Source: Marinitoga piezophila KA3 (GTDB lineage: Bacteria > Thermotogota > Thermotogae > Petrotogales > Petrotogaceae). Taken from it: a stretch of DNA of 64,000 nt. Positions 1-64,000 of the stretch are shown one piece after another (within the stretch, counting starts at the first letter, position 1; each line of letters begins with the position of its first letter). The notes under the pieces were generated by a model. It did not search any database, was not told the origin of the DNA, and saw nothing but the letters and a program-made list of their open reading frames with translations. Made by a program: the position numbers and the translations under genes. Location: contig NC_016751.1 in the NCBI RefSeq assembly GCF_000255135.1, positions 62,001-126,000 of the forward strand, in the 5' to 3' direction.

Positions 1-2
1 AT

Positions 3-629
3 CTTAAAGACAATGAATTAAAACAAGCTATATTAGCAACATTATATAAAAAGATATTCTTTATAAAATTTGGTGTAGAAACTGATGTTGTTTATTCAGG
101 TGATGATACACTAACTTATGGATTGCTTATAGGTCCTATGATAGATTTTCCTCCATATTTCCAGTTTATGTTTGGATTTGATTACTTATCAGATGGTTTT
201 AATATGGAATATGTCGGACCATATTACGAATATAATGTTGCAAATGGGAAATATATGGACTTAAATCAGGAAAAATCTATGGGTTTAATAGGAAAATCAT
301 ATTTAACAATAGCTCCATATTTAAATATTACTCTTGATTATAATAGGCCGTTTAGCAATGCAAGAGATGGATTGTTAAAAGGGAATATGACTGTTAAAAT
401 CCCGGCATTAGGAGGACTTCCCGAATTAACGGCAGGATTTAGTTATATCCAGTGGAAATTCCTTGAAGATGATACAGTTGATAGTATATTCCTCAATAAA
501 AATACATGGGTTCAAGGATTCATATATTATCCAGTATTAGAAAATTCAGGAATTATTTATTCAATAAGTTATGATGTAGAAAAAGATGAATTTGAATATA
601 CAATTAACTTTGAAACGATTGAATTCTAA
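3..629 (+). CDS. Probable outer-membrane beta-barrel protein, 5' end missing
   Basis: The reading frame is open from base 3, so the gene starts upstream of the window and only the last 208 codons are seen; an internal ATG at 139 is not taken as the start. The visible part has alternating polar and hydrophobic or aromatic residues, many Tyr, Phe and Gly, short turns rich in Asn/Asp, and ends in ...ETIEF. A C-terminal Phe and strand-turn rhythm are typical of outer-membrane barrels, which the Thermotogota possess. I infer a surface barrel protein but recognise no specific family. The HD-GYP gene starts 9 bases downstream, so the two may be co-transcribed. Confidence 0.6.
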   Translation, partial: LKDNELKQAILATLYKKIFFIKFGVETDVVYSGDDTLTYGLLIGPMIDFPPYFQFMFGFDYLSDGFNMEYVGPYYEYNVANGKYMDLNQEKSMGLIGKSYLTIAPYLNITLDYNRPFSNARDGLLKGNMTVKIPALGGLPELTAGFSYIQWKFLEDDTVDSIFLNKNTWVQGFIYYPVLENSGIIYSISYDVEKDEFEYTINFETIEF

Positions 630-638
630 GGTGATTGT

Positions 639-1907
639 ATGATCAACTGTTTAATGAAAGAAATGAAAATTGTAGGACTACAAATAAAACAAGAAGTATA
701 TGGAGAAAAAAATGAAAAAGCTATAACCATAGATGATAATATAAAAATATATACAGAAATAGAAATAAAAGATTTAGAAAAAATTTTAACTTTGAAAAAT
801 ATGTTTTATAATATTTCTCAAGATAAAGCTGAAGAAATATTTAGTACAAAATGTCATAATAAAAATATTTTGGAATCTGTTAATCTAATTACTGAAAACT
901 TTAAATTAGAAAGCATATTAAAATCAATAGAAGAAACTATAAGGAATCTCTTAAACTCAGATGGAGCAGCTATATTATTGTATAATGAAGAAAAAGATGT
1001 CTTAAATTTCTATGTAACTTCTGGTGGCGCAAGTGGTAAAATTGAAACCATTGACGTTCCAATAGATGATTCAATAGCCGGAGAATGTTTTTTAAAGAAA
1101 GAAACAATTATAATTAATGACACAACCAAAAGCAAAAAACATTTTAAAAAAACAGATGAAAAATCAAAATATCATACAAGAAACTTAATTGCAACACCAT
1201 TATTTTTTGAAAACGAAGTAATAGGAGTTTTAGAAGCTGTAAATAAGAAAAAAGGGAAATATACAGATCAAGATAAAGAAATTATGGAAATATTTTCATC
1301 ATTAATATCAAATAAGTTAAAAAACTCAAAAGTATATGATGATTTAAGTAGCACAATAAAAGGATTAATTCAGGCTGTTGCAACTGCAATTGATTTGAGG
1401 GATAATTATACCCATACACATTCAAAAAATGTTTCTGTTTTGGCAGTTGAAATAGCTAAAAAGCTTGGATATAATGACTCATTTATTGAAGAGCTTGAAA
1501 TTGCTGGATTATTACATGATGTTGGAAAAATTGGAATTCCGGATAATATTTTAAATAAACCATCTAAATTAACAGATGAAGAGTATGAAATTATAAAATC
1601 TCACACAATAATAGGTGCCAATCTATTATCTGATATAGACTTTTTATCTAAAAATATACCTTTAGGAGCACTGGAACATCATGAAAAAAATGATGGAAGT
1701 GGTTATCCAACTGGTAAGAAAGGTAATGAAATTTCGTTATTTGGTAAAATATTAGCTGTAGTTGATATATATGACGCATTAACAGCAAAAAGAATATATA
1801 AAGAACCATGGCCTAAAGAAAAGGTATTAAAAATCTTAGAAAAAGATTGTCCAAAAAAATTTGATTGTGAAATAGTAGAAGCTTTAAAAGAAACTGTAAT
1901 GGCATAA
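639..1907 (+). CDS. GAF and HD-GYP domain phosphodiesterase
   Basis: 422 aa. A GAF sensor domain lies at about residues 75-215 and an HD-GYP domain at about 235-420. The HD pair is H293-D294 in GLLHDVGKIGIP, followed by H347-H348 and the GYP signature at about 356-358, so the metal ligands appear intact. The family hydrolyses cyclic di-GMP or related dinucleotides; GAF domains bind small ligands. No membrane segment is visible, so it should be cytosolic. The start ATG follows AAGGTGAT. A strong terminator ends the unit at 1906-1936. The substrate is inferred from the family, not shown by the sequence. Confidence 0.88.
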   Translation: MINCLMKEMKIVGLQIKQEVYGEKNEKAITIDDNIKIYTEIEIKDLEKILTLKNMFYNISQDKAEEIFSTKCHNKNILESVNLITENFKLESILKSIEETIRNLLNSDGAAILLYNEEKDVLNFYVTSGGASGKIETIDVPIDDSIAGECFLKKETIIINDTTKSKKHFKKTDEKSKYHTRNLIATPLFFENEVIGVLEAVNKKKGKYTDQDKEIMEIFSSLISNKLKNSKVYDDLSSTIKGLIQAVATAIDLRDNYTHTHSKNVSVLAVEIAKKLGYNDSFIEELEIAGLLHDVGKIGIPDNILNKPSKLTDEEYEIIKSHTIIGANLLSDIDFLSKNIPLGALEHHEKNDGSGYPTGKKGNEISLFGKILAVVDIYDALTAKRIYKEPWPKEKVLKILEKDCPKKFDCEIVEALKETVMA

Positions 1908-1936
1908 AAAGGGGGATTTTCCCCCTTTTTATTTTT
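1906..1936 (+). terminator. Rho-independent terminator after the HD-GYP gene
   Basis: AAAAAGGGGG, a four-base loop (ATTT), then CCCCCTTTTTATTTTT: a perfect GC-capped stem followed by a T tract. Confidence 0.92.
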
Positions 1937-1945
1937 ATAGTGATA

Positions 1946-1954
1946 TGGTATAAT
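1946..1954 (+). promoter_or_regulatory. Extended -10 promoter for dnaX
   Basis: TGGTATAAT, a consensus -10 with the upstream TG, just after the preceding terminator and 51 bases before dnaX. No good -35 hexamer lies 17 bases upstream. Confidence 0.7.
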
Positions 1955-2004
1955 TGAAGAGATAGAATTTTATAATAATACGTTTTTGGGAGGTATTTTT
2001 ATTT

Positions 2005-3378
2005 ATGATAACCTTGTATAGGAAATATAGACCTTTAACCTTTGATGAGCTAATAGGTCAGGAACATATAAAAAAATATTTCAAAAATACAGTGCGTAAT
2101 AATGAATTTTCACATGCATATATATTCTCTGGTCCAAGGGGAACTGGAAAAACAACTACAGCACGTATTCTTAGTAAAATTTTAAATTGTTCAAATCCGG
2201 TTGATGATAATCCGTGTAATAAATGTGATAATTGTATAGCCATAAATGAAGGAAGATTTATGGATGTTATAGAGCTTGATGCGGCTTCAAATAGAGGGAT
2301 AGATGAAATTAGAAAAATAAGAGATTCAGCTAATTTTAGGCCTGTCCATGGAAAATATAAAGTATATATTATAGATGAATTTCATATGCTTACTAAAGAA
2401 GCTTTTAATGCGTTATTGAAAACTTTAGAAGAACCACCGGAACATGTAATATTTATTTTAGCTACAACAAATCTTGAAAAAGTTCCTGAAACTATTGTTT
2501 CGAGAGCTCAAGTATTGCAGTTTAAAAATATCACAGAAAAAGATTTAAAAAAACATATAATTTCAATAGCAGAAAAAGAAAATAAAAAAATTACAGAAGA
2601 AGCGGCAGGGATTATAGCTAAAAAAGCAAAGGGTGGAGTTAGGGATTCTTTATCACTGCTTGAACAAGTATTAAAATTTTCATCTGAAGAAGTAATAACT
2701 GAGCAGATTGTGATAGATGTTTTAGGATTATTTGATAAAAGTATTTTGGATAAATTCATAAATGCAATATTAAAAGGTGATTCTGAATTATTACTTCAAA
2801 TATCTCGAGAGATATTTGAAGAAGGAAAAGAAATAGAGGTATTTCTTGAAGAAGTACTTGAATATATTTTAGATGAAAAGATTGAAGATAAAAAGAGATT
2901 AAATATCTATATAAAACTAACCAGAAAACTTTCAGATTTATTAAAAGAATTAAAATATTCAGAGAATAAAAAAATCTTATTTGATATACATATTTTAAAT
3001 ATTGGATATGAATTAAATATGAAAACAGAAGTTAAAGATGAAAAAGTTGAAATTTTGGATCACGATGAAACAAGAGATGTAATTACAGAAGATTCAAAAA
3101 TAAATAAAGTGTTAAATATATTATTAAATTCAAAGGAAAAAATGGATCTTTCCATGTATTTTGCTTTAAAACATGCTGAAATAACAGAATCGGAAGATTA
3201 TATAAAAATAGAGTTTAACGAAAACAATTTATTGGAATATCAAATTTTAAAATTAAAAGCAACAAAATTGGAATTATTGCTTTCAAATGAATCAAAACAT
3301 TTAATAAAAATTGATATTATATATAAAGGAAATGAAAATAGCGAAGCTAAAAAAAATAACATTATAAAACTCTTTTAA
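2005..3378 (+). CDS. dnaX: DNA polymerase III subunit gamma/tau
   Basis: 457 aa clamp-loader ATPase. Visible are the Walker A GPRGTGKT (residues 43-50), the four-cysteine zinc module C62, C71, C74, C77, Walker B IIDEFH (122-127) and the SRA arginine-finger motif (166-168). The AAA+ core is followed by a lid and collar region and a short C-terminal part with a mixed alpha/beta look near residues 365-457. The protein is shorter than E. coli tau, as is common in this phylum. ATG follows GGGAGG with normal spacing. It loads the sliding clamp during replication. Confidence 0.96.
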   Translation: MITLYRKYRPLTFDELIGQEHIKKYFKNTVRNNEFSHAYIFSGPRGTGKTTTARILSKILNCSNPVDDNPCNKCDNCIAINEGRFMDVIELDAASNRGIDEIRKIRDSANFRPVHGKYKVYIIDEFHMLTKEAFNALLKTLEEPPEHVIFILATTNLEKVPETIVSRAQVLQFKNITEKDLKKHIISIAEKENKKITEEAAGIIAKKAKGGVRDSLSLLEQVLKFSSEEVITEQIVIDVLGLFDKSILDKFINAILKGDSELLLQISREIFEEGKEIEVFLEEVLEYILDEKIEDKKRLNIYIKLTRKLSDLLKELKYSENKKILFDIHILNIGYELNMKTEVKDEKVEILDHDETRDVITEDSKINKVLNILLNSKEKMDLSMYFALKHAEITESEDYIKIEFNENNLLEYQILKLKATKLELLLSNESKHLIKIDIIYKGNENSEAKKNNIIKLF

Positions 3379-3395
3379 AATTATGGGGGGATTAT

Positions 3396-5999
3396 ATGAA
3401 AAAAGGATTAATAAGTGCATGTATAATGGCAAAAAACGAAGAACAAAATATTACCAGATGTCTTGAAAGTATAAAAGATTTTTGTGATGAGATAATATTT
3501 GTAGATACTGGCTCAACAGATAATACAGTTGAAATAGCAAAAAAATACACAGATAAAATATATTTCTTTCCATGGAATGGTAATTTTTCTGATGCAAGAA
3601 ATGAAACTTTGAAATATGCTACATCAGAATGGGTGTTTATAGTAGATGCAGATGAAGAAGCTTCTGAAAAGTTAAAAAATAACATAAGAAGTTTTTTGGA
3701 AAACTTAGAAAAAGATATTGTAGCTGTATATATACCTACAATTAATTATATGGATTTTGATAAAAAAACTACGGAAATAGCAAGTACAGCAAGATTTTTC
3801 AGAAATGGAAAAGTGAAATATGAAAATATAGTACATAATCAACCAATTTATAAAGGAAAACAGGTAAAAGTCGATTTCCCATTATATCATTATGGTTATA
3901 TATGGACTAGATTAAGAAGAAAACAAAAAACAGAAAGAACTTTAGCTCTAATTGAAAAATATCTTAAAGAAAATCCAAATGATATATACTACTTAATACA
4001 ATACATGAAAACACTTTCCATTGCCAATAAATATATTGAAAAAATGAAAATAGGAAAAAAAGTGGCAGAAATGCTATCTGAAAAATTAAGAAAAGGAAAT
4101 TATAAACCAATTCCCATGGAAGTAGAGTTTATGTTTCTATGGGGAGTAGAATTAATGAATAAAGGGTATTGGGAAGATGCGATAAAATGGTTTAATATTG
4201 GAACCAAATGGAATCTGGATTGTTATTATGGTCTGATGAATGTTTATTATAATAAAAGGGATTGGAAAAATTTAAAGCAAGTTTCTTTAGAATTTATAAA
4301 ATACTTAAATATTTTTGAAAATAGAAAAAGTGAAATAACCTGGTCAATGCAGTCATTATTTAAGAAAAACGAAGGAATTATATACTTAGCTTTATCTAAA
4401 ATAAAAGAAAGTGATTTTAATAAAATAGAAAAAATTATAGAAGAAATAGATTATCAAAAAAATACAAACAAAATTTTGACGTTATTGGAAATTACGTTTG
4501 ACACCTTCATATCTGCAAAAACTATGAAAGAAAAGGAAATAATATTATATATACTTGAAAAATTAATAGAGGGAATTCCCAATAACATTCAATACTATCC
4601 TGAAAATCATATTAAATGGATAAAAAGAATAAAAACATTTTTTGATAATCTAAAAAATGATCCATATGAATTTTTGATATTTTTAGTTGAAAATTTTGAA
4701 AATGAAAAAAATATAGTAGGGTTACTCCTTTCATATGGAGACAATTTATTTGAACTAAGGGATTATGAAAAAGTATTAAAAACATTTTTAAAAATTAGAA
4801 GATTGAGACGTGAAGCATCTGACAAAGAAAAAGGTGTGATAGAATTATTAATTGGTGATGCTCTTGTAAAGATGGGAAGGTTTAATGAAGCGAAAAATAA
4901 ATACAAAAAAGCTGTAGAATTTGAAAAATCATTGGCAAAATTTGTGCAGGTTTTAATAGAAGATATATTAACTCAAATGAATCCAGAAGAAATAATTCCA
5001 GCATATATAGATTTAAGAGATGAAATGAATCAAAAAATAGAAATGATATTTGAATTAAAAAGTTTCAATAAAAATGAATTATCCATATATGATTATTATC
5101 TTGGAAAAGTGTTTATACCTTTAAAATTTAATTATGCACTAAAAATTAGTTATAACAAAGAATTTGATGAAGCCTACGAAAAAATACTATTACAAATTTT
5201 TGATTCTATAAAAGATAATAAAAAATTTAAAGCTTTTATAGGATTAAGACTATATCATTATTATAGAAAAAATAAAAAATTTAAAAATGCAAAAAAATAT
5301 CTACTTAGTGCATTGGAATTAAATCCTATAATTGCTGATTTAAAAGGAGGTCATTATAATTATACAGGTTTCTATTATGAGAAAAATATAGAAGAAACAG
5401 AAGATAAAATTATTGATGTAGTAAATCTTGGTGAAATAATGTCATTATTACCTGTGGTTAATCCGGTTAGATGTTGGTATGAATCAGAAAATAAAGGTAT
5501 TTTTTATGTTTCTCCTCAACCAGAATACAATTCTATTTATGCGCTTGACAAATTCTTAAAGAAATTTACAAATTATTTTGATACAATTTTTCAGAATCCG
5601 CTCAATTCTAATGAATTAAAATATAATATTTCCAGAGCTATCAAAGGAAAAACTCTTGAAATAAATACAAAAGAAAAAATATTTGTTGGTGAAAGAATAA
5701 CAATAGAAAACAATGAATATATAGAAGATAGAAAGATAAAAGAGATATATGATAGTATCATATATTTAAATCCGGAATATTCAAGAAATATATTTGAAGA
5801 TATAAAATATTTAAAAGAAAAATTTAAAGAAAATTTGATACTTGTATTCAATCTTGATAAAAATCTATTAGATCGAGATCCGCGTGTTTTAAACATAATA
5901 AATATAATGAAATTAGATAAATTTATCGAAACAATTGGTAAACCATATGAATCAAAAATAATAGCTGATAAATACCTTTATATTCATTATAAAAAATGA
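3396..5999 (+). CDS. Family 2 glycosyltransferase with TPR repeats
   Basis: 867 aa. Residues 5-95 form a GT-A fold of GT family 2: start SACIMAKNEE, VDTGSTDNT and the DxD-like VDADEE. This resembles WaaE/KdtX-type and SPBc2-type enzymes that act on lipopolysaccharide core, glycans or glycopeptides. From about residue 180 to 640 the protein is helical with TPR-like pairs, for example YEKVLKTFLKI and GRFNEAKNKYKKAVEFE. The last 200 residues form a separate mixed domain I do not recognise. No signal peptide. ATG follows GGGGGG. It sits between dnaX and frr with short gaps; its acceptor cannot be told from sequence. Confidence 0.8.
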   Translation: MKKGLISACIMAKNEEQNITRCLESIKDFCDEIIFVDTGSTDNTVEIAKKYTDKIYFFPWNGNFSDARNETLKYATSEWVFIVDADEEASEKLKNNIRSFLENLEKDIVAVYIPTINYMDFDKKTTEIASTARFFRNGKVKYENIVHNQPIYKGKQVKVDFPLYHYGYIWTRLRRKQKTERTLALIEKYLKENPNDIYYLIQYMKTLSIANKYIEKMKIGKKVAEMLSEKLRKGNYKPIPMEVEFMFLWGVELMNKGYWEDAIKWFNIGTKWNLDCYYGLMNVYYNKRDWKNLKQVSLEFIKYLNIFENRKSEITWSMQSLFKKNEGIIYLALSKIKESDFNKIEKIIEEIDYQKNTNKILTLLEITFDTFISAKTMKEKEIILYILEKLIEGIPNNIQYYPENHIKWIKRIKTFFDNLKNDPYEFLIFLVENFENEKNIVGLLLSYGDNLFELRDYEKVLKTFLKIRRLRREASDKEKGVIELLIGDALVKMGRFNEAKNKYKKAVEFEKSLAKFVQVLIEDILTQMNPEEIIPAYIDLRDEMNQKIEMIFELKSFNKNELSIYDYYLGKVFIPLKFNYALKISYNKEFDEAYEKILLQIFDSIKDNKKFKAFIGLRLYHYYRKNKKFKNAKKYLLSALELNPIIADLKGGHYNYTGFYYEKNIEETEDKIIDVVNLGEIMSLLPVVNPVRCWYESENKGIFYVSPQPEYNSIYALDKFLKKFTNYFDTIFQNPLNSNELKYNISRAIKGKTLEINTKEKIFVGERITIENNEYIEDRKIKEIYDSIIYLNPEYSRNIFEDIKYLKEKFKENLILVFNLDKNLLDRDPRVLNIINIMKLDKFIETIGKPYESKIIADKYLYIHYKK

Positions 6000-6005
6000 T
6001 ATAAT
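5997..6005 (+). promoter_or_regulatory. Extended -10 promoter for frr-uppS-cdsA
   Basis: TGATATAAT overlapping the end of the glycosyltransferase gene, about 40 bases before the frr start. It has the same TG-N-TATAAT form as other promoters in the window. Confidence 0.6.
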
Positions 6006-6043
6006 AAAATAAGAAAATAAAAAATTAATTGGAGGTGGATGTA

Positions 6044-6607
6044 GTGTCATTAAAAGATCCTATTTTAAAAGAAGCTAAAAACAAAATGGATAAAACAGTA
6101 AAACATCTTGAAGATGAATATAAAAAATTAAGAACAGGAAGACCTTCTCCTGCTATGTTTGAAGAAATAATGGTTGACTATTATGGAACTCCTACGCCAA
6201 TAAATCAAACTGCGACATTAACAGTTGGGGAAGATAGAACAGTTGTAATTACTCCATGGGATAAGAGTTTGTGTGCAAAAATTGAAAAAGCCATAAATGC
6301 AGCGAATTTAGGTATGATGGCATCTACAGATGGAAATGTCGTAAGAGTTAAATTTCCAAATCCAACTGTAGAAGATAGAAAAAAATGGGTAAAACATGCT
6401 AAAGAATTGGCAGAAGAATTTAAAATCGCATTAAGGAATATAAGAAGAGAAGATATGAAAATAGTAAAAGAAAAACAGAAAAATGGAGAAATTCCAGAAG
6501 ATGATGCAAGGAAATTAGAAGATGAAATACAAAAAATATTAAAAGAACATGAAGGAAAAATAGATGAAGTATTCCATAAAAAAGAAAAGGAGATAATGGA
6601 CTCTTGA
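6044..6607 (+). CDS. frr: Ribosome recycling factor
   Basis: 187 aa, the usual length. Splits post-termination ribosomes with EF-G. It starts [18 protein letters not shown] and contains the family signature around [13 protein letters not shown]; the C-terminus is the long helical stalk rich in Lys/Glu. The longer frame opens at TTG 6029, but the Shine-Dalgarno GGAGGTGG at 6031-6038 lies inside that extension and is correctly spaced from GTG 6044, so GTG is chosen. It overlaps uppS by four bases. Confidence 0.95.
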
Positions 6608-7332
6608 CAGCAATAAGAAAAATCCCCACTCATGTGGGGATTATTATGGATGGTAATGGAAGATGGGCTAAACAACGCGGGTTAAAAAGAACAATGGGGC
6701 ATGAAAAAGGTGCTAAAGTTGCAGAAGATGTAATACAATGGGCTTCTGATTTTGGCATTAAATATTTAACCTTATACTCATTTTCCACTGAAAATTGGAA
6801 AAGACCTCCTGAAGAAGTAAAATATCTTTTTTCTTTAATGGTTAGATATTTAGAATCTCGATTAAATAAAATAGTTAGGGAAAATGTTAGAGTGAGATTT
6901 CTCGGAAGAATTGAAGAATTACCTGAAAATGTATATAAAGTCTGTAAAAAAATAGAAGAAAAAAGCAAAAACAATACAAAAATTCAGGTAATTCTTGCAG
7001 TTAATTATGGTGGAAGACAGGAAATAGTTGATTCTGTCAACAAATTAATATCTTCAGGAAAAAAAGAAATATCAATAGATGATATTTCAACTAACTTATA
7101 TTTGCCTGATGTTCCTGATCCTGAATTAATAATAAGAACATCTGGTGAAATAAGAATAAGTAATTTTTTATTATGGCAATTAGCGTATTCAGAACTATAT
7201 TTTACAGATATTCTCTGGCCGGATTTTACCAAAAATGATTTAGAAAAGGCATTAATAGATTATTCTAATAGGGATAGAAGATTTGGTGGTATTTCATCAG
7301 ATGAGGGAAGTGGCAATATTGGCAGTAAATAA
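6604..7332 (+). CDS. uppS: Isoprenyl (undecaprenyl) diphosphate synthase
   Basis: 242 aa cis-prenyltransferase that makes the long-chain polyprenyl diphosphate carrier for cell-wall and glycan synthesis. Family motifs are present: [17 protein letters not shown] (catalytic Asp and diphosphate-binding loop), [12 protein letters not shown], and [20 protein letters not shown]. The start is TTG in the TTGA overlap with the frr stop, preceded by AAGGAG at 6588-6593. It is coupled to cdsA, which overlaps its end. Confidence 0.94.
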
Positions 7333-8164
7333 GAAAAATTTATTTATCAGAACTCTATCTGGCTTCATACTTGGTCCGGTAGTAGTTTTTTCTGTATTTA
7401 CTTTTCCAACAACAATTGGTTTAGTAACAACCATAGTATTATTAACAGCTATGGAATATTTTGAAATGACTCTGGATAATATTGATCATAAAATTAAGAT
7501 CTTTTTATCTTTAATGGCAGCTTTTACAAGTGCGGTATACGGATTTACATTAAGAACATATTATGCAGGATTGATATTTTTTGATCCAATTACAATATAC
7601 GTAATGTCAATAGTAATAGTTGCATTAATTAGTTTATTTATTTTAAAAGATAATATTAAATATAAAAATGTAATAACCAGCTATACATATGCATTAATGG
7701 CAATATCATTATTTTTATCGTATTTTTATCATATTATTTTAAATTACGGTTTTACTACAGGATTATTAGCCCTAACCTCTGTTTGGGTATATGACATAGG
7801 AGCATATTTTGTTGGGTTAAATATAGGAAAACATAAATTAGCACCTGTATATTCACCTAAAAAAAGTATAGAAGGATTCATTGGAGGAATAATTTTTACG
7901 TACGTATATATAATAATATTTGAATATATTAGAGAAATTTTTGATTTAAATATGATAGACCCGTTAAGAGCGATAATATTTGCAATTGCTATAGGTATAG
8001 TTGATACTGTTGGCGATTTGACAGAATCAGCTCTAAAAAGAACATATAATTTAAAAGATTCAGGAGAAATTTTACCTGGACATGGTGGAATGTATGATAG
8101 AATAGATGGAGTATTATACCTTGCACCTACGTTTTATTTTTTAATGAAAATATTAAGAGTATAA
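7319..8164 (+). CDS. cdsA: Phosphatidate cytidylyltransferase
   Basis: About 281 aa. Makes CDP-diacylglycerol from CTP and phosphatidic acid at the inner membrane. Seven to eight hydrophobic segments and the C-terminal signature ALKRTYNLKDSGEILPGHGG followed by MYDRID are visible. The open frame reaches back to 7283, but GAGGGA at 7303-7308 is best placed for TTG 7319 (protein starting [11 protein letters not shown]), overlapping uppS by 14 bases; GTG 7310 is the alternative. The frr-uppS-cdsA order is common in bacteria. Confidence 0.92.
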   Translation: MAVNKKNLFIRTLSGFILGPVVVFSVFTFPTTIGLVTTIVLLTAMEYFEMTLDNIDHKIKIFLSLMAAFTSAVYGFTLRTYYAGLIFFDPITIYVMSIVIVALISLFILKDNIKYKNVITSYTYALMAISLFLSYFYHIILNYGFTTGLLALTSVWVYDIGAYFVGLNIGKHKLAPVYSPKKSIEGFIGGIIFTYVYIIIFEYIREIFDLNMIDPLRAIIFAIAIGIVDTVGDLTESALKRTYNLKDSGEILPGHGGMYDRIDGVLYLAPTFYFLMKILRV

Positions 8165-8179
8165 TGGAGGTATAAATAT

Positions 8180-10786
8180 ATGACATCAGAAGAGATTAGA
8201 AAATCATTTTTGGAATATTTCGAAAAAAATGGTCATAAAGTAATGAAAAGTTTTCCATTAATTCCTTCAGATCCGCAATTATTGTTTACAGTTGCAGGTA
8301 TGGTACCATTTAAACCAATATTTTGGGGAAAAGTGGAACCAACTTATACGAGGATAGCTACGTGTCAAAAATGTATTAGAACCAATGATATTGAAAACGT
8401 TGGAAGAACCGCAAGACATCAAACATTTTTTGAAATGCTTGGTAATTTTTCTTTTGGAGATTATTTTAAAGAAGGTGCAATTAAATATGCATGGGAATTT
8501 TTAACAAAAGTATTAAAACTTCCAGAAGAAAAATTATGGGTTTCTGTTTATAAAGACGATGAAGAAGCTTATAATATCTGGAAAGATATAATAGGTGTAC
8601 CAGAAAACAAAATATTAAAAATGGGTAAAGAGGATAATTGGTGGGGTCCTGTTGGCCCAACCGGTCCATGTGGTCCATCCTCCGAAATATATTTTGATAC
8701 AGGAATGGTTGAACTTTGTCCAAATCCTGATAATTGCACTCCATATGATGATTGTGGAAGATATGTTGAAATATGGAATCTTGTATTTACAGAATATTAC
8801 CAGGATGAAAAGGGAAATCTTGAACCATTACCAAGAAAAAATATTGATACCGGTGCAGGTCTTGAAAGGGTTGTTGCAGCTGTACAAGGGGTATATCAGA
8901 ATTTTGAAACAGATTTATTTATGCCTATTATTAATAAAATAGAATCTGTATTTAATGTAAAATTTAAAGAAAATGAAAAAACAGACGTTTCAATAAAAGT
9001 AATTGCTGATCATTCGAGAGCAGTTACATTCCTTGTATCAGAAGGAATACTACCTTCAAATGAAGGTAGAGGTTATGTATTAAGAAGAATATTAAGAAGG
9101 GCTTTAAGACATGGGGCATTACTTGGGAAGAAAGAACCATTTATTAATAAAATAATAGATGCTGTATTTGAAAAGTATGGCGATATATATCCAGAGATTA
9201 TAGAGAAAAAAGATTTCATAAAGAAAATAGTTGAAACTGAAGAAAAAAGATTCCTTGAAACATTGGATAAAGGAACAGAAAAATTAATAAATTACATGAA
9301 AAATACTGAAAATAAAATAATAGATGGTGAGTTTGCATTTGAATTATATGATACATATGGTTTCCCGCTTGATATAACGAAAGAAATAGCCGAAGAAAAT
9401 GGTTTTGGAATTGATGAAGAAGGATTTAATAAGCAAATGGAGCTTCAGAAAAAACGTGCAAGAGAAGCCGCTGGTGAAAAGGAATATGCGAAAATGAATC
9501 CGGCATATAAATTTGTTGGTGATGAAATAAAAACTACAGATTTTACAGGTTATGAAAAAATAGAAGATGAAGGAGAAATATTATATATTATAAAAGAAGA
9601 AGAAATAATCGATAGTGCTGGTGAAGGTGAAGAAGTAGTAGTAATTACAAATAAAACACCATTTTATGCTGAAAAAGGCGGACAAATTGGAGATACAGGA
9701 ATAATAAAAGGGGCTGGATTTGAATTTGAAGTAAAAGATACTAAAATAATAAATAATGAAGTAATAGGACACTTTGGTGTTGTAAAATTAGGGATTATTA
9801 AACGCAATGAAAAAGCTAAATTGATAATTAATAAAGAAAGACGACAAAATATAAAAAGAAACCATACAGCTACACATTTATTACATAAAGCATTAAGAGA
9901 AGTATTAGGAACACATGTAAAACAGGCTGGTTCGTTGGTAACAGACGAAAAACTTAGATTTGACTTTTCACATTACGAAGCAATGAAACCAGAAGAAATA
10001 AAAGCAGTAGAAAAGCTTGTAAATGAAAAAATACTTGAAAATATAAAGGTTATTACAGAAATAAAGAGTCTTGATGAAGCAAAAAGTGAAAATGCAATGG
10101 CATTATTTGAAGAAAAATACGGTGATAAAGTAAGAGTTGTAAAGATTTCAGACTTTAGTTCTGAATTGTGTGGAGGAACACATGTTTCTTACACAGGAGA
10201 AATAGGATTATTTAAAATAACAACAGAAACAGCAGTTTCTGCAGGTGTAAGAAGAATAGAAGCTATTACCGGAATGAAATCACTTGAATATTTAAATGAT
10301 CTAGAAGATAAAATAAATGTAATTTCAGAACATCTGGAAGCTGCGCAGGAAATTGTGGTTCCAAGAATATTGGGACTTCTTGAAAAAATCAGGGAACAGG
10401 AAAAAGAAATCAAAAGGCTTCAAGAAAAAATGACTTCACAATCTATAGATGCATTTAATGTAAAAGAATTTGAAGATACAAAGATCTACATGAAAGTATT
10501 TGAAAAGGTTGACAATGATGTTTTGAGAAATGTTACTGATATTGCTGTAAATAAAGTTGGAAGCGGAATAATAATATTATTCAACAAAAATGGTGAAAAA
10601 GTAAATTTTGTTGTTAAAGTAACAAAAGATATAGTTGGAAAATATCATGCAGGAAATATCGCAAGAAAAATAGCGAAAGAACTTGGTGGTGGCGGTGGTG
10701 GAAGACCAGACTTTGCACAAGCTGGAGGTAAAAATGCCGTTAAAATTAACGAAGTGATGAATAACATTCAAAATTATATAAAGTAA
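8180..10786 (+). CDS. alaS: Alanyl-tRNA synthetase
   Basis: 868 aa, full length. Class II catalytic core (motif 2 around CIRTNDIENVGRTARHQTFFE), anticodon-independent tRNA-recognition domain, an editing domain with the zinc ligands H562-x3-H566 and C664-x3-H668 (CGGTH), and the C-terminal DHHA1 domain with the glycine-rich GGGGGGRPDFAQAGG. The editing site looks intact. ATG follows TGGAGG. It charges tRNA-Ala in the cytosol. There are 15 bases between cdsA and alaS. Confidence 0.98.
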   Translation: MTSEEIRKSFLEYFEKNGHKVMKSFPLIPSDPQLLFTVAGMVPFKPIFWGKVEPTYTRIATCQKCIRTNDIENVGRTARHQTFFEMLGNFSFGDYFKEGAIKYAWEFLTKVLKLPEEKLWVSVYKDDEEAYNIWKDIIGVPENKILKMGKEDNWWGPVGPTGPCGPSSEIYFDTGMVELCPNPDNCTPYDDCGRYVEIWNLVFTEYYQDEKGNLEPLPRKNIDTGAGLERVVAAVQGVYQNFETDLFMPIINKIESVFNVKFKENEKTDVSIKVIADHSRAVTFLVSEGILPSNEGRGYVLRRILRRALRHGALLGKKEPFINKIIDAVFEKYGDIYPEIIEKKDFIKKIVETEEKRFLETLDKGTEKLINYMKNTENKIIDGEFAFELYDTYGFPLDITKEIAEENGFGIDEEGFNKQMELQKKRAREAAGEKEYAKMNPAYKFVGDEIKTTDFTGYEKIEDEGEILYIIKEEEIIDSAGEGEEVVVITNKTPFYAEKGGQIGDTGIIKGAGFEFEVKDTKIINNEVIGHFGVVKLGIIKRNEKAKLIINKERRQNIKRNHTATHLLHKALREVLGTHVKQAGSLVTDEKLRFDFSHYEAMKPEEIKAVEKLVNEKILENIKVITEIKSLDEAKSENAMALFEEKYGDKVRVVKISDFSSELCGGTHVSYTGEIGLFKITTETAVSAGVRRIEAITGMKSLEYLNDLEDKINVISEHLEAAQEIVVPRILGLLEKIREQEKEIKRLQEKMTSQSIDAFNVKEFEDTKIYMKVFEKVDNDVLRNVTDIAVNKVGSGIIILFNKNGEKVNFVVKVTKDIVGKYHAGNIARKIAKELGGGGGGRPDFAQAGGKNAVKINEVMNNIQNYIK

Positions 10787-10800
10787 GCTGGTGTTCTTAA

Positions 10801-12084
10801 ATGGATAGAATTATAGCCCTCATTATATTTCTTTTTTCATATACATTACTTATTACCGAAAAAGTAAATAGAACGATAGTGGCGATTCTTGGCGCCACTA
10901 TCATGATGATATTTGGAATATTTGATAATCATATCGAAGCAATAAAAAATTATGTTGATGTAAATACTATATATCTTTTAATGGGTATGATGATCTTTGT
11001 TTCGGTTATAAGAAAGAAGGGATTATTTGAATATCTTGGAATAGTAACCCTGAAAATATTTAAGAAAAATGGATTTTTGCTCTATTTTGGTTTAACGTTT
11101 ATGGTTGCATTGATGTCTGCTATTATTGATAACGTTACTACTGTATTGGTATTTATACCGATTACCTTAGCAATTACAGATTCATTAGATGTAGATCCGT
11201 TACCTTTTATATTTGGTGAAATAATGGCATCTAATATTGGAGGTACTGCAACCATTATTGGTGATCCACCGAATATTATGATTGCAAGTGCAGCCGGATT
11301 AAATTTCACAGAATTTTTTCTAACAAATGGTCCAATATCTTTTATAAACCTATTTACAATGCAAATAATAACAATGATAATGTTTAAAAAAACATTGAAT
11401 TTTAAAATTGATCAGGAAAAAGTAAAATCATTTGATCCACATTCTGCAATAGGAAATAAAAAGGATTTTATAATATCATGGTTTTTACTTATATTAACGC
11501 TTTTAATGTTTATTTTTCAGCATCAACTTGAAATGGAAAGTTCGACAATTGCTTTATTCATAGGTTTCTTAGCACTTTTGATACTGGATAAAGATGAAGT
11601 TGAAGAAATATTGAAAGAAGTAGAATGGGGAACAATTTTGTTCTTTTTTGGACTATTTATAATTACGGGAGGTCTTGTAGAAACAGGAATTTTAAAAGAC
11701 TTTACTTATTTTCTTGCAAAAATTGCAGGAGATTCTATGAGAAGCTTTGCGATGATGCTTATAGGTGTTTCAGGTACAGTATCAGGTGTTGTAGATAATA
11801 TTCCATTTACGGCGACAATGATCCCTGTAATAAAAAATCTTCAAAATATTAATCCGGAAACATTTGGGAATTTAAACCCATTGTGGTATGCATTATCTCT
11901 TGGAGCATGTTTAGGTGGAAATTTTACACCTATAGGTGCATCGGCAAATATTATAGCTCTTGCAATGCTAAAACAATTTAAAAATGAAGAGATTAGTTTT
12001 ATAAATTTCTTTAAATATGCAGCTTTAATAGTGTCTGTTAATTTAATAATTTCAGCAATATATATAGAATTTATATTAATATGA
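10801..12084 (+). CDS. ArsB/NhaD-type ion transporter (IT superfamily)
   Basis: 427 aa with about 10-11 membrane segments. The motif NIGGTATIIGDPPNIMIAS (residues about 143-161) and the later pseudo-repeat GGNFTPIGASANIIAL are the two inverted-repeat signatures of the ArsB/NhaD/SLC13 superfamily. Members export arsenite or exchange Na+ for H+, and some import dicarboxylates. Nothing nearby (no arsR, arsA or arsC) supports arsenite, so Na+/H+ exchange is as likely, in keeping with a marine lineage. It lies 14 bases after alaS. Confidence 0.85.
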   Translation: MDRIIALIIFLFSYTLLITEKVNRTIVAILGATIMMIFGIFDNHIEAIKNYVDVNTIYLLMGMMIFVSVIRKKGLFEYLGIVTLKIFKKNGFLLYFGLTFMVALMSAIIDNVTTVLVFIPITLAITDSLDVDPLPFIFGEIMASNIGGTATIIGDPPNIMIASAAGLNFTEFFLTNGPISFINLFTMQIITMIMFKKTLNFKIDQEKVKSFDPHSAIGNKKDFIISWFLLILTLLMFIFQHQLEMESSTIALFIGFLALLILDKDEVEEILKEVEWGTILFFFGLFIITGGLVETGILKDFTYFLAKIAGDSMRSFAMMLIGVSGTVSGVVDNIPFTATMIPVIKNLQNINPETFGNLNPLWYALSLGACLGGNFTPIGASANIIALAMLKQFKNEEISFINFFKYAALIVSVNLIISAIYIEFILI

Positions 12085-12093
12085 GGTGAGAGA

Positions 12094-12393
12094 ATGAAAA
12101 TAGAAGTAAATGATGAATTAATTACCAAATTAGAAAAATTATCAATGATAAAATTAAGTGAAGAAGAAAAAGAGATAATAAAAAAAGATTTAGAGGAAAT
12201 ATTAAATTATATGAATCAAATAGATGAAGTAATTACAGAAAATATTGAACCCATGTTTTCACCTGTTGAAAATATATTAAAAAATGTATTTCATGAAGAT
12301 AAAGAAAAAGTTTCTGAATATATAGAAAATATAATAAAAGAATATCCAAATAAAAAGGATAATCTCTTGAAGGTGCCTGGAATTCAGAATTAA
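12094..12393 (+). CDS. gatC: Asp/Glu-tRNA amidotransferase subunit C
   Basis: 99 aa, typical GatC size. It starts MKIEVNDELITKLEKLSMIKLSEEE and contains EILNYMNQIDEV, which match the family pattern; the loop that wraps GatA follows (ENIEPMFSP). It is the small subunit of GatCAB, which converts Glu-tRNA-Gln or Asp-tRNA-Asn to the amide forms. gatA and gatB are not in the window, so the complex genes are dispersed. ATG follows GAGGTGAGAG. Confidence 0.88.
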   Translation: MKIEVNDELITKLEKLSMIKLSEEEKEIIKKDLEEILNYMNQIDEVITENIEPMFSPVENILKNVFHEDKEKVSEYIENIIKEYPNKKDNLLKVPGIQN

Positions 12394-12395
12394 TC

Positions 12396-12734
12396 ATGAA
12401 CAACAAAGGAAAAATATATGAAGATATTGCTGTAAAATTTCTTAAAAAGAAAGGTTTTAAGATTTTAAAAAGAAATTTTACTACCCGTATAGGCGAAATA
12501 GATATAATTGCAAAAGATGGAAATACATTGGTTTTTGTTGAAGTAAAAGGCGGGAAGGATTATTATGGAAATCCTGCCTATAGGGTTAATATTTCTAAAA
12601 TAAACAAAATAATTAGAGTAGCAAATATATATATTAATAAGTTTAAACCAAACTTTGAAGAAACAAGGATAGATGTAATTGGGATTAACGATAAATTTGA
12701 AATCTCATATTTTCCTGACCAAAGATTAATATAA
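12396..12734 (+). CDS. yraN: YraN/UPF0102 family nuclease-like protein
   Basis: 112 aa, family-typical length. The motifs GEIDIIAKDG and VFVEVKGGKD carry the acidic residues and Lys of the PD-(D/E)xK-like endonuclease fold; NKGKIYEDIAVKFLKKKGF at the N-terminus is conserved in UPF0102. The biological role is not settled; a link to DNA processing is assumed from the fold. The start is two bases after the gatC stop with no obvious Shine-Dalgarno, so translation is probably coupled. A terminator follows. Confidence 0.85.
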   Translation: MNNKGKIYEDIAVKFLKKKGFKILKRNFTTRIGEIDIIAKDGNTLVFVEVKGGKDYYGNPAYRVNISKINKIIRVANIYINKFKPNFEETRIDVIGINDKFEISYFPDQRLI

Positions 12735-12757
12735 GGGCGTAATGCCCTTTTTTTATT
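12733..12757 (+). terminator. Rho-independent terminator after yraN
   Basis: AAGGGC / GCCCTT stem with a short loop, followed by TTTTTTTATTT; it ends the alaS-to-yraN run. Confidence 0.85.
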
Positions 12758-12768
12758 TGTTTATATTA

Positions 12769-12777
12769 TGGTATAAT
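12769..12777 (+). promoter_or_regulatory. Extended -10 promoter for the phosphohexomutase gene
   Basis: TGGTATAAT directly after a terminator and 38 bases before the next start codon. No consensus -35. Confidence 0.7.
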
Positions 12778-12814
12778 ATATGTGGAAAGCTCGCAGTAAA
12801 AGGAGGAGAAGATA

Positions 12815-14494
12815 ATGGATTTAAAAGAAATTTCATATAAAAAATTAAATATATGGCTTGAAAAAAGCGATAAAATGCTAAAAAAAGAACTTGAAGAAAT
12901 TAAGGATAATGAAGATGAAATAATAGATAGATTCTTTAAGGATCTTGAGTTTGGAACAGGAGGATTAAGAGGGAAGATAGGAGCTGGTACAAATAGAATA
13001 AATATTCATACTATATCCAAAGCAACACAGGGATTTGCAAATTATTTGAAAAGCATATGCAGATTTCCATCAGTAGTAATTGCATATGATACAAGAAAAT
13101 TTTCATTTGAATTTGCTAAAGCAGCAGCTTCTGTTCTTGCTGCAAATAATATAAATGTTTATATATTTAAAGAAGTTACAGCTACGCCTATTCTTTCATT
13201 TGCAGTGAGACAATTAAAAGCTACAGGTGGAATAGTAATTACAGCAAGTCATAATCCACCGCAATATAATGGTTATAAAATATACACCTCAGATGGTACT
13301 CAAGCAGTACCTCATATAGCAGAAAAAGTAATTGAAGAAATAAAAAAATTGGACTATTTTGAAGGCATAAAAACTATGAAATTTGAAGATGGTCTGGAAG
13401 AAGGAATAATAAATTGGGTATCTGATGAATTATTTGATGATTACATAGATACGCTTGAAAGCTTTTTAAGATCTCTTGAACCTTCACTTGAAAATAATTT
13501 AAAGATAGTATATACACCTTTACATGGAACAGGTTTAAAACCAGTAAAAGAATTATTGGGAAGATTAGGATTTGAAACAATTATAGTTGAAAAACAGGCA
13601 GTTCCTGATTCAAATTTTTCCACTGTGAAAGTCCCTAATCCAGAAGAAAAAGATGCATTTAAATTAGCTATAGAAGCGGCTAAACAAAATGATGCTGATC
13701 TTATAATGGCAACAGATCCTGATTCAGATAGATTGGGAATATACGCTAAAGAGAATGGAGAATATATAACTTTTACAGGTAATCAAATAGGAGTTATGCT
13801 TGCCCACTTTATTTTGACAAGATTGCAGGCATTAAATATGTTACCAGATAATGGATTAATAGTAAAAACAATAGTTACAACAGACATGATAAAACCCATT
13901 ATAAAAGAGTTTAATGTTTCATTGGAAGAAACTTTAACAGGATTTAAATTCATTGGTGAAAAAATAGAATATTATACTGAAAATGGTCAAAAAAAGTTTA
14001 TTTTTGGATTTGAAGAAAGTTATGGTTATCTTGCAAATGATCATGCACGAGATAAAGATGCTGTGATTGCAGCTGGATTAGTTTCTGTTTTATTTTCTCA
14101 TTTACAAAAAGAAAATAAATCTTTAAAAAAATATTTAAATGAATTGTATGAAAGATATGGCTATTATCTTGAAGAAAATGTTTCATATACCTTAGAAGGA
14201 ATAAAAGGAATGCAAAAGATAAACGATACTATGGAAAAATTAAGAAATGAACCACCAGTAAAAATAGGAGAATATAACTTAATAGAAACTATAGATTATA
14301 AAAAAGGGATAAATAATTTACCTAAATCAAATGTTGTAGAATTGAATTATGATAATAAAATAAAGATTATAGGTAGACCTTCAGGTACAGAACCTAAAAT
14401 CAAGTTTTATTTGATGGCAAAGGGAGAAAATTTAAACGAAGTAGAAAGTTTGATAAAAATGGCAAAAGATGCAGTGAATTTAATAATGGAATAA
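12815..14494 (+). CDS. Phosphoglucomutase/phosphomannomutase
   Basis: 559 aa alpha-D-phosphohexomutase, the longer PgcA/PGM2-like form. The catalytic phosphoserine is S145 in TASHNPPQYNGYK; the metal loop is ATDPDSDRLG; the sugar loop is GFEESYGYL; the C-terminal phosphate-binding loop is GRPSGTEPKIKFY. It interconverts hexose 1- and 6-phosphates for sugar-nucleotide and glycogen metabolism. Preceded by its own promoter and AAAGGAGGAGAAG. Whether glucose or mannose is the main substrate cannot be judged. Confidence 0.92.
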   Translation: MDLKEISYKKLNIWLEKSDKMLKKELEEIKDNEDEIIDRFFKDLEFGTGGLRGKIGAGTNRINIHTISKATQGFANYLKSICRFPSVVIAYDTRKFSFEFAKAAASVLAANNINVYIFKEVTATPILSFAVRQLKATGGIVITASHNPPQYNGYKIYTSDGTQAVPHIAEKVIEEIKKLDYFEGIKTMKFEDGLEEGIINWVSDELFDDYIDTLESFLRSLEPSLENNLKIVYTPLHGTGLKPVKELLGRLGFETIIVEKQAVPDSNFSTVKVPNPEEKDAFKLAIEAAKQNDADLIMATDPDSDRLGIYAKENGEYITFTGNQIGVMLAHFILTRLQALNMLPDNGLIVKTIVTTDMIKPIIKEFNVSLEETLTGFKFIGEKIEYYTENGQKKFIFGFEESYGYLANDHARDKDAVIAAGLVSVLFSHLQKENKSLKKYLNELYERYGYYLEENVSYTLEGIKGMQKINDTMEKLRNEPPVKIGEYNLIETIDYKKGINNLPKSNVVELNYDNKIKIIGRPSGTEPKIKFYLMAKGENLNEVESLIKMAKDAVNLIME

Positions 14495-14511
14495 TTATTT
14501 GAGGTGAAATT

Positions 14512-15105
14512 ATGGAACCTAATCTTTTATTAGTGTGTAATAATGGAGATTTTTATGTTCCAAAAAAATGTGAATTTATTGATTTAAAAACATTAAAAAT
14601 AGAACTATATGGTGAAGAGGATATTGAAAATATAAAACAAAAAAACGATGGAATACTCGGATACTTTGTAATAAAAGAAAAAGTAGGGAATCTTGTTGGA
14701 ATGAAAAGATTCCTGAAAATAGATAAGAGAATTAATAATTACTTAAAAGTAACCTTTGTTGATTTTATACCTGATGAAATAAGGGAACTATACGGTGATT
14801 ATATTGAAGTAATTTCTGAATTTGTAGGATTATATAATATAATTCATGAATTAAATAGATTAATAAACCTTGGGAATATTCGTGAAAATTATGAACAGTG
14901 GCTTGACAATCAATTAAAAGATGTTCCTGATGAACATATTGATACGCTTGGAATGCACATTTCAAAATTTGCAAACCTTTATTTAATTCGTGTTTATGAA
15001 AATATGTTTTCAAAAAATCTAGAATTACTTGAAAAAGAAGAAAAGGAGATTGCTTATAAAATATTGGAAACAGGTGTTTTGAAAGAAAAGGGAGTATTTA
15101 AATAA
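14512..15105 (+). CDS. Conserved hypothetical protein
   Basis: 197 aa, not recognised. The N-terminal third is beta-rich (LLLVCNNGDFYVPKKCEF); the rest is helical and acidic, with paired helices near residues 85-195. No signal peptide, membrane segment or cysteine motif. ATG follows GAGGTG. It lies 17 bases after the phosphohexomutase and 13 bases before truA, so it probably belongs to the same transcript. Confidence 0.7.
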   Translation: MEPNLLLVCNNGDFYVPKKCEFIDLKTLKIELYGEEDIENIKQKNDGILGYFVIKEKVGNLVGMKRFLKIDKRINNYLKVTFVDFIPDEIRELYGDYIEVISEFVGLYNIIHELNRLINLGNIRENYEQWLDNQLKDVPDEHIDTLGMHISKFANLYLIRVYENMFSKNLELLEKEEKEIAYKILETGVLKEKGVFK

Positions 15106-15118
15106 TGGAGGTAAATAA

Positions 15119-15853
15119 ATGAGAGTAGCAGCAATAGTAGCGTATGACGGAACAAAATTCAATGGATTTCAAGGACAACCAAAAGTAAGAACAGTTCAAG
15201 GAGAATTTGAAAAAGTTTTAAAAAGAATATTTAAACAAAAAGTAATTTCATGGGGAGCAGGAAGAACAGATACAGGTGTTCATGGATATGGACAGGTTAT
15301 AGCTTTTGATGTTCCAAATGAAAGAATGACACTTGAAAATATAAAAGATGCTTTAAATGCAAATCTACCAGAAGATATATATGTTAGAAAAGTTCTTAAA
15401 GTAAGAGATAAATTTTCTCCAAGGCATGAAGCAACAAAAAGAATATATCATTATTTTATATATCAAAATGATGAACCAAACATCTTTTTAAGAGATAGAG
15501 TTTGGTGGTTTCCATATGATTTAAATATTGAAAAAATGAGAAAAGCTGCAAAATATCTTGAAGGAGAACATGATTTTACGACATTTAAAACTGGAAACGA
15601 TGATAGAAATCCAGTAAGAACAATATATAGAATAAGAATTTTAAAAATGAGAAATAATATTATATTAATAAGGGTAGAAGGCCATTCGTTCTTAAGAAGA
15701 ATGGTCAGGAATATAGTAGGAGCACTTGTAAAGGTAGGGACAGAAAATTGGGAACCAGAATATATAAAAGAGATATTAGAGGCCAAAAGCAGGTCAAAGG
15801 CACCGGCTTCAGCACCACCACAAGGATTATACTTTTATTCAGTATTATTTTAA
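15119..15853 (+). CDS. truA: tRNA pseudouridine(38-40) synthase
   Basis: 244 aa. It converts U38-U40 of tRNA anticodon arms to pseudouridine. The catalytic Asp is D51 in [11 protein letters not shown]; other family motifs are [13 protein letters not shown], the [14 protein letters not shown] strand and [19 protein letters not shown] near the C-terminus. ATG follows GGAGGT. The next gene appears to begin about 106 bases before the truA stop in another frame. Confidence 0.96.
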
Positions 15854-17001
15854 TAATATCCTCAAATATATTTGCTAAAGAAAAAATAGGGCTTATTTAT
15901 AAAGGCCCTACTTCTTTATTTTCTAAAATATATTATGAAATATATAAATATGCTGATATTGAAACGCCACCGTCTACTCTATCTGAAAGAATGGAGGTTG
16001 TTGTCAATCTTCCAGAAATAAAAATCGATTTTAAAGGAAATGAATATATCGATAAGTTTGATAATTATAAAATATTAATAAGAAAAATATTAAAAGATTA
16101 TTATCCAAGAAGAATATATGTTATGGCTAATGATTGTGAAATAGTATTGAACGATGGAGATAGGGTAAAATCAACATTTATAAATTGGGAAAATGAAGTA
16201 TATATAAACATATACAAAAATGGTAATATTTTTAATGTACCTGTATCTATGCCGATAGGGGAAAGTATAAAAAGAGTTCCTGATAAATGGGTAAATTTAA
16301 AAATTGTTGGATATACGGGTCCAGCTACTTTAAATAACATACCTATTCAGTTGGATGAAAATATGGAAATCCCACCTGCGAAATATGAATTAATAACTCC
16401 ATACGAAAAAGTAAATTTTGATACGACAGAAAGTGAAAATAATTATACTCTTTCTCTTATAAAAGAGGTTGTAGAAAAAGAAATTAAAATGGAAAATATT
16501 TATGCAATTTTTGAATTGGAATCTGGTATATCGATACTTGGAGAAAAAAGAAGCATATGGATACCGAAAAATGGGGATAAAATTCTTGATGTTGAAAATG
16601 TGGATTTTATATCGCCATATGGGATGCTTGATAAAAAACATGGTATTCAATATCATGGAAAGCCCATATTTTTATATGAATATAATTACACAGTTTACAT
16701 AATAACCTCATACGGAGAAATTTTAACTGTTGGATTAAGAAATATAATTAGAGATATGGAAAGAAGTCCAGCAAGTATAAAAGTAAAAAATAATATTATA
16801 GAAATTACAACATTTGGCGGGAAAATGTATAGTATAGATCTAAAAACAGGAGGATTGTATTATAAAGGAATTACTTCAAAAATTATGTATAATATAAATT
16901 TAAATACTTCAGGAGTGTTTGAAATAAAAGATAAGAAAGTAATAATAAAGAATAATGCAATAAAAATAATAAAGATAAAAGAAAAAACATATAACAAATA
17001 A
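15748..17001 (+). CDS. Exported protein of unknown function
   Basis: Up to 417 aa. A hydrophobic export segment [17 protein letters not shown] follows a basic stretch and is consistent with a signal peptide cleaved before KEKIG. The only conventional start codon upstream of it in frame is TTG 15748, preceded by AAGGTAGG at 15731-15738; this makes a 106-base overlap with truA. The alternative is a rare ATT start at 15826. The mature part is beta-rich (for example [20 protein letters not shown]) and vaguely like PEGA or surface beta-sandwich domains. Probably periplasmic. No family recognised. Confidence 0.62.
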
Positions 17002-17002
17002 A

Positions 17003-17037
17003 AAAATTCCCTGGTATTTAGCCCAGGGAATTTTTTA
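17003..17037. terminator. Bidirectional terminator between convergent genes
   Basis: AATTCCCTGG / CCAGGGAATT stem flanked by A and T tracts, serving both the + strand exported-protein gene and the - strand metI. Confidence 0.9.
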
Positions 17038-17679
17038 TAATAACAATTTTTTTTCAATATTTTTTCCTATAGCCTGTATTAATTGTGTAATAGATATTAA
17101 AATAATAATATCATAAATTAAAACATCAAATCTAAATCGTTGATAGCCGTAATTTATAGCCATAGCACCAAGACCTCCAGCACCAACAGCACCGGCAATT
17201 GCGGTATAGGTTATAAGATTAATTAATAATAAAGTTATATCAGAAACTATTTTTGGTAAAGTTTCAGGCAACAACATTTTTAATATAAATTCTGTATTAT
17301 TCATTCCAAGAGTATGTGCGGTATCAAGCATTTCTTTAGGAAGAGAATTAAATGTATTTTCACTTAATCTGGCCATAAAAGGAATAGCAGCTATAGTTAG
17401 TGAAACAACTGCTGATTTTGGACCTATAATTGTTCCGGCTATTAATTTAGTTAAAGGAATAACAAGCACAATTAAAATTATAAAAGGTATAGATCTAAAA
17501 ATATTTATAAATCCATCAAGAATTCTATAAATAATTCTTGAAATTGTATCATTATTAATAGAAGTTAAATACAATAATATTCCAATTGGAATTCCAAAAA
17601 CAACGCTTAGAAAACCTGAAAAAAATGTCATATAAAGGGTTTCTAACGTAGCTTTTAGTAATTCATTATAAATATGCAT
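17035..17679 (-). CDS. metI: Methionine ABC transporter permease
   Basis: 214 aa with five predicted membrane segments and the EAA-type loop LPKEMLDTAHTLGMNNTEFI, typical of MetI. A frame extends 26 codons further upstream, but ATG 17679 is preceded by GGAGGTG at good spacing and gives the family N-terminus (MHIYNELLKATLETLYMTF). It forms the inner-membrane channel of the MetNIQ importer for methionine. Last gene of metQ-metN-metI. Confidence 0.92.
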   Translation of the reverse strand: MHIYNELLKATLETLYMTFFSGFLSVVFGIPIGILLYLTSINNDTISRIIYRILDGFINIFRSIPFIILIVLVIPLTKLIAGTIIGPKSAVVSLTIAAIPFMARLSENTFNSLPKEMLDTAHTLGMNNTEFILKMLLPETLPKIVSDITLLLINLITYTAIAGAVGAGGLGAMAINYGYQRFRFDVLIYDIIILISITQLIQAIGKNIEKKLLL

Positions 17680-17680
17680 C

Positions 17681-18658
17681 TTATAACACCTCCAGGGAAT
17701 AAACGTGTTTTTGTAAATCATATATAAATTCCTTTGCTCCGTTTCCCTCAATTTCAATTATAAGTTTTCCAAAAGGTGCATTTTTAAATTCTTCTATTTT
17801 TCCGTATAAAATATTAAAAGTAATATTATATTTTTTTGCAATGTTATAAAGAATAGGTTTTTCAACATTGTTTCCATAAAAGATAATTTTTATAATCTTG
17901 CCAGTTCTTTCTTTTAATTTATTATAATTAAAATTAACATCCTTATAGAATTCATTATTTAATTCATTTTCAAATTCTGAGAAGAATTTATAAACTTCTC
18001 CATAATAATAAACTCTTCCGTTTTTCAAATATAGTATTTTATCGCAAATTCTTTTTATTACATCCATTTCATGAGTGATAATAATAGTTGAAATGGCCAT
18101 TTCTATATTTATTTTTAATATTAATTCAAGTATTTTTTCAGTAGTTTTTGGATCAAGCGCAGATGTAGGTTCATCAAGGAACAAAATATCAGGATTTGAG
18201 ACAATTGCTCTTGCAATTGACACTCTTTGTTTTTCTCCACCTGATAATTGTGATGGAAAAGCTTTAATTCGGTGATCAAGACCAATTTTTTTTATAATAT
18301 CAATGACTCTTTTTTCAATATTTCTTTCTTTATTAAGAATAAGAGGCAAAGCAATATTATCAAAAACATTTTTTCTTGATAACAAATTATAATGTTGAAA
18401 TGCAACGCCTATTTTTTTTCGAATTTTTCTTAAATCTCTACCTGATAATGAGGTTAAATCAATATTGTTAAATAGAATTTTTCCCTCAGGTCTTTTTAAA
18501 AGAGTTAAAGCTCTCAATAAGGAGGACTTTCCGGCTCCGGAAAGTCCTATTATCCCAACGATTTCGCCTTTTTTTATATTAAAATTAATATCTTTTAAAA
18601 TGTAATTTAATCCATCATATGTAAGATTCAAGTTTTTAACTTCAAGCAAAACATTCAC
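17681..18658 (-). CDS. metN: Methionine ABC transporter ATPase with NIL domain
   Basis: 325 aa. Walker A GLSGAGKSS, signature LSGGEKQRVSIARA, Walker B ILFLDEPTSALD and the H-loop in TIIITHEMDV are all intact. Residues about 245-325 form an ACT-like NIL domain, which in MetN binds methionine and inhibits transport when internal methionine is high. It ends one base before the metI start codon and begins five bases after metQ. Controlled by the attenuator upstream of metQ. Confidence 0.95.
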   Translation of the reverse strand: MNVLLEVKNLNLTYDGLNYILKDINFNIKKGEIVGIIGLSGAGKSSLLRALTLLKRPEGKILFNNIDLTSLSGRDLRKIRKKIGVAFQHYNLLSRKNVFDNIALPLILNKERNIEKRVIDIIKKIGLDHRIKAFPSQLSGGEKQRVSIARAIVSNPDILFLDEPTSALDPKTTEKILELILKINIEMAISTIIITHEMDVIKRICDKILYLKNGRVYYYGEVYKFFSEFENELNNEFYKDVNFNYNKLKERTGKIIKIIFYGNNVEKPILYNIAKKYNITFNILYGKIEEFKNAPFGKLIIEIEGNGAKEFIYDLQKHVYSLEVL

Positions 18659-18663
18659 ACTCC

Positions 18664-19455
18664 TTAAAATACTGGAACAACAGCCCCATTATATTTTTCT
18701 AATATAAACTCCTTTACCTTCTGACTTTGCAATAATTCAATTAACTTTTTTAATTGTTTATTATTTTTATTTTTTTCTTTTACTGCAATAATATTTGCAT
18801 ATGGTGAATTTGCATCTTCAATAAAAATAGCATCCTGCAAAGGATTTAAACCATTTTCAATAGCATAATTTGTATTAATAACTGCACCAACAACAGTATT
18901 ATCTTCTTTGTAAGTTCTTGGAAGATATGCAGCGTCCAATTCTACAAAATTTAAATTATATTTATTATCTTTAATATCCGTTATTGTTACTTTCAATGAA
19001 TTTGTTGATTTAAGGGTGATTAAACCATTTTTTGCAAGTAATAATAAAGCTCTTCCTTCATTAGTTGCATCATTAGGAATAACAACCTTATCACCGGATT
19101 TAAATTCTGATAATTGTTTTTTAGAATAAAAACCCATTGGTTCAACATGAATTTTAGCAACGGCAATTAAATCGGTATATCCTTTATTTTTTGAAAATTC
19201 TTCTAAATAGGGAATATGTTGAAAATAATTAGCATCAATCTGTTCTTCTTCTAACGCGATATTAGGCTGTACATAATCATTAAAAACAACAATATCTAAT
19301 TTATATCCCGTTTCCTTTTCAAAATCATTTTTAACAAATTCTAGAATTTCAGCGTGCGGAATAGCTGTAGCTCCGATTTTAAAAACTTTCTCTTTTTCAC
19401 TACATCCCATCAATACCAATAAAATTCCTACCAGAATAAATACCACTTTTTTCAT
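18664..19455 (-). CDS. metQ: Methionine-binding lipoprotein
   Basis: 263 aa NlpA/MetQ family. The lipoprotein signal is MKKVVFILVGILLVLMGC, with C18 as the lipidated residue. Conserved segments include IGATAIPHAEILEFVK, NYFQHIPYLEEF and IPNDATNEGRALLLL, the last two lining the methionine site. It captures methionine outside the inner membrane and hands it to MetI. ATG follows GGAGGT. First gene of the operon, just after a leader with a transcription terminator, and the point at which the leader decision takes effect. Confidence 0.95.
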   Translation of the reverse strand: MKKVVFILVGILLVLMGCSEKEKVFKIGATAIPHAEILEFVKNDFEKETGYKLDIVVFNDYVQPNIALEEEQIDANYFQHIPYLEEFSKNKGYTDLIAVAKIHVEPMGFYSKKQLSEFKSGDKVVIPNDATNEGRALLLLAKNGLITLKSTNSLKVTITDIKDNKYNLNFVELDAAYLPRTYKEDNTVVGAVINTNYAIENGLNPLQDAIFIEDANSPYANIIAVKEKNKNNKQLKKLIELLQSQKVKEFILEKYNGAVVPVF

Positions 19456-19481
19456 AAAAAACCACCTCCATAAAAAATATT

Positions 19482-19519
19482 AAAAAAAAGAAGGCCGATT
19501 ATTTCTAATCGGCCTTCTC
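19482..19519 (-). terminator. Attenuator terminator upstream of metQ
   Basis: On the - strand AGAAGGCCGATTA, a short loop and TAATCGGCCTTCT form a strong stem followed by eight T residues, 27 bases before the metQ start. Its 5' arm (19511-19519) is also the partner of the upstream antiterminator segment at 19563-19575, so the two structures exclude each other. Confidence 0.92.
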
Positions 19520-19531
19520 AATTAAAACCAC

Positions 19532-19639
19532 TCAGCACGAAAACAGTGTGGCATTAATCTTCATTAGAGAAGACCGCAAATGCCACATCATCATCATATT
19601 TACTTTATATAAAAATTCAAATGTTGAAAAATTTTTCAT
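19532..19639 (-). CDS. Leader peptide with four consecutive Met codons (metQNI attenuator)
   Basis: 35-codon ORF with its own Shine-Dalgarno (GAGGTGA, 19644-19650) and ATG 19639. Codons 15-18 are ATG ATG ATG ATG (19586-19597), then Trp-His; the stop TGA is 13 bases before the 5' arm of the terminator stem. The start lies about 20 bases after the predicted transcription start. The peptide itself is not expected to have a function: a ribosome stalling at the Met run for lack of charged tRNA-Met would change RNA folding downstream. This layout matches trp/his-type leaders, here for methionine. No SAM riboswitch or T-box consensus is visible. Confidence 0.85.
   Translation of the reverse strand: MKNFSTFEFLYKVNMMMMWHLRSSLMKINATLFSC
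19547..19587 (-). promoter_or_regulatory. Leader hairpin beginning at the Met run, enclosing the antiterminator segment
   Basis: On the - strand TGTGGCATT (19579-19587), starting in the last Met codon, pairs perfectly with AATGCCACA (19547-19555). Its loop contains GGTCTTCTCTAAT (19563-19575), which can instead pair with ATTGAGAAGGCC (19511-19522): nine consecutive pairs including one G-U, then three more after a bulge. Ribosome stalling on the Met codons would cover the first arm, free the loop segment and let the antiterminator form. Confidence 0.75.
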
Positions 19640-19664
19640 AAAATCACCTCTGTAATTTTTTACG

Positions 19665-19693
19665 ATTTTAACATAAATAAAGTCAAATGTCAA
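19665..19693 (-). promoter_or_regulatory. Promoter of the metQNI leader
   Basis: On the - strand: -35 TTGACA (19688-19693), 17-base spacer, -10 TAAAAT (19665-19670) with TG one base upstream of it (19672-19673). The closest match to a full housekeeping promoter in the window. Confidence 0.88.
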
Positions 19694-19715
19694 GACTTTT
19701 TTTAATACAAAAATA

Positions 19716-19743
19716 AAAACTCCCGACATAAGTCGGGAGTTTT
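19716..19743 (-). terminator. Terminator after tRNA-Cys
   Basis: AACTCCCGAC / GTCGGGAGTT stem with T-rich sequence after it on the - strand, immediately 3' of tRNA-Cys. It separates the tRNA from the met leader promoter. Confidence 0.85.
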
Positions 19744-19744
19744 T

Positions 19745-19821
19745 TGGAGGCAACGGTGGGATTTGAACCCACGAATAGCGATTTTGCAGACCGCCGCCTT
19801 AGACCCCTTGGCTACGTTGCC
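19745..19821 (-). tRNA. tRNA-Cys (anticodon GCA)
   Basis: 77 bases with a full cloverleaf: acceptor GGCAACG/CGTTGCC, D arm GCC...GGC, anticodon stem GCGGT/ATCGC with loop CTGCAAA (anticodon GCA), and T loop GGTTCAAATCC. The discriminator is U73, an identity element of tRNA-Cys, and the 3' CCA is encoded. Confidence 0.97.
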
Positions 19822-19834
19822 TTAACCGTGAATA

Positions 19835-19843
19835 ATTATACCA
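19835..19843 (-). promoter_or_regulatory. Extended -10 promoter for tRNA-Cys
   Basis: TGGTATAAT on the - strand, 13 bases before the mature tRNA 5' end. Confidence 0.72.
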
Positions 19844-19890
19844 CAAATATTATTAAGTTATATAGAAGAAAACATAAAATTTACTTAAAT

Positions 19891-20340
19891 TTATTTTTCT
19901 CTGTTTCTATAAAACATTTGAATTCCTATTTCGTCCATCATTCTATTTTCTTCCCTTTGAAATTCAACCTTAAATTCTTCAAATTTCCTTTCTTTCAGTT
20001 TTTCGAGGATTATCCTATCTTTTCTTTTTTCTAAATAAATCTGTCTTTTTTCTTCTTCAAGTGCAACTTTTTGTCTGTAAATTTCTCCTAATTTTATTTT
20101 TTCTTCTTCAAGTGCTTCTAAATAACTTCTCCATTGTATTACCTCTTGAATAGTTAAAGTTTTCTCTGAAAGCATTTTTATGAATTTTTCGTTTTCATTT
20201 TTTATTTTTTCATTTATAGCAATCAAATCTTCTTCTGCCTTTATTCGATTGGCAGTTGCTTCAAGGAATATTCTTTTTGCATCTTCTTCAAGTCTTTCTC
20301 TTAAATTTTTAAGTCTTTCAAGATTAAATCTAAACCTCAT
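19891..20340 (-). CDS. fliJ: FliJ-like flagellar export protein
   Basis: 149 aa, almost wholly charged coiled coil, starting MRFRFNLERLKNLRERLEEDAKRI, which fits the FliJ pattern (FRF..L.pvL.lre..E). FliJ links the FliI ATPase to the export gate of the flagellar secretion system. The family is poorly conserved, so the call rests on size, N-terminus and composition. Last gene of the fabG run; no other flagellar gene is in the window, so it is detached from the main cluster. Confidence 0.65.
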   Translation of the reverse strand: MRFRFNLERLKNLRERLEEDAKRIFLEATANRIKAEEDLIAINEKIKNENEKFIKMLSEKTLTIQEVIQWRSYLEALEEEKIKLGEIYRQKVALEEEKRQIYLEKRKDRIILEKLKERKFEEFKVEFQREENRMMDEIGIQMFYRNREK

Positions 20341-20349
20341 TTAAATCAA

Positions 20350-21999
20350 CTACTTTATTCCGAGTTTTTCAAGTTTATAATATAAATTTCTCACGGTTAA
20401 ACCCAATTTTTTAGCCGCAGCTGTTTTATTTCCCTGACAACTTTTTAATGTTTCTATTATAATATATTTTTCATATTCTGAGAGTAACTCTTTTAAAGTG
20501 CCATCTAATTTCTTTTCAAGGTCTTCATTTTTTAATTCTGGTAGATGCATGGAGGTTATCATGGTTTCAGTTTGTGTCATATTCATTAAAGCTCTATCAA
20601 GCACATTTTCAAGTTCTCTAATATTTCCAGGCCAATCATAACTTTTTAAAATATTAACGGCATCTTCTGACAATCCATAAACAACTTTTTCATGTTTTTG
20701 ATTTAAAATATGCAAAATCTGTTTTGCCATTTTTGGAATATCTTCTTTTCTTTCTCTAAGAGGAGGTACGTCAATAGTCACTACAGAGATTTTGTAGTAT
20801 AATCTTCTTGAAAATTTTCCAAGTGACATAAGCTCTTTTAAATTTTCCGGTGTAGCAAATATAATTCTTACATCAGATTTAATCTCTTTATCGTTAAAAA
20901 TAACCTTTCCAGTATTTAAAAATTCGAAAAATAATTCCTGAACATCTGGACCCATTAAATGTGTATTATCTATAAACAAAGTTCCCTTGTGTGCCTTTTC
21001 AAAAAAGTTATTTTCATTTCCGAAAAATATTTCTAATTGTTTCTTTTCATCATATAATAATAGATTAGTTGCAACAAATGAATAATTTCTTCTTTCGCTG
21101 AAATTATGTATAGCTTGAGCTAATATTTCTTTGCCAACGCCTGGTTCTCCGTTTAATAATACATTAACTTTTGTATTTGCAGCCTTTTTAGCTTGAGTAA
21201 CTACATTTTTCATTATTTCTGATTCGCTAACAATATCTTCAAAGGTATATCTTGCTTCTTCCTTTTTTAATAATCTCTTAGTTGCTTCTAATTCTCTCAA
21301 TAATCTTTCAATTTCTGAAATATCATGAATAACACCAACGCTACCTTTAAATTCTCCTTTTACAAAAATTGGATTAACGTTTATTATAACTTCTTTCTTA
21401 TTAGTAGCAAGCTTAGTTCTAACATTTAATATAGGTTTTTGTTCTCTTGAACATTTAATATGCATACTTTCCTGCCCTTCAGCAATATCGTAAGTAGCCA
21501 ATTTTCCAATAACTTCTTTTGCTGAAAGACCAGTTACTTTTGTATAAGCTTTATTAACCATTACAATTCTACCTTCTTCATCGGCAACAGAAATTGCATC
21601 ATATGTAGAATCAATTATGGCTCGTAACAAAGAATCTAATTCCCTTAAATTTGTAACTTCTTCAGCTAATTTTTGAATACTCGTTACATCTCTAAATACT
21701 GCTGCAGCACCAATGATTTCCCCATTTTCATCTCTTATTGGAAATCTTGAGGTAACAATAATCTTTTTACCGAGATTCTGTATTCTATCAAGTTCTGGAA
21801 TGCCAGTTTTTAAAACGATATGAAGTCTTGTATCAGTTATACTATCAGTAACCTTTGTATGTAATACCTTTTCTTTTGGAACACTGAGTATTTTAGCAGC
21901 AGAATTATTTAAAAATATAATTTCTTCTTTATCATTAATTAAAATAACTGCTTCTTGAATATCTTCTAAAATACTCATAATCATCTCTGCATTAGTCAT
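20350..21999 (-). CDS. PAS-PAS-AAA-Fis regulator lacking the GAFTGA loop
   Basis: 549 aa. Two PAS domains (about 10-110 and 125-230), a short coiled coil, an AAA+ domain (about 255-480) and a Fis-type helix-turn-helix at the C-terminus (GNKTAAAKKLGLTVRNLYYKL). The architecture is that of sigma-54 activators such as NtrC, but the GAFTGA loop is deleted: FFGNENNFFEKAHKGT goes straight into Walker B. Walker A is GEPGVGKE (284-291); Walker B is LFIDN (341-345), with the catalytic Glu replaced by Asn. It is therefore unlikely to remodel sigma-54 holoenzyme and may act like TyrR as a sigma-70 regulator. Start ATG 21999 follows GAGGGGGA. Confidence 0.85.
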   Translation of the reverse strand: MTNAEMIMSILEDIQEAVILINDKEEIIFLNNSAAKILSVPKEKVLHTKVTDSITDTRLHIVLKTGIPELDRIQNLGKKIIVTSRFPIRDENGEIIGAAAVFRDVTSIQKLAEEVTNLRELDSLLRAIIDSTYDAISVADEEGRIVMVNKAYTKVTGLSAKEVIGKLATYDIAEGQESMHIKCSREQKPILNVRTKLATNKKEVIINVNPIFVKGEFKGSVGVIHDISEIERLLRELEATKRLLKKEEARYTFEDIVSESEIMKNVVTQAKKAANTKVNVLLNGEPGVGKEILAQAIHNFSERRNYSFVATNLLLYDEKKQLEIFFGNENNFFEKAHKGTLFIDNTHLMGPDVQELFFEFLNTGKVIFNDKEIKSDVRIIFATPENLKELMSLGKFSRRLYYKISVVTIDVPPLRERKEDIPKMAKQILHILNQKHEKVVYGLSEDAVNILKSYDWPGNIRELENVLDRALMNMTQTETMITSMHLPELKNEDLEKKLDGTLKELLSEYEKYIIIETLKSCQGNKTAAAKKLGLTVRNLYYKLEKLGIK

Positions 22000-22000
22000 G

Positions 22001-22933
22001 TCACAATTCCCCCTCTAACAATTTATGTTCCTGAATCCATCCGTCCAAATCCAATTCAACCATTGTATCAATAACTTTGTTATATTCTGAGTATTTTAAT
22101 ATACGATTTATTTCCGGGTATTCTTTGGTTTTATATACAGGAACATATTGATCCATCAAACTAACCAATATATTTTTATCCAGTTTTGCAACAAATTTAA
22201 GAGCCCCCTGTGCCTCATCAATGTTATTAGGTAATACAAGTATTCTTATAATCAATCCTCTTTTTAAAAGGTTATTTTCAAAGATATAATTACTTCCAAC
22301 TTGTCTATACATTTCTTTTACAGCATCTTGTGCAAATTTCCAGTAATCTGGAGTTTTAGAATATCGATTAGCAGCATATTCAGTTGTATATCTAATATCT
22401 GCAAGGTAAATATCTATAACGCCGTCTAAAAATTTTAAAGTTTCAACTGTTTCATAAGACGAAGTGTTCCATAATAAAGGAATATTTAATCCATTTTCAA
22501 TAGCGATGATTAATGCGTCAAAAATAAACGGGAGATAGGGCGTGGCGGTAACTAAATCTATATTTTTAACCTTTTTTTCGTTTTGTAACCAGAGAAATTT
22601 TTCTGCCAATTCTTCAACGTTAAATTCTTTACCAAAGCCTTTTTGAGAAAAATTAAAATTCTGACAATAAACACATTTCATTACACAATTACTAAAGAAA
22701 ACGCCTCCTGCACCAGTATCTCCAACCAAAGGAGGTTCTTCTCCTTTGTAAAGTACAAATTCAGAAACTTTAATCTTATTACTTACACCACATACACCAA
22801 CATGCTTATGTCGATTTATTTGACATTGCTTTGGACATAAATTACATGAAAAAAGTTTTTCATATAAAATATCTCGTCTCTTTTGTAATTCGCCTGATTC
22901 ATAAAGTTTTATGTAAGAAGGAACATATGCCAT
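22001..22933 (-). CDS. PflX-like radical SAM protein (PflA homologue)
   Basis: 310 aa, COG1313 type. An N-terminal cysteine group LFSCNLCPKQCQINR...GVCG precedes the radical SAM cluster motif CVMKCVYCQN (Cx3Cx2C). The N-terminal Cys set suggests an extra metal or cluster site. Homologues resemble pyruvate formate-lyase activating enzymes but their substrate is unknown. The start ATG overlaps the fabG stop by one base, and its stop lies one base before the next gene, so the three are translationally linked. Confidence 0.85.
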   Translation of the reverse strand: MAYVPSYIKLYESGELQKRRDILYEKLFSCNLCPKQCQINRHKHVGVCGVSNKIKVSEFVLYKGEEPPLVGDTGAGGVFFSNCVMKCVYCQNFNFSQKGFGKEFNVEELAEKFLWLQNEKKVKNIDLVTATPYLPFIFDALIIAIENGLNIPLLWNTSSYETVETLKFLDGVIDIYLADIRYTTEYAANRYSKTPDYWKFAQDAVKEMYRQVGSNYIFENNLLKRGLIIRILVLPNNIDEAQGALKFVAKLDKNILVSLMDQYVPVYKTKEYPEINRILKYSEYNKVIDTMVELDLDGWIQEHKLLEGEL

Positions 22934-23682
22934 TACAGTGCAATACCTCCATCAACTCGTATAACCTGTCCTGTAATATATGATGAATCATCTGATGCAA
23001 GGAATAAAACGACTTTTGCGACTTCTTCTGCGCTTCCCATTCTTTTTAATAATATTCTTTCAAGAGCAGCTTTTTTAAAGTCTTCATTTAATTCTTTAGT
23101 CATATCTGTTTCGATAAATCCTGGAGCCACAGCATTTACTCTAATTTGTTCTCCTTTCATTGTCAATTCTTTTGCCCATGTTTTTGTCATTCCAATAACT
23201 CCTGCTTTACTTGCAGAATAATTGGTTTGTCCAATATTACCTTCAAGCCCAACAACACTGGAAATATTTATTATAGATCCTTCTTTTTGTTTTCTCATAA
23301 CTTTTGCAACCGCTTTGGTAACAAGAAATACACCTTTTAAGTTTACATTGATAACAAAATCAAAATCTTCTTCCTTCATTAATAATAACAACATATCTTT
23401 AGTTACACCTGCATTATTGACAAGAACATCAATTCTTTTAAATTCTTTAGCAATTGTCTTAACTGTATTATTAATTTCATCACTATTTGAAACATCGACT
23501 TTGTATCCGATGAACTTTCCAGGCCCTTTTTCATTTAATTCTTCTTCTACTTTTTTCAAAGCATCCAGGTTTCTTGCAAACCCCAAAACGGTAGCTCCTT
23601 CGCTTACAAAAACTTCACTTATTTTTTTGCCAATACCTCTGTTTGCACCAGTTACTACACATATTTTATTTTCTAATTTCAT
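22933..23682 (-). CDS. fabG: 3-oxoacyl-[ACP] reductase family SDR
   Basis: 246 aa classical short-chain dehydrogenase. NADP-binding TGANRGIG at the N-terminus, NNAG, active-site Ser in SSVVGLEG, YSASKAG catalytic Tyr/Lys, and the C-terminal GQVIRVDGGIAL are all present. It reduces 3-oxoacyl-ACP in fatty acid synthesis, though some SDRs of this form act on other ketones. The open frame starts at 23718, but ATG 23682 (MKLENKICVVTG) follows AAAGGAGG and is chosen. First gene of fabG/PflX-like/PAS-Fis/fliJ. Confidence 0.9.
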   Translation of the reverse strand: MKLENKICVVTGANRGIGKKISEVFVSEGATVLGFARNLDALKKVEEELNEKGPGKFIGYKVDVSNSDEINNTVKTIAKEFKRIDVLVNNAGVTKDMLLLLMKEEDFDFVINVNLKGVFLVTKAVAKVMRKQKEGSIINISSVVGLEGNIGQTNYSASKAGVIGMTKTWAKELTMKGEQIRVNAVAPGFIETDMTKELNEDFKKAALERILLKRMGSAEEVAKVVLFLASDDSSYITGQVIRVDGGIAL

Positions 23683-23728
23683 TCTTTTTCCTCCTTTGAA
23701 CTTTTTAATAAAAATCAAATCACATTAT

Positions 23729-23737
23729 ATTATAGCA
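23729..23737 (-). promoter_or_regulatory. Extended -10 promoter for fabG
   Basis: TGCTATAAT on the - strand, 47 bases before the fabG start and back to back with the rel promoter. Confidence 0.7.
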
Positions 23738-23743
23738 TATTTT

Positions 23744-23772
23744 TTGTAATACAATCTATTGTATGATATAAT
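23744..23772 (+). promoter_or_regulatory. Promoter for rel
   Basis: -35 TTGTAA (23744-23749), 17-base spacer, extended -10 TGATATAAT (23764-23772). Divergent from the fabG promoter; the two -10 elements are about 30 bases apart. Confidence 0.75.
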
Positions 23773-23796
23773 TTACATATGAAAGGGAGTGGATAA

Positions 23797-25950
23797 ATGG
23801 AACAGGAATTCAGGGAATATATTACTGAAATAGAGAATATTCTTGAAAAAAAACTACCTGATGAATCAATCGAAATATTGAGGAAAGCATATTATCTTGC
23901 TAAGGAAGCTCATAATGGTCAGATGAGAGCTTCTGGGGAGCCTTTTTTCGAACATCCTAAAGCTGTATCTAAAATTCTTGCTGAATTGAAGATGGATGTT
24001 GAAAGTATAGCTTCTGCCTTATTGCATGATGTTGTTGAAGATTGTGATGTTCCTATTGAAAAGATTACCAATGAATTTGGACCGGAAATAAGTAGAATAG
24101 TTGATGGAGTTACCAAAATTAGTAATTTAAAATTAAATGAAAAATTAAATAAAGTAGATATGAAATCGCTTGAGAAAATAGAGACTATCAGGAAAATGTT
24201 GTTAGCAATGTCAAATGATATAAGGGTTATTATTGTTAAATTAGCAGATAGACTACATAATATGAGAACTTTACAGTATGTTCCATATAAAAAACAGGTG
24301 ATAAAGTCTCAAGAAACATTAAAAATTTATGCCCCGATTGCCCATAGACTTGGTATTCATAAAATAAAAGCAGAATTAGAGGATTTATCTTTTAAATATC
24401 TGTATCCAGAAGCCTATGAAGATTTAAAAAGAAAGTTGGAAGAACGTGTATCAAATGTTCATGACAGGATGGAAGAATATAAAACAACAATAAAAGAACA
24501 ATTAGAAAAACACAATATAAAAGCTACGTTGCAAGGAAGAACAAAACATCTATATAGTATATGGGAAAAAATGCTAAGAAAAAACAAAAGTTTTGAAGAT
24601 ATTTATGATTTTATTGCTTTAAGAATTATAACGGAGTCTCCTACAGCATGTTATGCAGCTTTAGGTGTTGTTCATTCTGTTTGGAGACCTGTGCCCGGAA
24701 GAATAAAAGATTATATAGCCGTTCCAAAATCAAATGGTTATAGGTCAATTCACACTACTGTTATTACAAATAAAGGTGAAACGCTTGAAATTCAAATTAG
24801 AGATTGGGAAATGCATGAAGAAAGTGAATATGGTCTTGCAGCACATTGGGCATACAAACAGGGTGTAGACGCTAAAAAAATGTATTTCGTAAAAAGATTA
24901 ATGGATTTACATAAAGAAATAGCCCAATCTGCATTTAATATGAGTGAAATAGAAGAGGAACTTCAGGCGCATGAAGTTTTTGTATTTACACCAAAAGGTG
25001 AGATTTTGCATTTGCCATATGGCGCAACTCCAATTGATTTTGCATACGCCATTCATACTAACGTTGGAAATCATTTTGCCGGTGCAAAGGTTAATGGAAG
25101 AATAGTTCCTATAAGTTATGAGCTTCAAAATGGAGATATTGTAGAAATAATAGTTAACAGAAACTCTTCTGGTCCAAGTATAGATTGGTTGAAATATGCA
25201 AAATCTTCAAGAACAAAGCATAAAATAAAAAGATATTACAGATTAAAAAATGAAAAGAATCTTGAAGAAAAAGGAAGAGACAAGATTCGTGAAATTGCTA
25301 AAGACCTTGATATGTCCATAGATAATCTAATTCACGAAATAAGAAATAATGAGATTTTTTGTGAAAAACACAAGATAAAAAATGAAGAAGAATTATATAT
25401 TCGTCTTGGTTTTGGAGATTTAAACCCAAGGGAGATATACAAATTATTTGAGAAGAAAGAAGAACCAAGAATAGAAGAAAAGAAAGAAGAAGTACATCAC
25501 ATTACCTATAAGCGAAAAGGAGTAGGAGTTATAGTAGATGGTCAGGAAGGTATAGATGTTTATTTTGCAAAATGTTGTAATCCTGTTCTTGGTGATGACA
25601 TTATAGGTATTGTTAGTAGAAGAGGTATAGGTATTCATAGAAGAAATTGTATGAATATACGTGAAGTTCCACCAAATAGAGTAATAAAAGTTAGTTGGGT
25701 AACAGAAGATGCAGAAAATACAAAATTCGTTACACATCTTTTAATAGAAATGGAAAACAAATCTGTTCTTGATGATATAAGAAGAAAAATAAAAAATGAA
25801 AAAGCTAATATAGAAATGTATGAAACCACAAGAAAAACTGATAGAATAGATCTAAAGATGCGATTAGCTGTAAAAGATGTACAACATCTAATGAGAGTGT
25901 TAACGGCAATAAAAAATATAAAGGGAGTATATAGTGTAAGGAGGAGTTAA
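23797..25950 (+). CDS. rel: Bifunctional (p)ppGpp synthetase/hydrolase
   Basis: 717 aa Rel/SpoT protein. The N-terminal HD hydrolase has [13 protein letters not shown] with its His/Asp ligands intact. The synthetase domain has [25 protein letters not shown] domain ([27 protein letters not shown]), a Cys-rich conserved region ([14 protein letters not shown]...HRRNC) and a C-terminal ACT domain follow. It both makes and degrades the stringent-response alarmone and senses stalled ribosomes. ATG follows AAAGGGAGTGG. dtd follows two bases after its stop. Confidence 0.95.
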
Positions 25951-25952
25951 AG

Positions 25953-26405
25953 TTGAGAGCTGTATTGCAAAGAGTAAAAAAAGCTTCTGTGGTAGTTGAA
26001 AATGAAATAGTTGGAAAAATTGGAAAGGGAATTTTAGTTCTACTTGGAGTAGGGCATAACGATACAGAAAACGATATAAAGTGGTTAGCAGATAAAATAA
26101 TGAATTTAAGGATTTTTGAAGATGAAAATGATAAGATGAATTTGTCCTTGCTTGATATAAAGGGAGAAATACTTGTTGTATCTCAATTTACATTATATGG
26201 AGATTGTAGAAAAGGCAGAAGACCTTCGTATTCAAATGCAGCGAAACCCGATAAAGCTAATGAATATTATGAGAAGTTTATGAAATATATTGAAGACAAT
26301 TATAATATAAAGGTTGAAAGAGGGATTTTTCAAGCAGAAATGGAAGTTGAGTTAATAAATGACGGCCCAGTAACTTTGTTATTAGATTCAGAAAAAACAT
26401 TTTAA
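25953..26405 (+). CDS. dtd: D-aminoacyl-tRNA deacylase
   Basis: 150 aa, full-length DTD. The two cross-subunit motifs are present: [16 protein letters not shown] and the C-terminal [11 protein letters not shown] (the Gly-cisPro type motif appears as GP). It removes D-amino acids from mischarged tRNAs. The start is TTG at 25953 preceded by AAGGAGGAG, giving [15 protein letters not shown]. rel-dtd adjacency is common in bacteria. Confidence 0.95.
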
Positions 26406-26426
26406 AAAAAATTTGGAGGTGTTATT

Positions 26427-26624
26427 ATGAAAGAAGTTGAAATTACAGTATTCGTATATTCTGAACAACCTTTTGATGTACATATTAGCAGTGAAGGAGC
26501 TCAATATGGAGTAACTCCTCAAAATGTGCATAAAATATATAGAGGTGAAGAAAAACCTGCTAAAGGTGTTGTTGTGAAATTTAAATTACCAGATGGAACA
26601 AAAAAATATGTAAGAGGGGAATAA
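26427..26624 (+). CDS. Small conserved protein
   Basis: 65 aa. ATG with a strong GGAGGTG. Looks like a single small beta-rich fold (EITVFVYSEQPFDVHISS, VVVKFKLPDGTKKYV), without signal peptide or Cys. Not recognised. It sits between dtd and polA with tight spacing, so it is probably a real cytosolic protein of that operon. Confidence 0.7.
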   Translation: MKEVEITVFVYSEQPFDVHISSEGAQYGVTPQNVHKIYRGEEKPAKGVVVKFKLPDGTKKYVRGE

Positions 26625-26631
26625 AGAAAAT

Positions 26632-29316
26632 ATGAGTAATTTATATCTTATAGATGGAAGCGGAGTAGCATATAGAGCATTTTTTGCATTGGATCAGGAA
26701 TTGCAAACATCAACAGGAATTCCAACTAATGCAATCTATGGTGTTACCAAAATGCTTATAAAAATCTTAAAAAAATATATAAAAACAAATGAAGATGCAG
26801 TTATTTTCGTAATGGATAAAAAAACTGTAACCTATAGGCACAAATTATTAGAACAGTATAAAGCTAACAGACCTGAAACACCTAAAATATTCAAAGAGCA
26901 AATACCTTATATACTTGAAATGGTTAATGCACTTGGAATAAAGACAATTGCTGAAGAAGGTGTTGAGGCAGATGATGTTATAGCAACATTGGCTTTAAAA
27001 GGAAAGGAAAAATTTAAAAATATTTATATTCTTTCTTCCGATAAAGATTTAATGCAGTTAATAGATGAGAAAATAAAAATGTTAAGAATTGGCAGAGGTA
27101 TTACCGATTTAATAGAATATGATATAGAAAAAGTTAAAGAGAGATATGGATTTGAACCTAAAAAAATTCAAGATTTTCTTGCATTAACTGGAGACACTGC
27201 GGATAATATTCCTGGTGTAAAAGGAATTGGAGAAAAAACGGCTACAAAGCTTATAAAAGAGTATGGGACTCTTGAAGAAATATATAAAAATGTTAGAAAT
27301 ACAACTAAATCCATACAGAAAAAATTAACAGAAGGAAAAGATATGGCATTTTTAAGTAAAAAATTGGTTCAATTAATTACAGATGTTGAGTTGGATATAA
27401 ATTGGGAAGATTATATATATAGGGGTTATACAGAGGAACTTGAGAAATTATTAAATGAATTTGAATTTAAATCAATAATTAGAGAATTAGGATTAAAGGA
27501 AGAAAAAAAAGTAATAGTCTCACCTGAAATCCCGGAATTTGAAGATCTATCTAAAAAGGGAAAATATCATTTAATAAGTCCTGATAAAATCGATGAAATA
27601 ATATCGAAAATAAAGGATGCAAATCCTGTATCATTTGATTTAGAGACAACCGCAGTAGATCCGTATCGTGCAGAAATTCTTGGCATAGCTTTATCTACAG
27701 AACCAGGGATAGGGTATTACATCGATATATCAAAACTTGAAAAAAAAGAAAAACTTGAAATATTAAAAAAAATATGGTTAATTCTCAAAGAAAAAGATTT
27801 AATTGGACAAAATCTTAAATACGATTTATCAATAATGAAGGTTAATGGGTTTGAGATAAAGAATCCTTATTTTGATACAATGATTGCTGCATATCTTGTT
27901 TTTCCAGATTCTCGACGATTCAATATGGATGATTTAGCTAAAAAATATCTCGATTATGAAACAATAAAATATGATGATATAGTAAAAAAAGATACCTTAT
28001 TTGCCAATACATTAAAAGATGTAGATCCTGAAAAGGTTGCGGAATATTCAGGTGAAGATGCAGATATAACTTTACGTCTTTTTTATGTATTAAAACCTCG
28101 AATCTATGAATTTCAACTTGAAAAGGTAATGGAAGAAATAGAAAATCCCCTAATTCCTGTTCTAGCCAAAATGGAATTAAATGGAGTTTTCTTTGATATT
28201 CCATATTTGAAAGAGCTTGAAAAAGAGTATAAAAATATTACCAAAAATATTTTAAATGAAATTCAGGAAATTGCAGGATATAGTGTTAATCCAAATTCTC
28301 CAAAACAAATCCGTGAATTGTTATTTGAAAAACTTGGAATAAAGCCGAAAAAGAAAACAAAAGGCGGTCAATATTCAACAAATGCACAGGTTCTGGAAGA
28401 GTTGAAAAATGAACATCCTGTAATTAAGCTTATATTAGAATATAGAAAATACCAAAAGCTTTTATCAACATATATTCAAGCAATACCAAAATTAGTAAAT
28501 CCAGTAACGGGAAGAGTTCATACATCATTTAATCAAACAGGGGCAGCCACGGGAAGATTAAGCAGCAGTGATCCAAATCTACAAAATCTACCAATTAGAG
28601 AAGTGGAAGGGGAAAAGATAAGAAAAGCTGTCAAAGCTGAAAAAGAAAATTATGTTTTAATGAGTGCGGATTACTCTCAAATAGAATTACGTGTTTTAGC
28701 TCATATGAGTCAGGATCCAATTTTAATAGATTCATTCAATAAAAACCTTGATATTCATAAAATTACAGCAGCGAAATTGTTTGATGTTCCTGAAGAAAAT
28801 GTTGATAATAAAATGAGGCAAATTGGAAAAATGATAAACTTTTCTATAATATATGGTGTTTCCTCATATGGTTTAGCTGAAAGAACAGGGATTTCTATAG
28901 AAGAAGCAGGAATATTCATAAAAAAGTATTTTGAGCTATATAAGAATGTAGAAAAATATCAGAAAGAAATATTATCCAATTTAAATAAAAATGGATATGT
29001 CGAAACATTATTTGGAAGAAAAAGATTTTTAAGTAAGTTGAATCTTAACAAAAATGATTTAAGAAGAATTGCAGTAAATACTCCAATTCAAGGAACAGCG
29101 TCAGATATTATGAAATTGGCAATGATAAAATTAGATAAAGTTTTGCCAGAATATGCTAAGATGATTCTTCAGGTTCATGATGAAATTGTAATAGAATTAC
29201 CTGAAGATAGGATTGAAGAAGTTAGTTTAATTGTAAAGGAAACTATGGAAAATGCTGTTAAGTTAGATGTGCCTCTAAAAGTGGATATTGCAGTATCCGA
29301 AAGGTGGTCAAAGTGA
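26632..29316 (+). CDS. polA: DNA polymerase I
   Basis: 894 aa, family A, with all three domains. 5'-nuclease (about 1-290; LYLIDGSGVAYRAFFAL, EADDVIATLA, GDTADNIPGVKGIG). 3'-5' exonuclease (about 310-490) with Asp and Glu in SFDLETTAVD and later DADITLRL, so proofreading appears active. The polymerase domain has DYSQIELRVLAHMSQD, motif B RQIGKMINFSIIYGVS and motif C QVHDEIVIE. Used in Okazaki fragment maturation and repair. The Shine-Dalgarno is weak and lies in the end of the small upstream gene. Confidence 0.97.
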   Translation: MSNLYLIDGSGVAYRAFFALDQELQTSTGIPTNAIYGVTKMLIKILKKYIKTNEDAVIFVMDKKTVTYRHKLLEQYKANRPETPKIFKEQIPYILEMVNALGIKTIAEEGVEADDVIATLALKGKEKFKNIYILSSDKDLMQLIDEKIKMLRIGRGITDLIEYDIEKVKERYGFEPKKIQDFLALTGDTADNIPGVKGIGEKTATKLIKEYGTLEEIYKNVRNTTKSIQKKLTEGKDMAFLSKKLVQLITDVELDINWEDYIYRGYTEELEKLLNEFEFKSIIRELGLKEEKKVIVSPEIPEFEDLSKKGKYHLISPDKIDEIISKIKDANPVSFDLETTAVDPYRAEILGIALSTEPGIGYYIDISKLEKKEKLEILKKIWLILKEKDLIGQNLKYDLSIMKVNGFEIKNPYFDTMIAAYLVFPDSRRFNMDDLAKKYLDYETIKYDDIVKKDTLFANTLKDVDPEKVAEYSGEDADITLRLFYVLKPRIYEFQLEKVMEEIENPLIPVLAKMELNGVFFDIPYLKELEKEYKNITKNILNEIQEIAGYSVNPNSPKQIRELLFEKLGIKPKKKTKGGQYSTNAQVLEELKNEHPVIKLILEYRKYQKLLSTYIQAIPKLVNPVTGRVHTSFNQTGAATGRLSSSDPNLQNLPIREVEGEKIRKAVKAEKENYVLMSADYSQIELRVLAHMSQDPILIDSFNKNLDIHKITAAKLFDVPEENVDNKMRQIGKMINFSIIYGVSSYGLAERTGISIEEAGIFIKKYFELYKNVEKYQKEILSNLNKNGYVETLFGRKRFLSKLNLNKNDLRRIAVNTPIQGTASDIMKLAMIKLDKVLPEYAKMILQVHDEIVIELPEDRIEEVSLIVKETMENAVKLDVPLKVDIAVSERWSK

Positions 29317-29326
29317 GGCGATTATA

Positions 29327-30022
29327 GTGAGAAAATTAATAGTATTATTATGTATACTTTTATTAAGTATTTCTTTATTCGCATATACAAAGATAAATTT
29401 TAGTTTTTTAATTACTATTGGAAGTACTGGAACCAGTTATGAAAACACAGTAAAAATAAAATATATAGAAGATTCTATTATCTCCACAGTTACTTTTTTA
29501 TTAAGTAAATATCCAGAAGAAGTTATAATAGACGGGGAAAAGATTAGAGTATATTCTCCTGAACAAAAATTTATAGTTCCTTCTGGTAAAAATAAAATAA
29601 TATATCATGAAAAAGAATATGAGTTCTATTTTAATAAAGAAAACATTCAAATATCTTTTGAGAAAGAAATTCAGCCAAGAGTGATTATTCATAAATATAC
29701 AAAAGAAATATCTCCAAATAATGACTGGTATAATGATGATTTAGAAATAATCCTGTATTCCAATACTAAAGCGAGTTTGAAAATAGGATTTTTAAATATA
29801 ATAAAACAAATTAATCCAGGAAAAAATGTTATATATATAAATTTGAAAGAATTAAAAGATGGGTTATATAATTTACCATTAACTATTTTTAATGGAGAAG
29901 GTATTCAAACTAAGAAAATAAATATAAAAATTGATAGAACTAAAAAAACATTGACTAAATATATAGTAATTTCAATATTTACAGCAGTTATAAGTATAAT
30001 AATACTCAATTCAATAAAATAA
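29327..30022 (+). CDS. Exported, probably membrane-anchored protein of unknown function
   Basis: About 231 aa. GTG 29327 gives a standard signal peptide (MRKLIVLLCILLLSISLFA); the frame is open further back to 29288 but that would lie inside polA without a good ribosome site. The mature part is beta-rich and contains PNNDWYNDDLEIILYSN, reminiscent of bacterial Ig-like or FlgD-type modules. A C-terminal hydrophobic helix YIVISIFTAVISIIILN probably anchors it. No family assigned. It overlaps no gene and ends before a weak terminator. Confidence 0.65.
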   Translation: MRKLIVLLCILLLSISLFAYTKINFSFLITIGSTGTSYENTVKIKYIEDSIISTVTFLLSKYPEEVIIDGEKIRVYSPEQKFIVPSGKNKIIYHEKEYEFYFNKENIQISFEKEIQPRVIIHKYTKEISPNNDWYNDDLEIILYSNTKASLKIGFLNIIKQINPGKNVIYINLKELKDGLYNLPLTIFNGEGIQTKKINIKIDRTKKTLTKYIVISIFTAVISIIILNSIK

Positions 30023-30028
30023 TCAATA

Positions 30029-30060
30029 TAAAGGGCTATTTATCTATAAGCCCTTTATAT
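30029..30060 (+). terminator. Probable terminator upstream of rho
   Basis: AAAGGGCT / AGCCCTTT stem with an 11-base loop and T-rich but broken downstream tract (ATATCTTTATAG). Weaker than the other terminators here. Confidence 0.6.
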
Positions 30061-30070
30061 CTTTATAGTA

Positions 30071-30079
30071 TGTTATAAT
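30071..30079 (+). promoter_or_regulatory. Extended -10 promoter, distal, for rho
   Basis: TGTTATAAT, 131 bases before the rho ATG. Confidence 0.6.
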
Positions 30080-30124
30080 AACTAAGGAAATTATTTATAT
30101 TTTTGAAAATAAAATGTTTTATTA

Positions 30125-30133
30125 TGATATAAT
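30125..30133 (+). promoter_or_regulatory. Extended -10 promoter, proximal, for rho
   Basis: TGATATAAT, 77 bases before the rho ATG. Downstream the leader holds the palindrome CGAAGCTTCG and three TTCAAAA repeats, possibly part of rho autoregulation. Confidence 0.6.
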
Positions 30134-30210
30134 TAAATGTTATATTCTTTCAAAACTCTCCATCGAAGCTTCGGTAGAAACTTCAAAAATCTTTCAAAAG
30201 AGGTGTGAAA

Positions 30211-31530
30211 ATGAGTGAAAACAATAAAGAGGCATCAAAGCAAAAAGATGAAATTATCCCTGTCGAAATAGATATGGGGAAACTTAATCAAATGAGCCGG
30301 AGACAATTATACAATCTTGCAAGAAAATACGGAATTGAAAATTATTCCACTCTTACAGATCACGAATTAAAGTTTAAAATTTTGAGCAAACAAACGGAAT
30401 CTTTCGGATATTTCTTCCACGAAGGAATCCTTGAAATTCTTCCAGATGGATATGGATTTTTAAGAAATACCCATAATTCTTTGCTTACAGGGAATGACGA
30501 TGTATATGTTTCACAATCGCAAATTAGAAGATTTAACCTTTCTACAGGTGATGTAGTTGCAGGTCAGGTTAGGCCTCCAAAAGAAGGAGAAAAATTCTTT
30601 GCATTATTACGTGTTGAAGCTGTAAACTACCAGGATCCTGAAACAGCAAAAGATAGGGTTTCATTTGAGAATTTAACACCAGTTTATCCAAATGAACGAT
30701 TGATATTAGAATATGAAAATGGTCCTTTAAGTTCCAGAATAATAGATATTTTTTCACCAATTGGTAAAGGTCAAAGGGGATTAATTGTTGCACCACCTAA
30801 GGCAGGTAAAACAACATTATTAAAAGATATGGCTAATTCAATTGCTAAAAATAATCCGGAAACCAAAAGGATAGTTTTATTAATAGATGAGAGACCTGAA
30901 GAAGTAACAGATATTAGAGAAACGGTTGATGCAGAAGTAATAGCTGCACCTTTTGATATGGATCCGCAAAACCAAATAAAAGTTGCAGAAATGACATTAA
31001 ATATGGCAAAAAGGCTCGTTGAATTTGGACATGATGTAATAATCTTAATGGATTCATTAACAAGATTGGCCAGAGCATATAATTTGTATGTTCCCCCAAG
31101 CGGAAAATTATTAAGCGGTGGTGTTGATCCATCGGCATTAACCTTTCCTAAAAAATTCTTTGGAGCAGCTAGAAGAATTAGAGAAGGCGGAAGTTTAACA
31201 ATAATTGCAACGGCCTTAGTTGAAACAGGTTCAAAAATGGATGAGGTAATATTTGAAGAATTTAAGGGAACAGGAAATATGGAATTGATTCTATCAAGAG
31301 AATTAGCAAATAAACGAATATTCCCGTCTATAGACATAAAGCTTTCAGGAACAAGAAAAGAAGAATTATTATTCTCAAAAGAAGAATTAAAATATTCATG
31401 GATTTTAAGAAATTGGCTAAATAACCTTACTAAAGAAGAAGCAATAATGGAGATATTCAGATTAATGAGAAAGTATGAAACAAATAAAAAAATGTTCAAA
31501 GAAATTGAAAAGCAAAAATTTATAAATTAG
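30211..31530 (+). CDS. rho: Transcription termination factor Rho
   Basis: 439 aa. N-terminal RNA-binding region with EGILEILPDGYGFLRN, the hallmark of the primary RNA site; P-loop VAPPKAGKTTLL (catalytic Lys about 200); Walker B VIILMDSLTRLARAYN; Q-loop region LSGGVDPSALTFPKKFFGAARRI; and the ADP-proximal TALVETGSKMDEVIFEEFKGTGNMEL. Hexameric RNA helicase ending untranslated transcripts. A GTG six bases upstream is in frame, but AAGAGGTG would then overlap the start; ATG 30211 is chosen. Confidence 0.96.
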   Translation: MSENNKEASKQKDEIIPVEIDMGKLNQMSRRQLYNLARKYGIENYSTLTDHELKFKILSKQTESFGYFFHEGILEILPDGYGFLRNTHNSLLTGNDDVYVSQSQIRRFNLSTGDVVAGQVRPPKEGEKFFALLRVEAVNYQDPETAKDRVSFENLTPVYPNERLILEYENGPLSSRIIDIFSPIGKGQRGLIVAPPKAGKTTLLKDMANSIAKNNPETKRIVLLIDERPEEVTDIRETVDAEVIAAPFDMDPQNQIKVAEMTLNMAKRLVEFGHDVIILMDSLTRLARAYNLYVPPSGKLLSGGVDPSALTFPKKFFGAARRIREGGSLTIIATALVETGSKMDEVIFEEFKGTGNMELILSRELANKRIFPSIDIKLSGTRKEELLFSKEELKYSWILRNWLNNLTKEEAIMEIFRLMRKYETNKKMFKEIEKQKFIN

Positions 31531-31551
31531 TTTAATTTCAGGGGGGATAAT

Positions 31552-32295
31552 ATGTATTTAAAGAGATTTATAAAGGATTCTAAGCCAAAAGCTACATTTG
31601 TTATTGTACATGGACTTGGAGAACATTCAGGAAGGTATAAACCATTTATAGAAATGTTGTTAGAAAGAAATTTTCAGGTAATTACATTTGATTTACCGGG
31701 TCATGGTTTAAGCGAAGGTAAAAGAGGGCATATAAAGGATTTTTATAAAATTTATGAATATATAGAAGAAATAACACCTGATAAATTTATATTATTTGGA
31801 CATAGCTTAGGAGGGCTTATATCTTTAAGATATGCAGAAGTTTCAGAGAAAAAACCAGAAAAATTAATATTATCTTCACCTGCAGTTGGGAAATTATATA
31901 ATTCTTTTCATAAAATTTTATTATCAACAGTAGGTATTTTTGGAAGTTTAACAATAAGTAACGGAATATCTCCATCAGCATTATGTTATAGCGAAGAAGC
32001 AGTTGAAAAATATATAAATGATCCGTTAGTACACAATAGAATTTCAATGAAAACTGCCAAACAACTTTTTTCTGAAGCAGAAAAAGCCTTGAATAGTGCT
32101 GAAAAATTGGATATTCCAGTATTACTTCAATATGGTGAAGAAGATAAAATTGTGAATATCAATGAGCTTGAAAAATTATCTCAAAAAATAAATACCTTAT
32201 ACTTAAAAAAACATAAATATGCCAAACATGAAGTATTTAATGAACCAAAATACAAAGATAAATTTTATGAAGCCATCTTTGAATTTATTGAATAA
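31552..32295 (+). CDS. Monoacylglycerol lipase-like alpha/beta hydrolase
   Basis: 247 aa. Oxyanion-region VHGLGEHSGRYKPF, nucleophile elbow GHSLGG (S85), acidic residue in YGEEDKIVN and a C-terminal His in YAKHEVFNEPK make a complete catalytic triad. Serine aquaporin-like (hydrolase 4) family members cleave monoglycerides or lysophospholipids. No signal peptide. ATG follows AGGGGGG. Real substrate unknown. Confidence 0.88.
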   Translation: MYLKRFIKDSKPKATFVIVHGLGEHSGRYKPFIEMLLERNFQVITFDLPGHGLSEGKRGHIKDFYKIYEYIEEITPDKFILFGHSLGGLISLRYAEVSEKKPEKLILSSPAVGKLYNSFHKILLSTVGIFGSLTISNGISPSALCYSEEAVEKYINDPLVHNRISMKTAKQLFSEAEKALNSAEKLDIPVLLQYGEEDKIVNINELEKLSQKINTLYLKKHKYAKHEVFNEPKYKDKFYEAIFEFIE

Positions 32296-32328
32296 AAAAT
32301 ATTAAAAAAATTTTTGGGGGGAGATAAT

Positions 32329-34533
32329 ATGAAAATAAAATCCAAAATATTGATTTTGACATTTTCTTTGTTGTTTATATCATTTCTGGTATTTTTTATG
32401 ATAAGTTTAACGCAATCTCAGGATTCCTTAAAAAAGAGTTTTGTTAATAAATTAATAGTAGCCCGGGACTCAAAAATAATGTTGTTACAAAAGACATTGA
32501 TGGAAGTTTCAAATGATTTAGATTACTTTAGCGATATGAATGCTATAGTTGAAAATTTAAAAGGATTTTATGACGAAGAAGATTTTTATAAAAGCTTAGA
32601 TGACTTTGATACATTATTAAAAGATTTAAAACTTATATATTATGAGAATAATCCTTATAAAGAAAAAGAAAAACTTGACAATTTCTTTTATGATGACAAT
32701 TTTGATCAAAATAAAATATCCTCAGATGTTTTAGATGAAGTATATCAATATAATTCAGTTCATGAGAAAATAAATCCATTGTTGAGAAAATTGATAAATA
32801 CTAAAAATTTATATTATGATATTTATTACATATCTTCAGATGGATACGTACTATATTCCGTTAAGAAAAACGATGATTTTGCAGAAAGTATTAATTCGTC
32901 AAAATTAAAAAATACCAGTTTGGCGAAGATATATAAAATTTTAAGTGAAGATAAAGAAAATAAAGTTCATTTTTCAGATATCGAAGAATATAATATAGGC
33001 GACAGCAAATATGCTTTTTTTGCCGGTAAGAAATTAATATATGACAATCAAAACATAGGTTATTTAATAATTAGATTAAATGTGGAAAATTTTGAAAAAA
33101 TCTTTATGGATAGAAGTGGAATGGGGAAAACTGGAATTACATACATAGTAGGTAAAGATAAAATAATGAGAAGTAATTTGCCAGACAAAAATACATTATT
33201 AAAACAAAAAGTTGATACAGACTATATTGTAGAAGCTTTAAAAGGAAATTCTGGATGGGAGATTTCTAAAAACATAAACAATGAAGATGTGATTGTAGCC
33301 TATTCATTGTTTAATTTTAAAGATATAAACTGGATATTTGTGGCAGAAGTTTCATTAAAAGAGGCTTATGAAGATTCAGTTAAAATCAGAAATATATTAT
33401 CTATAACCTCTGTAATTATATTAATAATTTCAATAGTCATATCAATATTCTTTTCACAAAAAATATCAAGTCCACTAATTGAATTGAGTAAAAAAGTTGA
33501 TAAATTTGCACTTGGCGACTTTACAGTAGATTTTAAAGTAAAAAGTAAAGATGAAACAGCATTAATAGCAAAATCATTGCAAAATATGGCAAATAATCTT
33601 AAAGATACAATAAAATGGATACTAATAGCAGGAGATAAGATTGAAAATTCAGCAGAAACACTAACGGAAATATCAAACAAAACAATGCGAGCAAATGAAG
33701 AATCATTATCAAAAGCCATGGATATAGAAGAAAATGCTGAAAATGCAGCATCATATACAGAAATGCTAACTACAGGTGTAAATGAAGTTTCAATTGCTGC
33801 TCAAAAGGTTTCAAGCGATACATCAGAAATATCAAAAGAAGTAAATGAAGCTACAGAAATAACTGAAAAAGGTGAAAAATCAATAATTCAAATTAATGAA
33901 ATAATACAAAAAGCAGTAGAAAAATCAACTGAAACAGAAAAAGCAGTTGAAACCTTATCAGAAAAAGCTGAAAATATTGGTGAAATTGTTGATACAATAA
34001 CAACAATTACAGAACAGACCAATTTACTTGCATTAAATGCAGCAATAGAGGCGGCAAGGGCTGGAGAAGCCGGGAAAGGATTTGCTGTAGTTGCAGATGA
34101 AATAAGAAAATTAGCAGAAGAAAGTAAAAATGCAACAGAAGAAATTGCTAAAATCTTAACAGAAATAAAAAATGGTACGATTCAGGCAAATAAAGCTACA
34201 GAGGAAACTGTAGAAGTAATAAATGAAGTTGAAAATCAGGCTAATGATGTAAAAGAAAAATTTGGAGTAATCCTTGAAAAAATAGAAAATATAAATAAAC
34301 GAGTCGAAGGGTTAACCTCAAGTGCTGAAGAGCAAAGTGCTTCAACAGAAGAGATGGCGGCAGCAGCTGAAAAAACTTCACAAATGGTAAATCAAATTTC
34401 TGAAGAAATATCCGAAATAACAAGAGATATCCAGATAGAAAGCGAAGAAATAAGCAATGTAAATGAAAAAGCAGAAGAATTAAAAAAATTAGTAGAAGAG
34501 TTGAACAATAAATTGGATAATTTCAAAATATAA
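32329..34533 (+). CDS. Methyl-accepting chemotaxis protein
   Basis: 734 aa. TM1 at about 5-27, a large extracellular Cache-type sensor domain (about 30-355), TM2 at about 363-383, HAMP (about 385-440) and a long cytoplasmic signalling helix hairpin whose tip [21 protein letters not shown] is intact. Sends sensory signals to CheA/CheW. The frame opens at 32314 but ATG 32329 follows GGGGGGAG. No other chemotaxis gene nearby. Ligand unknown. Confidence 0.93.
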
Positions 34534-34557
34534 TGTCAATAGTATAGAGGTGAAAAA

Positions 34558-35829
34558 ATGAAAAAAATATTAAAAAATGCATATGTGTTAATGAGTGCGG
34601 ATGCAGAAATAAAAAAAATGGACATTTTAATTGAAAATGGAATTATAATAGAAATTGAAGAAAATATAGAAAATGAAGACAATACTGTGGAATTAATAGA
34701 TTTAAAAGATAAACTCATACTTCCTGGATTTATAAATACACATACACATCTTGCAATGAGTTTGTTCAGAGGAATAGGTGATGATTTAACCTTAAAAGAA
34801 TGGCTGTTTGACGTTATGTTTCCTCGAGAAGAATTATTAACAGATGAACTCACATATTATGGTTCTTTAATATCAACAATGGAAATGTTATCCAAAGGAA
34901 CAACAACAATTGTAGATATGTATTTATTTATGAATGGAACAGCAGAAGCAGTAAAGGATTTAGGAGTAAGAGCGTATTTAACAAGAGGATTGGGATATGA
35001 TAATGATGAAGGATGGAAAAGAAGAATAGATGAAACAATAGAGCTATTTGAAAAATATCATAACAAATATAATATAAAAGTGGGATTTGGACCACATGCT
35101 CCATATACATGTCCAATGAATAAACTTGAAGAAATAGCTGAATTAACGGAAAAATACGATACGTTTGCTACAATCCATTTATATGAGGCGAAACATGAAA
35201 GGGATATGTATTCCTTTGAAGACTTAGAAAAAACTGGATTATTTAAAAATAACGTAATTGCTGCACATTGTGTTCATGTAGACGATAAAGATATGAAAAT
35301 TCTGGCAAGAAACGAGATAACAGTTGCGCATAACCCTTCAAGTAATTTAAAGTTAGGTAATGGAATTGCTCCTATAATAAAAATGCTGGAACATGAAATC
35401 AATGTAACTCTTGGAACAGATGGGGCAGCAAGTAATAATACTTTAAATCTCTGGGAAGAAATGAGATTAGCAGCATTATTACAAAAATCATATGGTCCTG
35501 AAAAGTTTAAAACAGAAGAAGCATTAAGAATGGTATGGGAAAATGGAGGATATGCACTAAACGAAAAAATTGGAAGAATAGAAGAAGGTTACAAAGCGGA
35601 TTTTGCAGTTATTGATATAAATAACATAGAATTCTATCCTGTAGATTTAAATAGATTAAAATCTCATATAGTATATTCAGCACCATCCAATAGAGTCTAT
35701 GCAACTATGGTAAATGGCGAATGGGTTTATTACAATGGTGAATTTCCAAAATTAAAAGAAAATAATTATTACGAAAAATTTCATGAATTATACACTAATC
35801 TCGAAAATAAAATTAAAGAAAAAGAATAA
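34558..35829 (+). CDS. mtaD: S-adenosylhomocysteine/5'-methylthioadenosine deaminase
   Basis: 423 aa amidohydrolase. Metal site: HTHLAMSLFRG (HxH), GFGPHAPYTC, AHCVHVDD and GTDGAASNNTLNLWEEM with the catalytic Asp. This matches the TM0936-type enzymes of Thermotoga that deaminate SAH and MTA to the inosine forms, part of methyl-cycle salvage. ATG follows GAGGTG. A chlorohydrolase-like or guanine-deaminase role is less likely from the motif set. Confidence 0.88.
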   Translation: MKKILKNAYVLMSADAEIKKMDILIENGIIIEIEENIENEDNTVELIDLKDKLILPGFINTHTHLAMSLFRGIGDDLTLKEWLFDVMFPREELLTDELTYYGSLISTMEMLSKGTTTIVDMYLFMNGTAEAVKDLGVRAYLTRGLGYDNDEGWKRRIDETIELFEKYHNKYNIKVGFGPHAPYTCPMNKLEEIAELTEKYDTFATIHLYEAKHERDMYSFEDLEKTGLFKNNVIAAHCVHVDDKDMKILARNEITVAHNPSSNLKLGNGIAPIIKMLEHEINVTLGTDGAASNNTLNLWEEMRLAALLQKSYGPEKFKTEEALRMVWENGGYALNEKIGRIEEGYKADFAVIDINNIEFYPVDLNRLKSHIVYSAPSNRVYATMVNGEWVYYNGEFPKLKENNYYEKFHELYTNLENKIKEKE

Positions 35830-35881
35830 ATAAACGTTTATAATATTAGAGAAACGAAAAGATAAAAAAGGAGCAGAGAAG

Positions 35882-36793
35882 GTGTTATACAATAAATTAA
35901 GTGATTACTTAAAAAAAAGATATGGAGAAAGAGTCCAGCGTTTACCTATAAACGCTGGTTTTACCTGTCCAAATAAAACCGGTGTAAGAGGAACTGGTGG
36001 ATGTATCTACTGTGAAGAAAGTGGGAGCGGGTTTGCAGCATTATCTCCTAAAACACCTATTGCAGAACAGATACAAATAATGATGAAAAGATATGAAGGT
36101 AGAGCAAACAAATTTATGGCATATTTTCAATCAAATACAAATACATATGCACCGGCACATGTTTTAAAAAAAATTTATGATTCGGCGTTAATAGATGAAA
36201 GAATAATAATTCTTGATATTTCAACACGACCTGATACAGTGCCAGACGATGTTTTGGATTTAATTGCATCGTATAAAGAAAAAATGGATGTTTATATAGA
36301 ATATGGACTTCAAAGCGTTAATATAAACACATTAAAAATTTTAAATAGAGGCCATTCACTTGCAGAGTTTATAGATGCTGTTAATAGAGCAAAACAAAGA
36401 AACCTTGAAGTGATAGTACATATGATAGTGGATTTGCCCTGGGATAGTGAAGAAGATATTATTGAAGGAGCAAAAATATTATCAGCATTAAAAGTAGATG
36501 GTGTAAAATTGCATTCCCTTTATATAACTGAAGATACTGTACTTGGAAAAATGTATAAAAATGGTGAAGTAAAGCCTTTAAGTTTAGAAGAATTTATTAA
36601 TAGAAATATATTATTTTTAGAATATCTTGATCCAGAAATTGTAATTCATCGTTTAGCAGCTGATCCACCAAGAGAAGGTGTTTTGCATGGGAATTGGGGA
36701 ATGTCCAAAATTAAAATAATAAATTTACTTGAAAAAGAAATGAAAAATAGAAATACCTATCAGGGAAGATTATTTAATTACTTAAATAGATAA
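35882..36793 (+). CDS. Radical SAM protein, TIGR01212/YhcC type
   Basis: 303 aa. N-terminal cluster region FTCPNKTG...GTGGCIYC, QSNTNTYAP, then DISTRPDTVPDDVLDL and GLQSVN, all typical of the YhcC family. The substrate is unknown; a role in RNA modification is suspected in the literature for relatives. Start is GTG 35882, preceded by AAAGGAGCAGAGAAG. Ends 11 bases before rnpB. Confidence 0.85.
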   Translation: MLYNKLSDYLKKRYGERVQRLPINAGFTCPNKTGVRGTGGCIYCEESGSGFAALSPKTPIAEQIQIMMKRYEGRANKFMAYFQSNTNTYAPAHVLKKIYDSALIDERIIILDISTRPDTVPDDVLDLIASYKEKMDVYIEYGLQSVNINTLKILNRGHSLAEFIDAVNRAKQRNLEVIVHMIVDLPWDSEEDIIEGAKILSALKVDGVKLHSLYITEDTVLGKMYKNGEVKPLSLEEFINRNILFLEYLDPEIVIHRLAADPPREGVLHGNWGMSKIKIINLLEKEMKNRNTYQGRLFNYLNR

Positions 36794-36804
36794 TATATTA
36801 TAAA

Positions 36805-37121
36805 GTGGGACGATCGGTCGCGTGGCAGCATACTCGCATGCCATGAGGAAAGTCCGGACTCTGAGGGCGGGATGCCGGTTAACTGCCGGGAGGAGTGATC
36901 CTCGGAAAGGGCCATAGAAACGAAAACCGCCGAATATGGCAAGGGTGGAAAGGTGAGGTAAGAGCTCACCGGCATCAGGGTAACCTGATGGCCTGGTAAC
37001 CCCCATCCTGAGCAAGGTCAAATAGGAAGGTTAAGCTTGCCCGGCTTGCCTTTTATGGCGCCTTCCAGGTAGACCGCTTAGATAAATGACCGACAAAACA
37101 GAATCCGGCTTACCGTCCCAC
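36805..37121 (+). ncRNA. rnpB: RNase P RNA, bacterial type A
   Basis: The P1 helix pairs GTGGGACG at the start with CGTCCCAC at the end (about 36805-37121). The universally conserved CR-I GAGGAAAGTCCGGACTC and the 3' CR-V ACAGAATCCGGCTTA are present, with AGGGTGGAAAGGTGAGGTAAGAGCTCACCGG in between (the P11-P12/J11-12 region; here split by description). GC content is far above the neighbours, as expected of a structured RNA in an AT-rich genome. It cuts the 5' leaders from pre-tRNA. The end stem followed by CTTTTTTTG may also terminate transcription. Confidence 0.97.
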
Positions 37122-37249
37122 TTTTTTTGTTAGCTAATCAAACTGTAAAAATTTTGTAATTTTTAAGTAAAATAAACGGTATAGAATATATTTGTAATTA
37201 TTTTAAATTTGTTTTTATTTGAAAATTTAACTATAAGGGGGATGTAATT

Positions 37250-37759
37250 ATGGTAAAAAAAGAAATGACAAGAAAATTTTTAGAAGATGCTTTTTGTGGT
37301 GAATCAAAAGCTCATATGAAGTATACAATTTATGCTGAAGATGCTGAAGCTCAGGGCAAAAAAAATCTTGCAAGATTATGGAGAGCAATTGCATATGCAG
37401 AGTTTGTACATGCTCGAAATCATTTTAAAGCATTGGGCTATTTAGGAAGCGTAGGAGATAATTTAGAAGATTCAGCGGCTGGAGAACACTTTGAAATTGA
37501 AGAAATGTATCCAGTATATAAAAATGCTTCAGAATTCCAGGAAGAAAAAGAAGCTGTAAGAAGTGCTCATTATGCATTAGAAGCTGAAAAAATACATGAA
37601 GAAATGTATAAAGAAGCAAAAAAGCATCTTGAAACCAATGAAGATTTAGAAGATAAAAAGGTTTATGTATGTAAGATTTGTGGATATACAACATTTGATG
37701 AAATACCAGAAAAATGTCCAGTTTGTGGTGCAACCTCATCACAATTTGAAGAGTTTTAA
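37250..37759 (+). CDS. rbr: Rubrerythrin
   Basis: 169 aa. Four-helix ferritin-like domain with the diiron Glu/His ligands (FCGESKAHMKY, YAEFVHARNH, SAHYALEAEKIHEEMY) and a C-terminal rubredoxin domain with two CxxC pairs (CKICGY and CPVCGA). NADH-linked peroxide reductase of anaerobes. ATG follows AGGGGGA. Immediately upstream of superoxide reductase, so together they turn superoxide into peroxide and then water. Confidence 0.96.
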   Translation: MVKKEMTRKFLEDAFCGESKAHMKYTIYAEDAEAQGKKNLARLWRAIAYAEFVHARNHFKALGYLGSVGDNLEDSAAGEHFEIEEMYPVYKNASEFQEEKEAVRSAHYALEAEKIHEEMYKEAKKHLETNEDLEDKKVYVCKICGYTTFDEIPEKCPVCGATSSQFEEF

Positions 37760-37771
37760 GGAGGGGAAAAA

Positions 37772-38128
37772 ATGAAATTAGGAGATGTAATTAAATCAGC
37801 AGATTTCAAAAATGAAAAGCATGTACCAGTTATAGATGCACCTGAAAAGGTAAAGGCAGGAGAGACATTTAAAGTTGAGGTACAGGTTGGAAAAGATATA
37901 GCTCATCCAAATACAGTGGAACATCATATTGCGTGGATAGATTTATATGTTCATTATGAGGATAATCCAAATACCATTCATCTTGGAAGATTTGAATTTG
38001 GTGCAGGAGTAACTGAACCACATGTATTAACACATATAAAATTAGATAAAAAAGGAACTTTAATAGCACATTCATATTGTAACCTCCATGGTTTATGGGA
38101 ATCAGAAAAGGTTATAGAAGTAGAATAA
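37772..38128 (+). CDS. sor: Superoxide reductase (neelaredoxin type)
   Basis: 118 aa, the 1Fe class without the N-terminal desulforedoxin domain. Fe ligands are seen as HVP, HHIAWIDLY and the C-terminal CNLHGLWES (Cys and His ligands); EKHVP has the Glu/Lys lid. It reduces superoxide to peroxide without releasing O2. ATG follows GGAGGGG. Followed by a strong terminator. Confidence 0.95.
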   Translation: MKLGDVIKSADFKNEKHVPVIDAPEKVKAGETFKVEVQVGKDIAHPNTVEHHIAWIDLYVHYEDNPNTIHLGRFEFGAGVTEPHVLTHIKLDKKGTLIAHSYCNLHGLWESEKVIEVE

Positions 38129-38155
38129 GGAGCTTTATGCTCCTTATTTTTTTAA
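38123..38155 (+). terminator. Rho-independent terminator after sor
   Basis: AATAAGGAGC / GCTCCTTATT stem followed by TTTTTT; separates the rbr-sor unit from the hydrogenase maturation operon. Confidence 0.92.
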
Positions 38156-38182
38156 TATGTTAATATTTATGTAAAAAAAGTA

Positions 38183-38191
38183 TGTTATAAT
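38183..38191 (+). promoter_or_regulatory. Extended -10 promoter for the hydrogenase maturation operon
   Basis: TGTTATAAT just after the sor terminator. About 130 bases of leader separate it from the first gene. Confidence 0.72.
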
Positions 38192-38220
38192 TTTCTCGAA
38201 ATATAAAAGTGAAATTTTTC

Positions 38221-38257
38221 TCCTGAGATGAAGGGAGTATTCCTGACATCAAGGGAG
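38221..38257 (+). repeat. Two 17-nt near-identical repeats in the hyd operon leader
   Basis: TCCTGAGATGAAGGGAG (38221-38237) and TCCTGACATCAAGGGAG (38241-38257): 15 of 17 identical, starting 20 bases apart. Both differences are G to C and turn GATG (38227-38230) into CATC (38247-38250), so the segments are complementary. Each unit can form a small hairpin (UCC/GGA) whose loops would kiss, or the two together form one larger hairpin. As DNA they could instead be a paired operator. Confidence 0.7.
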
Positions 38258-38289
38258 GGGAAATAAGGGATACAATATTCCCCTTCCTT
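38251..38289 (+). promoter_or_regulatory. Candidate antiterminator helix in the hyd leader
   Basis: AAGGGAGGGGAA (38251-38262) pairs with TTCCCCTTCCTT (38278-38289) over 12 bases with one G-U. It uses the 5' arm of the downstream terminator and the second 17-nt repeat, so it competes with both. Confidence 0.68.
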
Positions 38290-38326
38290 GGTGTATAGAA
38301 AATACCAAAGGAAGGGGTGTTTTTTT
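38280..38326 (+). terminator. Leader terminator that also holds the ribosome binding site
   Basis: CCCCTTCCTT-GGT (38280-38292) pairs with ACC-A-AAGGAAGGGG (38304-38317), followed by TGTTTTTTT and then ATG. The 3' arm AAGGAAGGGG is the only Shine-Dalgarno candidate for the first gene, so this helix would block both transcription and translation. Confidence 0.78.
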
Positions 38327-38575
38327 ATGGAAAAGAAGATAAGCACATTGTCCATAATAATTTATAACCGTGACTTAGCTTATCAAAAAGTAAGTGATTT
38401 ATTACACAATTATGGTGAAAAAATTCTTTTGAGAGTGGGTTATCCAATGAAGGAAAAAGGAATAGCGATAATATTTCTTGTGGTGGAAATGACAACAGAT
38501 GAGCTTGGTGCATTATCTGGAAAATTAGGGCAAATTGATTCTGTAAAGGTTAAAAGTACAACTTTAAAAATTTAA
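38327..38575 (+). CDS. TM1266-like [FeFe]-hydrogenase system protein
   Basis: 82 aa, small ACT-like fold (KISTLSIIIYNRDLAYQKVSDLL, KVKSTTLKI). It matches the TM1266/TIGR03959 family, called the iron-only hydrogenase system regulator because it sits with hydEFG; biochemical function is not established. The frame extends upstream to 38288, but that extension would run through the terminator hairpin; ATG 38327 is used. First gene of hyd-hydG-hydE-hydF-aspA, so it is the gene most directly affected by the leader. Confidence 0.85.
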   Translation: MEKKISTLSIIIYNRDLAYQKVSDLLHNYGEKILLRVGYPMKEKGIAIIFLVVEMTTDELGALSGKLGQIDSVKVKSTTLKI

Positions 38576-38595
38576 ATTATCTGGAGGTGTTTATA

Positions 38596-40011
38596 ATGTT
38601 ATATATAAAAGATAGAGACAATTTAAAATCCTTTATTCCAGAAGAAAAAATCTTTGAATATTTAGAAACTACAAAAAATCCTGACAAATTTAAAGTTCGT
38701 GAAATAATTCAAAAATCACTTAATAAAAATCGATTAGATCCGGAGGAAATGGCAACATTATTAAATGTTGAAGATGAAGAGTTGCTTGAAGAAATATTTG
38801 AAGGTGCAAGAGAATTAAAAAGAAGAATATATGGAAATAGAATAGTATTATTTGCACCTTTGTATATTGGAAATGAGTGTATAAACAATTGTCAGTATTG
38901 TGGATTTAGAGTAACTAATAAAAATATTGTAAGACGTTCTTTAAGTATTGAAGAAGTAAAAAAAGAAGTAGAAGCTCTTGAAGATAAAGGACATAAACGA
39001 TTAATAGTAGTTTTTGGTGAACATCCGAAGTATAATGCAAAATTTATGACAGAAACTATTAGAACAATATATAATACAAAAAAAGGAAAAGGTGAAATAA
39101 GAAGAGTAAACGTAAATGCAGCTCCACAGACTGTTGAAGATTATAAATTATTTAAAGAGGTTGGAATTGGAACTTTTCAGATATTTCAGGAAACCTATCA
39201 TAGAGAAACATATAAAAAATATCATATAAGTGGTCCAAAATCCAATTATTTATGGCGATTATATGGTCTTGACAGAGCATTTCAAGCAGGATTAGATGAT
39301 GTTGGAATTGGTGCATTATTTGGATTATATGATTGGAAATTTGAAGCAATGGGATTATTATATCATACTATACATTTTGAAGAAAGATTTAATGTTGGGC
39401 CTCATACAATATCATTTCCTCGAATAGAACCAGCACTTGATACACCAATTGCAGAAAGACCGCCATATGCACTGGATGATAAAAATTTTAAAAAGCTGGT
39501 AGCTATTTTAAGATTAGCAGTACCATATACAGGATTAATACTAACAGCAAGAGAACCTGTGGAAATAAGAAATGAAGTATTAAAGTTTGGAGTTTCCCAA
39601 ATAGATGGTGGTTCAAGTATAGGCGTAGGAAGTTATTCTGAAACCGATGAAGAAAAGATAAAGAAAAGTCAATTCCTGCTTGGAGATAATAGAACATTAG
39701 ATCAAATTATTGAAGAACTTTGTGAAGAAGGTTACTTGCCTTCATTCTGTACAGGATGCTATAGATTGGGAAGAACAGGAGAACATTTTATGGAATTTGC
39801 TATACCGGGATTTGTAAAGAGATTTTGTACTCCTAATGCTGTTTTGACATTTCTTGAATATTTAGAAGACTATGCACCAGAATCAACAAAGAAAATTGGT
39901 GCAAAAAGAATAGAAGAAGAAATTAAAAATATGCAAGATTCCCCGTTAAAAAAAGAATTACTTCAAAAAATAGAAAAAATAAAAGCTGGAGAAAGAGATT
40001 TATATTTCTAA
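38596..40011 (+). CDS. hydG: [FeFe]-hydrogenase maturase HydG
   Basis: 471 aa radical SAM tyrosine lyase. SAM cluster Cys C95, C99, C102 (CINNCQYC) and the C-terminal auxiliary cluster C385-x2-C388-x22-C411 (CTGC...C) are exactly in the HydG pattern, which separates it from ThiH. It cleaves tyrosine to p-cresol and produces CO and CN- on an Fe-Cys carrier for the H-cluster. A GTG lies in frame at 38587 but inside GGAGGTG; ATG 38596 is chosen. Start is 20 bases after the TM1266-like gene. Confidence 0.96.
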   Translation: MLYIKDRDNLKSFIPEEKIFEYLETTKNPDKFKVREIIQKSLNKNRLDPEEMATLLNVEDEELLEEIFEGARELKRRIYGNRIVLFAPLYIGNECINNCQYCGFRVTNKNIVRRSLSIEEVKKEVEALEDKGHKRLIVVFGEHPKYNAKFMTETIRTIYNTKKGKGEIRRVNVNAAPQTVEDYKLFKEVGIGTFQIFQETYHRETYKKYHISGPKSNYLWRLYGLDRAFQAGLDDVGIGALFGLYDWKFEAMGLLYHTIHFEERFNVGPHTISFPRIEPALDTPIAERPPYALDDKNFKKLVAILRLAVPYTGLILTAREPVEIRNEVLKFGVSQIDGGSSIGVGSYSETDEEKIKKSQFLLGDNRTLDQIIEELCEEGYLPSFCTGCYRLGRTGEHFMEFAIPGFVKRFCTPNAVLTFLEYLEDYAPESTKKIGAKRIEEEIKNMQDSPLKKELLQKIEKIKAGERDLYF

Positions 40012-40014
40012 GGG

Positions 40015-41139
40015 GTGATTTATATTTCAAAACGGTTTGAAAGATTAATTGAGAAATTAAAAAAAATTCAAAATGATGTTTCTTCAGAAGTAAGTGAAAT
40101 AATAAACTATTTTTTGAAATACTTCACATTGGATTATGAAAAAATATTATGGATTTTAAGGTTAGAAAACGAAAATAAAAAAGAAGAAATATATAAAGTA
40201 GCAGATATAGTAACAAGAACATTGACTACAGACTTTATTACATTAAAAGGAATAATTGAATTTACCAATTATTGTAATAAAAGTTGTAATTATTGTGGAA
40301 TTAGAGTACAAAATAATTGTATAAAAAGATATAGAATACCAGAAGAAGAAATATTAAAAATAGCAAAAAACGGAGTAGATATGGGTTTAACAACCATAAT
40401 TTTACAGGGAGGAGAAGATGAGTATTTTTCTGATGAAACACTGGAAAGAATAATATATAAAATTCATCATGAATATAAAACATCTGTTTCCCTTTCAATT
40501 GGTGAAAGAAGCAAGGAAGCATATAAAAGATTTAAAGAAGCTGGTGCTTCAAAGGTTTTACTAAAACATGAAACAATAAACAAAAAAATATTTAATGAGA
40601 TACATCCAGATAAAGATTATGAATATAGAATAGAATTGTTAGATTATCTTGTATACCTGGGATATATTACAGGTTCAGGTAATATAATTGGTCTTCCAGG
40701 GCAAACAGAAAAAGACATAGCTGATGACATCATATTTATGAGAGATCATAGAATAAAAATGATTGGCATGGGACCATTTATATCAACGCATAATACGCCA
40801 TTAGAAGGATATCCAGATGGTTCTGCTGATTTAACGTTAAATGCATATGCAGCAACAAGATTAACAATTCCATATGCATTAATGCCTGCAACAACAGCTT
40901 TGGGAACTTTAAAAAGAGATTATCAATTTAAGGCTTTGAGAAGTGGTTGTAATGTAATAATGGTAAACATTACTCCTGATAAATATAGGAAAAATTACAA
41001 TATATATGATGAAAAAATAAAAGTTGAGTTTTATGAAACTGCGGAAAGAATTCTTGAAGAAGGTTTAAAATTAAGTCCGTATACATATAGAAGGATTTTG
41101 GAGGCGAAAAGAAATGGCTACTCCTATGAAAGGATATAG
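40015..41139 (+). CDS. hydE: [FeFe]-hydrogenase maturase HydE
   Basis: 374 aa radical SAM enzyme of the BioB/HydE group; SAM-cluster Cys C87, C91, C94 (CNKSCNYC), then [12 protein letters not shown] and [14 protein letters not shown]. It processes the HydG product on the way to the binuclear iron subcluster. The start is unclear: GTG 40015 lies in the AGGGGTGA ribosome site, and the next good candidate is a rare ATT at 40024 (MSKRFER...). The end overlaps hydF by 26 bases. Confidence 0.93.
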
Positions 41140-42355
41140 AAAATATATAGCAATTGCTGGTAGAAGAAATGCTGGTAAATCTACGCTTATTAATGCACTT
41201 TTTGATCAAGAAATTGCTATTACGAGCGATATTCCCGGTACCACTACTGATCCTGTATTCAAAACAATGGAATTGCAGCCAATAGGTCCTGTTACTATTA
41301 TTGATACACCTGGAATAGATGATGAAGGTAAAATAGGAGAATTTAGGGTAAAAAAAGCGTATAAAGCATTATATAAAGCGGACATTGGATTAATAGTAAC
41401 AAATGATAAAGTTAGCAAATATGAAAAAAAACTTATTGAGATATTTAAAGATTTAAAAATTCCATTTATCGTTGTAATAAACAAAAAGGATATAATAAAA
41501 AATATAATAGAAATAGAAAATAGTTATAAACAATACACAAAAAATGTAATTTCAATTTCAGCATTAAAAAAAGAAGGGATTGAAGATTTAAAAGAATTAA
41601 TAGCGAAAGTATTACCGAAAGAAGAGGAAATACCTTTAATAGCAGATTTAATAGAACCAGGACAATTAATAGTTTTAGTTGTTCCCATAGATCTTGGCGC
41701 ACCAAAAGGACGCTTAATAATGCCACAGGTTACAGCCATTAGAGAAATTCTTGATCGTGAAGCAATAGCTATAGTAACAAAAGAAAGAGAATTAAAACAT
41801 ACCTTAGAAAATTTGCAAAGGAAACCTGATCTTGTAGTTACAGATTCTCAAAGTGTAATGAAAGTTGTTTCGGATATAGATAGCGATATTCCTCTTACAA
41901 CATTTTCCATTTTAGAAGCTCGTCATAAAGGAGATCTTGAAATATTATCAAAAAGCGTGGAAGCCATTGAAAAATTAAAAGATGGAGATACTGTGATAAT
42001 AATGGAAGGTTGTTCTCATAGACCACTTACAGAGGATATAGGAAGAGTGAAAATTCCACGTTGGCTTACAAATCATCTTGGTATAAATATAAATTTTGAA
42101 TTTATTGCTGGAACAGAATTTCCTGAATATGAAAAAGTTAAAAATGCAAAGCTTATTATTCATTGTGGAGGTTGTACATTAACGAGAAAAGCAATGTTAA
42201 GACGTATAAATATTGCCACTATGTATAATATACCAATAGTAAATTATGGTGTATTAATTTCATATTTACATGGAGCAATAGATAGAGCGTTGGAAATATT
42301 CCCCGAAATATCAAGAAATAAACATAAAGGATATGAATCATTGTTATTGGATTAA
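41114..42355 (+). CDS. hydF: [FeFe]-hydrogenase maturation GTPase HydF
   Basis: 413 aa. GTPase domain: G1 [10 protein letters not shown]2-region [10 protein letters not shown]3 [10 protein letters not shown]4 NKKD. The C-terminal part carries the cluster-binding ligands His in [11 protein letters not shown] and Cys in [10 protein letters not shown]. HydF is the scaffold on which the 2Fe subcluster is assembled and delivered to HydA. ATG follows TTGGAGGCG within the hydE end. hydA itself is not in the window. Confidence 0.95.
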
Positions 42356-42369
42356 TATGAGGTGGTCAA

Positions 42370-43746
42370 ATGCGTGTTGAAAGAGATTTTATTGGCGAGT
42401 TGGAAATACCTGATAATGTTTATTATGGTATACACACAGCAAGAGCATTAAAAAATTTTCCGATTACAGGTGAAAAATACAATGAGAATTTTATCTGGGC
42501 TTTTTTCATGATAAAAAAAGCCGCTGCAATTTTAAATTATGAACTTGGATATTTAGAAAAAGATATTGCAAAGGCAATTGTAAAAGCCTGCGATGAATGG
42601 AAAAACCTTAAAAATTATATAGTTGTTGAACCTCTATCCGGAGGAGCTGGAACATCTATTAATATGAATTTTAATGAAGTAATTGCTAATCGAGCAACAG
42701 AGATATTAAATGGAGAAAAGGGAGAATATATAGTAAATCCATTGAATCATGTAAATCTACATCAATCAACCAATGATGTGTTTCCAACAGCAGGAAAAAT
42801 AGCTATAATTAAAGAATTGAGAGAAGTTGTAAGTAATGTAATAAAATTACAGGATATAATTCAAAATAAAGAAAAAGAGTTTATGAAAATAAAAAAAATA
42901 GGGAGAACTCAATTAATGGATGCTGTACCAATAATGCTTGGACAGGAATTTGGTGCATGGGCTGATGCATTGAGTAGAGACAGGTGGCGATTGTACAAAG
43001 TTGAAGAGAGAATAAGAAGTGTCAACATTGGAGGAACCGCAATAGGAACAGGAATAGCGGCACCAAAAGAGTATGTTTTAAAAATAGTAAATGTAGTAAG
43101 AGAAATAACAAAAATAGGAATTGCAAAAGCGGAAAACCTTATTGACGCCACTCAAAATTGGGATGTATTTTCGGAAATTAGTGGATTATTAAAATCATTA
43201 GCTGTAAATTTAATAAAAATATCAAATGATATAAGATTATTGGGATCAGGAAGATCAGGGTATAACGAATTAATTTTACCCAAAATTCAAGCTGGAAGCT
43301 CAATAATGCCTGGTAAAGTTAATCCAGTAATTCCAGAATATGTAATTCAATTATCACTAAGCGTTATCTCGTTTGACAACCTCATTACAACAGCAACTTA
43401 TAATGGTAATCTTGAATTAAACCACCTTGCTCCTTTAATAATTCATTATACATTGAAGTCAATGGAATATCTTAATAATTCTCTTACAGCTTTGAAAGGA
43501 TATATAGAACTAATAGAAGCCAATGAAAAGCAATGTCAAAAAAATTTGATAAATTCTTATACCTTTATTACTCCATTAATAGAATTATTTGGATATGAAA
43601 TAGTATCAGAAGCACTTGAAAAAAACGATTATGAAGTTGAAAACGTCATTAAATACCTCTCTGAAAAATACAACAAAAATATTAAAGAACTAAAAAAAAT
43701 GATAAATCCAGAAAAAATGACAGGGCTTGGATACAACCTAAAATGA
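42370..43746 (+). CDS. aspA: Aspartate ammonia-lyase
   Basis: 458 aa of the aspartase/fumarase superfamily; the substrate loop signature GSSIMPGKVNPVIPE and the His-containing LHQSTNDVFPT are present. It makes fumarate and ammonia from aspartate. It follows hydF by 14 bases in the maturation operon; aspA with hydEFG is recurrent in hydrogenase-bearing bacteria, and I infer that it may supply ammonia for the bridgehead amine of the H-cluster. Fumarase is a less likely alternative. Confidence 0.9.
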   Translation: MRVERDFIGELEIPDNVYYGIHTARALKNFPITGEKYNENFIWAFFMIKKAAAILNYELGYLEKDIAKAIVKACDEWKNLKNYIVVEPLSGGAGTSINMNFNEVIANRATEILNGEKGEYIVNPLNHVNLHQSTNDVFPTAGKIAIIKELREVVSNVIKLQDIIQNKEKEFMKIKKIGRTQLMDAVPIMLGQEFGAWADALSRDRWRLYKVEERIRSVNIGGTAIGTGIAAPKEYVLKIVNVVREITKIGIAKAENLIDATQNWDVFSEISGLLKSLAVNLIKISNDIRLLGSGRSGYNELILPKIQAGSSIMPGKVNPVIPEYVIQLSLSVISFDNLITTATYNGNLELNHLAPLIIHYTLKSMEYLNNSLTALKGYIELIEANEKQCQKNLINSYTFITPLIELFGYEIVSEALEKNDYEVENVIKYLSEKYNKNIKELKKMINPEKMTGLGYNLK

Positions 43747-43755
43747 TATATAAAA

Positions 43756-43783
43756 TTATTTCTTTTGAAATAAAAAGAAATAA
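43756..43783 (+). other. A/T-only hairpin after aspA
   Basis: TTATTTCTTTT / AAAAGAAATAA, 11 perfect pairs around a six-base loop. AT-rich and without a following T tract, so it is a poor intrinsic terminator but could be an RNA 3' end or processing site. Confidence 0.4.
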
Positions 43784-43854
43784 TAATTTAAAAAAGAATT
43801 TATATAATTTATTAGCAGAAAGATGAACTTTTTGAAAATCAGGGAGGTATTAAA

Positions 43855-44292
43855 ATGCAGGTATCATTAGATCAATTAATAAACATCATTATGGCAAGAC
43901 TTGAAGCTATTGAAATGTCAATGGAAGATTTAAAATTTAGAACAAATATTGCTTTAAGGGTATTATACAAAAATGAAATCTTAACAGAGGAAAACTTAGT
44001 AGAAGCAATTAAGGATGAATTTAAAGCACACACAGAATTAGAAGGTAAAAAAGTTGAGCTTCCAGATGACAAAGCAAAAGAAATGTCAAATGACATATTA
44101 AACTGGGTAAAAAATGATTTAGAAGAAATGAAAAAGAAAATGCAGGAATATGAAGAACAATTAAAGAGTTTAATGCAGCAAGAAGCTATGAATACACCAG
44201 ATATTAGTGTTGCACCAGCAGACTTGCTTAATCAGCTTGACCAGATGAAAAAAACACCAAAAGGCGGAAACAATGGAGGATTAATTTTTTAA
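43855..44292 (+). CDS. Conserved hypothetical, coiled-coil protein
   Basis: 145 aa. N-terminal helices (VSLDQLINIIMARLEAIEMSMEDL), a charged middle coiled coil (EEMKKKMQEYEEQLKSLMQQ) and a Gly/Asn-rich C-terminus GGNNGGLIF. No signal or membrane segment. Not recognised; the tail could be flexible or an interaction tag. ATG follows AGGGAGG. A TATAAT lies at 43803-43808 without a good -35. A terminator follows. Confidence 0.7.
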   Translation: MQVSLDQLINIIMARLEAIEMSMEDLKFRTNIALRVLYKNEILTEENLVEAIKDEFKAHTELEGKKVELPDDKAKEMSNDILNWVKNDLEEMKKKMQEYEEQLKSLMQQEAMNTPDISVAPADLLNQLDQMKKTPKGGNNGGLIF

Positions 44293-44302
44293 GAATAACA
44301 TC

Positions 44303-44336
44303 AATCCCCGACATGAAAATGTCGGGGATTTTTTTA
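44303..44336 (+). terminator. Rho-independent terminator
   Basis: AATCCCCGACAT / ATGTCGGGGATT stem, loop GAAA, then TTTTTT; ends the unit with the 145-aa protein. Confidence 0.93.
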
Positions 44337-44344
44337 CAAAATAG

Positions 44345-44353
44345 TGATATAAT
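44345..44353 (+). promoter_or_regulatory. Extended -10 promoter for the radical SAM gene
   Basis: TGATATAAT just after a terminator and 41 bases before the start. Confidence 0.65.
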
Positions 44354-44393
44354 TATATATGTAATATATATATAATTATAAGGAGATGAAAAT

Positions 44394-45332
44394 ATGGGTA
44401 ATGTATTTGGTCCAGTACCTTCAAGAAGATTGGGAAATTCTCTTGGAATTAATCTAACACCATTAAAAACCTGTAATTATGCATGTATCTATTGTCAATT
44501 AGGAAAAACAACAAACTTTACAAATCAAAGGAAAGAATATATAAAAACCGAAGAAATTATCAAAGAACTTAAATATGCAATAGAAAATACAGAATTGCCA
44601 ATTGACTATATTACCTTTATTGGTGACGGAGAACCAACATTACATTCGGGATTAGGTGAAATAATAAAATGGATAAAGGAACAACATAAAGAAAAATTTA
44701 AAATAGCTGTAGTAACAAATGGATTTTTAATGTATGATGAAAAAGTAAGAGAAGAATTAAAACTTGCTGATCTTATTTTGCCGAGTATTGATGCTCCAGA
44801 TGAAAAAAAATTTAAGTTAATAAATAGGCCTATTGAAAATATCTCATATGGAAAAATCATTGAAGGATTAAAGATATTTGCAAAAGAGTATACAGGAAAA
44901 ATATGGATAGAAATAATGTTAATGAAAGAAATAAACGATAGCAGAAAAGATATAGATAAATTAGCTGAAATAATAGGTTCTATTAATCCATTGCCGGAAA
45001 GGGTATATATAAATACACCTGTTAGACCGCCGGTTGAAAAATGGGTGAAAATACCTTCTGAAGAAGCAATAAAATATGCTCAATCTGTAATACCAAATGC
45101 ATACTCAATTGCATATAGGGAAGATGGCGATTTTGATGTAAGTAGATATACCAATTCATTAGATGCGATACTGGATATCACAGAAAAACATCCTTTGAGA
45201 TATGATCAGGCTGAAAAAATAATAAATCATTTTAACGATGAAAAAGAAAAGGTGTTTCAGGAGTTAGAAAAAAGCATAAAAATAGTAGAATATGATGGAT
45301 ATAAATATTTGTTGAAAAAACTAAAAAAATAG
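44394..45332 (+). CDS. Radical SAM protein, COG0731-like
   Basis: 312 aa. FGPVPSRRLGNSLGINLTP and CNYACIYCQLG (Cx3Cx2C) mark the COG0731 group of Fe-S oxidoreductases, distantly related to the TYW1 wyosine enzymes. The region after the core (about 230-312) has a winged-helix-like C-terminal domain. Substrate unknown. ATG follows AAGGAG. Its own promoter is just upstream. Confidence 0.85.
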   Translation: MGNVFGPVPSRRLGNSLGINLTPLKTCNYACIYCQLGKTTNFTNQRKEYIKTEEIIKELKYAIENTELPIDYITFIGDGEPTLHSGLGEIIKWIKEQHKEKFKIAVVTNGFLMYDEKVREELKLADLILPSIDAPDEKKFKLINRPIENISYGKIIEGLKIFAKEYTGKIWIEIMLMKEINDSRKDIDKLAEIIGSINPLPERVYINTPVRPPVEKWVKIPSEEAIKYAQSVIPNAYSIAYREDGDFDVSRYTNSLDAILDITEKHPLRYDQAEKIINHFNDEKEKVFQELEKSIKIVEYDGYKYLLKKLKK

Positions 45333-45415
45333 TCATAATAACAATGAAAAAAATTTCATACAAAAAATGAGAATTTTTAATTTATTTAAACATAATCATT
45401 AAAATTTGAGATTTA

Positions 45416-45424
45416 TGGTATAAT
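45416..45424 (+). promoter_or_regulatory. Extended -10 promoter for ybaB
   Basis: TGGTATAAT, 50 bases before the ybaB ATG. Confidence 0.7.
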
Positions 45425-45474
45425 ATAACTGATAATTCAGCATAAAGAATAATAGAGTGACAAAGGAGGTTATT

Positions 45475-45858
45475 ATGGCTAAAAAAATCAGAGGACTTGG
45501 TGGAAGAAGCTTAAAATCATCAGGTGGAAAGAAAAACGATTTAATGAAATTAATGCAGGAAGCTCAAAAAACTCAGGAATTAATGGAACAGGAACTTAAA
45601 AATTTTGAAAATGAATTAGCTATAAAGGAATTTGAAGCAACAAGTGGTGGAGGAGTTGTAAAAGTAATAGTTACTGGAGATTTAAGGGTAAAAGATATTG
45701 AAATATCAGAAGAATTAGCAGATGAAGAATTTGAAATTATAAAAGATATGATTATTGCTGCTACAAATGAAGCTATTGATAAAGCAAAACAATTTAAAGA
45801 AGAAGAAACAGAAAAAATTACTCAAAAATACATCGGTGGATTAAATTTAGGAATGTAA
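45475..45858 (+). CDS. ybaB: YbaB/EbfC nucleoid-associated protein
   Basis: 127 aa. Contains the conserved pattern LMKLMQEAQKTQELMEQELKNFE, EATSGGGVVKVIVTGDLRVKDIEI and AATNEAIDKAKQ. Forms a dimeric DNA-binding tweezer. The open frame starts at 45457, but ATG 45475 follows GGAGG and is used. A short basic N-terminal extension (AKKIRGLGGRSLKSSGGKK) is longer than in E. coli. Confidence 0.92.
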   Translation: MAKKIRGLGGRSLKSSGGKKNDLMKLMQEAQKTQELMEQELKNFENELAIKEFEATSGGGVVKVIVTGDLRVKDIEISEELADEEFEIIKDMIIAATNEAIDKAKQFKEEETEKITQKYIGGLNLGM

Positions 45859-45954
45859 TTAACATTAATTAAATATAATCAACTTCAAAAATTTATAATT
45901 GCAAAATATAAATTTTAAAAATAAGGGATATAATGATATTAGAGAAAAAAATAA

Positions 45955-46998
<1,044 letters not shown>

Positions 46999-47010
46999 TA
47001 TAAGTTTAAT

Positions 47011-47033
47011 AGGGGGACTTTAATTAGTCCCCT
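47011..47033 (+). terminator. Stem-loop between gap and pgk-tpi, probably a partial terminator
   Basis: AGGGGGACT / AGTCCCCTTT with a six-base loop; only three T residues follow, so it is likely a leaky terminator or an mRNA processing or stability element. Confidence 0.5.
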
Positions 47034-47064
47034 TTACTGATTATACACAAGGGAGGGAGAATAA

Positions 47065-49032
47065 ATGGATAAAATGACAATTAAAGATATTGAATTAAAA
47101 GGTAAAAAGGTTATTATGAGAGTTGATTTTAACGTTCCAATGAAAGATGGAGTAATTACAAACGATAAAAGAATAAAAGCTGCATTGCCAACAATAAAAC
47201 ATGCTTTAAATGAAGGCGCAAAAGTGATATTATTATCACATTTAGGAAGACCAAAGGGAGAACCAAAACCAGAATTCTCATTAAAACCAGTAGCAGAAAG
47301 ATTGGCAGAATTATTAGGGCAGGAAGTAAAATTTGTTCCAGAAGTAGTAGGAGACGAAGTTAAAAAAGCTGTTGATGAATTAAAAGAAGGTGAAGTATTA
47401 GTTCTTGAAAATACAAGATATATGAAAGGCGAAACAAAAAATGATCCTGAACTTGCAAAACAATGGGCAGAATTAGCAGATATTCATGTTAATGATGCAT
47501 TTGGAACAGCACATAGAGCACATGCTTCAAATGTTGGAATTGCACAATATATACCAAGTGTAGCAGGATTCTTAATGGAAAAAGAAATAAAATTCCTTTC
47601 AAAAGCTACAGCTAATCCTGAAAAGCCATATGTAGTGATACTTGGCGGAGCTAAAGTTTCAGATAAAATAGGCGTTATTACAAACTTACTTGAAGTTGCA
47701 GATAAAATATTAATTGGTGGAGCTATGATGTTTACATTCCTCAAGGCATTAGGTAAAGAAATAGGTTCATCAAAATTTGAAGAAGATAAAGTTGACTTAG
47801 CAAAAGAATTATTGGAAAAAGCAAATGAAAAAGGTGTAGAATTAGTATTGCCAGTTGATGCAGTTATTGCACAGAAATTAGAAGCTGGTGTTGAAAAGAA
47901 AGTAGTAAAAATTGAAGACGGCATTGAAGATGGCTGGATGGGACTTGACATTGGACCTGAAAGCATAGAATTATTCAAGTCAAAATTAGCTGGAGCAAAA
48001 ACTGTTGTATGGAATGGACCAATGGGTGTATTTGAAATAGATGATTTTGCAACAGGAACAAAAGAAGTTGCAAATATGGTTGCTGAAATCACAGATGAAG
48101 GTGCAATAACAATTATTGGTGGTGGAGACAGTGCAGCAGCCATAGAAAAATTCGGTCTTGAAAGAAAGGTTTCACATGTTTCAACAGGTGGAGGAGCTTC
48201 ATTGGAATTCCTCGAAGGAAAAGAATTACCAGGTATAGCAAGTATTGCATCTAAAAAAAAAATAAATAAAAGAAAATATATTCTTGCTGGAAACTGGAAA
48301 ATGAATAAAACAAATCTTGAAGCAGCAGAATTCATTTCCAAATTAACAGCAAAAATAGGTAAGGAAAAGAAATTTGAAGTTGTAATAGCTCCAACATTCC
48401 TTGCATTAGAAAAGGCTGTGGATTTAACAGCAAGCACAAATATAAATGTTGCAGCTCAAAATATGCACTTTGAAGATAAAGGTGCATTTACTGGAGAAGT
48501 ATCAGCTGACATGTTAAAGTCATTAGGTGTAAACTATGTAATTCTTGGACATTCAGAAAGAAGAAATATTTTTGGTGAAACAGATGAAATAATAAACAAA
48601 AAAATCAAGAAAGCTCTTGAAAAAGATTTAACACCTATATTCTGTATTGGCGAAAAATTAGAAGAAAGAGAAAAAGACTTAACTTTTAATGTAATAGAAA
48701 AACAGGTTAAAGAAGGATTATATGGAATAGAAAAAGAAGATGTCAAAAAAATAGTTATTGCATATGAACCAGTATGGGCAATTGGAACTGGAAAAGTAGC
48801 AACACCAGAACAGGCTGAAGAAGTTCATGCATATATAAGAAAATTATTAAGCGAAATGTTTGATGAAGATGTTGCAGAATCAGTAACAATATTATATGGA
48901 GGTAGTGTAAAACCAGAAAATTACTTTGGATTATTTACAAAACCAAATATCGATGGTGGTCTTGTTGGAGGCGCATCATTAAAAGAATCATTTATAGACT
49001 TAGCAGATATTATGAGAACAATAATAGTTTAA
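47065..49032 (+). CDS. pgk-tpi: Fused phosphoglycerate kinase and triosephosphate isomerase
   Basis: 655 aa. Residues 1 to about 396 are PGK ([35 protein letters not shown]). Residues about 404-655 are TIM ([34 protein letters not shown]). The same fusion is known in Thermotoga maritima, where PGK alone is also made. The linker codons 397-400 lie in ten A residues (48253-48262): one A less gives TAA at once, one more gives AAT AAA TAA. ATG follows GGGAGGGAG. Terminated at 49045-49074. Confidence 0.96.
48253..48262 (+). other. A10 slippery tract at the PGK-TPI junction
   Basis: Ten consecutive A at the domain boundary. In the zero frame it codes KKK-I; a deletion of one A gives KKK-stop, an insertion of one gives KKK-N-K-stop, so slippage either way yields a PGK of normal length. 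Confidence 0.75.
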
Positions 49033-49044
49033 TAGTAGTATAAC

Positions 49045-49074
49045 AAAATCCCCGTGTTATTCACGGGGATTTTG
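49045..49074. terminator. Bidirectional terminator between pgk-tpi and the peptide-locus genes
   Basis: AAAATCCCCGTG / CACGGGGATTTT with a short loop; T or A tracts both sides, serving the convergent genes. Confidence 0.9.
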
Positions 49075-49782
49075 TTATAAAAACCTCTCAATAATCTCAT
49101 CAATCAAAACTCTTTCATCATCTTCAAAAGAGTAATAACCAAGAGCAACACGTTTTTGACCGAGACCATATTTAATTGCAAAATCGCGAACCTTTCCTTT
49201 TGGATAAGGAGTAATGGGCCATTTAATATCGTATCGAACGCAATTTCTTAAAAACACATCAAAAACTTTCATTTCCTCATCACTGAGCTTAAAATAATTA
49301 AAAACAAATTCCTTAAAGTTCTTTGTTTTCTTAAAAAGCTCAGTGATGAGTTTTTTTCTCGCTATAAAAAATGGAGATACATCAGATTTTATTTCCTCAA
49401 AATCCACAGGATTCATTAACCTTTTCTCAGCTTCTTTAACATTAAACTCAGAAAGTATTAAGTTAAAAAAATACATTTTCTCATAATCTCTTGAGAGGTA
49501 TTTAATGATTTTATCTTTATCTCCTTCAAAAATCAATTTTAAAATATGACTCTTTGTAAAAAATGGTTTTTCTATTAATGCTGTATATGTTGAAAAAAAT
49601 AATACAGGAATATTTACTTCTTTTTGTTTTCTAAATTTAATTGTATTTTCCTTAAAGGTTTTATTTATATGCATCTTATACAACTCATTTTTTATTTCAA
49701 TTGGATATGTTTTCTTATATGATAATTTATATTTATGAATGAAATCCTTTAGATTTTTTGAATTTATATCTTTAGTTTTCAA
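49075..49782 (-). CDS. Unknown protein in the peptide locus
   Basis: 235 aa, Lys/Phe-rich, mostly helical, no signal peptide or membrane segment. Residues 190-220 (WPITPYPKGKVRDFAIKYGL) look like the most conserved stretch. Not recognised. It overlaps the stop of the upstream 295-aa gene by four bases, so the two are one operon. A 15-base inverted repeat lies inside the gene at 49276-49350. Confidence 0.65.
   Translation of the reverse strand: MKTKDINSKNLKDFIHKYKLSYKKTYPIEIKNELYKMHINKTFKENTIKFRKQKEVNIPVLFFSTYTALIEKPFFTKSHILKLIFEGDKDKIIKYLSRDYEKMYFFNLILSEFNVKEAEKRLMNPVDFEEIKSDVSPFFIARKKLITELFKKTKNFKEFVFNYFKLSDEEMKVFDVFLRNCVRYDIKWPITPYPKGKVRDFAIKYGLGQKRVALGYYSFEDDERVLIDEIIERFL
49276..49350 (+). 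repeat. 15-base perfect inverted repeat inside the 235-aa gene
   Basis: CTCATCACTGAGCTT (49276-49290) and AAGCTCAGTGATGAG (49336-49350), 45 bases between. On the + strand the second copy is followed by seven T, so antisense transcription from pgk-tpi side could end here. Long for chance in this composition. Confidence 0.6.
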
Positions 49783-50666
49783 TCTTTTTTGCTCTTTTTA
49801 TATATAAAATAACTCAAATTTTTATTTAATGTATATTTCTCAATTTTAAAGTCAGGGTATTGATTATTTTCAAGAGATGCTTTTACATTCGAACTTTTCT
49901 TTGAATATCTATAAATATTTTCAATTTCATATATTCTTATATCATTATTCAATATTTTTATATTCATAATAGTATCGAACCAATTATACATATAATTAAA
50001 ATCCTCAAAATAATAACCAGTATAATACTCCAACAAATTTGCAGTATATAATGCTTTTTTCTTATTATTCTTTCTTATCCACCAGGTAGCAGAATTTAAA
50101 CCTGCACATATCATTGAAGGATGATTAAATTTTTTGGCATATAAAAAACCATTAATAAAATAGTTATAAGCTTTATTATATTTATTTTCATTTAATAACT
50201 TCCTGGCTTTTGAATATTCAATTATTGCTTTTTGAACATAACTTTCCTCATATAAATCACCATAACATTTCAGAACTTCAAAATCTTGATTTAACTTTTC
50301 AGCTAAAGCTTTTAATCCAGGTATAATTATTTTTCTTACATAGGGAGAAATATTGCTTATATTGTTTTTTAACAAAACAAAAATTTTTTTTGATTTATCA
50401 AAATTCTTCATTCTTGAATAAATTAATACGAGTTCATATCTTGCAAGTTCCCTCAATATTGTTGTTGTTGTTGTTGAAATAACTTTATTTGCATATTCAA
50501 TAGCAGAATAATAATCTTTTTTCCATTTTGATTTTAATAAGTGAAAATAATATTTTAAAGAAATATCTTTATTATTATTTTCAAAATAATTAATAATAGG
50601 TATAGAAAATTTTCCATATTCAATTATCTCTACAATGTTTTTGAGAAACAATTTATTAATATTCAT
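49779..50666 (-). CDS. TPR-like helical protein, unknown role
   Basis: 295 aa. Repeating helix pairs such as KKDYYSAIEYANKV, ALARYELV-type helices and NENKYNKAYNYFINGFLYAKKF suggest a TPR solenoid over about 30-230. No helix-turn-helix is visible at the N-terminus, so an RRNPP-type regulator is not supported, although a peptide-binding solenoid is plausible. Five consecutive ACA codons give a run of Thr. ATG follows AAAGGTGAT. Divergent from the small-peptide genes. Confidence 0.65.
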   Translation of the reverse strand: MNINKLFLKNIVEIIEYGKFSIPIINYFENNNKDISLKYYFHLLKSKWKKDYYSAIEYANKVISTTTTTILRELARYELVLIYSRMKNFDKSKKIFVLLKNNISNISPYVRKIIIPGLKALAEKLNQDFEVLKCYGDLYEESYVQKAIIEYSKARKLLNENKYNKAYNYFINGFLYAKKFNHPSMICAGLNSATWWIRKNNKKKALYTANLLEYYTGYYFEDFNYMYNWFDTIMNIKILNNDIRIYEIENIYRYSKKSSNVKASLENNQYPDFKIEKYTLNKNLSYFIYKKSKKD

Positions 50667-50938
50667 AATTAATCACCTTTATAAACTGTTACAATATTTA
50701 CCTTTTCTTAACTTTAGAAATATTGTTAATTATCAAAATGTGAAATAAAAATAAAAACAAGATAAAATAAATTATTTAAAGATATTTTATACTTCACAAG
50801 TAATGTTACAAATTATATGGTAATAATAATTAAATCTAATATTTAAAATAAATCCTGATAAACAGCAACCTGTTAACTTTGTGGTAACACTTGAAAATCA
50901 TGTTAGAAATAGTAAAATTCATATCGGAGGTGGCATAA
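50667..50938. promoter_or_regulatory. Divergent intergenic control region of the peptide locus
   Basis: 272 AT-rich bases with no other gene. + promoter candidate: TTGAAA (50891-50896), 16-base spacer, TAAAAT (50913-50918). TGTTACAA occurs at 50687-50694 and 50804-50811, and TGTTA / TAACA inverted at 50871-50889: possible operators. Confidence 0.45.
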
Positions 50939-51070
50939 ATGAAAAAATTTCTGGTAATAACATTAATTATAGTTTCATTATTAACGGGTATTGTATTTGC
51001 AGGAGATGAGGAAGATTACTCTTCAACAAATTCAATCAATCCTCAAATCCAAATTGAATTTTCTGAGTAA
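50939..51070 (+). CDS. Short secreted peptide precursor
   Basis: 43 codons. MKKFLVITLIIVSLLTGIVFA is a typical Sec signal peptide with cleavage after VFA, leaving 22 acidic residues starting GDEEDYSS and ending EFSE. CGGAGGTG precedes the ATG. No homologue recognised. The position upstream of an ABC exporter and a peptidase-like protein suggests a secreted peptide. Alternatively a leader peptide. Confidence 0.62.
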   Translation: MKKFLVITLIIVSLLTGIVFAGDEEDYSSTNSINPQIQIEFSE

Positions 51071-51095
51071 TCAACTAAAATCTATTTTCTATTTT

Positions 51096-51111
51096 ATATC
51101 TACGTAGATAT
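51096..51111. promoter_or_regulatory. 16-base perfect palindrome
   Basis: ATATCTACGTAGATAT, self-complementary, between the two small peptide genes. A second short palindrome CAGCCGGCTG is at 51134-51143. Likely an operator or RNA hairpin; no protein is known for it. Confidence 0.5.
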
Positions 51112-51169
51112 TATATCAAAAATTTAAATTTTTCAGCCGGCTGGTGAAAAAATAAAGTGAGGTGAAAAA

Positions 51170-51238
51170 ATGGGTGGAATGATAATTATCTTTGTTGATG
51201 CTGATGGAAGTGTAACTGTTATAGTTGCATCAGAATAA
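51170..51238 (+). CDS. Very short peptide (22 aa)
   Basis: 22 codons starting MGGMIIIFVDADGSVTV with a strong GAGGTG site (51159-51164) and a TAA stop. No signal peptide; two hydrophobic beta-like halves around DADG. Ends ASE, similar to the FSE end of the first peptide. Not recognised; too short for confident gene calling, but the ribosome site and locus are in its favour. Confidence 0.5.
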   Translation: MGGMIIIFVDADGSVTVIVASE

Positions 51239-51289
51239 TATTTAGCCTAAACTTATATTAGGGGCCCCGTTTAGTATTGGAGGTAGAAT

Positions 51290-52021
51290 ATGTTTGTCTT
51301 TTATAATTCGGAAAAAATCAACAAAATTTTAAAGGATGATATTTTAAAATTAGAAAAAATTTATAAGTCATGGTATTATAATACAGATTTTTTGGAGTAT
51401 AAAAGAAATATATATTTAATTCCGCTTAACGAAAAAAAACCATTACTTATAAGAGATGAATTTGCTATTCCCATATACTTAATGTATCCAGTTGAAAGGA
51501 TCTTATGGTATATTACACATGAAATTACGGAATTTTTTATCTTAAAAAGATATGGATATATCAAAAGATGGTTTTATGAAGGATTTGCACAAATTAATGG
51601 CTTTGAAATGATAAAAAATTTATATTCTTTAGACAAAGCATTTGAAATAGTAAATCAATATTATGGAAATTCAAAAAAAATTAACAATAAAAAAATTTGT
51701 CAATTGAAAAATTGGAAAAATGCTTTTGATATAATAAATAATATACCAAGTGATAATATAAATGATATTTTAAAAACTTTAAAGTATTATATTTTTGAAT
51801 ATCATGAAACTGAAATAGAAAAAGAAAACTATTATTACTCTTTTTTGTTATTCTATAAAATGGGGATTAATGCGAATATATTTGAAAAAATAATAAAAAA
51901 GTTAGAGAATATAAATGACCATGACCAATTAATTGAAATATTATTGGAGGTAAATTTTAATGCTGAAAGTAAAAAATTTGCAGAAAAGTTTAAAAAAACA
52001 AATTGTACTGAGAAATATTAA
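51290..52021 (+). CDS. Degenerate gluzincin-like protein
   Basis: 243 aa. HEITE (residues 77-81) followed by WFYEGFA (94-100) mirrors the HExxH...WxxEGFA layout of M1/M61-type zinc peptidases, but the second His is Glu. The zinc site may be altered or lost. No signal peptide. ATG follows TTGGAGGT. Its 3' end overlaps the ABC ATPase gene by 62 bases. Possibly processes or binds the small peptides; this is inference. Confidence 0.6.
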   Translation: MFVFYNSEKINKILKDDILKLEKIYKSWYYNTDFLEYKRNIYLIPLNEKKPLLIRDEFAIPIYLMYPVERILWYITHEITEFFILKRYGYIKRWFYEGFAQINGFEMIKNLYSLDKAFEIVNQYYGNSKKINNKKICQLKNWKNAFDIINNIPSDNINDILKTLKYYIFEYHETEIEKENYYYSFLLFYKMGINANIFEKIIKKLENINDHDQLIEILLEVNFNAESKKFAEKFKKTNCTEKY

Positions 52022-52973
52022 TTTTGAGGTGAAAGAAGGAGAAATCTTTAGCCTTTTTGGTCATAATGCAAGTGGGAAAAGTACATTATTAAAGATTTTA
52101 AGTGGAATAATGATGCCAGATAAAGGCAAAATTTTATTAAATGGAAAAGATTTATTTAAAAATAATAGTGTAAAGAAAAGAATATGTTCTGTATTTCAGG
52201 AAAATCTTATTCCATCAGATTTCAAAGCTATTGATTTTTTGCTTTTTTATTCTAAAATAGTAAAAAGTAATTATAAAAAAAATGAAATAATGGATTTTGC
52301 AAAAGACTTTGGAATAAAAAATGAGGATTTAAAGAAAAAGATATCGCAACTTTCTGGAGGAACAAAGAAGAAGATAGAATTTTTGAAATCTGTAATAAAT
52401 AATGATGCTCAACTTTATTTATTTGATGAACCTACAATAGGATTTGATCCGGATTCTCAAAGTAAAGCATGGAATTATATAAAATATTTGAAAAAAGAAG
52501 GAAAAATAATAATATTGGTAACCAACATTGAACAGGAAATGAAAGAATTATCTACGATAAGAAAAATAATAATAGATGGCGAAATTAAGGATATAGAGGG
52601 GGTAAAAGTAATGAAAACATTGGAATTTAAAGTGAAAAATTGGAAAAAGCATATAAAGGAAATTATAGAAGAAATTAAAGGTGTAGAAAAAGTTGAAGTT
52701 AAAGCTGAAATAGAGAAGGTAAAAGAGAATATTCAGGAAAAATTCGGAAATGCGAATATGAAAATAATAGATTTATCAAATACAGATATAACCGTAGATG
52801 ATGTTTTGGAAAAATTGGGTGTTGAAAAAGTTCAAACTGTGGCAATAGAAAATAATAATGTAGAATATATAATTAAAGTATTTTTAAAAGAAGATCATGA
52901 AACTATTCAAAATTTAATTTTAAAAACCTTTATTGATAATAATGTTCAGGTATTGCATATGGAGGTAATTTAA
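51960..52973 (+). CDS. ABC exporter ATPase with an ACT-like C-terminal domain
   Basis: 337 aa. Walker A GHNASGKST, signature LSGGTKKK, Walker B LYLFDEP and a D-loop are intact, but the switch His (usually VTH) is Asn (ILVTNIEQEM). Residues about 220-337 form one or two beta-alpha-beta units, likely regulatory. Most similar in kind to Nod/CcmA-type exporters with DUF-like extensions. ATG follows TTGGAGG. Its last codon overlaps the permease start. Confidence 0.82.
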   Translation: MLKVKNLQKSLKKQIVLRNINFEVKEGEIFSLFGHNASGKSTLLKILSGIMMPDKGKILLNGKDLFKNNSVKKRICSVFQENLIPSDFKAIDFLLFYSKIVKSNYKKNEIMDFAKDFGIKNEDLKKKISQLSGGTKKKIEFLKSVINNDAQLYLFDEPTIGFDPDSQSKAWNYIKYLKKEGKIIILVTNIEQEMKELSTIRKIIIDGEIKDIEGVKVMKTLEFKVKNWKKHIKEIIEEIKGVEKVEVKAEIEKVKENIQEKFGNANMKIIDLSNTDITVDDVLEKLGVEKVQTVAIENNNVEYIIKVFLKEDHETIQNLILKTFIDNNVQVLHMEVI

Positions 52974-53719
52974 TGCTTGAATATTATAAATATGAAGCTA
53001 AATATTTATTTTATGAAAAATCCAAAATTTTTTCATTGTTAATATCCCAAACTATTTCTATAACTATATTACCATATGGATTAAATAAAATTTCGAATAT
53101 GGAAGCATATTCCCAGGCGTTGTCAATAGGGTTAATATCTCTTGCGATGATTATTGTATCGATAATTGGTGGGATTGAGCTTGGGATAGAGTTTGTAACA
53201 AAGAAAAAGATATATTTTGAATTAAGCCTTCCGTTAAATATCAGTACATTAATATTCGGAAAATTTTTTAGGATGGGACTTTTAAATACAATGATATTGT
53301 TATATACATTAATTTTAGTAAATGTATTATATTTGCACTTACATTTTCTAAAATTAGTTTTTGTTTTTTTATTTTTATTAATACAAACAATGACATTATC
53401 TGGAATATCAGCTTCAGTATCGTCAATAATTGGAAAAAATATAACAGCTGTAGCTGTGGTAAATTCAATAATAATACCGATATTTCAATATCTAAGCCCT
53501 ATATATTTTCCAATAACAGCATTTCCTAAGGTGTTACAACCAATAGTTAGAATTAATCCCATTACGCATTCAATATTATTTATAAGAAGTTACGTGTTAA
53601 AGGATTTTTTCGATTTGAAAATTTTCTTTTTTTCTGTTTTGAATGCAATATTTTGGTTGATAATTGGATATATACTTTTAAGATTAACAATAATAAATTT
53701 ATGGAAGCATAAAAGTTAA
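52973..53719 (+). CDS. ABC-2 type permease
   Basis: 248 aa with six predicted membrane segments; ABC-2 pattern with a hydrophobic loop region SIIGGIELGIEF. It pairs with the ATPase just upstream, overlapping it by one base, to form an exporter. Substrate unknown; the small peptides of the locus are candidates. Followed by a terminator. Confidence 0.82.
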   Translation: MLEYYKYEAKYLFYEKSKIFSLLISQTISITILPYGLNKISNMEAYSQALSIGLISLAMIIVSIIGGIELGIEFVTKKKIYFELSLPLNISTLIFGKFFRMGLLNTMILLYTLILVNVLYLHLHFLKLVFVFLFLLIQTMTLSGISASVSSIIGKNITAVAVVNSIIIPIFQYLSPIYFPITAFPKVLQPIVRINPITHSILFIRSYVLKDFFDLKIFFFSVLNAIFWLIIGYILLRLTIINLWKHKS

Positions 53720-53750
53720 GTAAATTCATTAGTAATGGTTTTTATATATA

Positions 53751-53778
53751 AAAGCCGGCTTTTGAGCCGGCTTTATTA
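53751..53778. terminator. Bidirectional terminator after the exporter
   Basis: AAAGCCGGCT / AGCCGGCTTT with loop TTTG and A/T-rich flanks; between convergent genes. Confidence 0.88.
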
Positions 53779-53782
53779 ATTA

Positions 53783-54151
53783 TTAATAGCTTTTTGCGTT
53801 ATTTGAAAGTCTAAAAGTTTCTGTTCTATCATTATCATTTATAATGTGAAGATATCTATCTTTAGCCTCTTTGGCTTTTTTCTTTAGGATAGAAGGTAAA
53901 TCGGAATTTTCAAATTCTTCTTTTAATAATTCCATTAATGGTTCTTCAAAATAATATCCATCTTCTAACTCTTCATCAAAGACAATATAATTTAAATGTT
54001 CGTCTGTAATTTTTTCCGGGAAAGCGCTTTTTAAAAAATTGAGTGTATATTTTGCGAAAACATCTACGACATCTTGAGGTCTTTTTGCTTTGTTAAGCAT
54101 TTCATGATATTCCCTCTTTGTTTCTTCATAAAACTTTACGTATGACTTCAT
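53783..54151 (-). CDS. Conserved hypothetical protein
   Basis: 122 aa, acidic and helical (YVKFYEETKREYHEMLNK, DEELEDGYYFEEPLMELL). No membrane segment. A TTG one codon upstream exists, but ATG 54151 follows GGGGGGAT and is used. Not recognised. 61 bases from rsmE, same strand. Confidence 0.7.
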   Translation of the reverse strand: MKSYVKFYEETKREYHEMLNKAKRPQDVVDVFAKYTLNFLKSAFPEKITDEHLNYIVFDEELEDGYYFEEPLMELLKEEFENSDLPSILKKKAKEAKDRYLHIINDNDRTETFRLSNNAKSY

Positions 54152-54212
54152 CAAATCCCCCCTTGTGATTATGTAGTCATTAAATATGACTTATAAAAGG
54201 GGATAAAAGTTC

Positions 54213-54913
54213 TTAATAAAGTCTATTATAAAAATAATTAAGAATACTCATTACATATATTCCAGCTGTTTCAAATCTCATAGTAGTTTTTCCGAGATTA
54301 ACCTTTATAATGTTATTTGAAACATTTTCCAGTTCATCATTTGAAAATCCCATATCAGGACCAAGTATAACAGAAATCTTTTTATTTTTTTTAAAATATT
54401 CTAATGAAAGTGCTTCATTTAATGATAAAGAAGATTTTAAATCCAGTAATATAGCATTTTCTAACTTGTTTATCTTTTTAAAGTCAGTAAATGAAATCTC
54501 AGGAAATTTTGGATTTTCAGATTGTTTAGAACTTTCTATTATTACTTTTTTAAATTTTTCCAGATTTTTAAATGTTAATTGAGATTTTTTACCGTGGAAT
54601 ATATGTATTCTATTTACTCTTAATTCAACGAGTTTTTCAATTAAAATTTTCATTCTATCGAATTTACTGGCACCAATGTAAAAATCAATTTCTGGTTTAT
54701 ATTCTTTATTGTAATTTTGTATATTTAAAACTCTGCATTTTGTTTGATTTTTTGAGATTTTTTCTACTATGCATGTATAAATATTTCCTGTGCCATCATA
54801 TACGGTGATTTCTTCGCCGATATTTATTCTCACTATTTTAAGATGAGCAGTTTCATTTTTATCAAGTATAATTGAATTTTCATCAGAAAGAATACCATAA
54901 AAGGCATTGGGCA

Positions 54914-54914
<1 letters not shown>
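54213..54914 (-). CDS. rsmE: 16S rRNA m3U1498 methyltransferase
   Basis: 233 aa SPOUT enzyme. N-terminal PUA-like domain (AHLKIVRINIGEEITVYDG) and C-terminal knot with ISVILGPDMGFSNDELE and LGKTTMRFETAG. The usual GPEGGFS is GPDMGFS, so one Gly is changed, but the knot is otherwise intact. It methylates U1498 in the 30S decoding region. The ATG overlaps the serS stop by one base. Confidence 0.85.
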
Positions 54915-56846
<1,932 letters not shown>

Positions 56847-56850
<4 letters not shown>

Positions 56851-57641
56851 TTGTTTCCCTCCAATTTATCGCTAATCCATTTGTCAGCTAATCTTTTTGC
56901 GTACATATAAGTTTTTGCATTTAAAGCAGAGAATTCCACTTTTTGAGGGCAGATTACATCTTTATCTTTAGTAATTATACCAAATAATTCCTTTTTTCTC
57001 AAAAAGAACGAATAAAGTAATATTTCAGCACCATTTCTTGGTTTTGGTAATTTTATTGAACATTCATAAGAGGTTATTATGTCATAATTTTCTATATTTA
57101 ATGGCGATAGTGAAATTTCTGCACTGGGAATTAAAAATTTGTCATTATATTCATAGTATTTGAAATATGGAGGTGAAGATAATGAGGCTACTAATGCATC
57201 AACGAATAATTCTTCTCTTTGAAAATAATATATTGTATTATCTTTTATATCATATGCTTCGATTAGAAAAAAATCTCCTAAATCTGATAATTTTGTATTT
57301 CCAAAATATGCTTTTAATTCTTTAGTGAGTTCTGTATGTGATTCGAACTCAAATTGCTTTTTTTTGTTTAATTTTAATAACGCAGTTGCTTGATTATATA
57401 AATTTTCATATATTCTGTCTTTAAACACAAACTTATTTAAAATTTTTGTATTTTCAATGAATTCAATCATTTTTCCAAAAAAATTTCTTTTATATTTCGA
57501 AATAAAGAACGGCATTAAAACGCTTATACCGGATAATTTTAAGAATGGATTTAATTTTTTTTCATAAAAAGAAGAAACAACTCCAGCATTCCAGTACAAT
57601 CCGTATTTAAAATCACCAGAAGCAATTTTAATTTGCGACAT
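56847..57641 (-). CDS. Degenerate patatin-like protein
   Basis: 264 aa. Weak alignment with the neighbour patatin: ASGDFKYGLYWNAGVVSSFYE in place of the oxyanion GGGIRG stretch, ISVLMPFF at the nucleophile position, and VDALVASLSSPPYFKYYEYND plus LIPSAE in place of MASSNVPGAF...LLDGG. Ser and Asp of the dyad are missing, so it is predicted to be inactive. Likely a partner or scaffold of the active enzyme. 14-base overlap with it. Confidence 0.6.
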
Positions 57642-58434
57642 TTATTTCACCACTCTTTTGTTGGGCTAGTTTGGTCTTTGCCTCGTTGTAAATTTCCTCG
57701 TATTTATCAAACTCATACCATGAATATTGTGATTCAAATATATATGGTTCATCAGCATCTGAAAGTTTTAAATCTGTAACTAAATCTATACTCAATGATG
57801 AAATATAATTTATATAATTAAATCCACTACTTAAACTTTTATTCGTAGAAGGAATATGTGAAGCTACAACATAATTCGCTCCCATTTTTCTGCAAAGTTG
57901 TATTGGGACTTCTTCAAGCACTCCGCCATCTAATAATTCCATTCCCCCTAATAATGTAGGTGTAAAAGCACCAGGAACATTTGAAGATGCCATAATGGCA
58001 TCTAATAGATATCCTTCTGTGATTTCTTCTGTTTTTTCTTCTTCGATATTTAGAGCAACAACACCAAAAGGTATCTTACAATCAGAAAATTTTTTCTTAT
58101 AAAACAAAGGTTTTAACATTCTAAATAGAACTTCATTTTTCATAATTCCCATGGAGGAAAGCAATTTTGTAAATCCAGAAATTTTTGAATCAAGACTTTT
58201 TTTCATAGATTTTATTTCAGTATCAAAATTTTTTAATGAATAAGAAAGTTTTTTATATACTGAATTTATATCTGGTTCTAAAGCATATAATCCACCTATT
58301 AATGAACCAGCACTGCACCCAGTTATTACAACTGGGTGCATTTCATATTTATTTTCAAGATATTCAATTAATGCTATATGTGCCATTCCCCTTATTCCGC
58401 CGCTTCCAAGCGCTAATCCGTATTCTTTTTTCAT
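57628..58434 (-). CDS. Patatin-like phospholipase
   Basis: 268 aa. Oxyanion loop GSGGIRGMAH, nucleophile elbow GCSAGS (S41), AIMASSNVPGAFTP and LLDGG (D169), so the Ser-Asp dyad is complete. RssA-like short patatin that hydrolyses phospholipid acyl chains. No signal peptide, so probably on the cytosolic face. The start overlaps the Omp-alpha stop by one base. Confidence 0.9.
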   Translation of the reverse strand: MKKEYGLALGSGGIRGMAHIALIEYLENKYEMHPVVITGCSAGSLIGGLYALEPDINSVYKKLSYSLKNFDTEIKSMKKSLDSKISGFTKLLSSMGIMKNEVLFRMLKPLFYKKKFSDCKIPFGVVALNIEEEKTEEITEGYLLDAIMASSNVPGAFTPTLLGGMELLDGGVLEEVPIQLCRKMGANYVVASHIPSTNKSLSSGFNYINYISSLSIDLVTDLKLSDADEPYIFESQYSWYEFDKYEEIYNEAKTKLAQQKSGEINVAN

Positions 58435-60746
58435 TAGAACCCTCCTAATAGGATATAAACTGCAATTCCGCCTACTACACCACCTATTAATGCATATATT
58501 ACGTTAGACATTAAATTTTGTGAATGTAATTGTTCTTCAAGGTTTTGAAGACGTCTATTTAAAGCATCATTAGACATTTCGCTCTTTTTCATTTCAAGAA
58601 TTTCATTTTCCAGCTGATTATTTTTAGTTTTTAAAGCAGTTATATCATCTTCTATTTTATAGATTTTATCGCCAAGATAAGAAGAATCAACAGACATGTT
58701 TACTTTATTTTCTAAGTTGTTTAATCTTGTTACTATAGCTTCTAATGATTTCATGTTTTCCTTAATTAAATCATCTTTTATTTGCATATAAATATAATTT
58801 TTTATGTCGTCAGATTTTTTCATTAATTCCTGTGAAACCATATCATCTATTATATTTATTAAAGCATCTTGATTGTTTGAAGGAAGATTTTCAAGTGTAT
58901 AGATGGATTTTTCTAATGATTTTAATCTGTTTTCTAATGTATCGATTTTTGCTGATTTTTTATCGAAATCGCTTTTTAATTCAAAAAGTGTTTTTGAATT
59001 CGCAATAACCTCATTTTGTAATTTTTGTGTTGGTGGTTGTATTGCCAATGACTGAACAATATTATTTAAATTTCTTACCTGTTCTGATAATTCAGAGACT
59101 AATTTTAAATCAGCATTGATTTTCTGAATATCCTGATAATTTTTATTGCTCAATTCCTCAATATTATTTATTTTTGGTAAAGCTTCAGCAATTTGTTTTA
59201 AAAGTTCAGAGGAGTCTTTAACGCCACTTGCCTTTACTGCTTCTCTGAAAGCATCGAGATCTTTTGACATATTCAAAACTTGAGCTGTTAAATTAGAAAC
59301 AGCATAATCATTTGTGTTAATTCTTGATTCAATCTGGTCAAGACGTGTGAATAAATTTGAAAGGCTTTCATTTTCTTTACCAAAAGCAGCACCTTCAAGT
59401 AACCCTATTCTCTGATCGAAATTTTGTAATTGTTTACTAAATTTATCAATTTCATCTGCCGCATTTTCAAGACGTTCTATATTGGATACTCTATTTTCCA
59501 ATACAGCAATTCTATCGATAATTTCTGAAGGAACAGTTCCACCATTTCCAGATTTTAAAGAACTCATATTTTTTTGAATATCTAAGATTCTATTATCAAT
59601 ATTATTAAGTCTATTAGTTGTATCAGTTAAAATAGCGGAATAAGAATTTACAGCTTTTTCAAGTTCTTCAACTTTTATTTGTAAGGACTGTAAAGAATTT
59701 ACTTTCATATCAATATCTCTTAATTTTTTATATAACAACGTATCATTTGAAAGAGTTGCTGAATTTGAAATGTTTACTCCAGAAGTTTCAAGTTTTGTTA
59801 TTTTATCGTTTAATATTTTAATTTGATTATCAAGTTCTGGAATTTTTGAAGTAAGCTCCATTAAAGGTTTTACTTCAAAATCAAATTTTTGTTGGATAAT
59901 ATCATCTACATATGTATTTGAAGAGGCAATTTGATTTTTTAATGTATTGATTTCATTCATCAATTGCGTTATTGTGGCTTCATCGGTATTACCCTTCCAT
60001 CTAATTTGAGAAGAAATTTCATTTGTAATATAAACTTTTAGACCGGTTTTTTCTTTTTCAAATAGTTCATCTATATATGACTTATAATAATTTTTTTCTT
60101 TGTTTAAATAATCATCAAGAGTATTAATCATATATTCTTTGGTTTTTGAAAATTCTTCTGCCAGCTGTTCAACGCTTTTTTCAAATTCATCCATTCTGTT
60201 GCTAAAAGTAATCATTGTAGCAAGTGTTGTTTCATATAACTGCTTAATTGTTTCTTCTGATTTTTTTTGGGCTATCATAGAAGCGTTTTGAGCTATAGCT
60301 TTAAAAATTGGATTATTAGTTTCAGTAGAGTTAATAGATATAGCCTGCTTTAAATAATATACATCTTTACTGAGTTCTGAAACTGTATTTTTTGTATTTT
60401 TATAATCAGTATCAAGAGAAAAAATAAAATTTTCAAGAGTGTATACTCTGTCGGGTAATTTTTCGTTTAATAACTTGGATAATGAAGCATCCATAGTTTC
60501 AATTTTTAATTTATAATTTTCATCTAAATAATCAAGAAATTTAGAACCAAAAATAGCAAGATCATATCTTGAAACAGATATTGCACCATTAAATTTTCCC
60601 TGAGTGTCCGTATCCATAATACCAGCATTTATTACTTTTAGTACATGTGGATAAACAGGAGATGCAGGTTTTACATCAACAAGTTCAGCGAAAATTAAAG
60701 TATTTAATAATAAAATAATTAATGCTATAACAAAACTTTTTTTCAT
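58434..60746 (-). CDS. Toga protein Omp-alpha (SLH, coiled coil, membrane anchor)
   Basis: 770 aa. Signal peptide, an SLH domain at about 20-75 (PVYPHVLKVINAGIMDTDTQGKFNGAISVSRYDLA; described in parts), about 650 residues of coiled coil with heptads (IDRIAVLENRVSNIERLE, LNNIVQSLAIQ), and a C-terminal anchor IGGVVGGIAVYILLGGF. Same build as T. maritima Omp-alpha, which bridges the wall to the toga. ATG follows AAAGGGGGC. The marker gene for the phylum. Confidence 0.9.
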   Translation of the reverse strand: MKKSFVIALIILLLNTLIFAELVDVKPASPVYPHVLKVINAGIMDTDTQGKFNGAISVSRYDLAIFGSKFLDYLDENYKLKIETMDASLSKLLNEKLPDRVYTLENFIFSLDTDYKNTKNTVSELSKDVYYLKQAISINSTETNNPIFKAIAQNASMIAQKKSEETIKQLYETTLATMITFSNRMDEFEKSVEQLAEEFSKTKEYMINTLDDYLNKEKNYYKSYIDELFEKEKTGLKVYITNEISSQIRWKGNTDEATITQLMNEINTLKNQIASSNTYVDDIIQQKFDFEVKPLMELTSKIPELDNQIKILNDKITKLETSGVNISNSATLSNDTLLYKKLRDIDMKVNSLQSLQIKVEELEKAVNSYSAILTDTTNRLNNIDNRILDIQKNMSSLKSGNGGTVPSEIIDRIAVLENRVSNIERLENAADEIDKFSKQLQNFDQRIGLLEGAAFGKENESLSNLFTRLDQIESRINTNDYAVSNLTAQVLNMSKDLDAFREAVKASGVKDSSELLKQIAEALPKINNIEELSNKNYQDIQKINADLKLVSELSEQVRNLNNIVQSLAIQPPTQKLQNEVIANSKTLFELKSDFDKKSAKIDTLENRLKSLEKSIYTLENLPSNNQDALINIIDDMVSQELMKKSDDIKNYIYMQIKDDLIKENMKSLEAIVTRLNNLENKVNMSVDSSYLGDKIYKIEDDITALKTKNNQLENEILEMKKSEMSNDALNRRLQNLEEQLHSQNLMSNVIYALIGGVVGGIAVYILLGGF

Positions 60747-60758
60747 ATAAAAGCCCCC

Positions 60759-62450
60759 TTAATACCAATTATCGACGTTAATAAATTTTCCTTCGTCGGT
60801 GAAATAAATGTATTTTTCTTTGATTTTTAAATTTCCTTTATATAATGCAATTTTATGGACACCGTATTCCAACCTTAAATTTACTTCTGAACCTGTATAT
60901 TTTACATCATCAACAAATAAATCATATCCTTTTCTATTGTATATTTTTACGGGTACAAGATTTGCTCTCGAGAAGAAAACAACCTTATGATTATATTGTG
61001 AAATAGAAACATCTATATTATATATATTTCCATCAGGAAATTTAAAAGTGATGTTATGTGTTCCAGTTTTTAAAACTTTTCCTATTAGATATCCAGTATT
61101 TTCATAATTTCCGTCTATATATATTAAAGCTCTGGAAGATGTTGTAAATAATGAAAGCGCCCCAACATTTTTATCTTCTGTTAAAAATACAGTTTGTGAT
61201 CTATTTTTTCTAATAGTTGTCATTTTTTTTGCGTTTAAATAATAAATATCAATTTTTTTGGTTTCCTGCATTGTATCTATCAATATTGTTGAAGGAGTAA
61301 ATGCGAATTTATCACCTATGTAGGTTAAGACTTTATCAATTGAAGATAAAACTTCTATAGATGTATATAATTTTGGATTTAAAACAATTTGTTTTGGATC
61401 GTCTTTATGTATAATATATCTAAAAAAGAGATTTTTATCGTTTTTAGATACAATTTCTATAATATGCGGCATCCCATCTAATTCTAATTCCTCAACTTCT
61501 TTGCCAATATATTTTCCATCAAGATAAAATTCTAAATTTTTGACATCCTTAAAGAATACAGTTCTGCTATTTTCGTATAATTCGAAAAATAACTGTTTGG
61601 ATTTTGTTTTTTTATCAAGGTTTATGGTTAGTCTTTTTGAAATATATCCAATTTTAGAAACTACAATATTTAATGTTCCTTCTGGGACTACGAAATTACC
61701 AGGTGTATATCCGTATTTTTTATTATTAATAACAACAAGAGCATTTCTTGGTGAAGAGTCCACATATAAATTAATTCCCTTTTTTAATTGAACAGATATA
61801 TCTTTAACTTTTTCAGTAATATTAATGTTTTTTTCAATAGTGATATAATCTTTACGCTCAAATTTTAGTTTATAGTTTACTCCTTTATTTAAAACTGTAG
61901 AATAAGGTGTTTCACCAATCTTTACATTGTTAATATATAATATTGATGTTGGATTGGAAGTTATTTTTATCATGCCTTCAGGTATAAAGGTTAAATATAA
62001 TTCTCTGGTTTCGAAAGGTTTTAAGTCAATTTGTAATTTTTGAGGTTTATAATTGTCAAAAGTAAAATAAAAATCTTTAATATTAACTGGAACTGTTATC
62101 GTATCATGATTATTTACCAGGAATTTTTTATTGTTATATTGTACATAAAATTGCTCAATATTTGATATAATTTTTAATGAGGCAAGAGGAATTAAAGAGA
62201 CCCTAAGTTCGGTATCAGAAGAAATATCCATGGTTTTGATGTAATCTTCATATCCAAACTTTTTTATAGTAACTGTATGAGTTCCAGATGAAATATCGAT
62301 GGATTCAAAAGTATTTTTTACAGCTTTAATATACTGACCATCGATATAGATTAAAGCACCTTTTGGAGCAAAAATTTTTAATTGATATGAAAAGGATAAT
62401 ATACTAAAGACAATAAAAAATAAAAGCAGGAATATTTTATTCTTTTTCAT
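60759..62450 (-). CDS. Exported PEGA-domain protein
   Basis: 563 aa. Signal peptide (KIFLLLFFIVFSILSFS), then several PEGA beta-sandwich repeats, for example PKGALIYIDGQYIK...SGTHTVTIKKFGYEDY, NPTSILYINNVKIGETPYS and SPRNALVVINNKKYGYTPG. PEGA domains are surface-related in many bacteria, function unproven. 12 bases upstream of Omp-alpha, so it is likely a partner in the toga. Confidence 0.85.
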   Translation of the reverse strand: MKKNKIFLLLFFIVFSILSFSYQLKIFAPKGALIYIDGQYIKAVKNTFESIDISSGTHTVTIKKFGYEDYIKTMDISSDTELRVSLIPLASLKIISNIEQFYVQYNNKKFLVNNHDTITVPVNIKDFYFTFDNYKPQKLQIDLKPFETRELYLTFIPEGMIKITSNPTSILYINNVKIGETPYSTVLNKGVNYKLKFERKDYITIEKNINITEKVKDISVQLKKGINLYVDSSPRNALVVINNKKYGYTPGNFVVPEGTLNIVVSKIGYISKRLTINLDKKTKSKQLFFELYENSRTVFFKDVKNLEFYLDGKYIGKEVEELELDGMPHIIEIVSKNDKNLFFRYIIHKDDPKQIVLNPKLYTSIEVLSSIDKVLTYIGDKFAFTPSTILIDTMQETKKIDIYYLNAKKMTTIRKNRSQTVFLTEDKNVGALSLFTTSSRALIYIDGNYENTGYLIGKVLKTGTHNITFKFPDGNIYNIDVSISQYNHKVVFFSRANLVPVKIYNRKGYDLFVDDVKYTGSEVNLRLEYGVHKIALYKGNLKIKEKYIYFTDEGKFINVDNWY

Positions 62451-62880
62451 TTTCCCTCACCTCATTTATCATTTTATCAAGACACTCGAGACGATCCATA
62501 ACTTCTTCTGGTTTTTTCATTTTATCTAAAACCTTTTGCATAAATTCAACACGAGCTTTTATAACCTCATCAATAACATTTTTACCTTTTTCTGTTATAG
62601 TTATTGTAGTAACTCTTTTATCTCTTTTATCTTTTACTTTTTCTAAATAGCCAGAAGCTTCTAATCTATTAATAAGACCTGTTGTAGTACTTTTAGTAAT
62701 TCCTAAAATAAGGCTGATATCTGTGACTCTTTTTGGACCTCTGAAATATAAAATTTGGAGTAAATCAAATTGTGCAGGGGAAATATCACTGTTTTTTATA
62801 ATTTTTCTTCCTTCAACTTTAACTTTGAAACATATATCGCGTATAATTTTTTCGAAGTTTTGAACTCTTGTTTTTTCCAT
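62437..62880 (-). CDS. MarR-family transcriptional regulator
   Basis: 147 aa. Winged helix at about 35-100 with KRVTDISLILGITKSTTTGLINRLEASGYLEKVKDKRDKRVTTITI-type order (shown in parts: ITKSTTTGLINRLE, KRDKRVTTI). Dimer helices at both ends. Likely regulates the PEGA/Omp-alpha operon it heads, or itself. ATG follows TAGGAGG. Overlaps the PEGA gene by 14 bases. Confidence 0.88.
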   Translation of the reverse strand: MEKTRVQNFEKIIRDICFKVKVEGRKIIKNSDISPAQFDLLQILYFRGPKRVTDISLILGITKSTTTGLINRLEASGYLEKVKDKRDKRVTTITITEKGKNVIDEVIKARVEFMQKVLDKMKKPEEVMDRLECLDKMINEVRENEKE

Positions 62881-62950
62881 AATGTTCCTCCTATCTTATT
62901 TTGTTTTATTAATAATTTCATAATATATATTTAGAAAGAGAGGTATTAAA

Positions 62951-63430
62951 ATGGGGAAAAGTATAAGTTACTCAGCTATACTAAGCGTTTTGGCGGTATT
63001 ATTATTTTCAGCTCAAATGTTTATACCTGTATTTGGTATTTTAATTTCTTTTTTTAGTTTAATTCCGCTTGTATTGGTATATGAATTGACGGATATGAAA
63101 TATTTTATTATTTCTGTAATAACTACGGGTTTTTTAATTTTAATGATAAATGATCTTTTTGGAATGATATTTTTTACCACATTTTTACTTCCGCCGGTTT
63201 TGGGGTTGGTAGTTGATAAAAAAAAGAAAATACTCCACATTTTATTTTTTCTCGTACCAGTGGCGTCTTCCTATTTTATGTATAAATCTTTTTTTAATGT
63301 AGTAATATTCAGATATCTTTGGCCGTTAATTGGAGCTGGTGCATATATTAGTATAAAATTTTATTATAGTAGAATATCAAAACTTATTCTCAATAAACTA
63401 CCTACTATATTTTATCAAAAAAAGGCGTAA
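62951..63430 (+). CDS. Integral membrane protein
   Basis: 159 aa with five predicted membrane segments and a Lys-rich cytosolic loop (DKKKKI). Could be an ECF transporter S component or a DUF2232-like protein; not recognised with confidence. ATG follows AAAGAGAGG. Divergent from the MarR gene; a shared regulator is plausible. The downstream gene starts 54 bases later. Confidence 0.68.
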   Translation: MGKSISYSAILSVLAVLLFSAQMFIPVFGILISFFSLIPLVLVYELTDMKYFIISVITTGFLILMINDLFGMIFFTTFLLPPVLGLVVDKKKKILHILFFLVPVASSYFMYKSFFNVVIFRYLWPLIGAGAYISIKFYYSRISKLILNKLPTIFYQKKA

Positions 63431-63484
63431 AAATGAAATAAAAATAATAATTTAAATATAAAAAATAAAAATGAGGTGAGAGAT

Positions 63485-64000
63485 ATGGATTATATTGATC
63501 TTGTTATAGAAAAAATGGTATATGGAGGATATGGGTTTGCCAGATATGACAATAAAATTTATATGGTTGAACATGCATATCCTGGTGAGTTTGTAAGGAT
63601 AAAAACAAAATATAATAAAAAAGATGTGTATTTTGCAGAAGTTGTTGAATATCTTGAAAAGGCACCATATAGGAATAGACCGGTATGTCCGCATTTTTAT
63701 GAATGTGGTGGTTGTCAATTATTGGATATGGATTATTCAAAACAATTGGAAATAAAAAAAAGCATTGTAAAAGAACAAATGAAAAGAATTGGTAAAATCG
63801 ATGAATCTCTTGTAGAAAATGTAGTGCCATCTGATGAAATAAACCATTATAGAAGCAAAATGGAATTTGCATTTGCTTATAAAAATGGTGAAGTAAAATT
63901 AGGATTAAAACAACGAAATAGTAATGAAATTATAGATATAAAAAATTGTTTATTAGCTCCAAAAGAATTTAATAGAATAATTACAGAGGTAAAAAAAATA
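63485..64000 (+). CDS. RlmD/RumA-type 23S rRNA (uracil-C5) methyltransferase, 3' end missing
   Basis: 172 codons seen, open to the window edge. A TRAM-like domain (KMVYGGYGFARYDNKIYMVEHA), then the 4Fe-4S site with four Cys (CPHFYECGGCQLLDM and a later Cys in IKNCLL), then the start of the methyltransferase core. It methylates U1939-type positions of 23S rRNA. ATG follows GAGGTGAGAG. Could also be a related TrmA family member. Confidence 0.88.
   Translation, partial: MDYIDLVIEKMVYGGYGFARYDNKIYMVEHAYPGEFVRIKTKYNKKDVYFAEVVEYLEKAPYRNRPVCPHFYECGGCQLLDMDYSKQLEIKKSIVKEQMKRIGKIDESLVENVVPSDEINHYRSKMEFAFAYKNGEVKLGLKQRNSNEIIDIKNCLLAPKEFNRIITEVKKI

Follow-up and report, generated by a model that had tools for sequence, protein, structure and literature searches.

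A predicted methionine leader-peptide attenuator ahead of metQNI in Marinitoga piezophila KA3 and its counterparts across the Thermotogota

Introduction

Most reports of attenuators comparable in structure to the leader considered here come from Proteobacteria, Actinobacteria and Firmicutes. Codon-based sensing is awkward for methionine, because each leader has to begin with Met and translation initiation itself requires methionine. A methionine T-box, which binds tRNA directly and contains no open reading frame (ORF), would respond to uncharged tRNA-Met ahead of methionine genes. Leader peptides were long deemed limited to Proteobacteria and Actinobacteria, His leaders being later found in Firmicutes (PMC2965389), and in a 2013 survey the attenuators held in Rfam were only those for His, Leu, Thr and Trp (PMC3766115). 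For methionine, a possible metL leader was annotated in 2021 before metNIQ of S. lividans, with no recognisable terminator (PMC8079986). A full-text literature search, covering little subscription content, returned no Met leader attenuator besides S. lividans metL and does not settle priority; the view of an earlier note on this DNA, that such an attenuator is undescribed, holds in the literature searched for one with a terminator, but the S. lividans annotation precedes it (PMC8079986).

Results

The window, i.e. the whole 64-kb stretch of M. piezophila KA3 DNA that was analysed, carries the following features.

19821-19745, tRNA-Cys upstream of the leader, with its own terminator at 19744-19715
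19665..19693, - strand, sigma-70-type promoter TTGACA-N17-TAAAAT, assigned by consensus match only: -35 box TTGACA 19693-19688, 17-nt spacer, -10 box TAAAAT 19670-19665
19644..19650, - strand, Shine-Dalgarno sequence GAGGTGA of the leader ORF
19532..19639, - strand, leader ORF, 35 codons plus TGA, peptide MKNFSTFEFLYKVNMMMMWHLRSSLMKINATLFSC, with the Met-run position kept in relatives
19586..19597, - strand, four consecutive ATG regulatory codons, ATGATGATGATG
19547..19587, - strand, protector hairpin, arms TGTGGCATT (19587-19579) and AATGCCACA (19555-19547)
19567..19576, - strand, antiterminator 5' strand CGGTCTTCTC, inside the protector (complementarity p = 0.007)
19510..19519, - strand, antiterminator 3' strand GAGAAGGCCG, which is also the terminator 5' arm
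19482..19519, - strand, intrinsic terminator, stem-loop 19519-19488 followed by a T-run
18664..19455, - strand, metQ, NlpA-family methionine-binding lipoprotein (PF03180, 5e-88; TIGR00363, 1.8e-62, below the curated cut-off)
17681..18658, - strand, metN, ABC ATPase with C-terminal NIL domain (ABC_tran and NIL; best NCBIfam match MetN, below the curated cut-off)
17035..17757, - strand, metI, MetI-type permease (NF008049, 4e-56, below the curated cut-off), whose true start probably lies inside this annotated ORF

The earlier note had described this order of parts, from a promoter with 17-base spacing to a terminator that shares its 5' arm with an antiterminator and reads into metQ-metN-metI, and every part was found where it had been placed. 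The promoter agrees with the consensus at 11 of 12 positions and is the top-scoring promoter-like site of the region; since the upstream tRNA-Cys has its own terminator, metQNI is most simply transcribed from it. Direct reading confirmed the Shine-Dalgarno sequence and the ORF, whose run of four ATG codons is unique in the window on both strands (shuffle expectation 0.03 per window). The protector 5' arm begins inside the last of these codons, where a ribosome on the Met codons could cover it (a relation that is weaker in some relatives), and an inner GGTCTTC/GAAGATT pairing lengthens the stem. Compared with dinucleotide shuffles, the whole leader folds with z = -7.6 (protector hairpin and terminator), the protector segment with z = -3.1 and the terminator with z = -8.3, while the segment that lacks the protector's first arm bases and runs up to the terminator 5' arm folds as the CGGUCUUCUC/GAGAAGGCCG antiterminator (z = -4.1; 10 bp, G-U pairs included). 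Antiterminator and terminator are mutually exclusive, having one strand in common, and the identities of the three downstream genes are supported by their domain matches.

At the gathering score, Rfam matches in the window were the upstream tRNA and RNase P only, and the Met leaders of the window and its relatives matched no Rfam family. The S-box aptamer of a SAM-I riboswitch was not found by this search, nor was any T-box in the window or the relatives, and both candidates were rejected. Further leaders in the strain's own genome (G000, 2.24 Mb) were sought through gene searches: MetH is present and its operon has no Met leader. Because family searches of this genome returned no HcyBio, no MetE and no clear PF01053 sulphydrylase, MetQNI uptake is probably its main methionine source.

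The comparison set comprised 103 Thermotogota genomes, including the congener Marinitoga lauensis, which was also one of the three relatives in a scan of named genomes. Of the 103, 42 (8 families, 17 genera) have a Met-rich leader ORF with a terminator behind it; 46 leaders were catalogued under one rule, and L156, identified by eye, is the 47th. The promoter and the short ORF led by a Shine-Dalgarno sequence are kept in relatives, as are the clustered Met codons, and in 46/46 leaders the stop codon lies 12-31 bases ahead of the terminator. The genes behind the leaders, namely metQ, a metQ paralogue, aspartokinase/HcyBio (DUF39) homocysteine operons and a metH operon, all serve methionine supply. 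Leader peptides vary (MMMMW, MMMYGNALVSSGA, MMAMMMWRTDR, MIMCxxAP) and Met codons are constant at the protector 5' arm, Met being the sole residue common to all groups. Loss of the Met run with retention of the helices, which would have spoken against the earlier note's reading, is the opposite of what we found: helices and peptides vary between families and the Met codons are fixed. In the alignment that the note had proposed, the Met codons are indeed conserved, but covariation of the helices within groups is too weak to count, because close relatives are nearly identical, and we therefore relied on comparison between groups.

A metQ gene is present in 30 of the 103 genomes, and a Met-rich leader with terminator was found at 19 metQ loci and 4 metQ-paralogue loci, the leader peptides reading MMMMW and MMMW in the genus of the window and MCMPW, MMMPW, MMMCRPL, MNMIMCTSAP, MMMYGNALVSSGA and MVMCREAP elsewhere. 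Every metQ locus that lacks a Met leader and has upstream DNA available carries a SAM-I riboswitch (9/9), three further loci (L013, L029, L041) being left unassigned as their contigs end upstream of or inside the gene. In the metQ protein tree the SAM-I loci cluster as a single group (support 99/95), consistent with one change, and under midpoint rooting this group is nested among the Met-leader loci; no SAM-I riboswitch was found in the strain's own genome or in any of the 7 genomes of its genus. In M. lauensis (L038, G002:C9) metQ is frameshifted in the assembly, perhaps by a sequencing error, and the Met leader is intact. At L170 (G003:C1:686500-694500), metQNI is followed by genes resembling cystathionine beta-synthase, a PF01053 lyase, a methyltransferase and SAH hydrolase, which suggests a methionine-to-cysteine cluster beside the transporter.

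Covariance models built from two leader groups (R1 and R2) were used to search the phylum, and matched strongly ahead of HcyBio (PF01837) operons with NIL-ferredoxin and a UPF0280/COG2122-type protein, ahead of aspartokinase-then-HcyBio operons, and ahead of a MetH operon whose first gene resembles the MetH activation domain by eye and has no Pfam match. Weak R1 matches (E > ~1e-5) were, among those read, mostly ordinary terminators. In Desulfovibrio, DUF39/HcyBio, NIL-ferredoxin and COG2122 proteins make homocysteine (PMC5764234). A phylum search with PF01837 returned 35 genomes whose upstream regions were then read: 23 HcyBio-type operons have a Met leader, 2 a SAM-I riboswitch without a clear Met leader, 8 neither, and 2 are unassigned. 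Typical peptides beyond metQ are MMAMMMWRTDR, MMPMMMWC, MMIMCGMW, MMNTMMMRMM and MMMRWKAPG; no Met leader was seen upstream of the HcyBio/metH operons of f3 g29/g30, f4 g20, g35 and one g24 genome. A single genome has both controls: at L131 (G007, 2700-2300, - strand) aspartokinase-HcyBio is preceded first by a promoter and a SAM-I aptamer that has its own terminator, and next by a Met leader (MNMWMCG) and a second terminator, apparently two gates in series. At L150 (G011:C1, ~114681-115200) a SAM-I riboswitch stands before an ORF whose Met codons are scattered and which has no ATG near its Shine-Dalgarno sequence, and a terminator comes next; this looks like a similar tandem with a decaying Met leader. 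At L143 (G050:C1:1188600-1196147) a distance of ~1.5 kb separates aspartokinase from the Met leader and terminator upstream of it; the intervening stretch was not seen in relatives and may be an insertion that has cut the switch off from its gene.

Several weak R2 matches turned out to be Asn leaders. Asn-rich leaders (NNNNNN, NNNSWPGSVS) stand ahead of an AsnRS-like asparagine synthetase A (NF005054), and 36 of the 39 loci scanned have two or more Asn codons side by side, the strain's own genome included (MKIRTIIIKVNNFNNNINQRWWNAR, L204:425-560, G000:C2:934200-935800). Such leaders were noted at L078-L081, L085-L091 and L174-L214, many of them with a terminator that the scan detected. They are apparently Asn-specific attenuators across Thermotogota, of which we found no description in the literature searched. 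At L100 (G010:C2, leader near 125764), MFINSLNVNNNWWWHLT, with its WWW run, and a terminator precede trpB; this leader would be a Trp attenuator in Thermotogota. The leader residue thus tracks the pathway, Asn leaders standing before asparagine synthetase A and the Trp run before trpB.

Dinucleotide shuffles were the reference for the segment that follows the Met run in 26 representatives: on the whole this segment is more complementary to the terminator 5' arm than its shuffles (Fisher p 3e-19), and the protector likewise folds better (Fisher p 3e-10), both values being overstated because the representatives are related and not independent; in two of them (L098, L011) the antiterminator p is only ~0.27-0.29. 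A ribosome placed on the Met codons gives a median antiterminator gain of ~-12.6 kcal/mol, as against -1.1 at the stop codon, and the protector changes from -20.3 kcal/mol with the ribosome 6 codons upstream to -14.3 at the Met run, a loss of ~6. For 13 of the 46 leaders (L004 and L011 included) a ribosome on the Met codons brings no improvement in the computed gain over the ribosome-free RNA. In most leaders, equilibrium folding of the truncated RNA places the Met cluster close to the 3' edge of those codons that permit the antiterminator. Equilibrium folding alone fails as a predictor of ribosome-free termination, since the terminator 5' arm stays paired upstream (mean 0.71); termination without translation therefore rests on the protector folding first, an order that is standard in the trp scheme (PMC1183508).

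Discussion

With a probability of roughly 0.9, we read the metQNI leader as a methionine-specific, ribosome-mediated transcription attenuator. From the parts, their conservation and placement, the alternative pairings and the downstream genes we infer that the ribosome stalls, that readthrough responds to methionine, and where transcription starts and terminates in vivo, as follows. RNA polymerase would initiate at the promoter and a ribosome would translate the leader ORF behind it. When charged elongator tRNA-Met is ample, the ribosome would clear the four Met codons and cover or pass the antiterminator strand, so that the terminator forms and metQNI is off. When Met-tRNA is scarce, it would wait on the Met run and mask the protector 5' arm, so that CGGUCUUCUC could pair with GAGAAGGCCG while the terminator 3' arm is still to be synthesized; the antiterminator thus formed would allow readthrough into metQNI. 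In an untranslated leader the protector would form first and transcription would terminate. Severe starvation could block such a sensor, because initiation also needs methionine. The attenuation proposed in the earlier note gains support, at the level of sequence, from Met codons that stay fixed at the protector while helices and peptides change, from the exchange with SAM-I in one metQ clade, and from its recurrence before other methionine genes.

Ribosome-arresting peptides have precedents in plant CGS1 and bacterial TnaC, and a nascent Met-rich peptide might arrest the ribosome on free methionine or SAM, with no sensing of charged tRNA by Met codons. Leader ends are well conserved inside groups, e.g. 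MMMYGNALVSSGA and MMAMMMWRTDR, as such a peptide would predict; between groups, however, only Met is common and the flanks are wholly different, and the C-terminal conservation falls where the ORF overlaps the protector and the antiterminator, so that it is explained at the RNA level. Moreover, if abundant methionine caused the arrest, uptake and synthesis would be turned on when methionine is plentiful, and we consider this explanation very unlikely. Still less credible is a fixed terminator of constant leakage with an ORF that has no role: the strong folding of the terminator would suit it, but antiterminator pairing and Met placement recur in 8 families, and the Met run precedes methionine genes as the Asn run precedes an asparagine gene. 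Least likely of all is a SAM- or methionine-binding riboswitch of unknown class with an accidental ORF, since, even if the locus interchanges with SAM-I riboswitches, there is neither an Rfam match nor a nucleotide motif common to the groups besides the ATG codons, and every group retains an ORF led by a Shine-Dalgarno sequence with a Met run ending at the protector.

We judge the Met attenuator, as far as comparative sequence analysis can tell, to be real, widespread and conserved, a known mechanism in which the amino acid, the phylum and the regulon are new. A Met-codon sensor would thus be widespread in one phylum, governing uptake plus an unusual homocysteine route, and Met leaders could flag methionine genes in poorly annotated thermophiles. 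We lean slightly towards the broader view that Thermotogota rely on phylum-wide leader-peptide attenuators for several amino acids (Met, Asn, Trp, perhaps more) and not on riboswitches or T-boxes; the Met member would sense elongator Met-tRNA despite the fMet start, with a two-phase response (on under mild limitation, off under severe), and the tandem with SAM-I could be a two-input gate.

Among described systems, the trp, his, leu and thr attenuators of Proteobacteria share with the Marinitoga leader an ORF with tandem codons for the pathway amino acid, the protector, antiterminator and terminator, and the pathway genes downstream; the Marinitoga leader differs in its use of Met, which is also needed for initiation, in its Thermotogota host, and in having no sequence relation to them. 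In S. lividans, too, a Met leader peptide, metL, has been proposed for this transporter (PMC8079986), but, compared via the published peptide, it is a leaderless 29-aa peptide ending in CMCRRMCAF, with no Met run, in one genome, and its authors found no typical terminator. The SAM-I riboswitch (S box, RF00162) shares transcriptional control of the same genes and, in relatives from the same family (f1), the same position before metQ and HcyBio operons; unlike the Met leader, it senses SAM directly. Under midpoint rooting it replaced the Met leader at metQ once, and one genome has both in series at another locus, which opens to direct study the choice between SAM and Met-tRNA as the signal.

Follow-up and report, generated by a model that had tools for sequence, protein, structure and literature searches.

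In the pyr attenuators, PyrR, the product of the first gene, binds a leader hairpin acting as anti-antiterminator and favours the terminator; three helices compete, and the same element is found before several operons. Guanidine-II (mini-ykkC) is a small, twofold-repeated leader RNA in which each repeat forms its own hairpin with a conserved ACGR loop, and k-turn/L7Ae-type and box C/D sites present tandem sheared G.A pairs beside a CUGA-like sequence. The control of [FeFe]-hydrogenase maturation is poorly understood. The structure of TM1266 was solved in 2006, and the sole label of the protein is "putative regulator"; the annotation of the family reads putative regulator of iron-only hydrogenase system.

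The window analysed here, a stretch of 64,000 nucleotides from Marinitoga piezophila KA3, contains an operon headed by a TM1266-like gene, whose leader belongs to a new and widespread class of cis-regulatory RNAs. This was computed from a hairpin, named P1, with its covariation, spread and target genes, from the overlap of antiterminator and terminator, from versions that hide the Shine-Dalgarno sequence and from the co-occurrence with TM1266. The binder, the direction and the signal we infer from these data: with a probability of roughly 0.6, the RNA represents a new attenuator-type class, in which TM1266 binds P1 to turn expression OFF and thus exerts negative feedback on H-cluster assembly.

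All the features described below are on the + strand of the window. An extended -10 promoter element, TGTTATAAT (TGnTATAAT, 38183..38191), was read by eye, with the hexamer at 38186-38191; it has no good -35, and a consensus scan requiring a -35 does not list it. P1 occupies 38215..38262 and was recognized from its fold, from compensatory changes, from RNAalifold and from a match of 63.5 bits to the R1 covariance model; its pairs are 38215-38224/38253-38262, 38227-38230/38247-38250 and 38233-38236/38241-38244, closed by a tetraloop at 38237-38240, with an outer GA/AA and an inner AA/GA internal loop on either side of 38227-38230/38247-38250. A previous sequence-only reading of this stretch had pointed to two 17-nt repeats; these are present at 38221-38237 and 38241-38257, are 88% identical and constitute the two strands of P1. 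They contain two half-sites, CTGA-GATG-AAGG (38223..38234) and CTGA-CATC-AAGG (38243..38254). The same reading had proposed two mutually exclusive helices, and both exist, sharing 38280-38294; the recognition element of the switch, namely the hairpin formed by the repeats, had escaped it.

The first of these helices is the antiterminator, visible both as an inverted repeat and in the fold, whose 5' strand (38246..38262) consists of bases that otherwise make up the P1 3' strand and whose 3' strand (38278..38294) overlaps the 5' arm of the terminator; it is 17 nt long and 88% complementary, and the 38251-38262/38278-38289 helix originally reported represents its inner 12 pairs. The second is an intrinsic terminator (38280..38326, from its fold), with arms at 38280-38294 and 38302-38317 followed by a T tract; its core, 38280-38289/38308-38317, is perfect, and next come TGTTTTTTT and the ATG at 38327-38329. 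As had been suggested, this helix buries the sole Shine-Dalgarno-like sequence of the leader, AAGGAAGGGG (38308..38317), within its 3' arm. The leader is structured beyond chance: the whole of it (38200-38328) folds at -47 kcal/mol (z = -4.9), P1 at -21.8 kcal/mol (z = -3.9), the antiterminator at -28.8 kcal/mol for 38245-38298 (z = -5.7) and the terminator at -23 kcal/mol (z = -5.5). The minimum free energy fold combines P1 and the terminator, which are compatible, while the antiterminator excludes both; in a transcript ending ahead of the terminator 3' arm, folding favours the antiterminator. An antiterminator opposed to an intrinsic terminator, with a third helix blocking the antiterminator, is what characterizes three-helix transcription attenuators, and the arrangement is as expected for a kinetic attenuator.

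That the leader belongs to a [FeFe]-hydrogenase maturation operon was confirmed by the genes downstream. The TM1266-like gene (38327..38575; TIGR03959, PF21699, AlphaFold model) is followed by hydG (38587-40011), hydE (40015-41139), hydF (41114-42355) and an aspartate ammonia-lyase-like gene (42370-43746), each with an NCBIfam match over cut-off; these last four, spanning 38587..43746, would be the genes controlled by P1 in the window. One report links ammonia-lyases to the making of the H-cluster bridging ligand (PMC11736057). Elsewhere in the genome (G000:C2:882955-883884), and also in several relatives, there is a second HydG-like radical SAM gene, which scores 201.6 bits to TIGR03955, under the cut-off, and is perhaps ThiH.

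In the family of the host, 12 TM1266 genes score over cut-off, and the leader is present before every one of them. A covariance search at E<=1e-4, counted by hand, gave P1 in 63 of 103 Thermotogota genomes; it is found also in Clostridia, Riflebacteria and Atribacteria. The R1 model, built on Thermotogota only, barely detected the sites of Clostridia, owing to their different central 4 bp, and a pattern without a fixed centre was able to detect them. The cross-phylum set comprised the best 80 TM1266 loci from GTDB, adding Clostridia, Atribacteria, Riflebacteria and others. Single half-sites in the 300 nt upstream of TM1266 occurred 66 times in sense and once in antisense orientation, and paired half-sites, with complementarity not required, 28 times in sense and never in antisense; in 20 of these 28 the best-scoring centre was fully complementary. 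The lone antisense match is not a false positive: it comes from Peptoclostridium, where it forms the leader of a divergently oriented hydE. With a relaxed score, P1 precedes 37 of the 80 TM1266 genes, compared with 0 of 240 shuffles; about half of the 80 loci are without P1, often because TM1266 is internal to an operon. Weak covariance matches within coding regions (guaA, a topoisomerase-like gene and others) were set aside as chance.

P1 lies almost always directly before H-cluster genes, that is TM1266, hydG, hydE, hydF, the aspA-like gene and sometimes hydrogenase subunits. In most Thermotogota genomes it precedes TM1266, and it is also found before separate hydF-aspA operons (L104, L106, L109, L111, L116-L119, L123), before hydG operons (L105, L107, L108, L110, L112-L114), before hydE (L121) and before a hydrogenase-like gene of 588 aa that precedes TM1266 (L120). 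In Thermoanaerobacter it is located at the hydG Shine-Dalgarno site; Peptoclostridium has it ahead of hydG and of hydE, and Pseudobacteroides ahead of hydE. A draw of 245 Clostridia genomes yielded 29 inspected matches, 22 of which precede H-cluster or hydrogenase genes; the remaining seven comprise five chance matches in or at coding sequence, one before an NMT1-like ABC transporter gene and one before an ECF transporter component. The latter P1-like element (L241, G237:C28:25999-26036) stands between a TM1266 gene and the substrate-binding component of the ECF transporter. The NMT1-like substrate-binding gene is preceded by a P1-like element twice, in Clostridia (L255, G312:C1:2550769-2550806) and in Thermotogota (L115:930-972, G037:C78), and the proteins encoded there are homologues of each other (26% over 319 aa, E 2e-26); this transporter may supply something for H-cluster assembly. 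The presence of several P1-led operons in one genome implies a diffusible signal. RNA-seq of T. neapolitana under CO2 gave increases of 6.0-, 6.4- and 7.5-fold for TM1266, hydG and hydE and of 1.28-fold for hydF (PMC7039931); the hyd operon is thus strongly regulated in this organism, by a mechanism that such data do not single out.

Two expression platforms are associated with P1. A terminator follows it in 46 of 47 leaders examined, and in 45 the terminator 5' arm overlaps a segment complementary to the P1 3' strand; in 39 of the 47 this complementarity exceeds that of 95 or more of 100 shuffles, the antiterminator pairing being weak in several Clostridia leaders. In the other type (L023, L029, L032, L106, L109, L111, L217/L218), P1 adjoins or includes the Shine-Dalgarno sequence, immediately ahead of the start codon and with no intervening terminator. 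Formation of P1 corresponds to OFF in both platforms, so negative control is the simplest reading. GTGA...TCAC inverted repeats, seen by eye between the -10 and P1 (e.g., L094, L112, L117), resemble Rex operators, which suggests that these promoters are also under redox control at the level of DNA; Rex controls hydG at the DNA level in Caldicellulosiruptor (PMC6391272), and control by P1 would add an RNA level to it, a point of relevance for biohydrogen engineering.

The mechanism that we propose starts with P1, which would fold first as transcription proceeds. Unless P1 is held, the newly made 38278-38294 would capture its 3' strand, giving the antiterminator; the terminator would not form and the operon would be transcribed. 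If a bound factor holds P1, 38280-38294 would be left free to enter the terminator, so that transcription would stop and the Shine-Dalgarno sequence would be hidden. The factor is most likely TM1266, the product of the first gene of the operon, which could sit as a dimer or tetramer on the pseudo-twofold P1 and contact its two tandem G.A-type loops. In this way H-cluster assembly would come under negative feedback, adjusted by a signal that TM1266 senses; natural candidates for this signal are a metal and an intermediate of the assembly.

The TM1266 protein of the window is a member of the family, with 88.8 bits to TIGR03959 (cut-off 60.8) and 96.4 bits to PF21699 (cut-off 27); it also matches NF052672 (CPF_0552 family) weakly. 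It has 82 aa and a single beta-alpha-beta-beta-alpha-beta domain, and its AlphaFold model matches 2NZC. The fold gives a TM-score of about 0.8 with NikR C-terminal domains, and related TM1266 sequences pass the NikR_C Pfam cut-off; a ribbon-helix-helix or other DNA-binding domain, as found in the NikR repressor, is absent from TM1266. R36 and K76, invariant in the family, are candidate RNA contacts. Many Thermotogota have a second, distant TM1266-like paralogue (20-37 bits to TIGR03959, including L013-L018), and in the six L013-L018 regions P1 was not seen upstream of it.

Among the Thermotogota, P1 is found in 63 of 67 genomes with TM1266 and in 0 of 36 others, in a count that ignores kinship and holds few independent losses. 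Five Petrotogaceae genomes of one genus (G012-G016), which we take to be Petrotoga, have hydG and lack both TM1266 and P1, and both are present in a sixth genome of that genus (G017). In the Clostridia draw, TM1266 occurs in 25 of the 27 genomes with a credible P1 versus 127 of 218 others, kinship being again ignored. The two exceptions (G322, G261), in which P1 precedes hydG or a hydrogenase operon and TM1266 was undetected, are genomes that may be incomplete. They would agree with P1 being an aptamer for a small molecule or metal ion, such as iron, SAM, a precursor of the H-cluster or some other metabolite, TM1266 being merely a gene of the pathway; riboswitches, too, place a single RNA class ahead of several operons belonging to the same pathway and act through transcriptional as well as translational platforms. 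Nevertheless, we regard an aptamer as unlikely, since P1 is a plain hairpin, with neither junction nor pseudoknot and with variable helices and apical loop, has no Rfam match, and in Petrotoga follows TM1266 and not hydG. The sequence-only reading had left the choice between a riboswitch and an RNA-protein switch: co-occurrence and symmetry favour the option in which a protein reads the RNA, and the direct sensing of SAM, iron, tyrosine or H2 by the RNA is the less probable one.

The reader might be a different RNA-binding protein, with TM1266 just co-regulated or modulating that protein. Binding of TM1266 to RNA is not reported in any source found, the open-licence literature searched gave no RNA target for it, and about half of the TM1266 genes have no P1 directly upstream; still, P1 stands most often immediately before TM1266, as in autoregulation, and the two are missing together in Petrotoga, making such a protein quite improbable.

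P1 is the most conserved part of the leader. The lack of covariation and of leader conservation that would have refuted the sequence-only reading was not seen, as covariation proved to be strong and the leader to be conserved across phyla: in a 27-sequence Thermotogota alignment, 97.7% of the cells of P1 are paired and six of the 13 pairs have compensatory double changes, partner-slide controls on the 27 sequences fall far below this covariation, and RNAalifold, with no structure supplied, recovers the same 13 pairs. The broad alignment A5 was chosen partly by pairing, and its covariation score is not independent evidence. The core consists of CU-RA-N4-RA-GG, present twice (CUGA-N4-RAGG / CUGA-N4'-RAGG), so that the half-sites are direct repeats on the outside and complements in the centre, forming a pseudo-twofold RNA duplex; its two 2x2 tandem G.A-type internal loops, probably of sheared geometry, are spaced by exactly 4 bp. 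These loops are GA/GA (tandem G.A) in many Thermotogota and GA/AA in Marinitoga, and the U.G and G.U wobbles adjoining them are nearly invariant; except for the loops and their flanking pairs, the helices and the apical loop vary freely. Beyond Thermotogota, the central 4 bp are swapped as a unit (UUGC/GCAA, GCUU/GAGC, UAAU/AUUA, CCUG/CAGG). At one locus (L143), two tandem P1-like elements are found about 134-176 nt upstream of a single TM1266 gene.

An attenuator without any ligand, for example a sensor of temperature or of transcription speed, would suit the competing helices of similar energy and the mostly thermophilic Thermotogota hosts; it is very improbable, as purine loops and half-sites that stay near-invariant across phyla, including mesophilic Clostridia, despite changing helices, suggest that a partner recognizes them. 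That the site is really a DNA operator, bound by a dimeric protein and transcribed only incidentally, is hardly credible: this would fit the two 88% identical direct repeats and the relationship of TM1266 with the NikR metal-binding domain, but in each sequence covariation keeps the central N4 segments complementary to each other, the site is specific to one strand, it is situated downstream of the -10 and it is linked to terminators or Shine-Dalgarno sequences, and TM1266 has no ribbon-helix-helix domain.

If TM1266 does bind P1, an ACT/NikR-type sensor domain would be acting through RNA. The chances appear evenly balanced that TM1266 founds a new class of RNA-binding regulators, in which a free-standing NikR-C/ACT-type sensor of the H-cluster assembly state clamps P1 and turns maturation genes and some hydrogenase genes OFF across phyla, via terminators or by hiding the Shine-Dalgarno sequence; an NMT1-like ABC transporter would now and then be a further target. 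For hydrogenase maturation, P1 offers a defined RNA target, together with a mechanism that can be tested and is conserved from Thermotoga to Clostridia; its covariance model marks H-cluster genes genome-wide.

As already suspected from the sequence, the leader has no match in Rfam 15 at gathering scores. The families of Rfam 15, which include SAM, preQ1, TPP, fluoride, T-box, GEMM, L10 leader and PyrR, gave only RNase P RNA and a tRNA in the window and only tRNAs in 19 relatives. The RNase P RNA, of bacterial class A (36802-37128, 239 bits), lies just upstream of a rubrerythrin-like (37250-37759) and a desulfoferrodoxin-domain gene (37772-38128). The best matches of the leader at E<=10, mir-2985 (a microRNA) and TtnuHACA12 (a snoRNA), are far under gathering and are due to chance. 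The leader is not described in the open-licence literature searched, and its listing under another name in a 2017 paper on 224 candidate structured RNAs is conceivable. The family is well supported as an RNA, and its novelty rests on Rfam 15 and on the searchable open-licence papers.

Compared with the known systems, the leader resembles the PyrR attenuators (RF00515) in its three competing helices and in the same element serving several operons, the autogenous reader being here a proposal. It differs from them in scoring 20.5 bits to RF00515 against a gathering score of 54, in the different fold of TM1266 and in the symmetric double purine-loop hairpin, which is absent from the PyrR site. TM1266 shares its fold with the ACT-like metal-binding C-terminal domain of NikR, which is a tetramer; unlike NikR, it has no ribbon-helix-helix DNA-binding domain, and its proposed target is RNA. 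P1 recalls the k-turn/L7Ae-type and box C/D sites in having tandem G.A next to a CUGA-like sequence; it is not a k-turn, since in the alignment its loops are symmetric 2x2 and the 3-nt bulge is absent. Like guanidine-II (mini-ykkC), finally, it belongs to a small, two-fold-repeated bacterial leader RNA, but its repeats pair together, its apical loop varies and it has no Rfam match.
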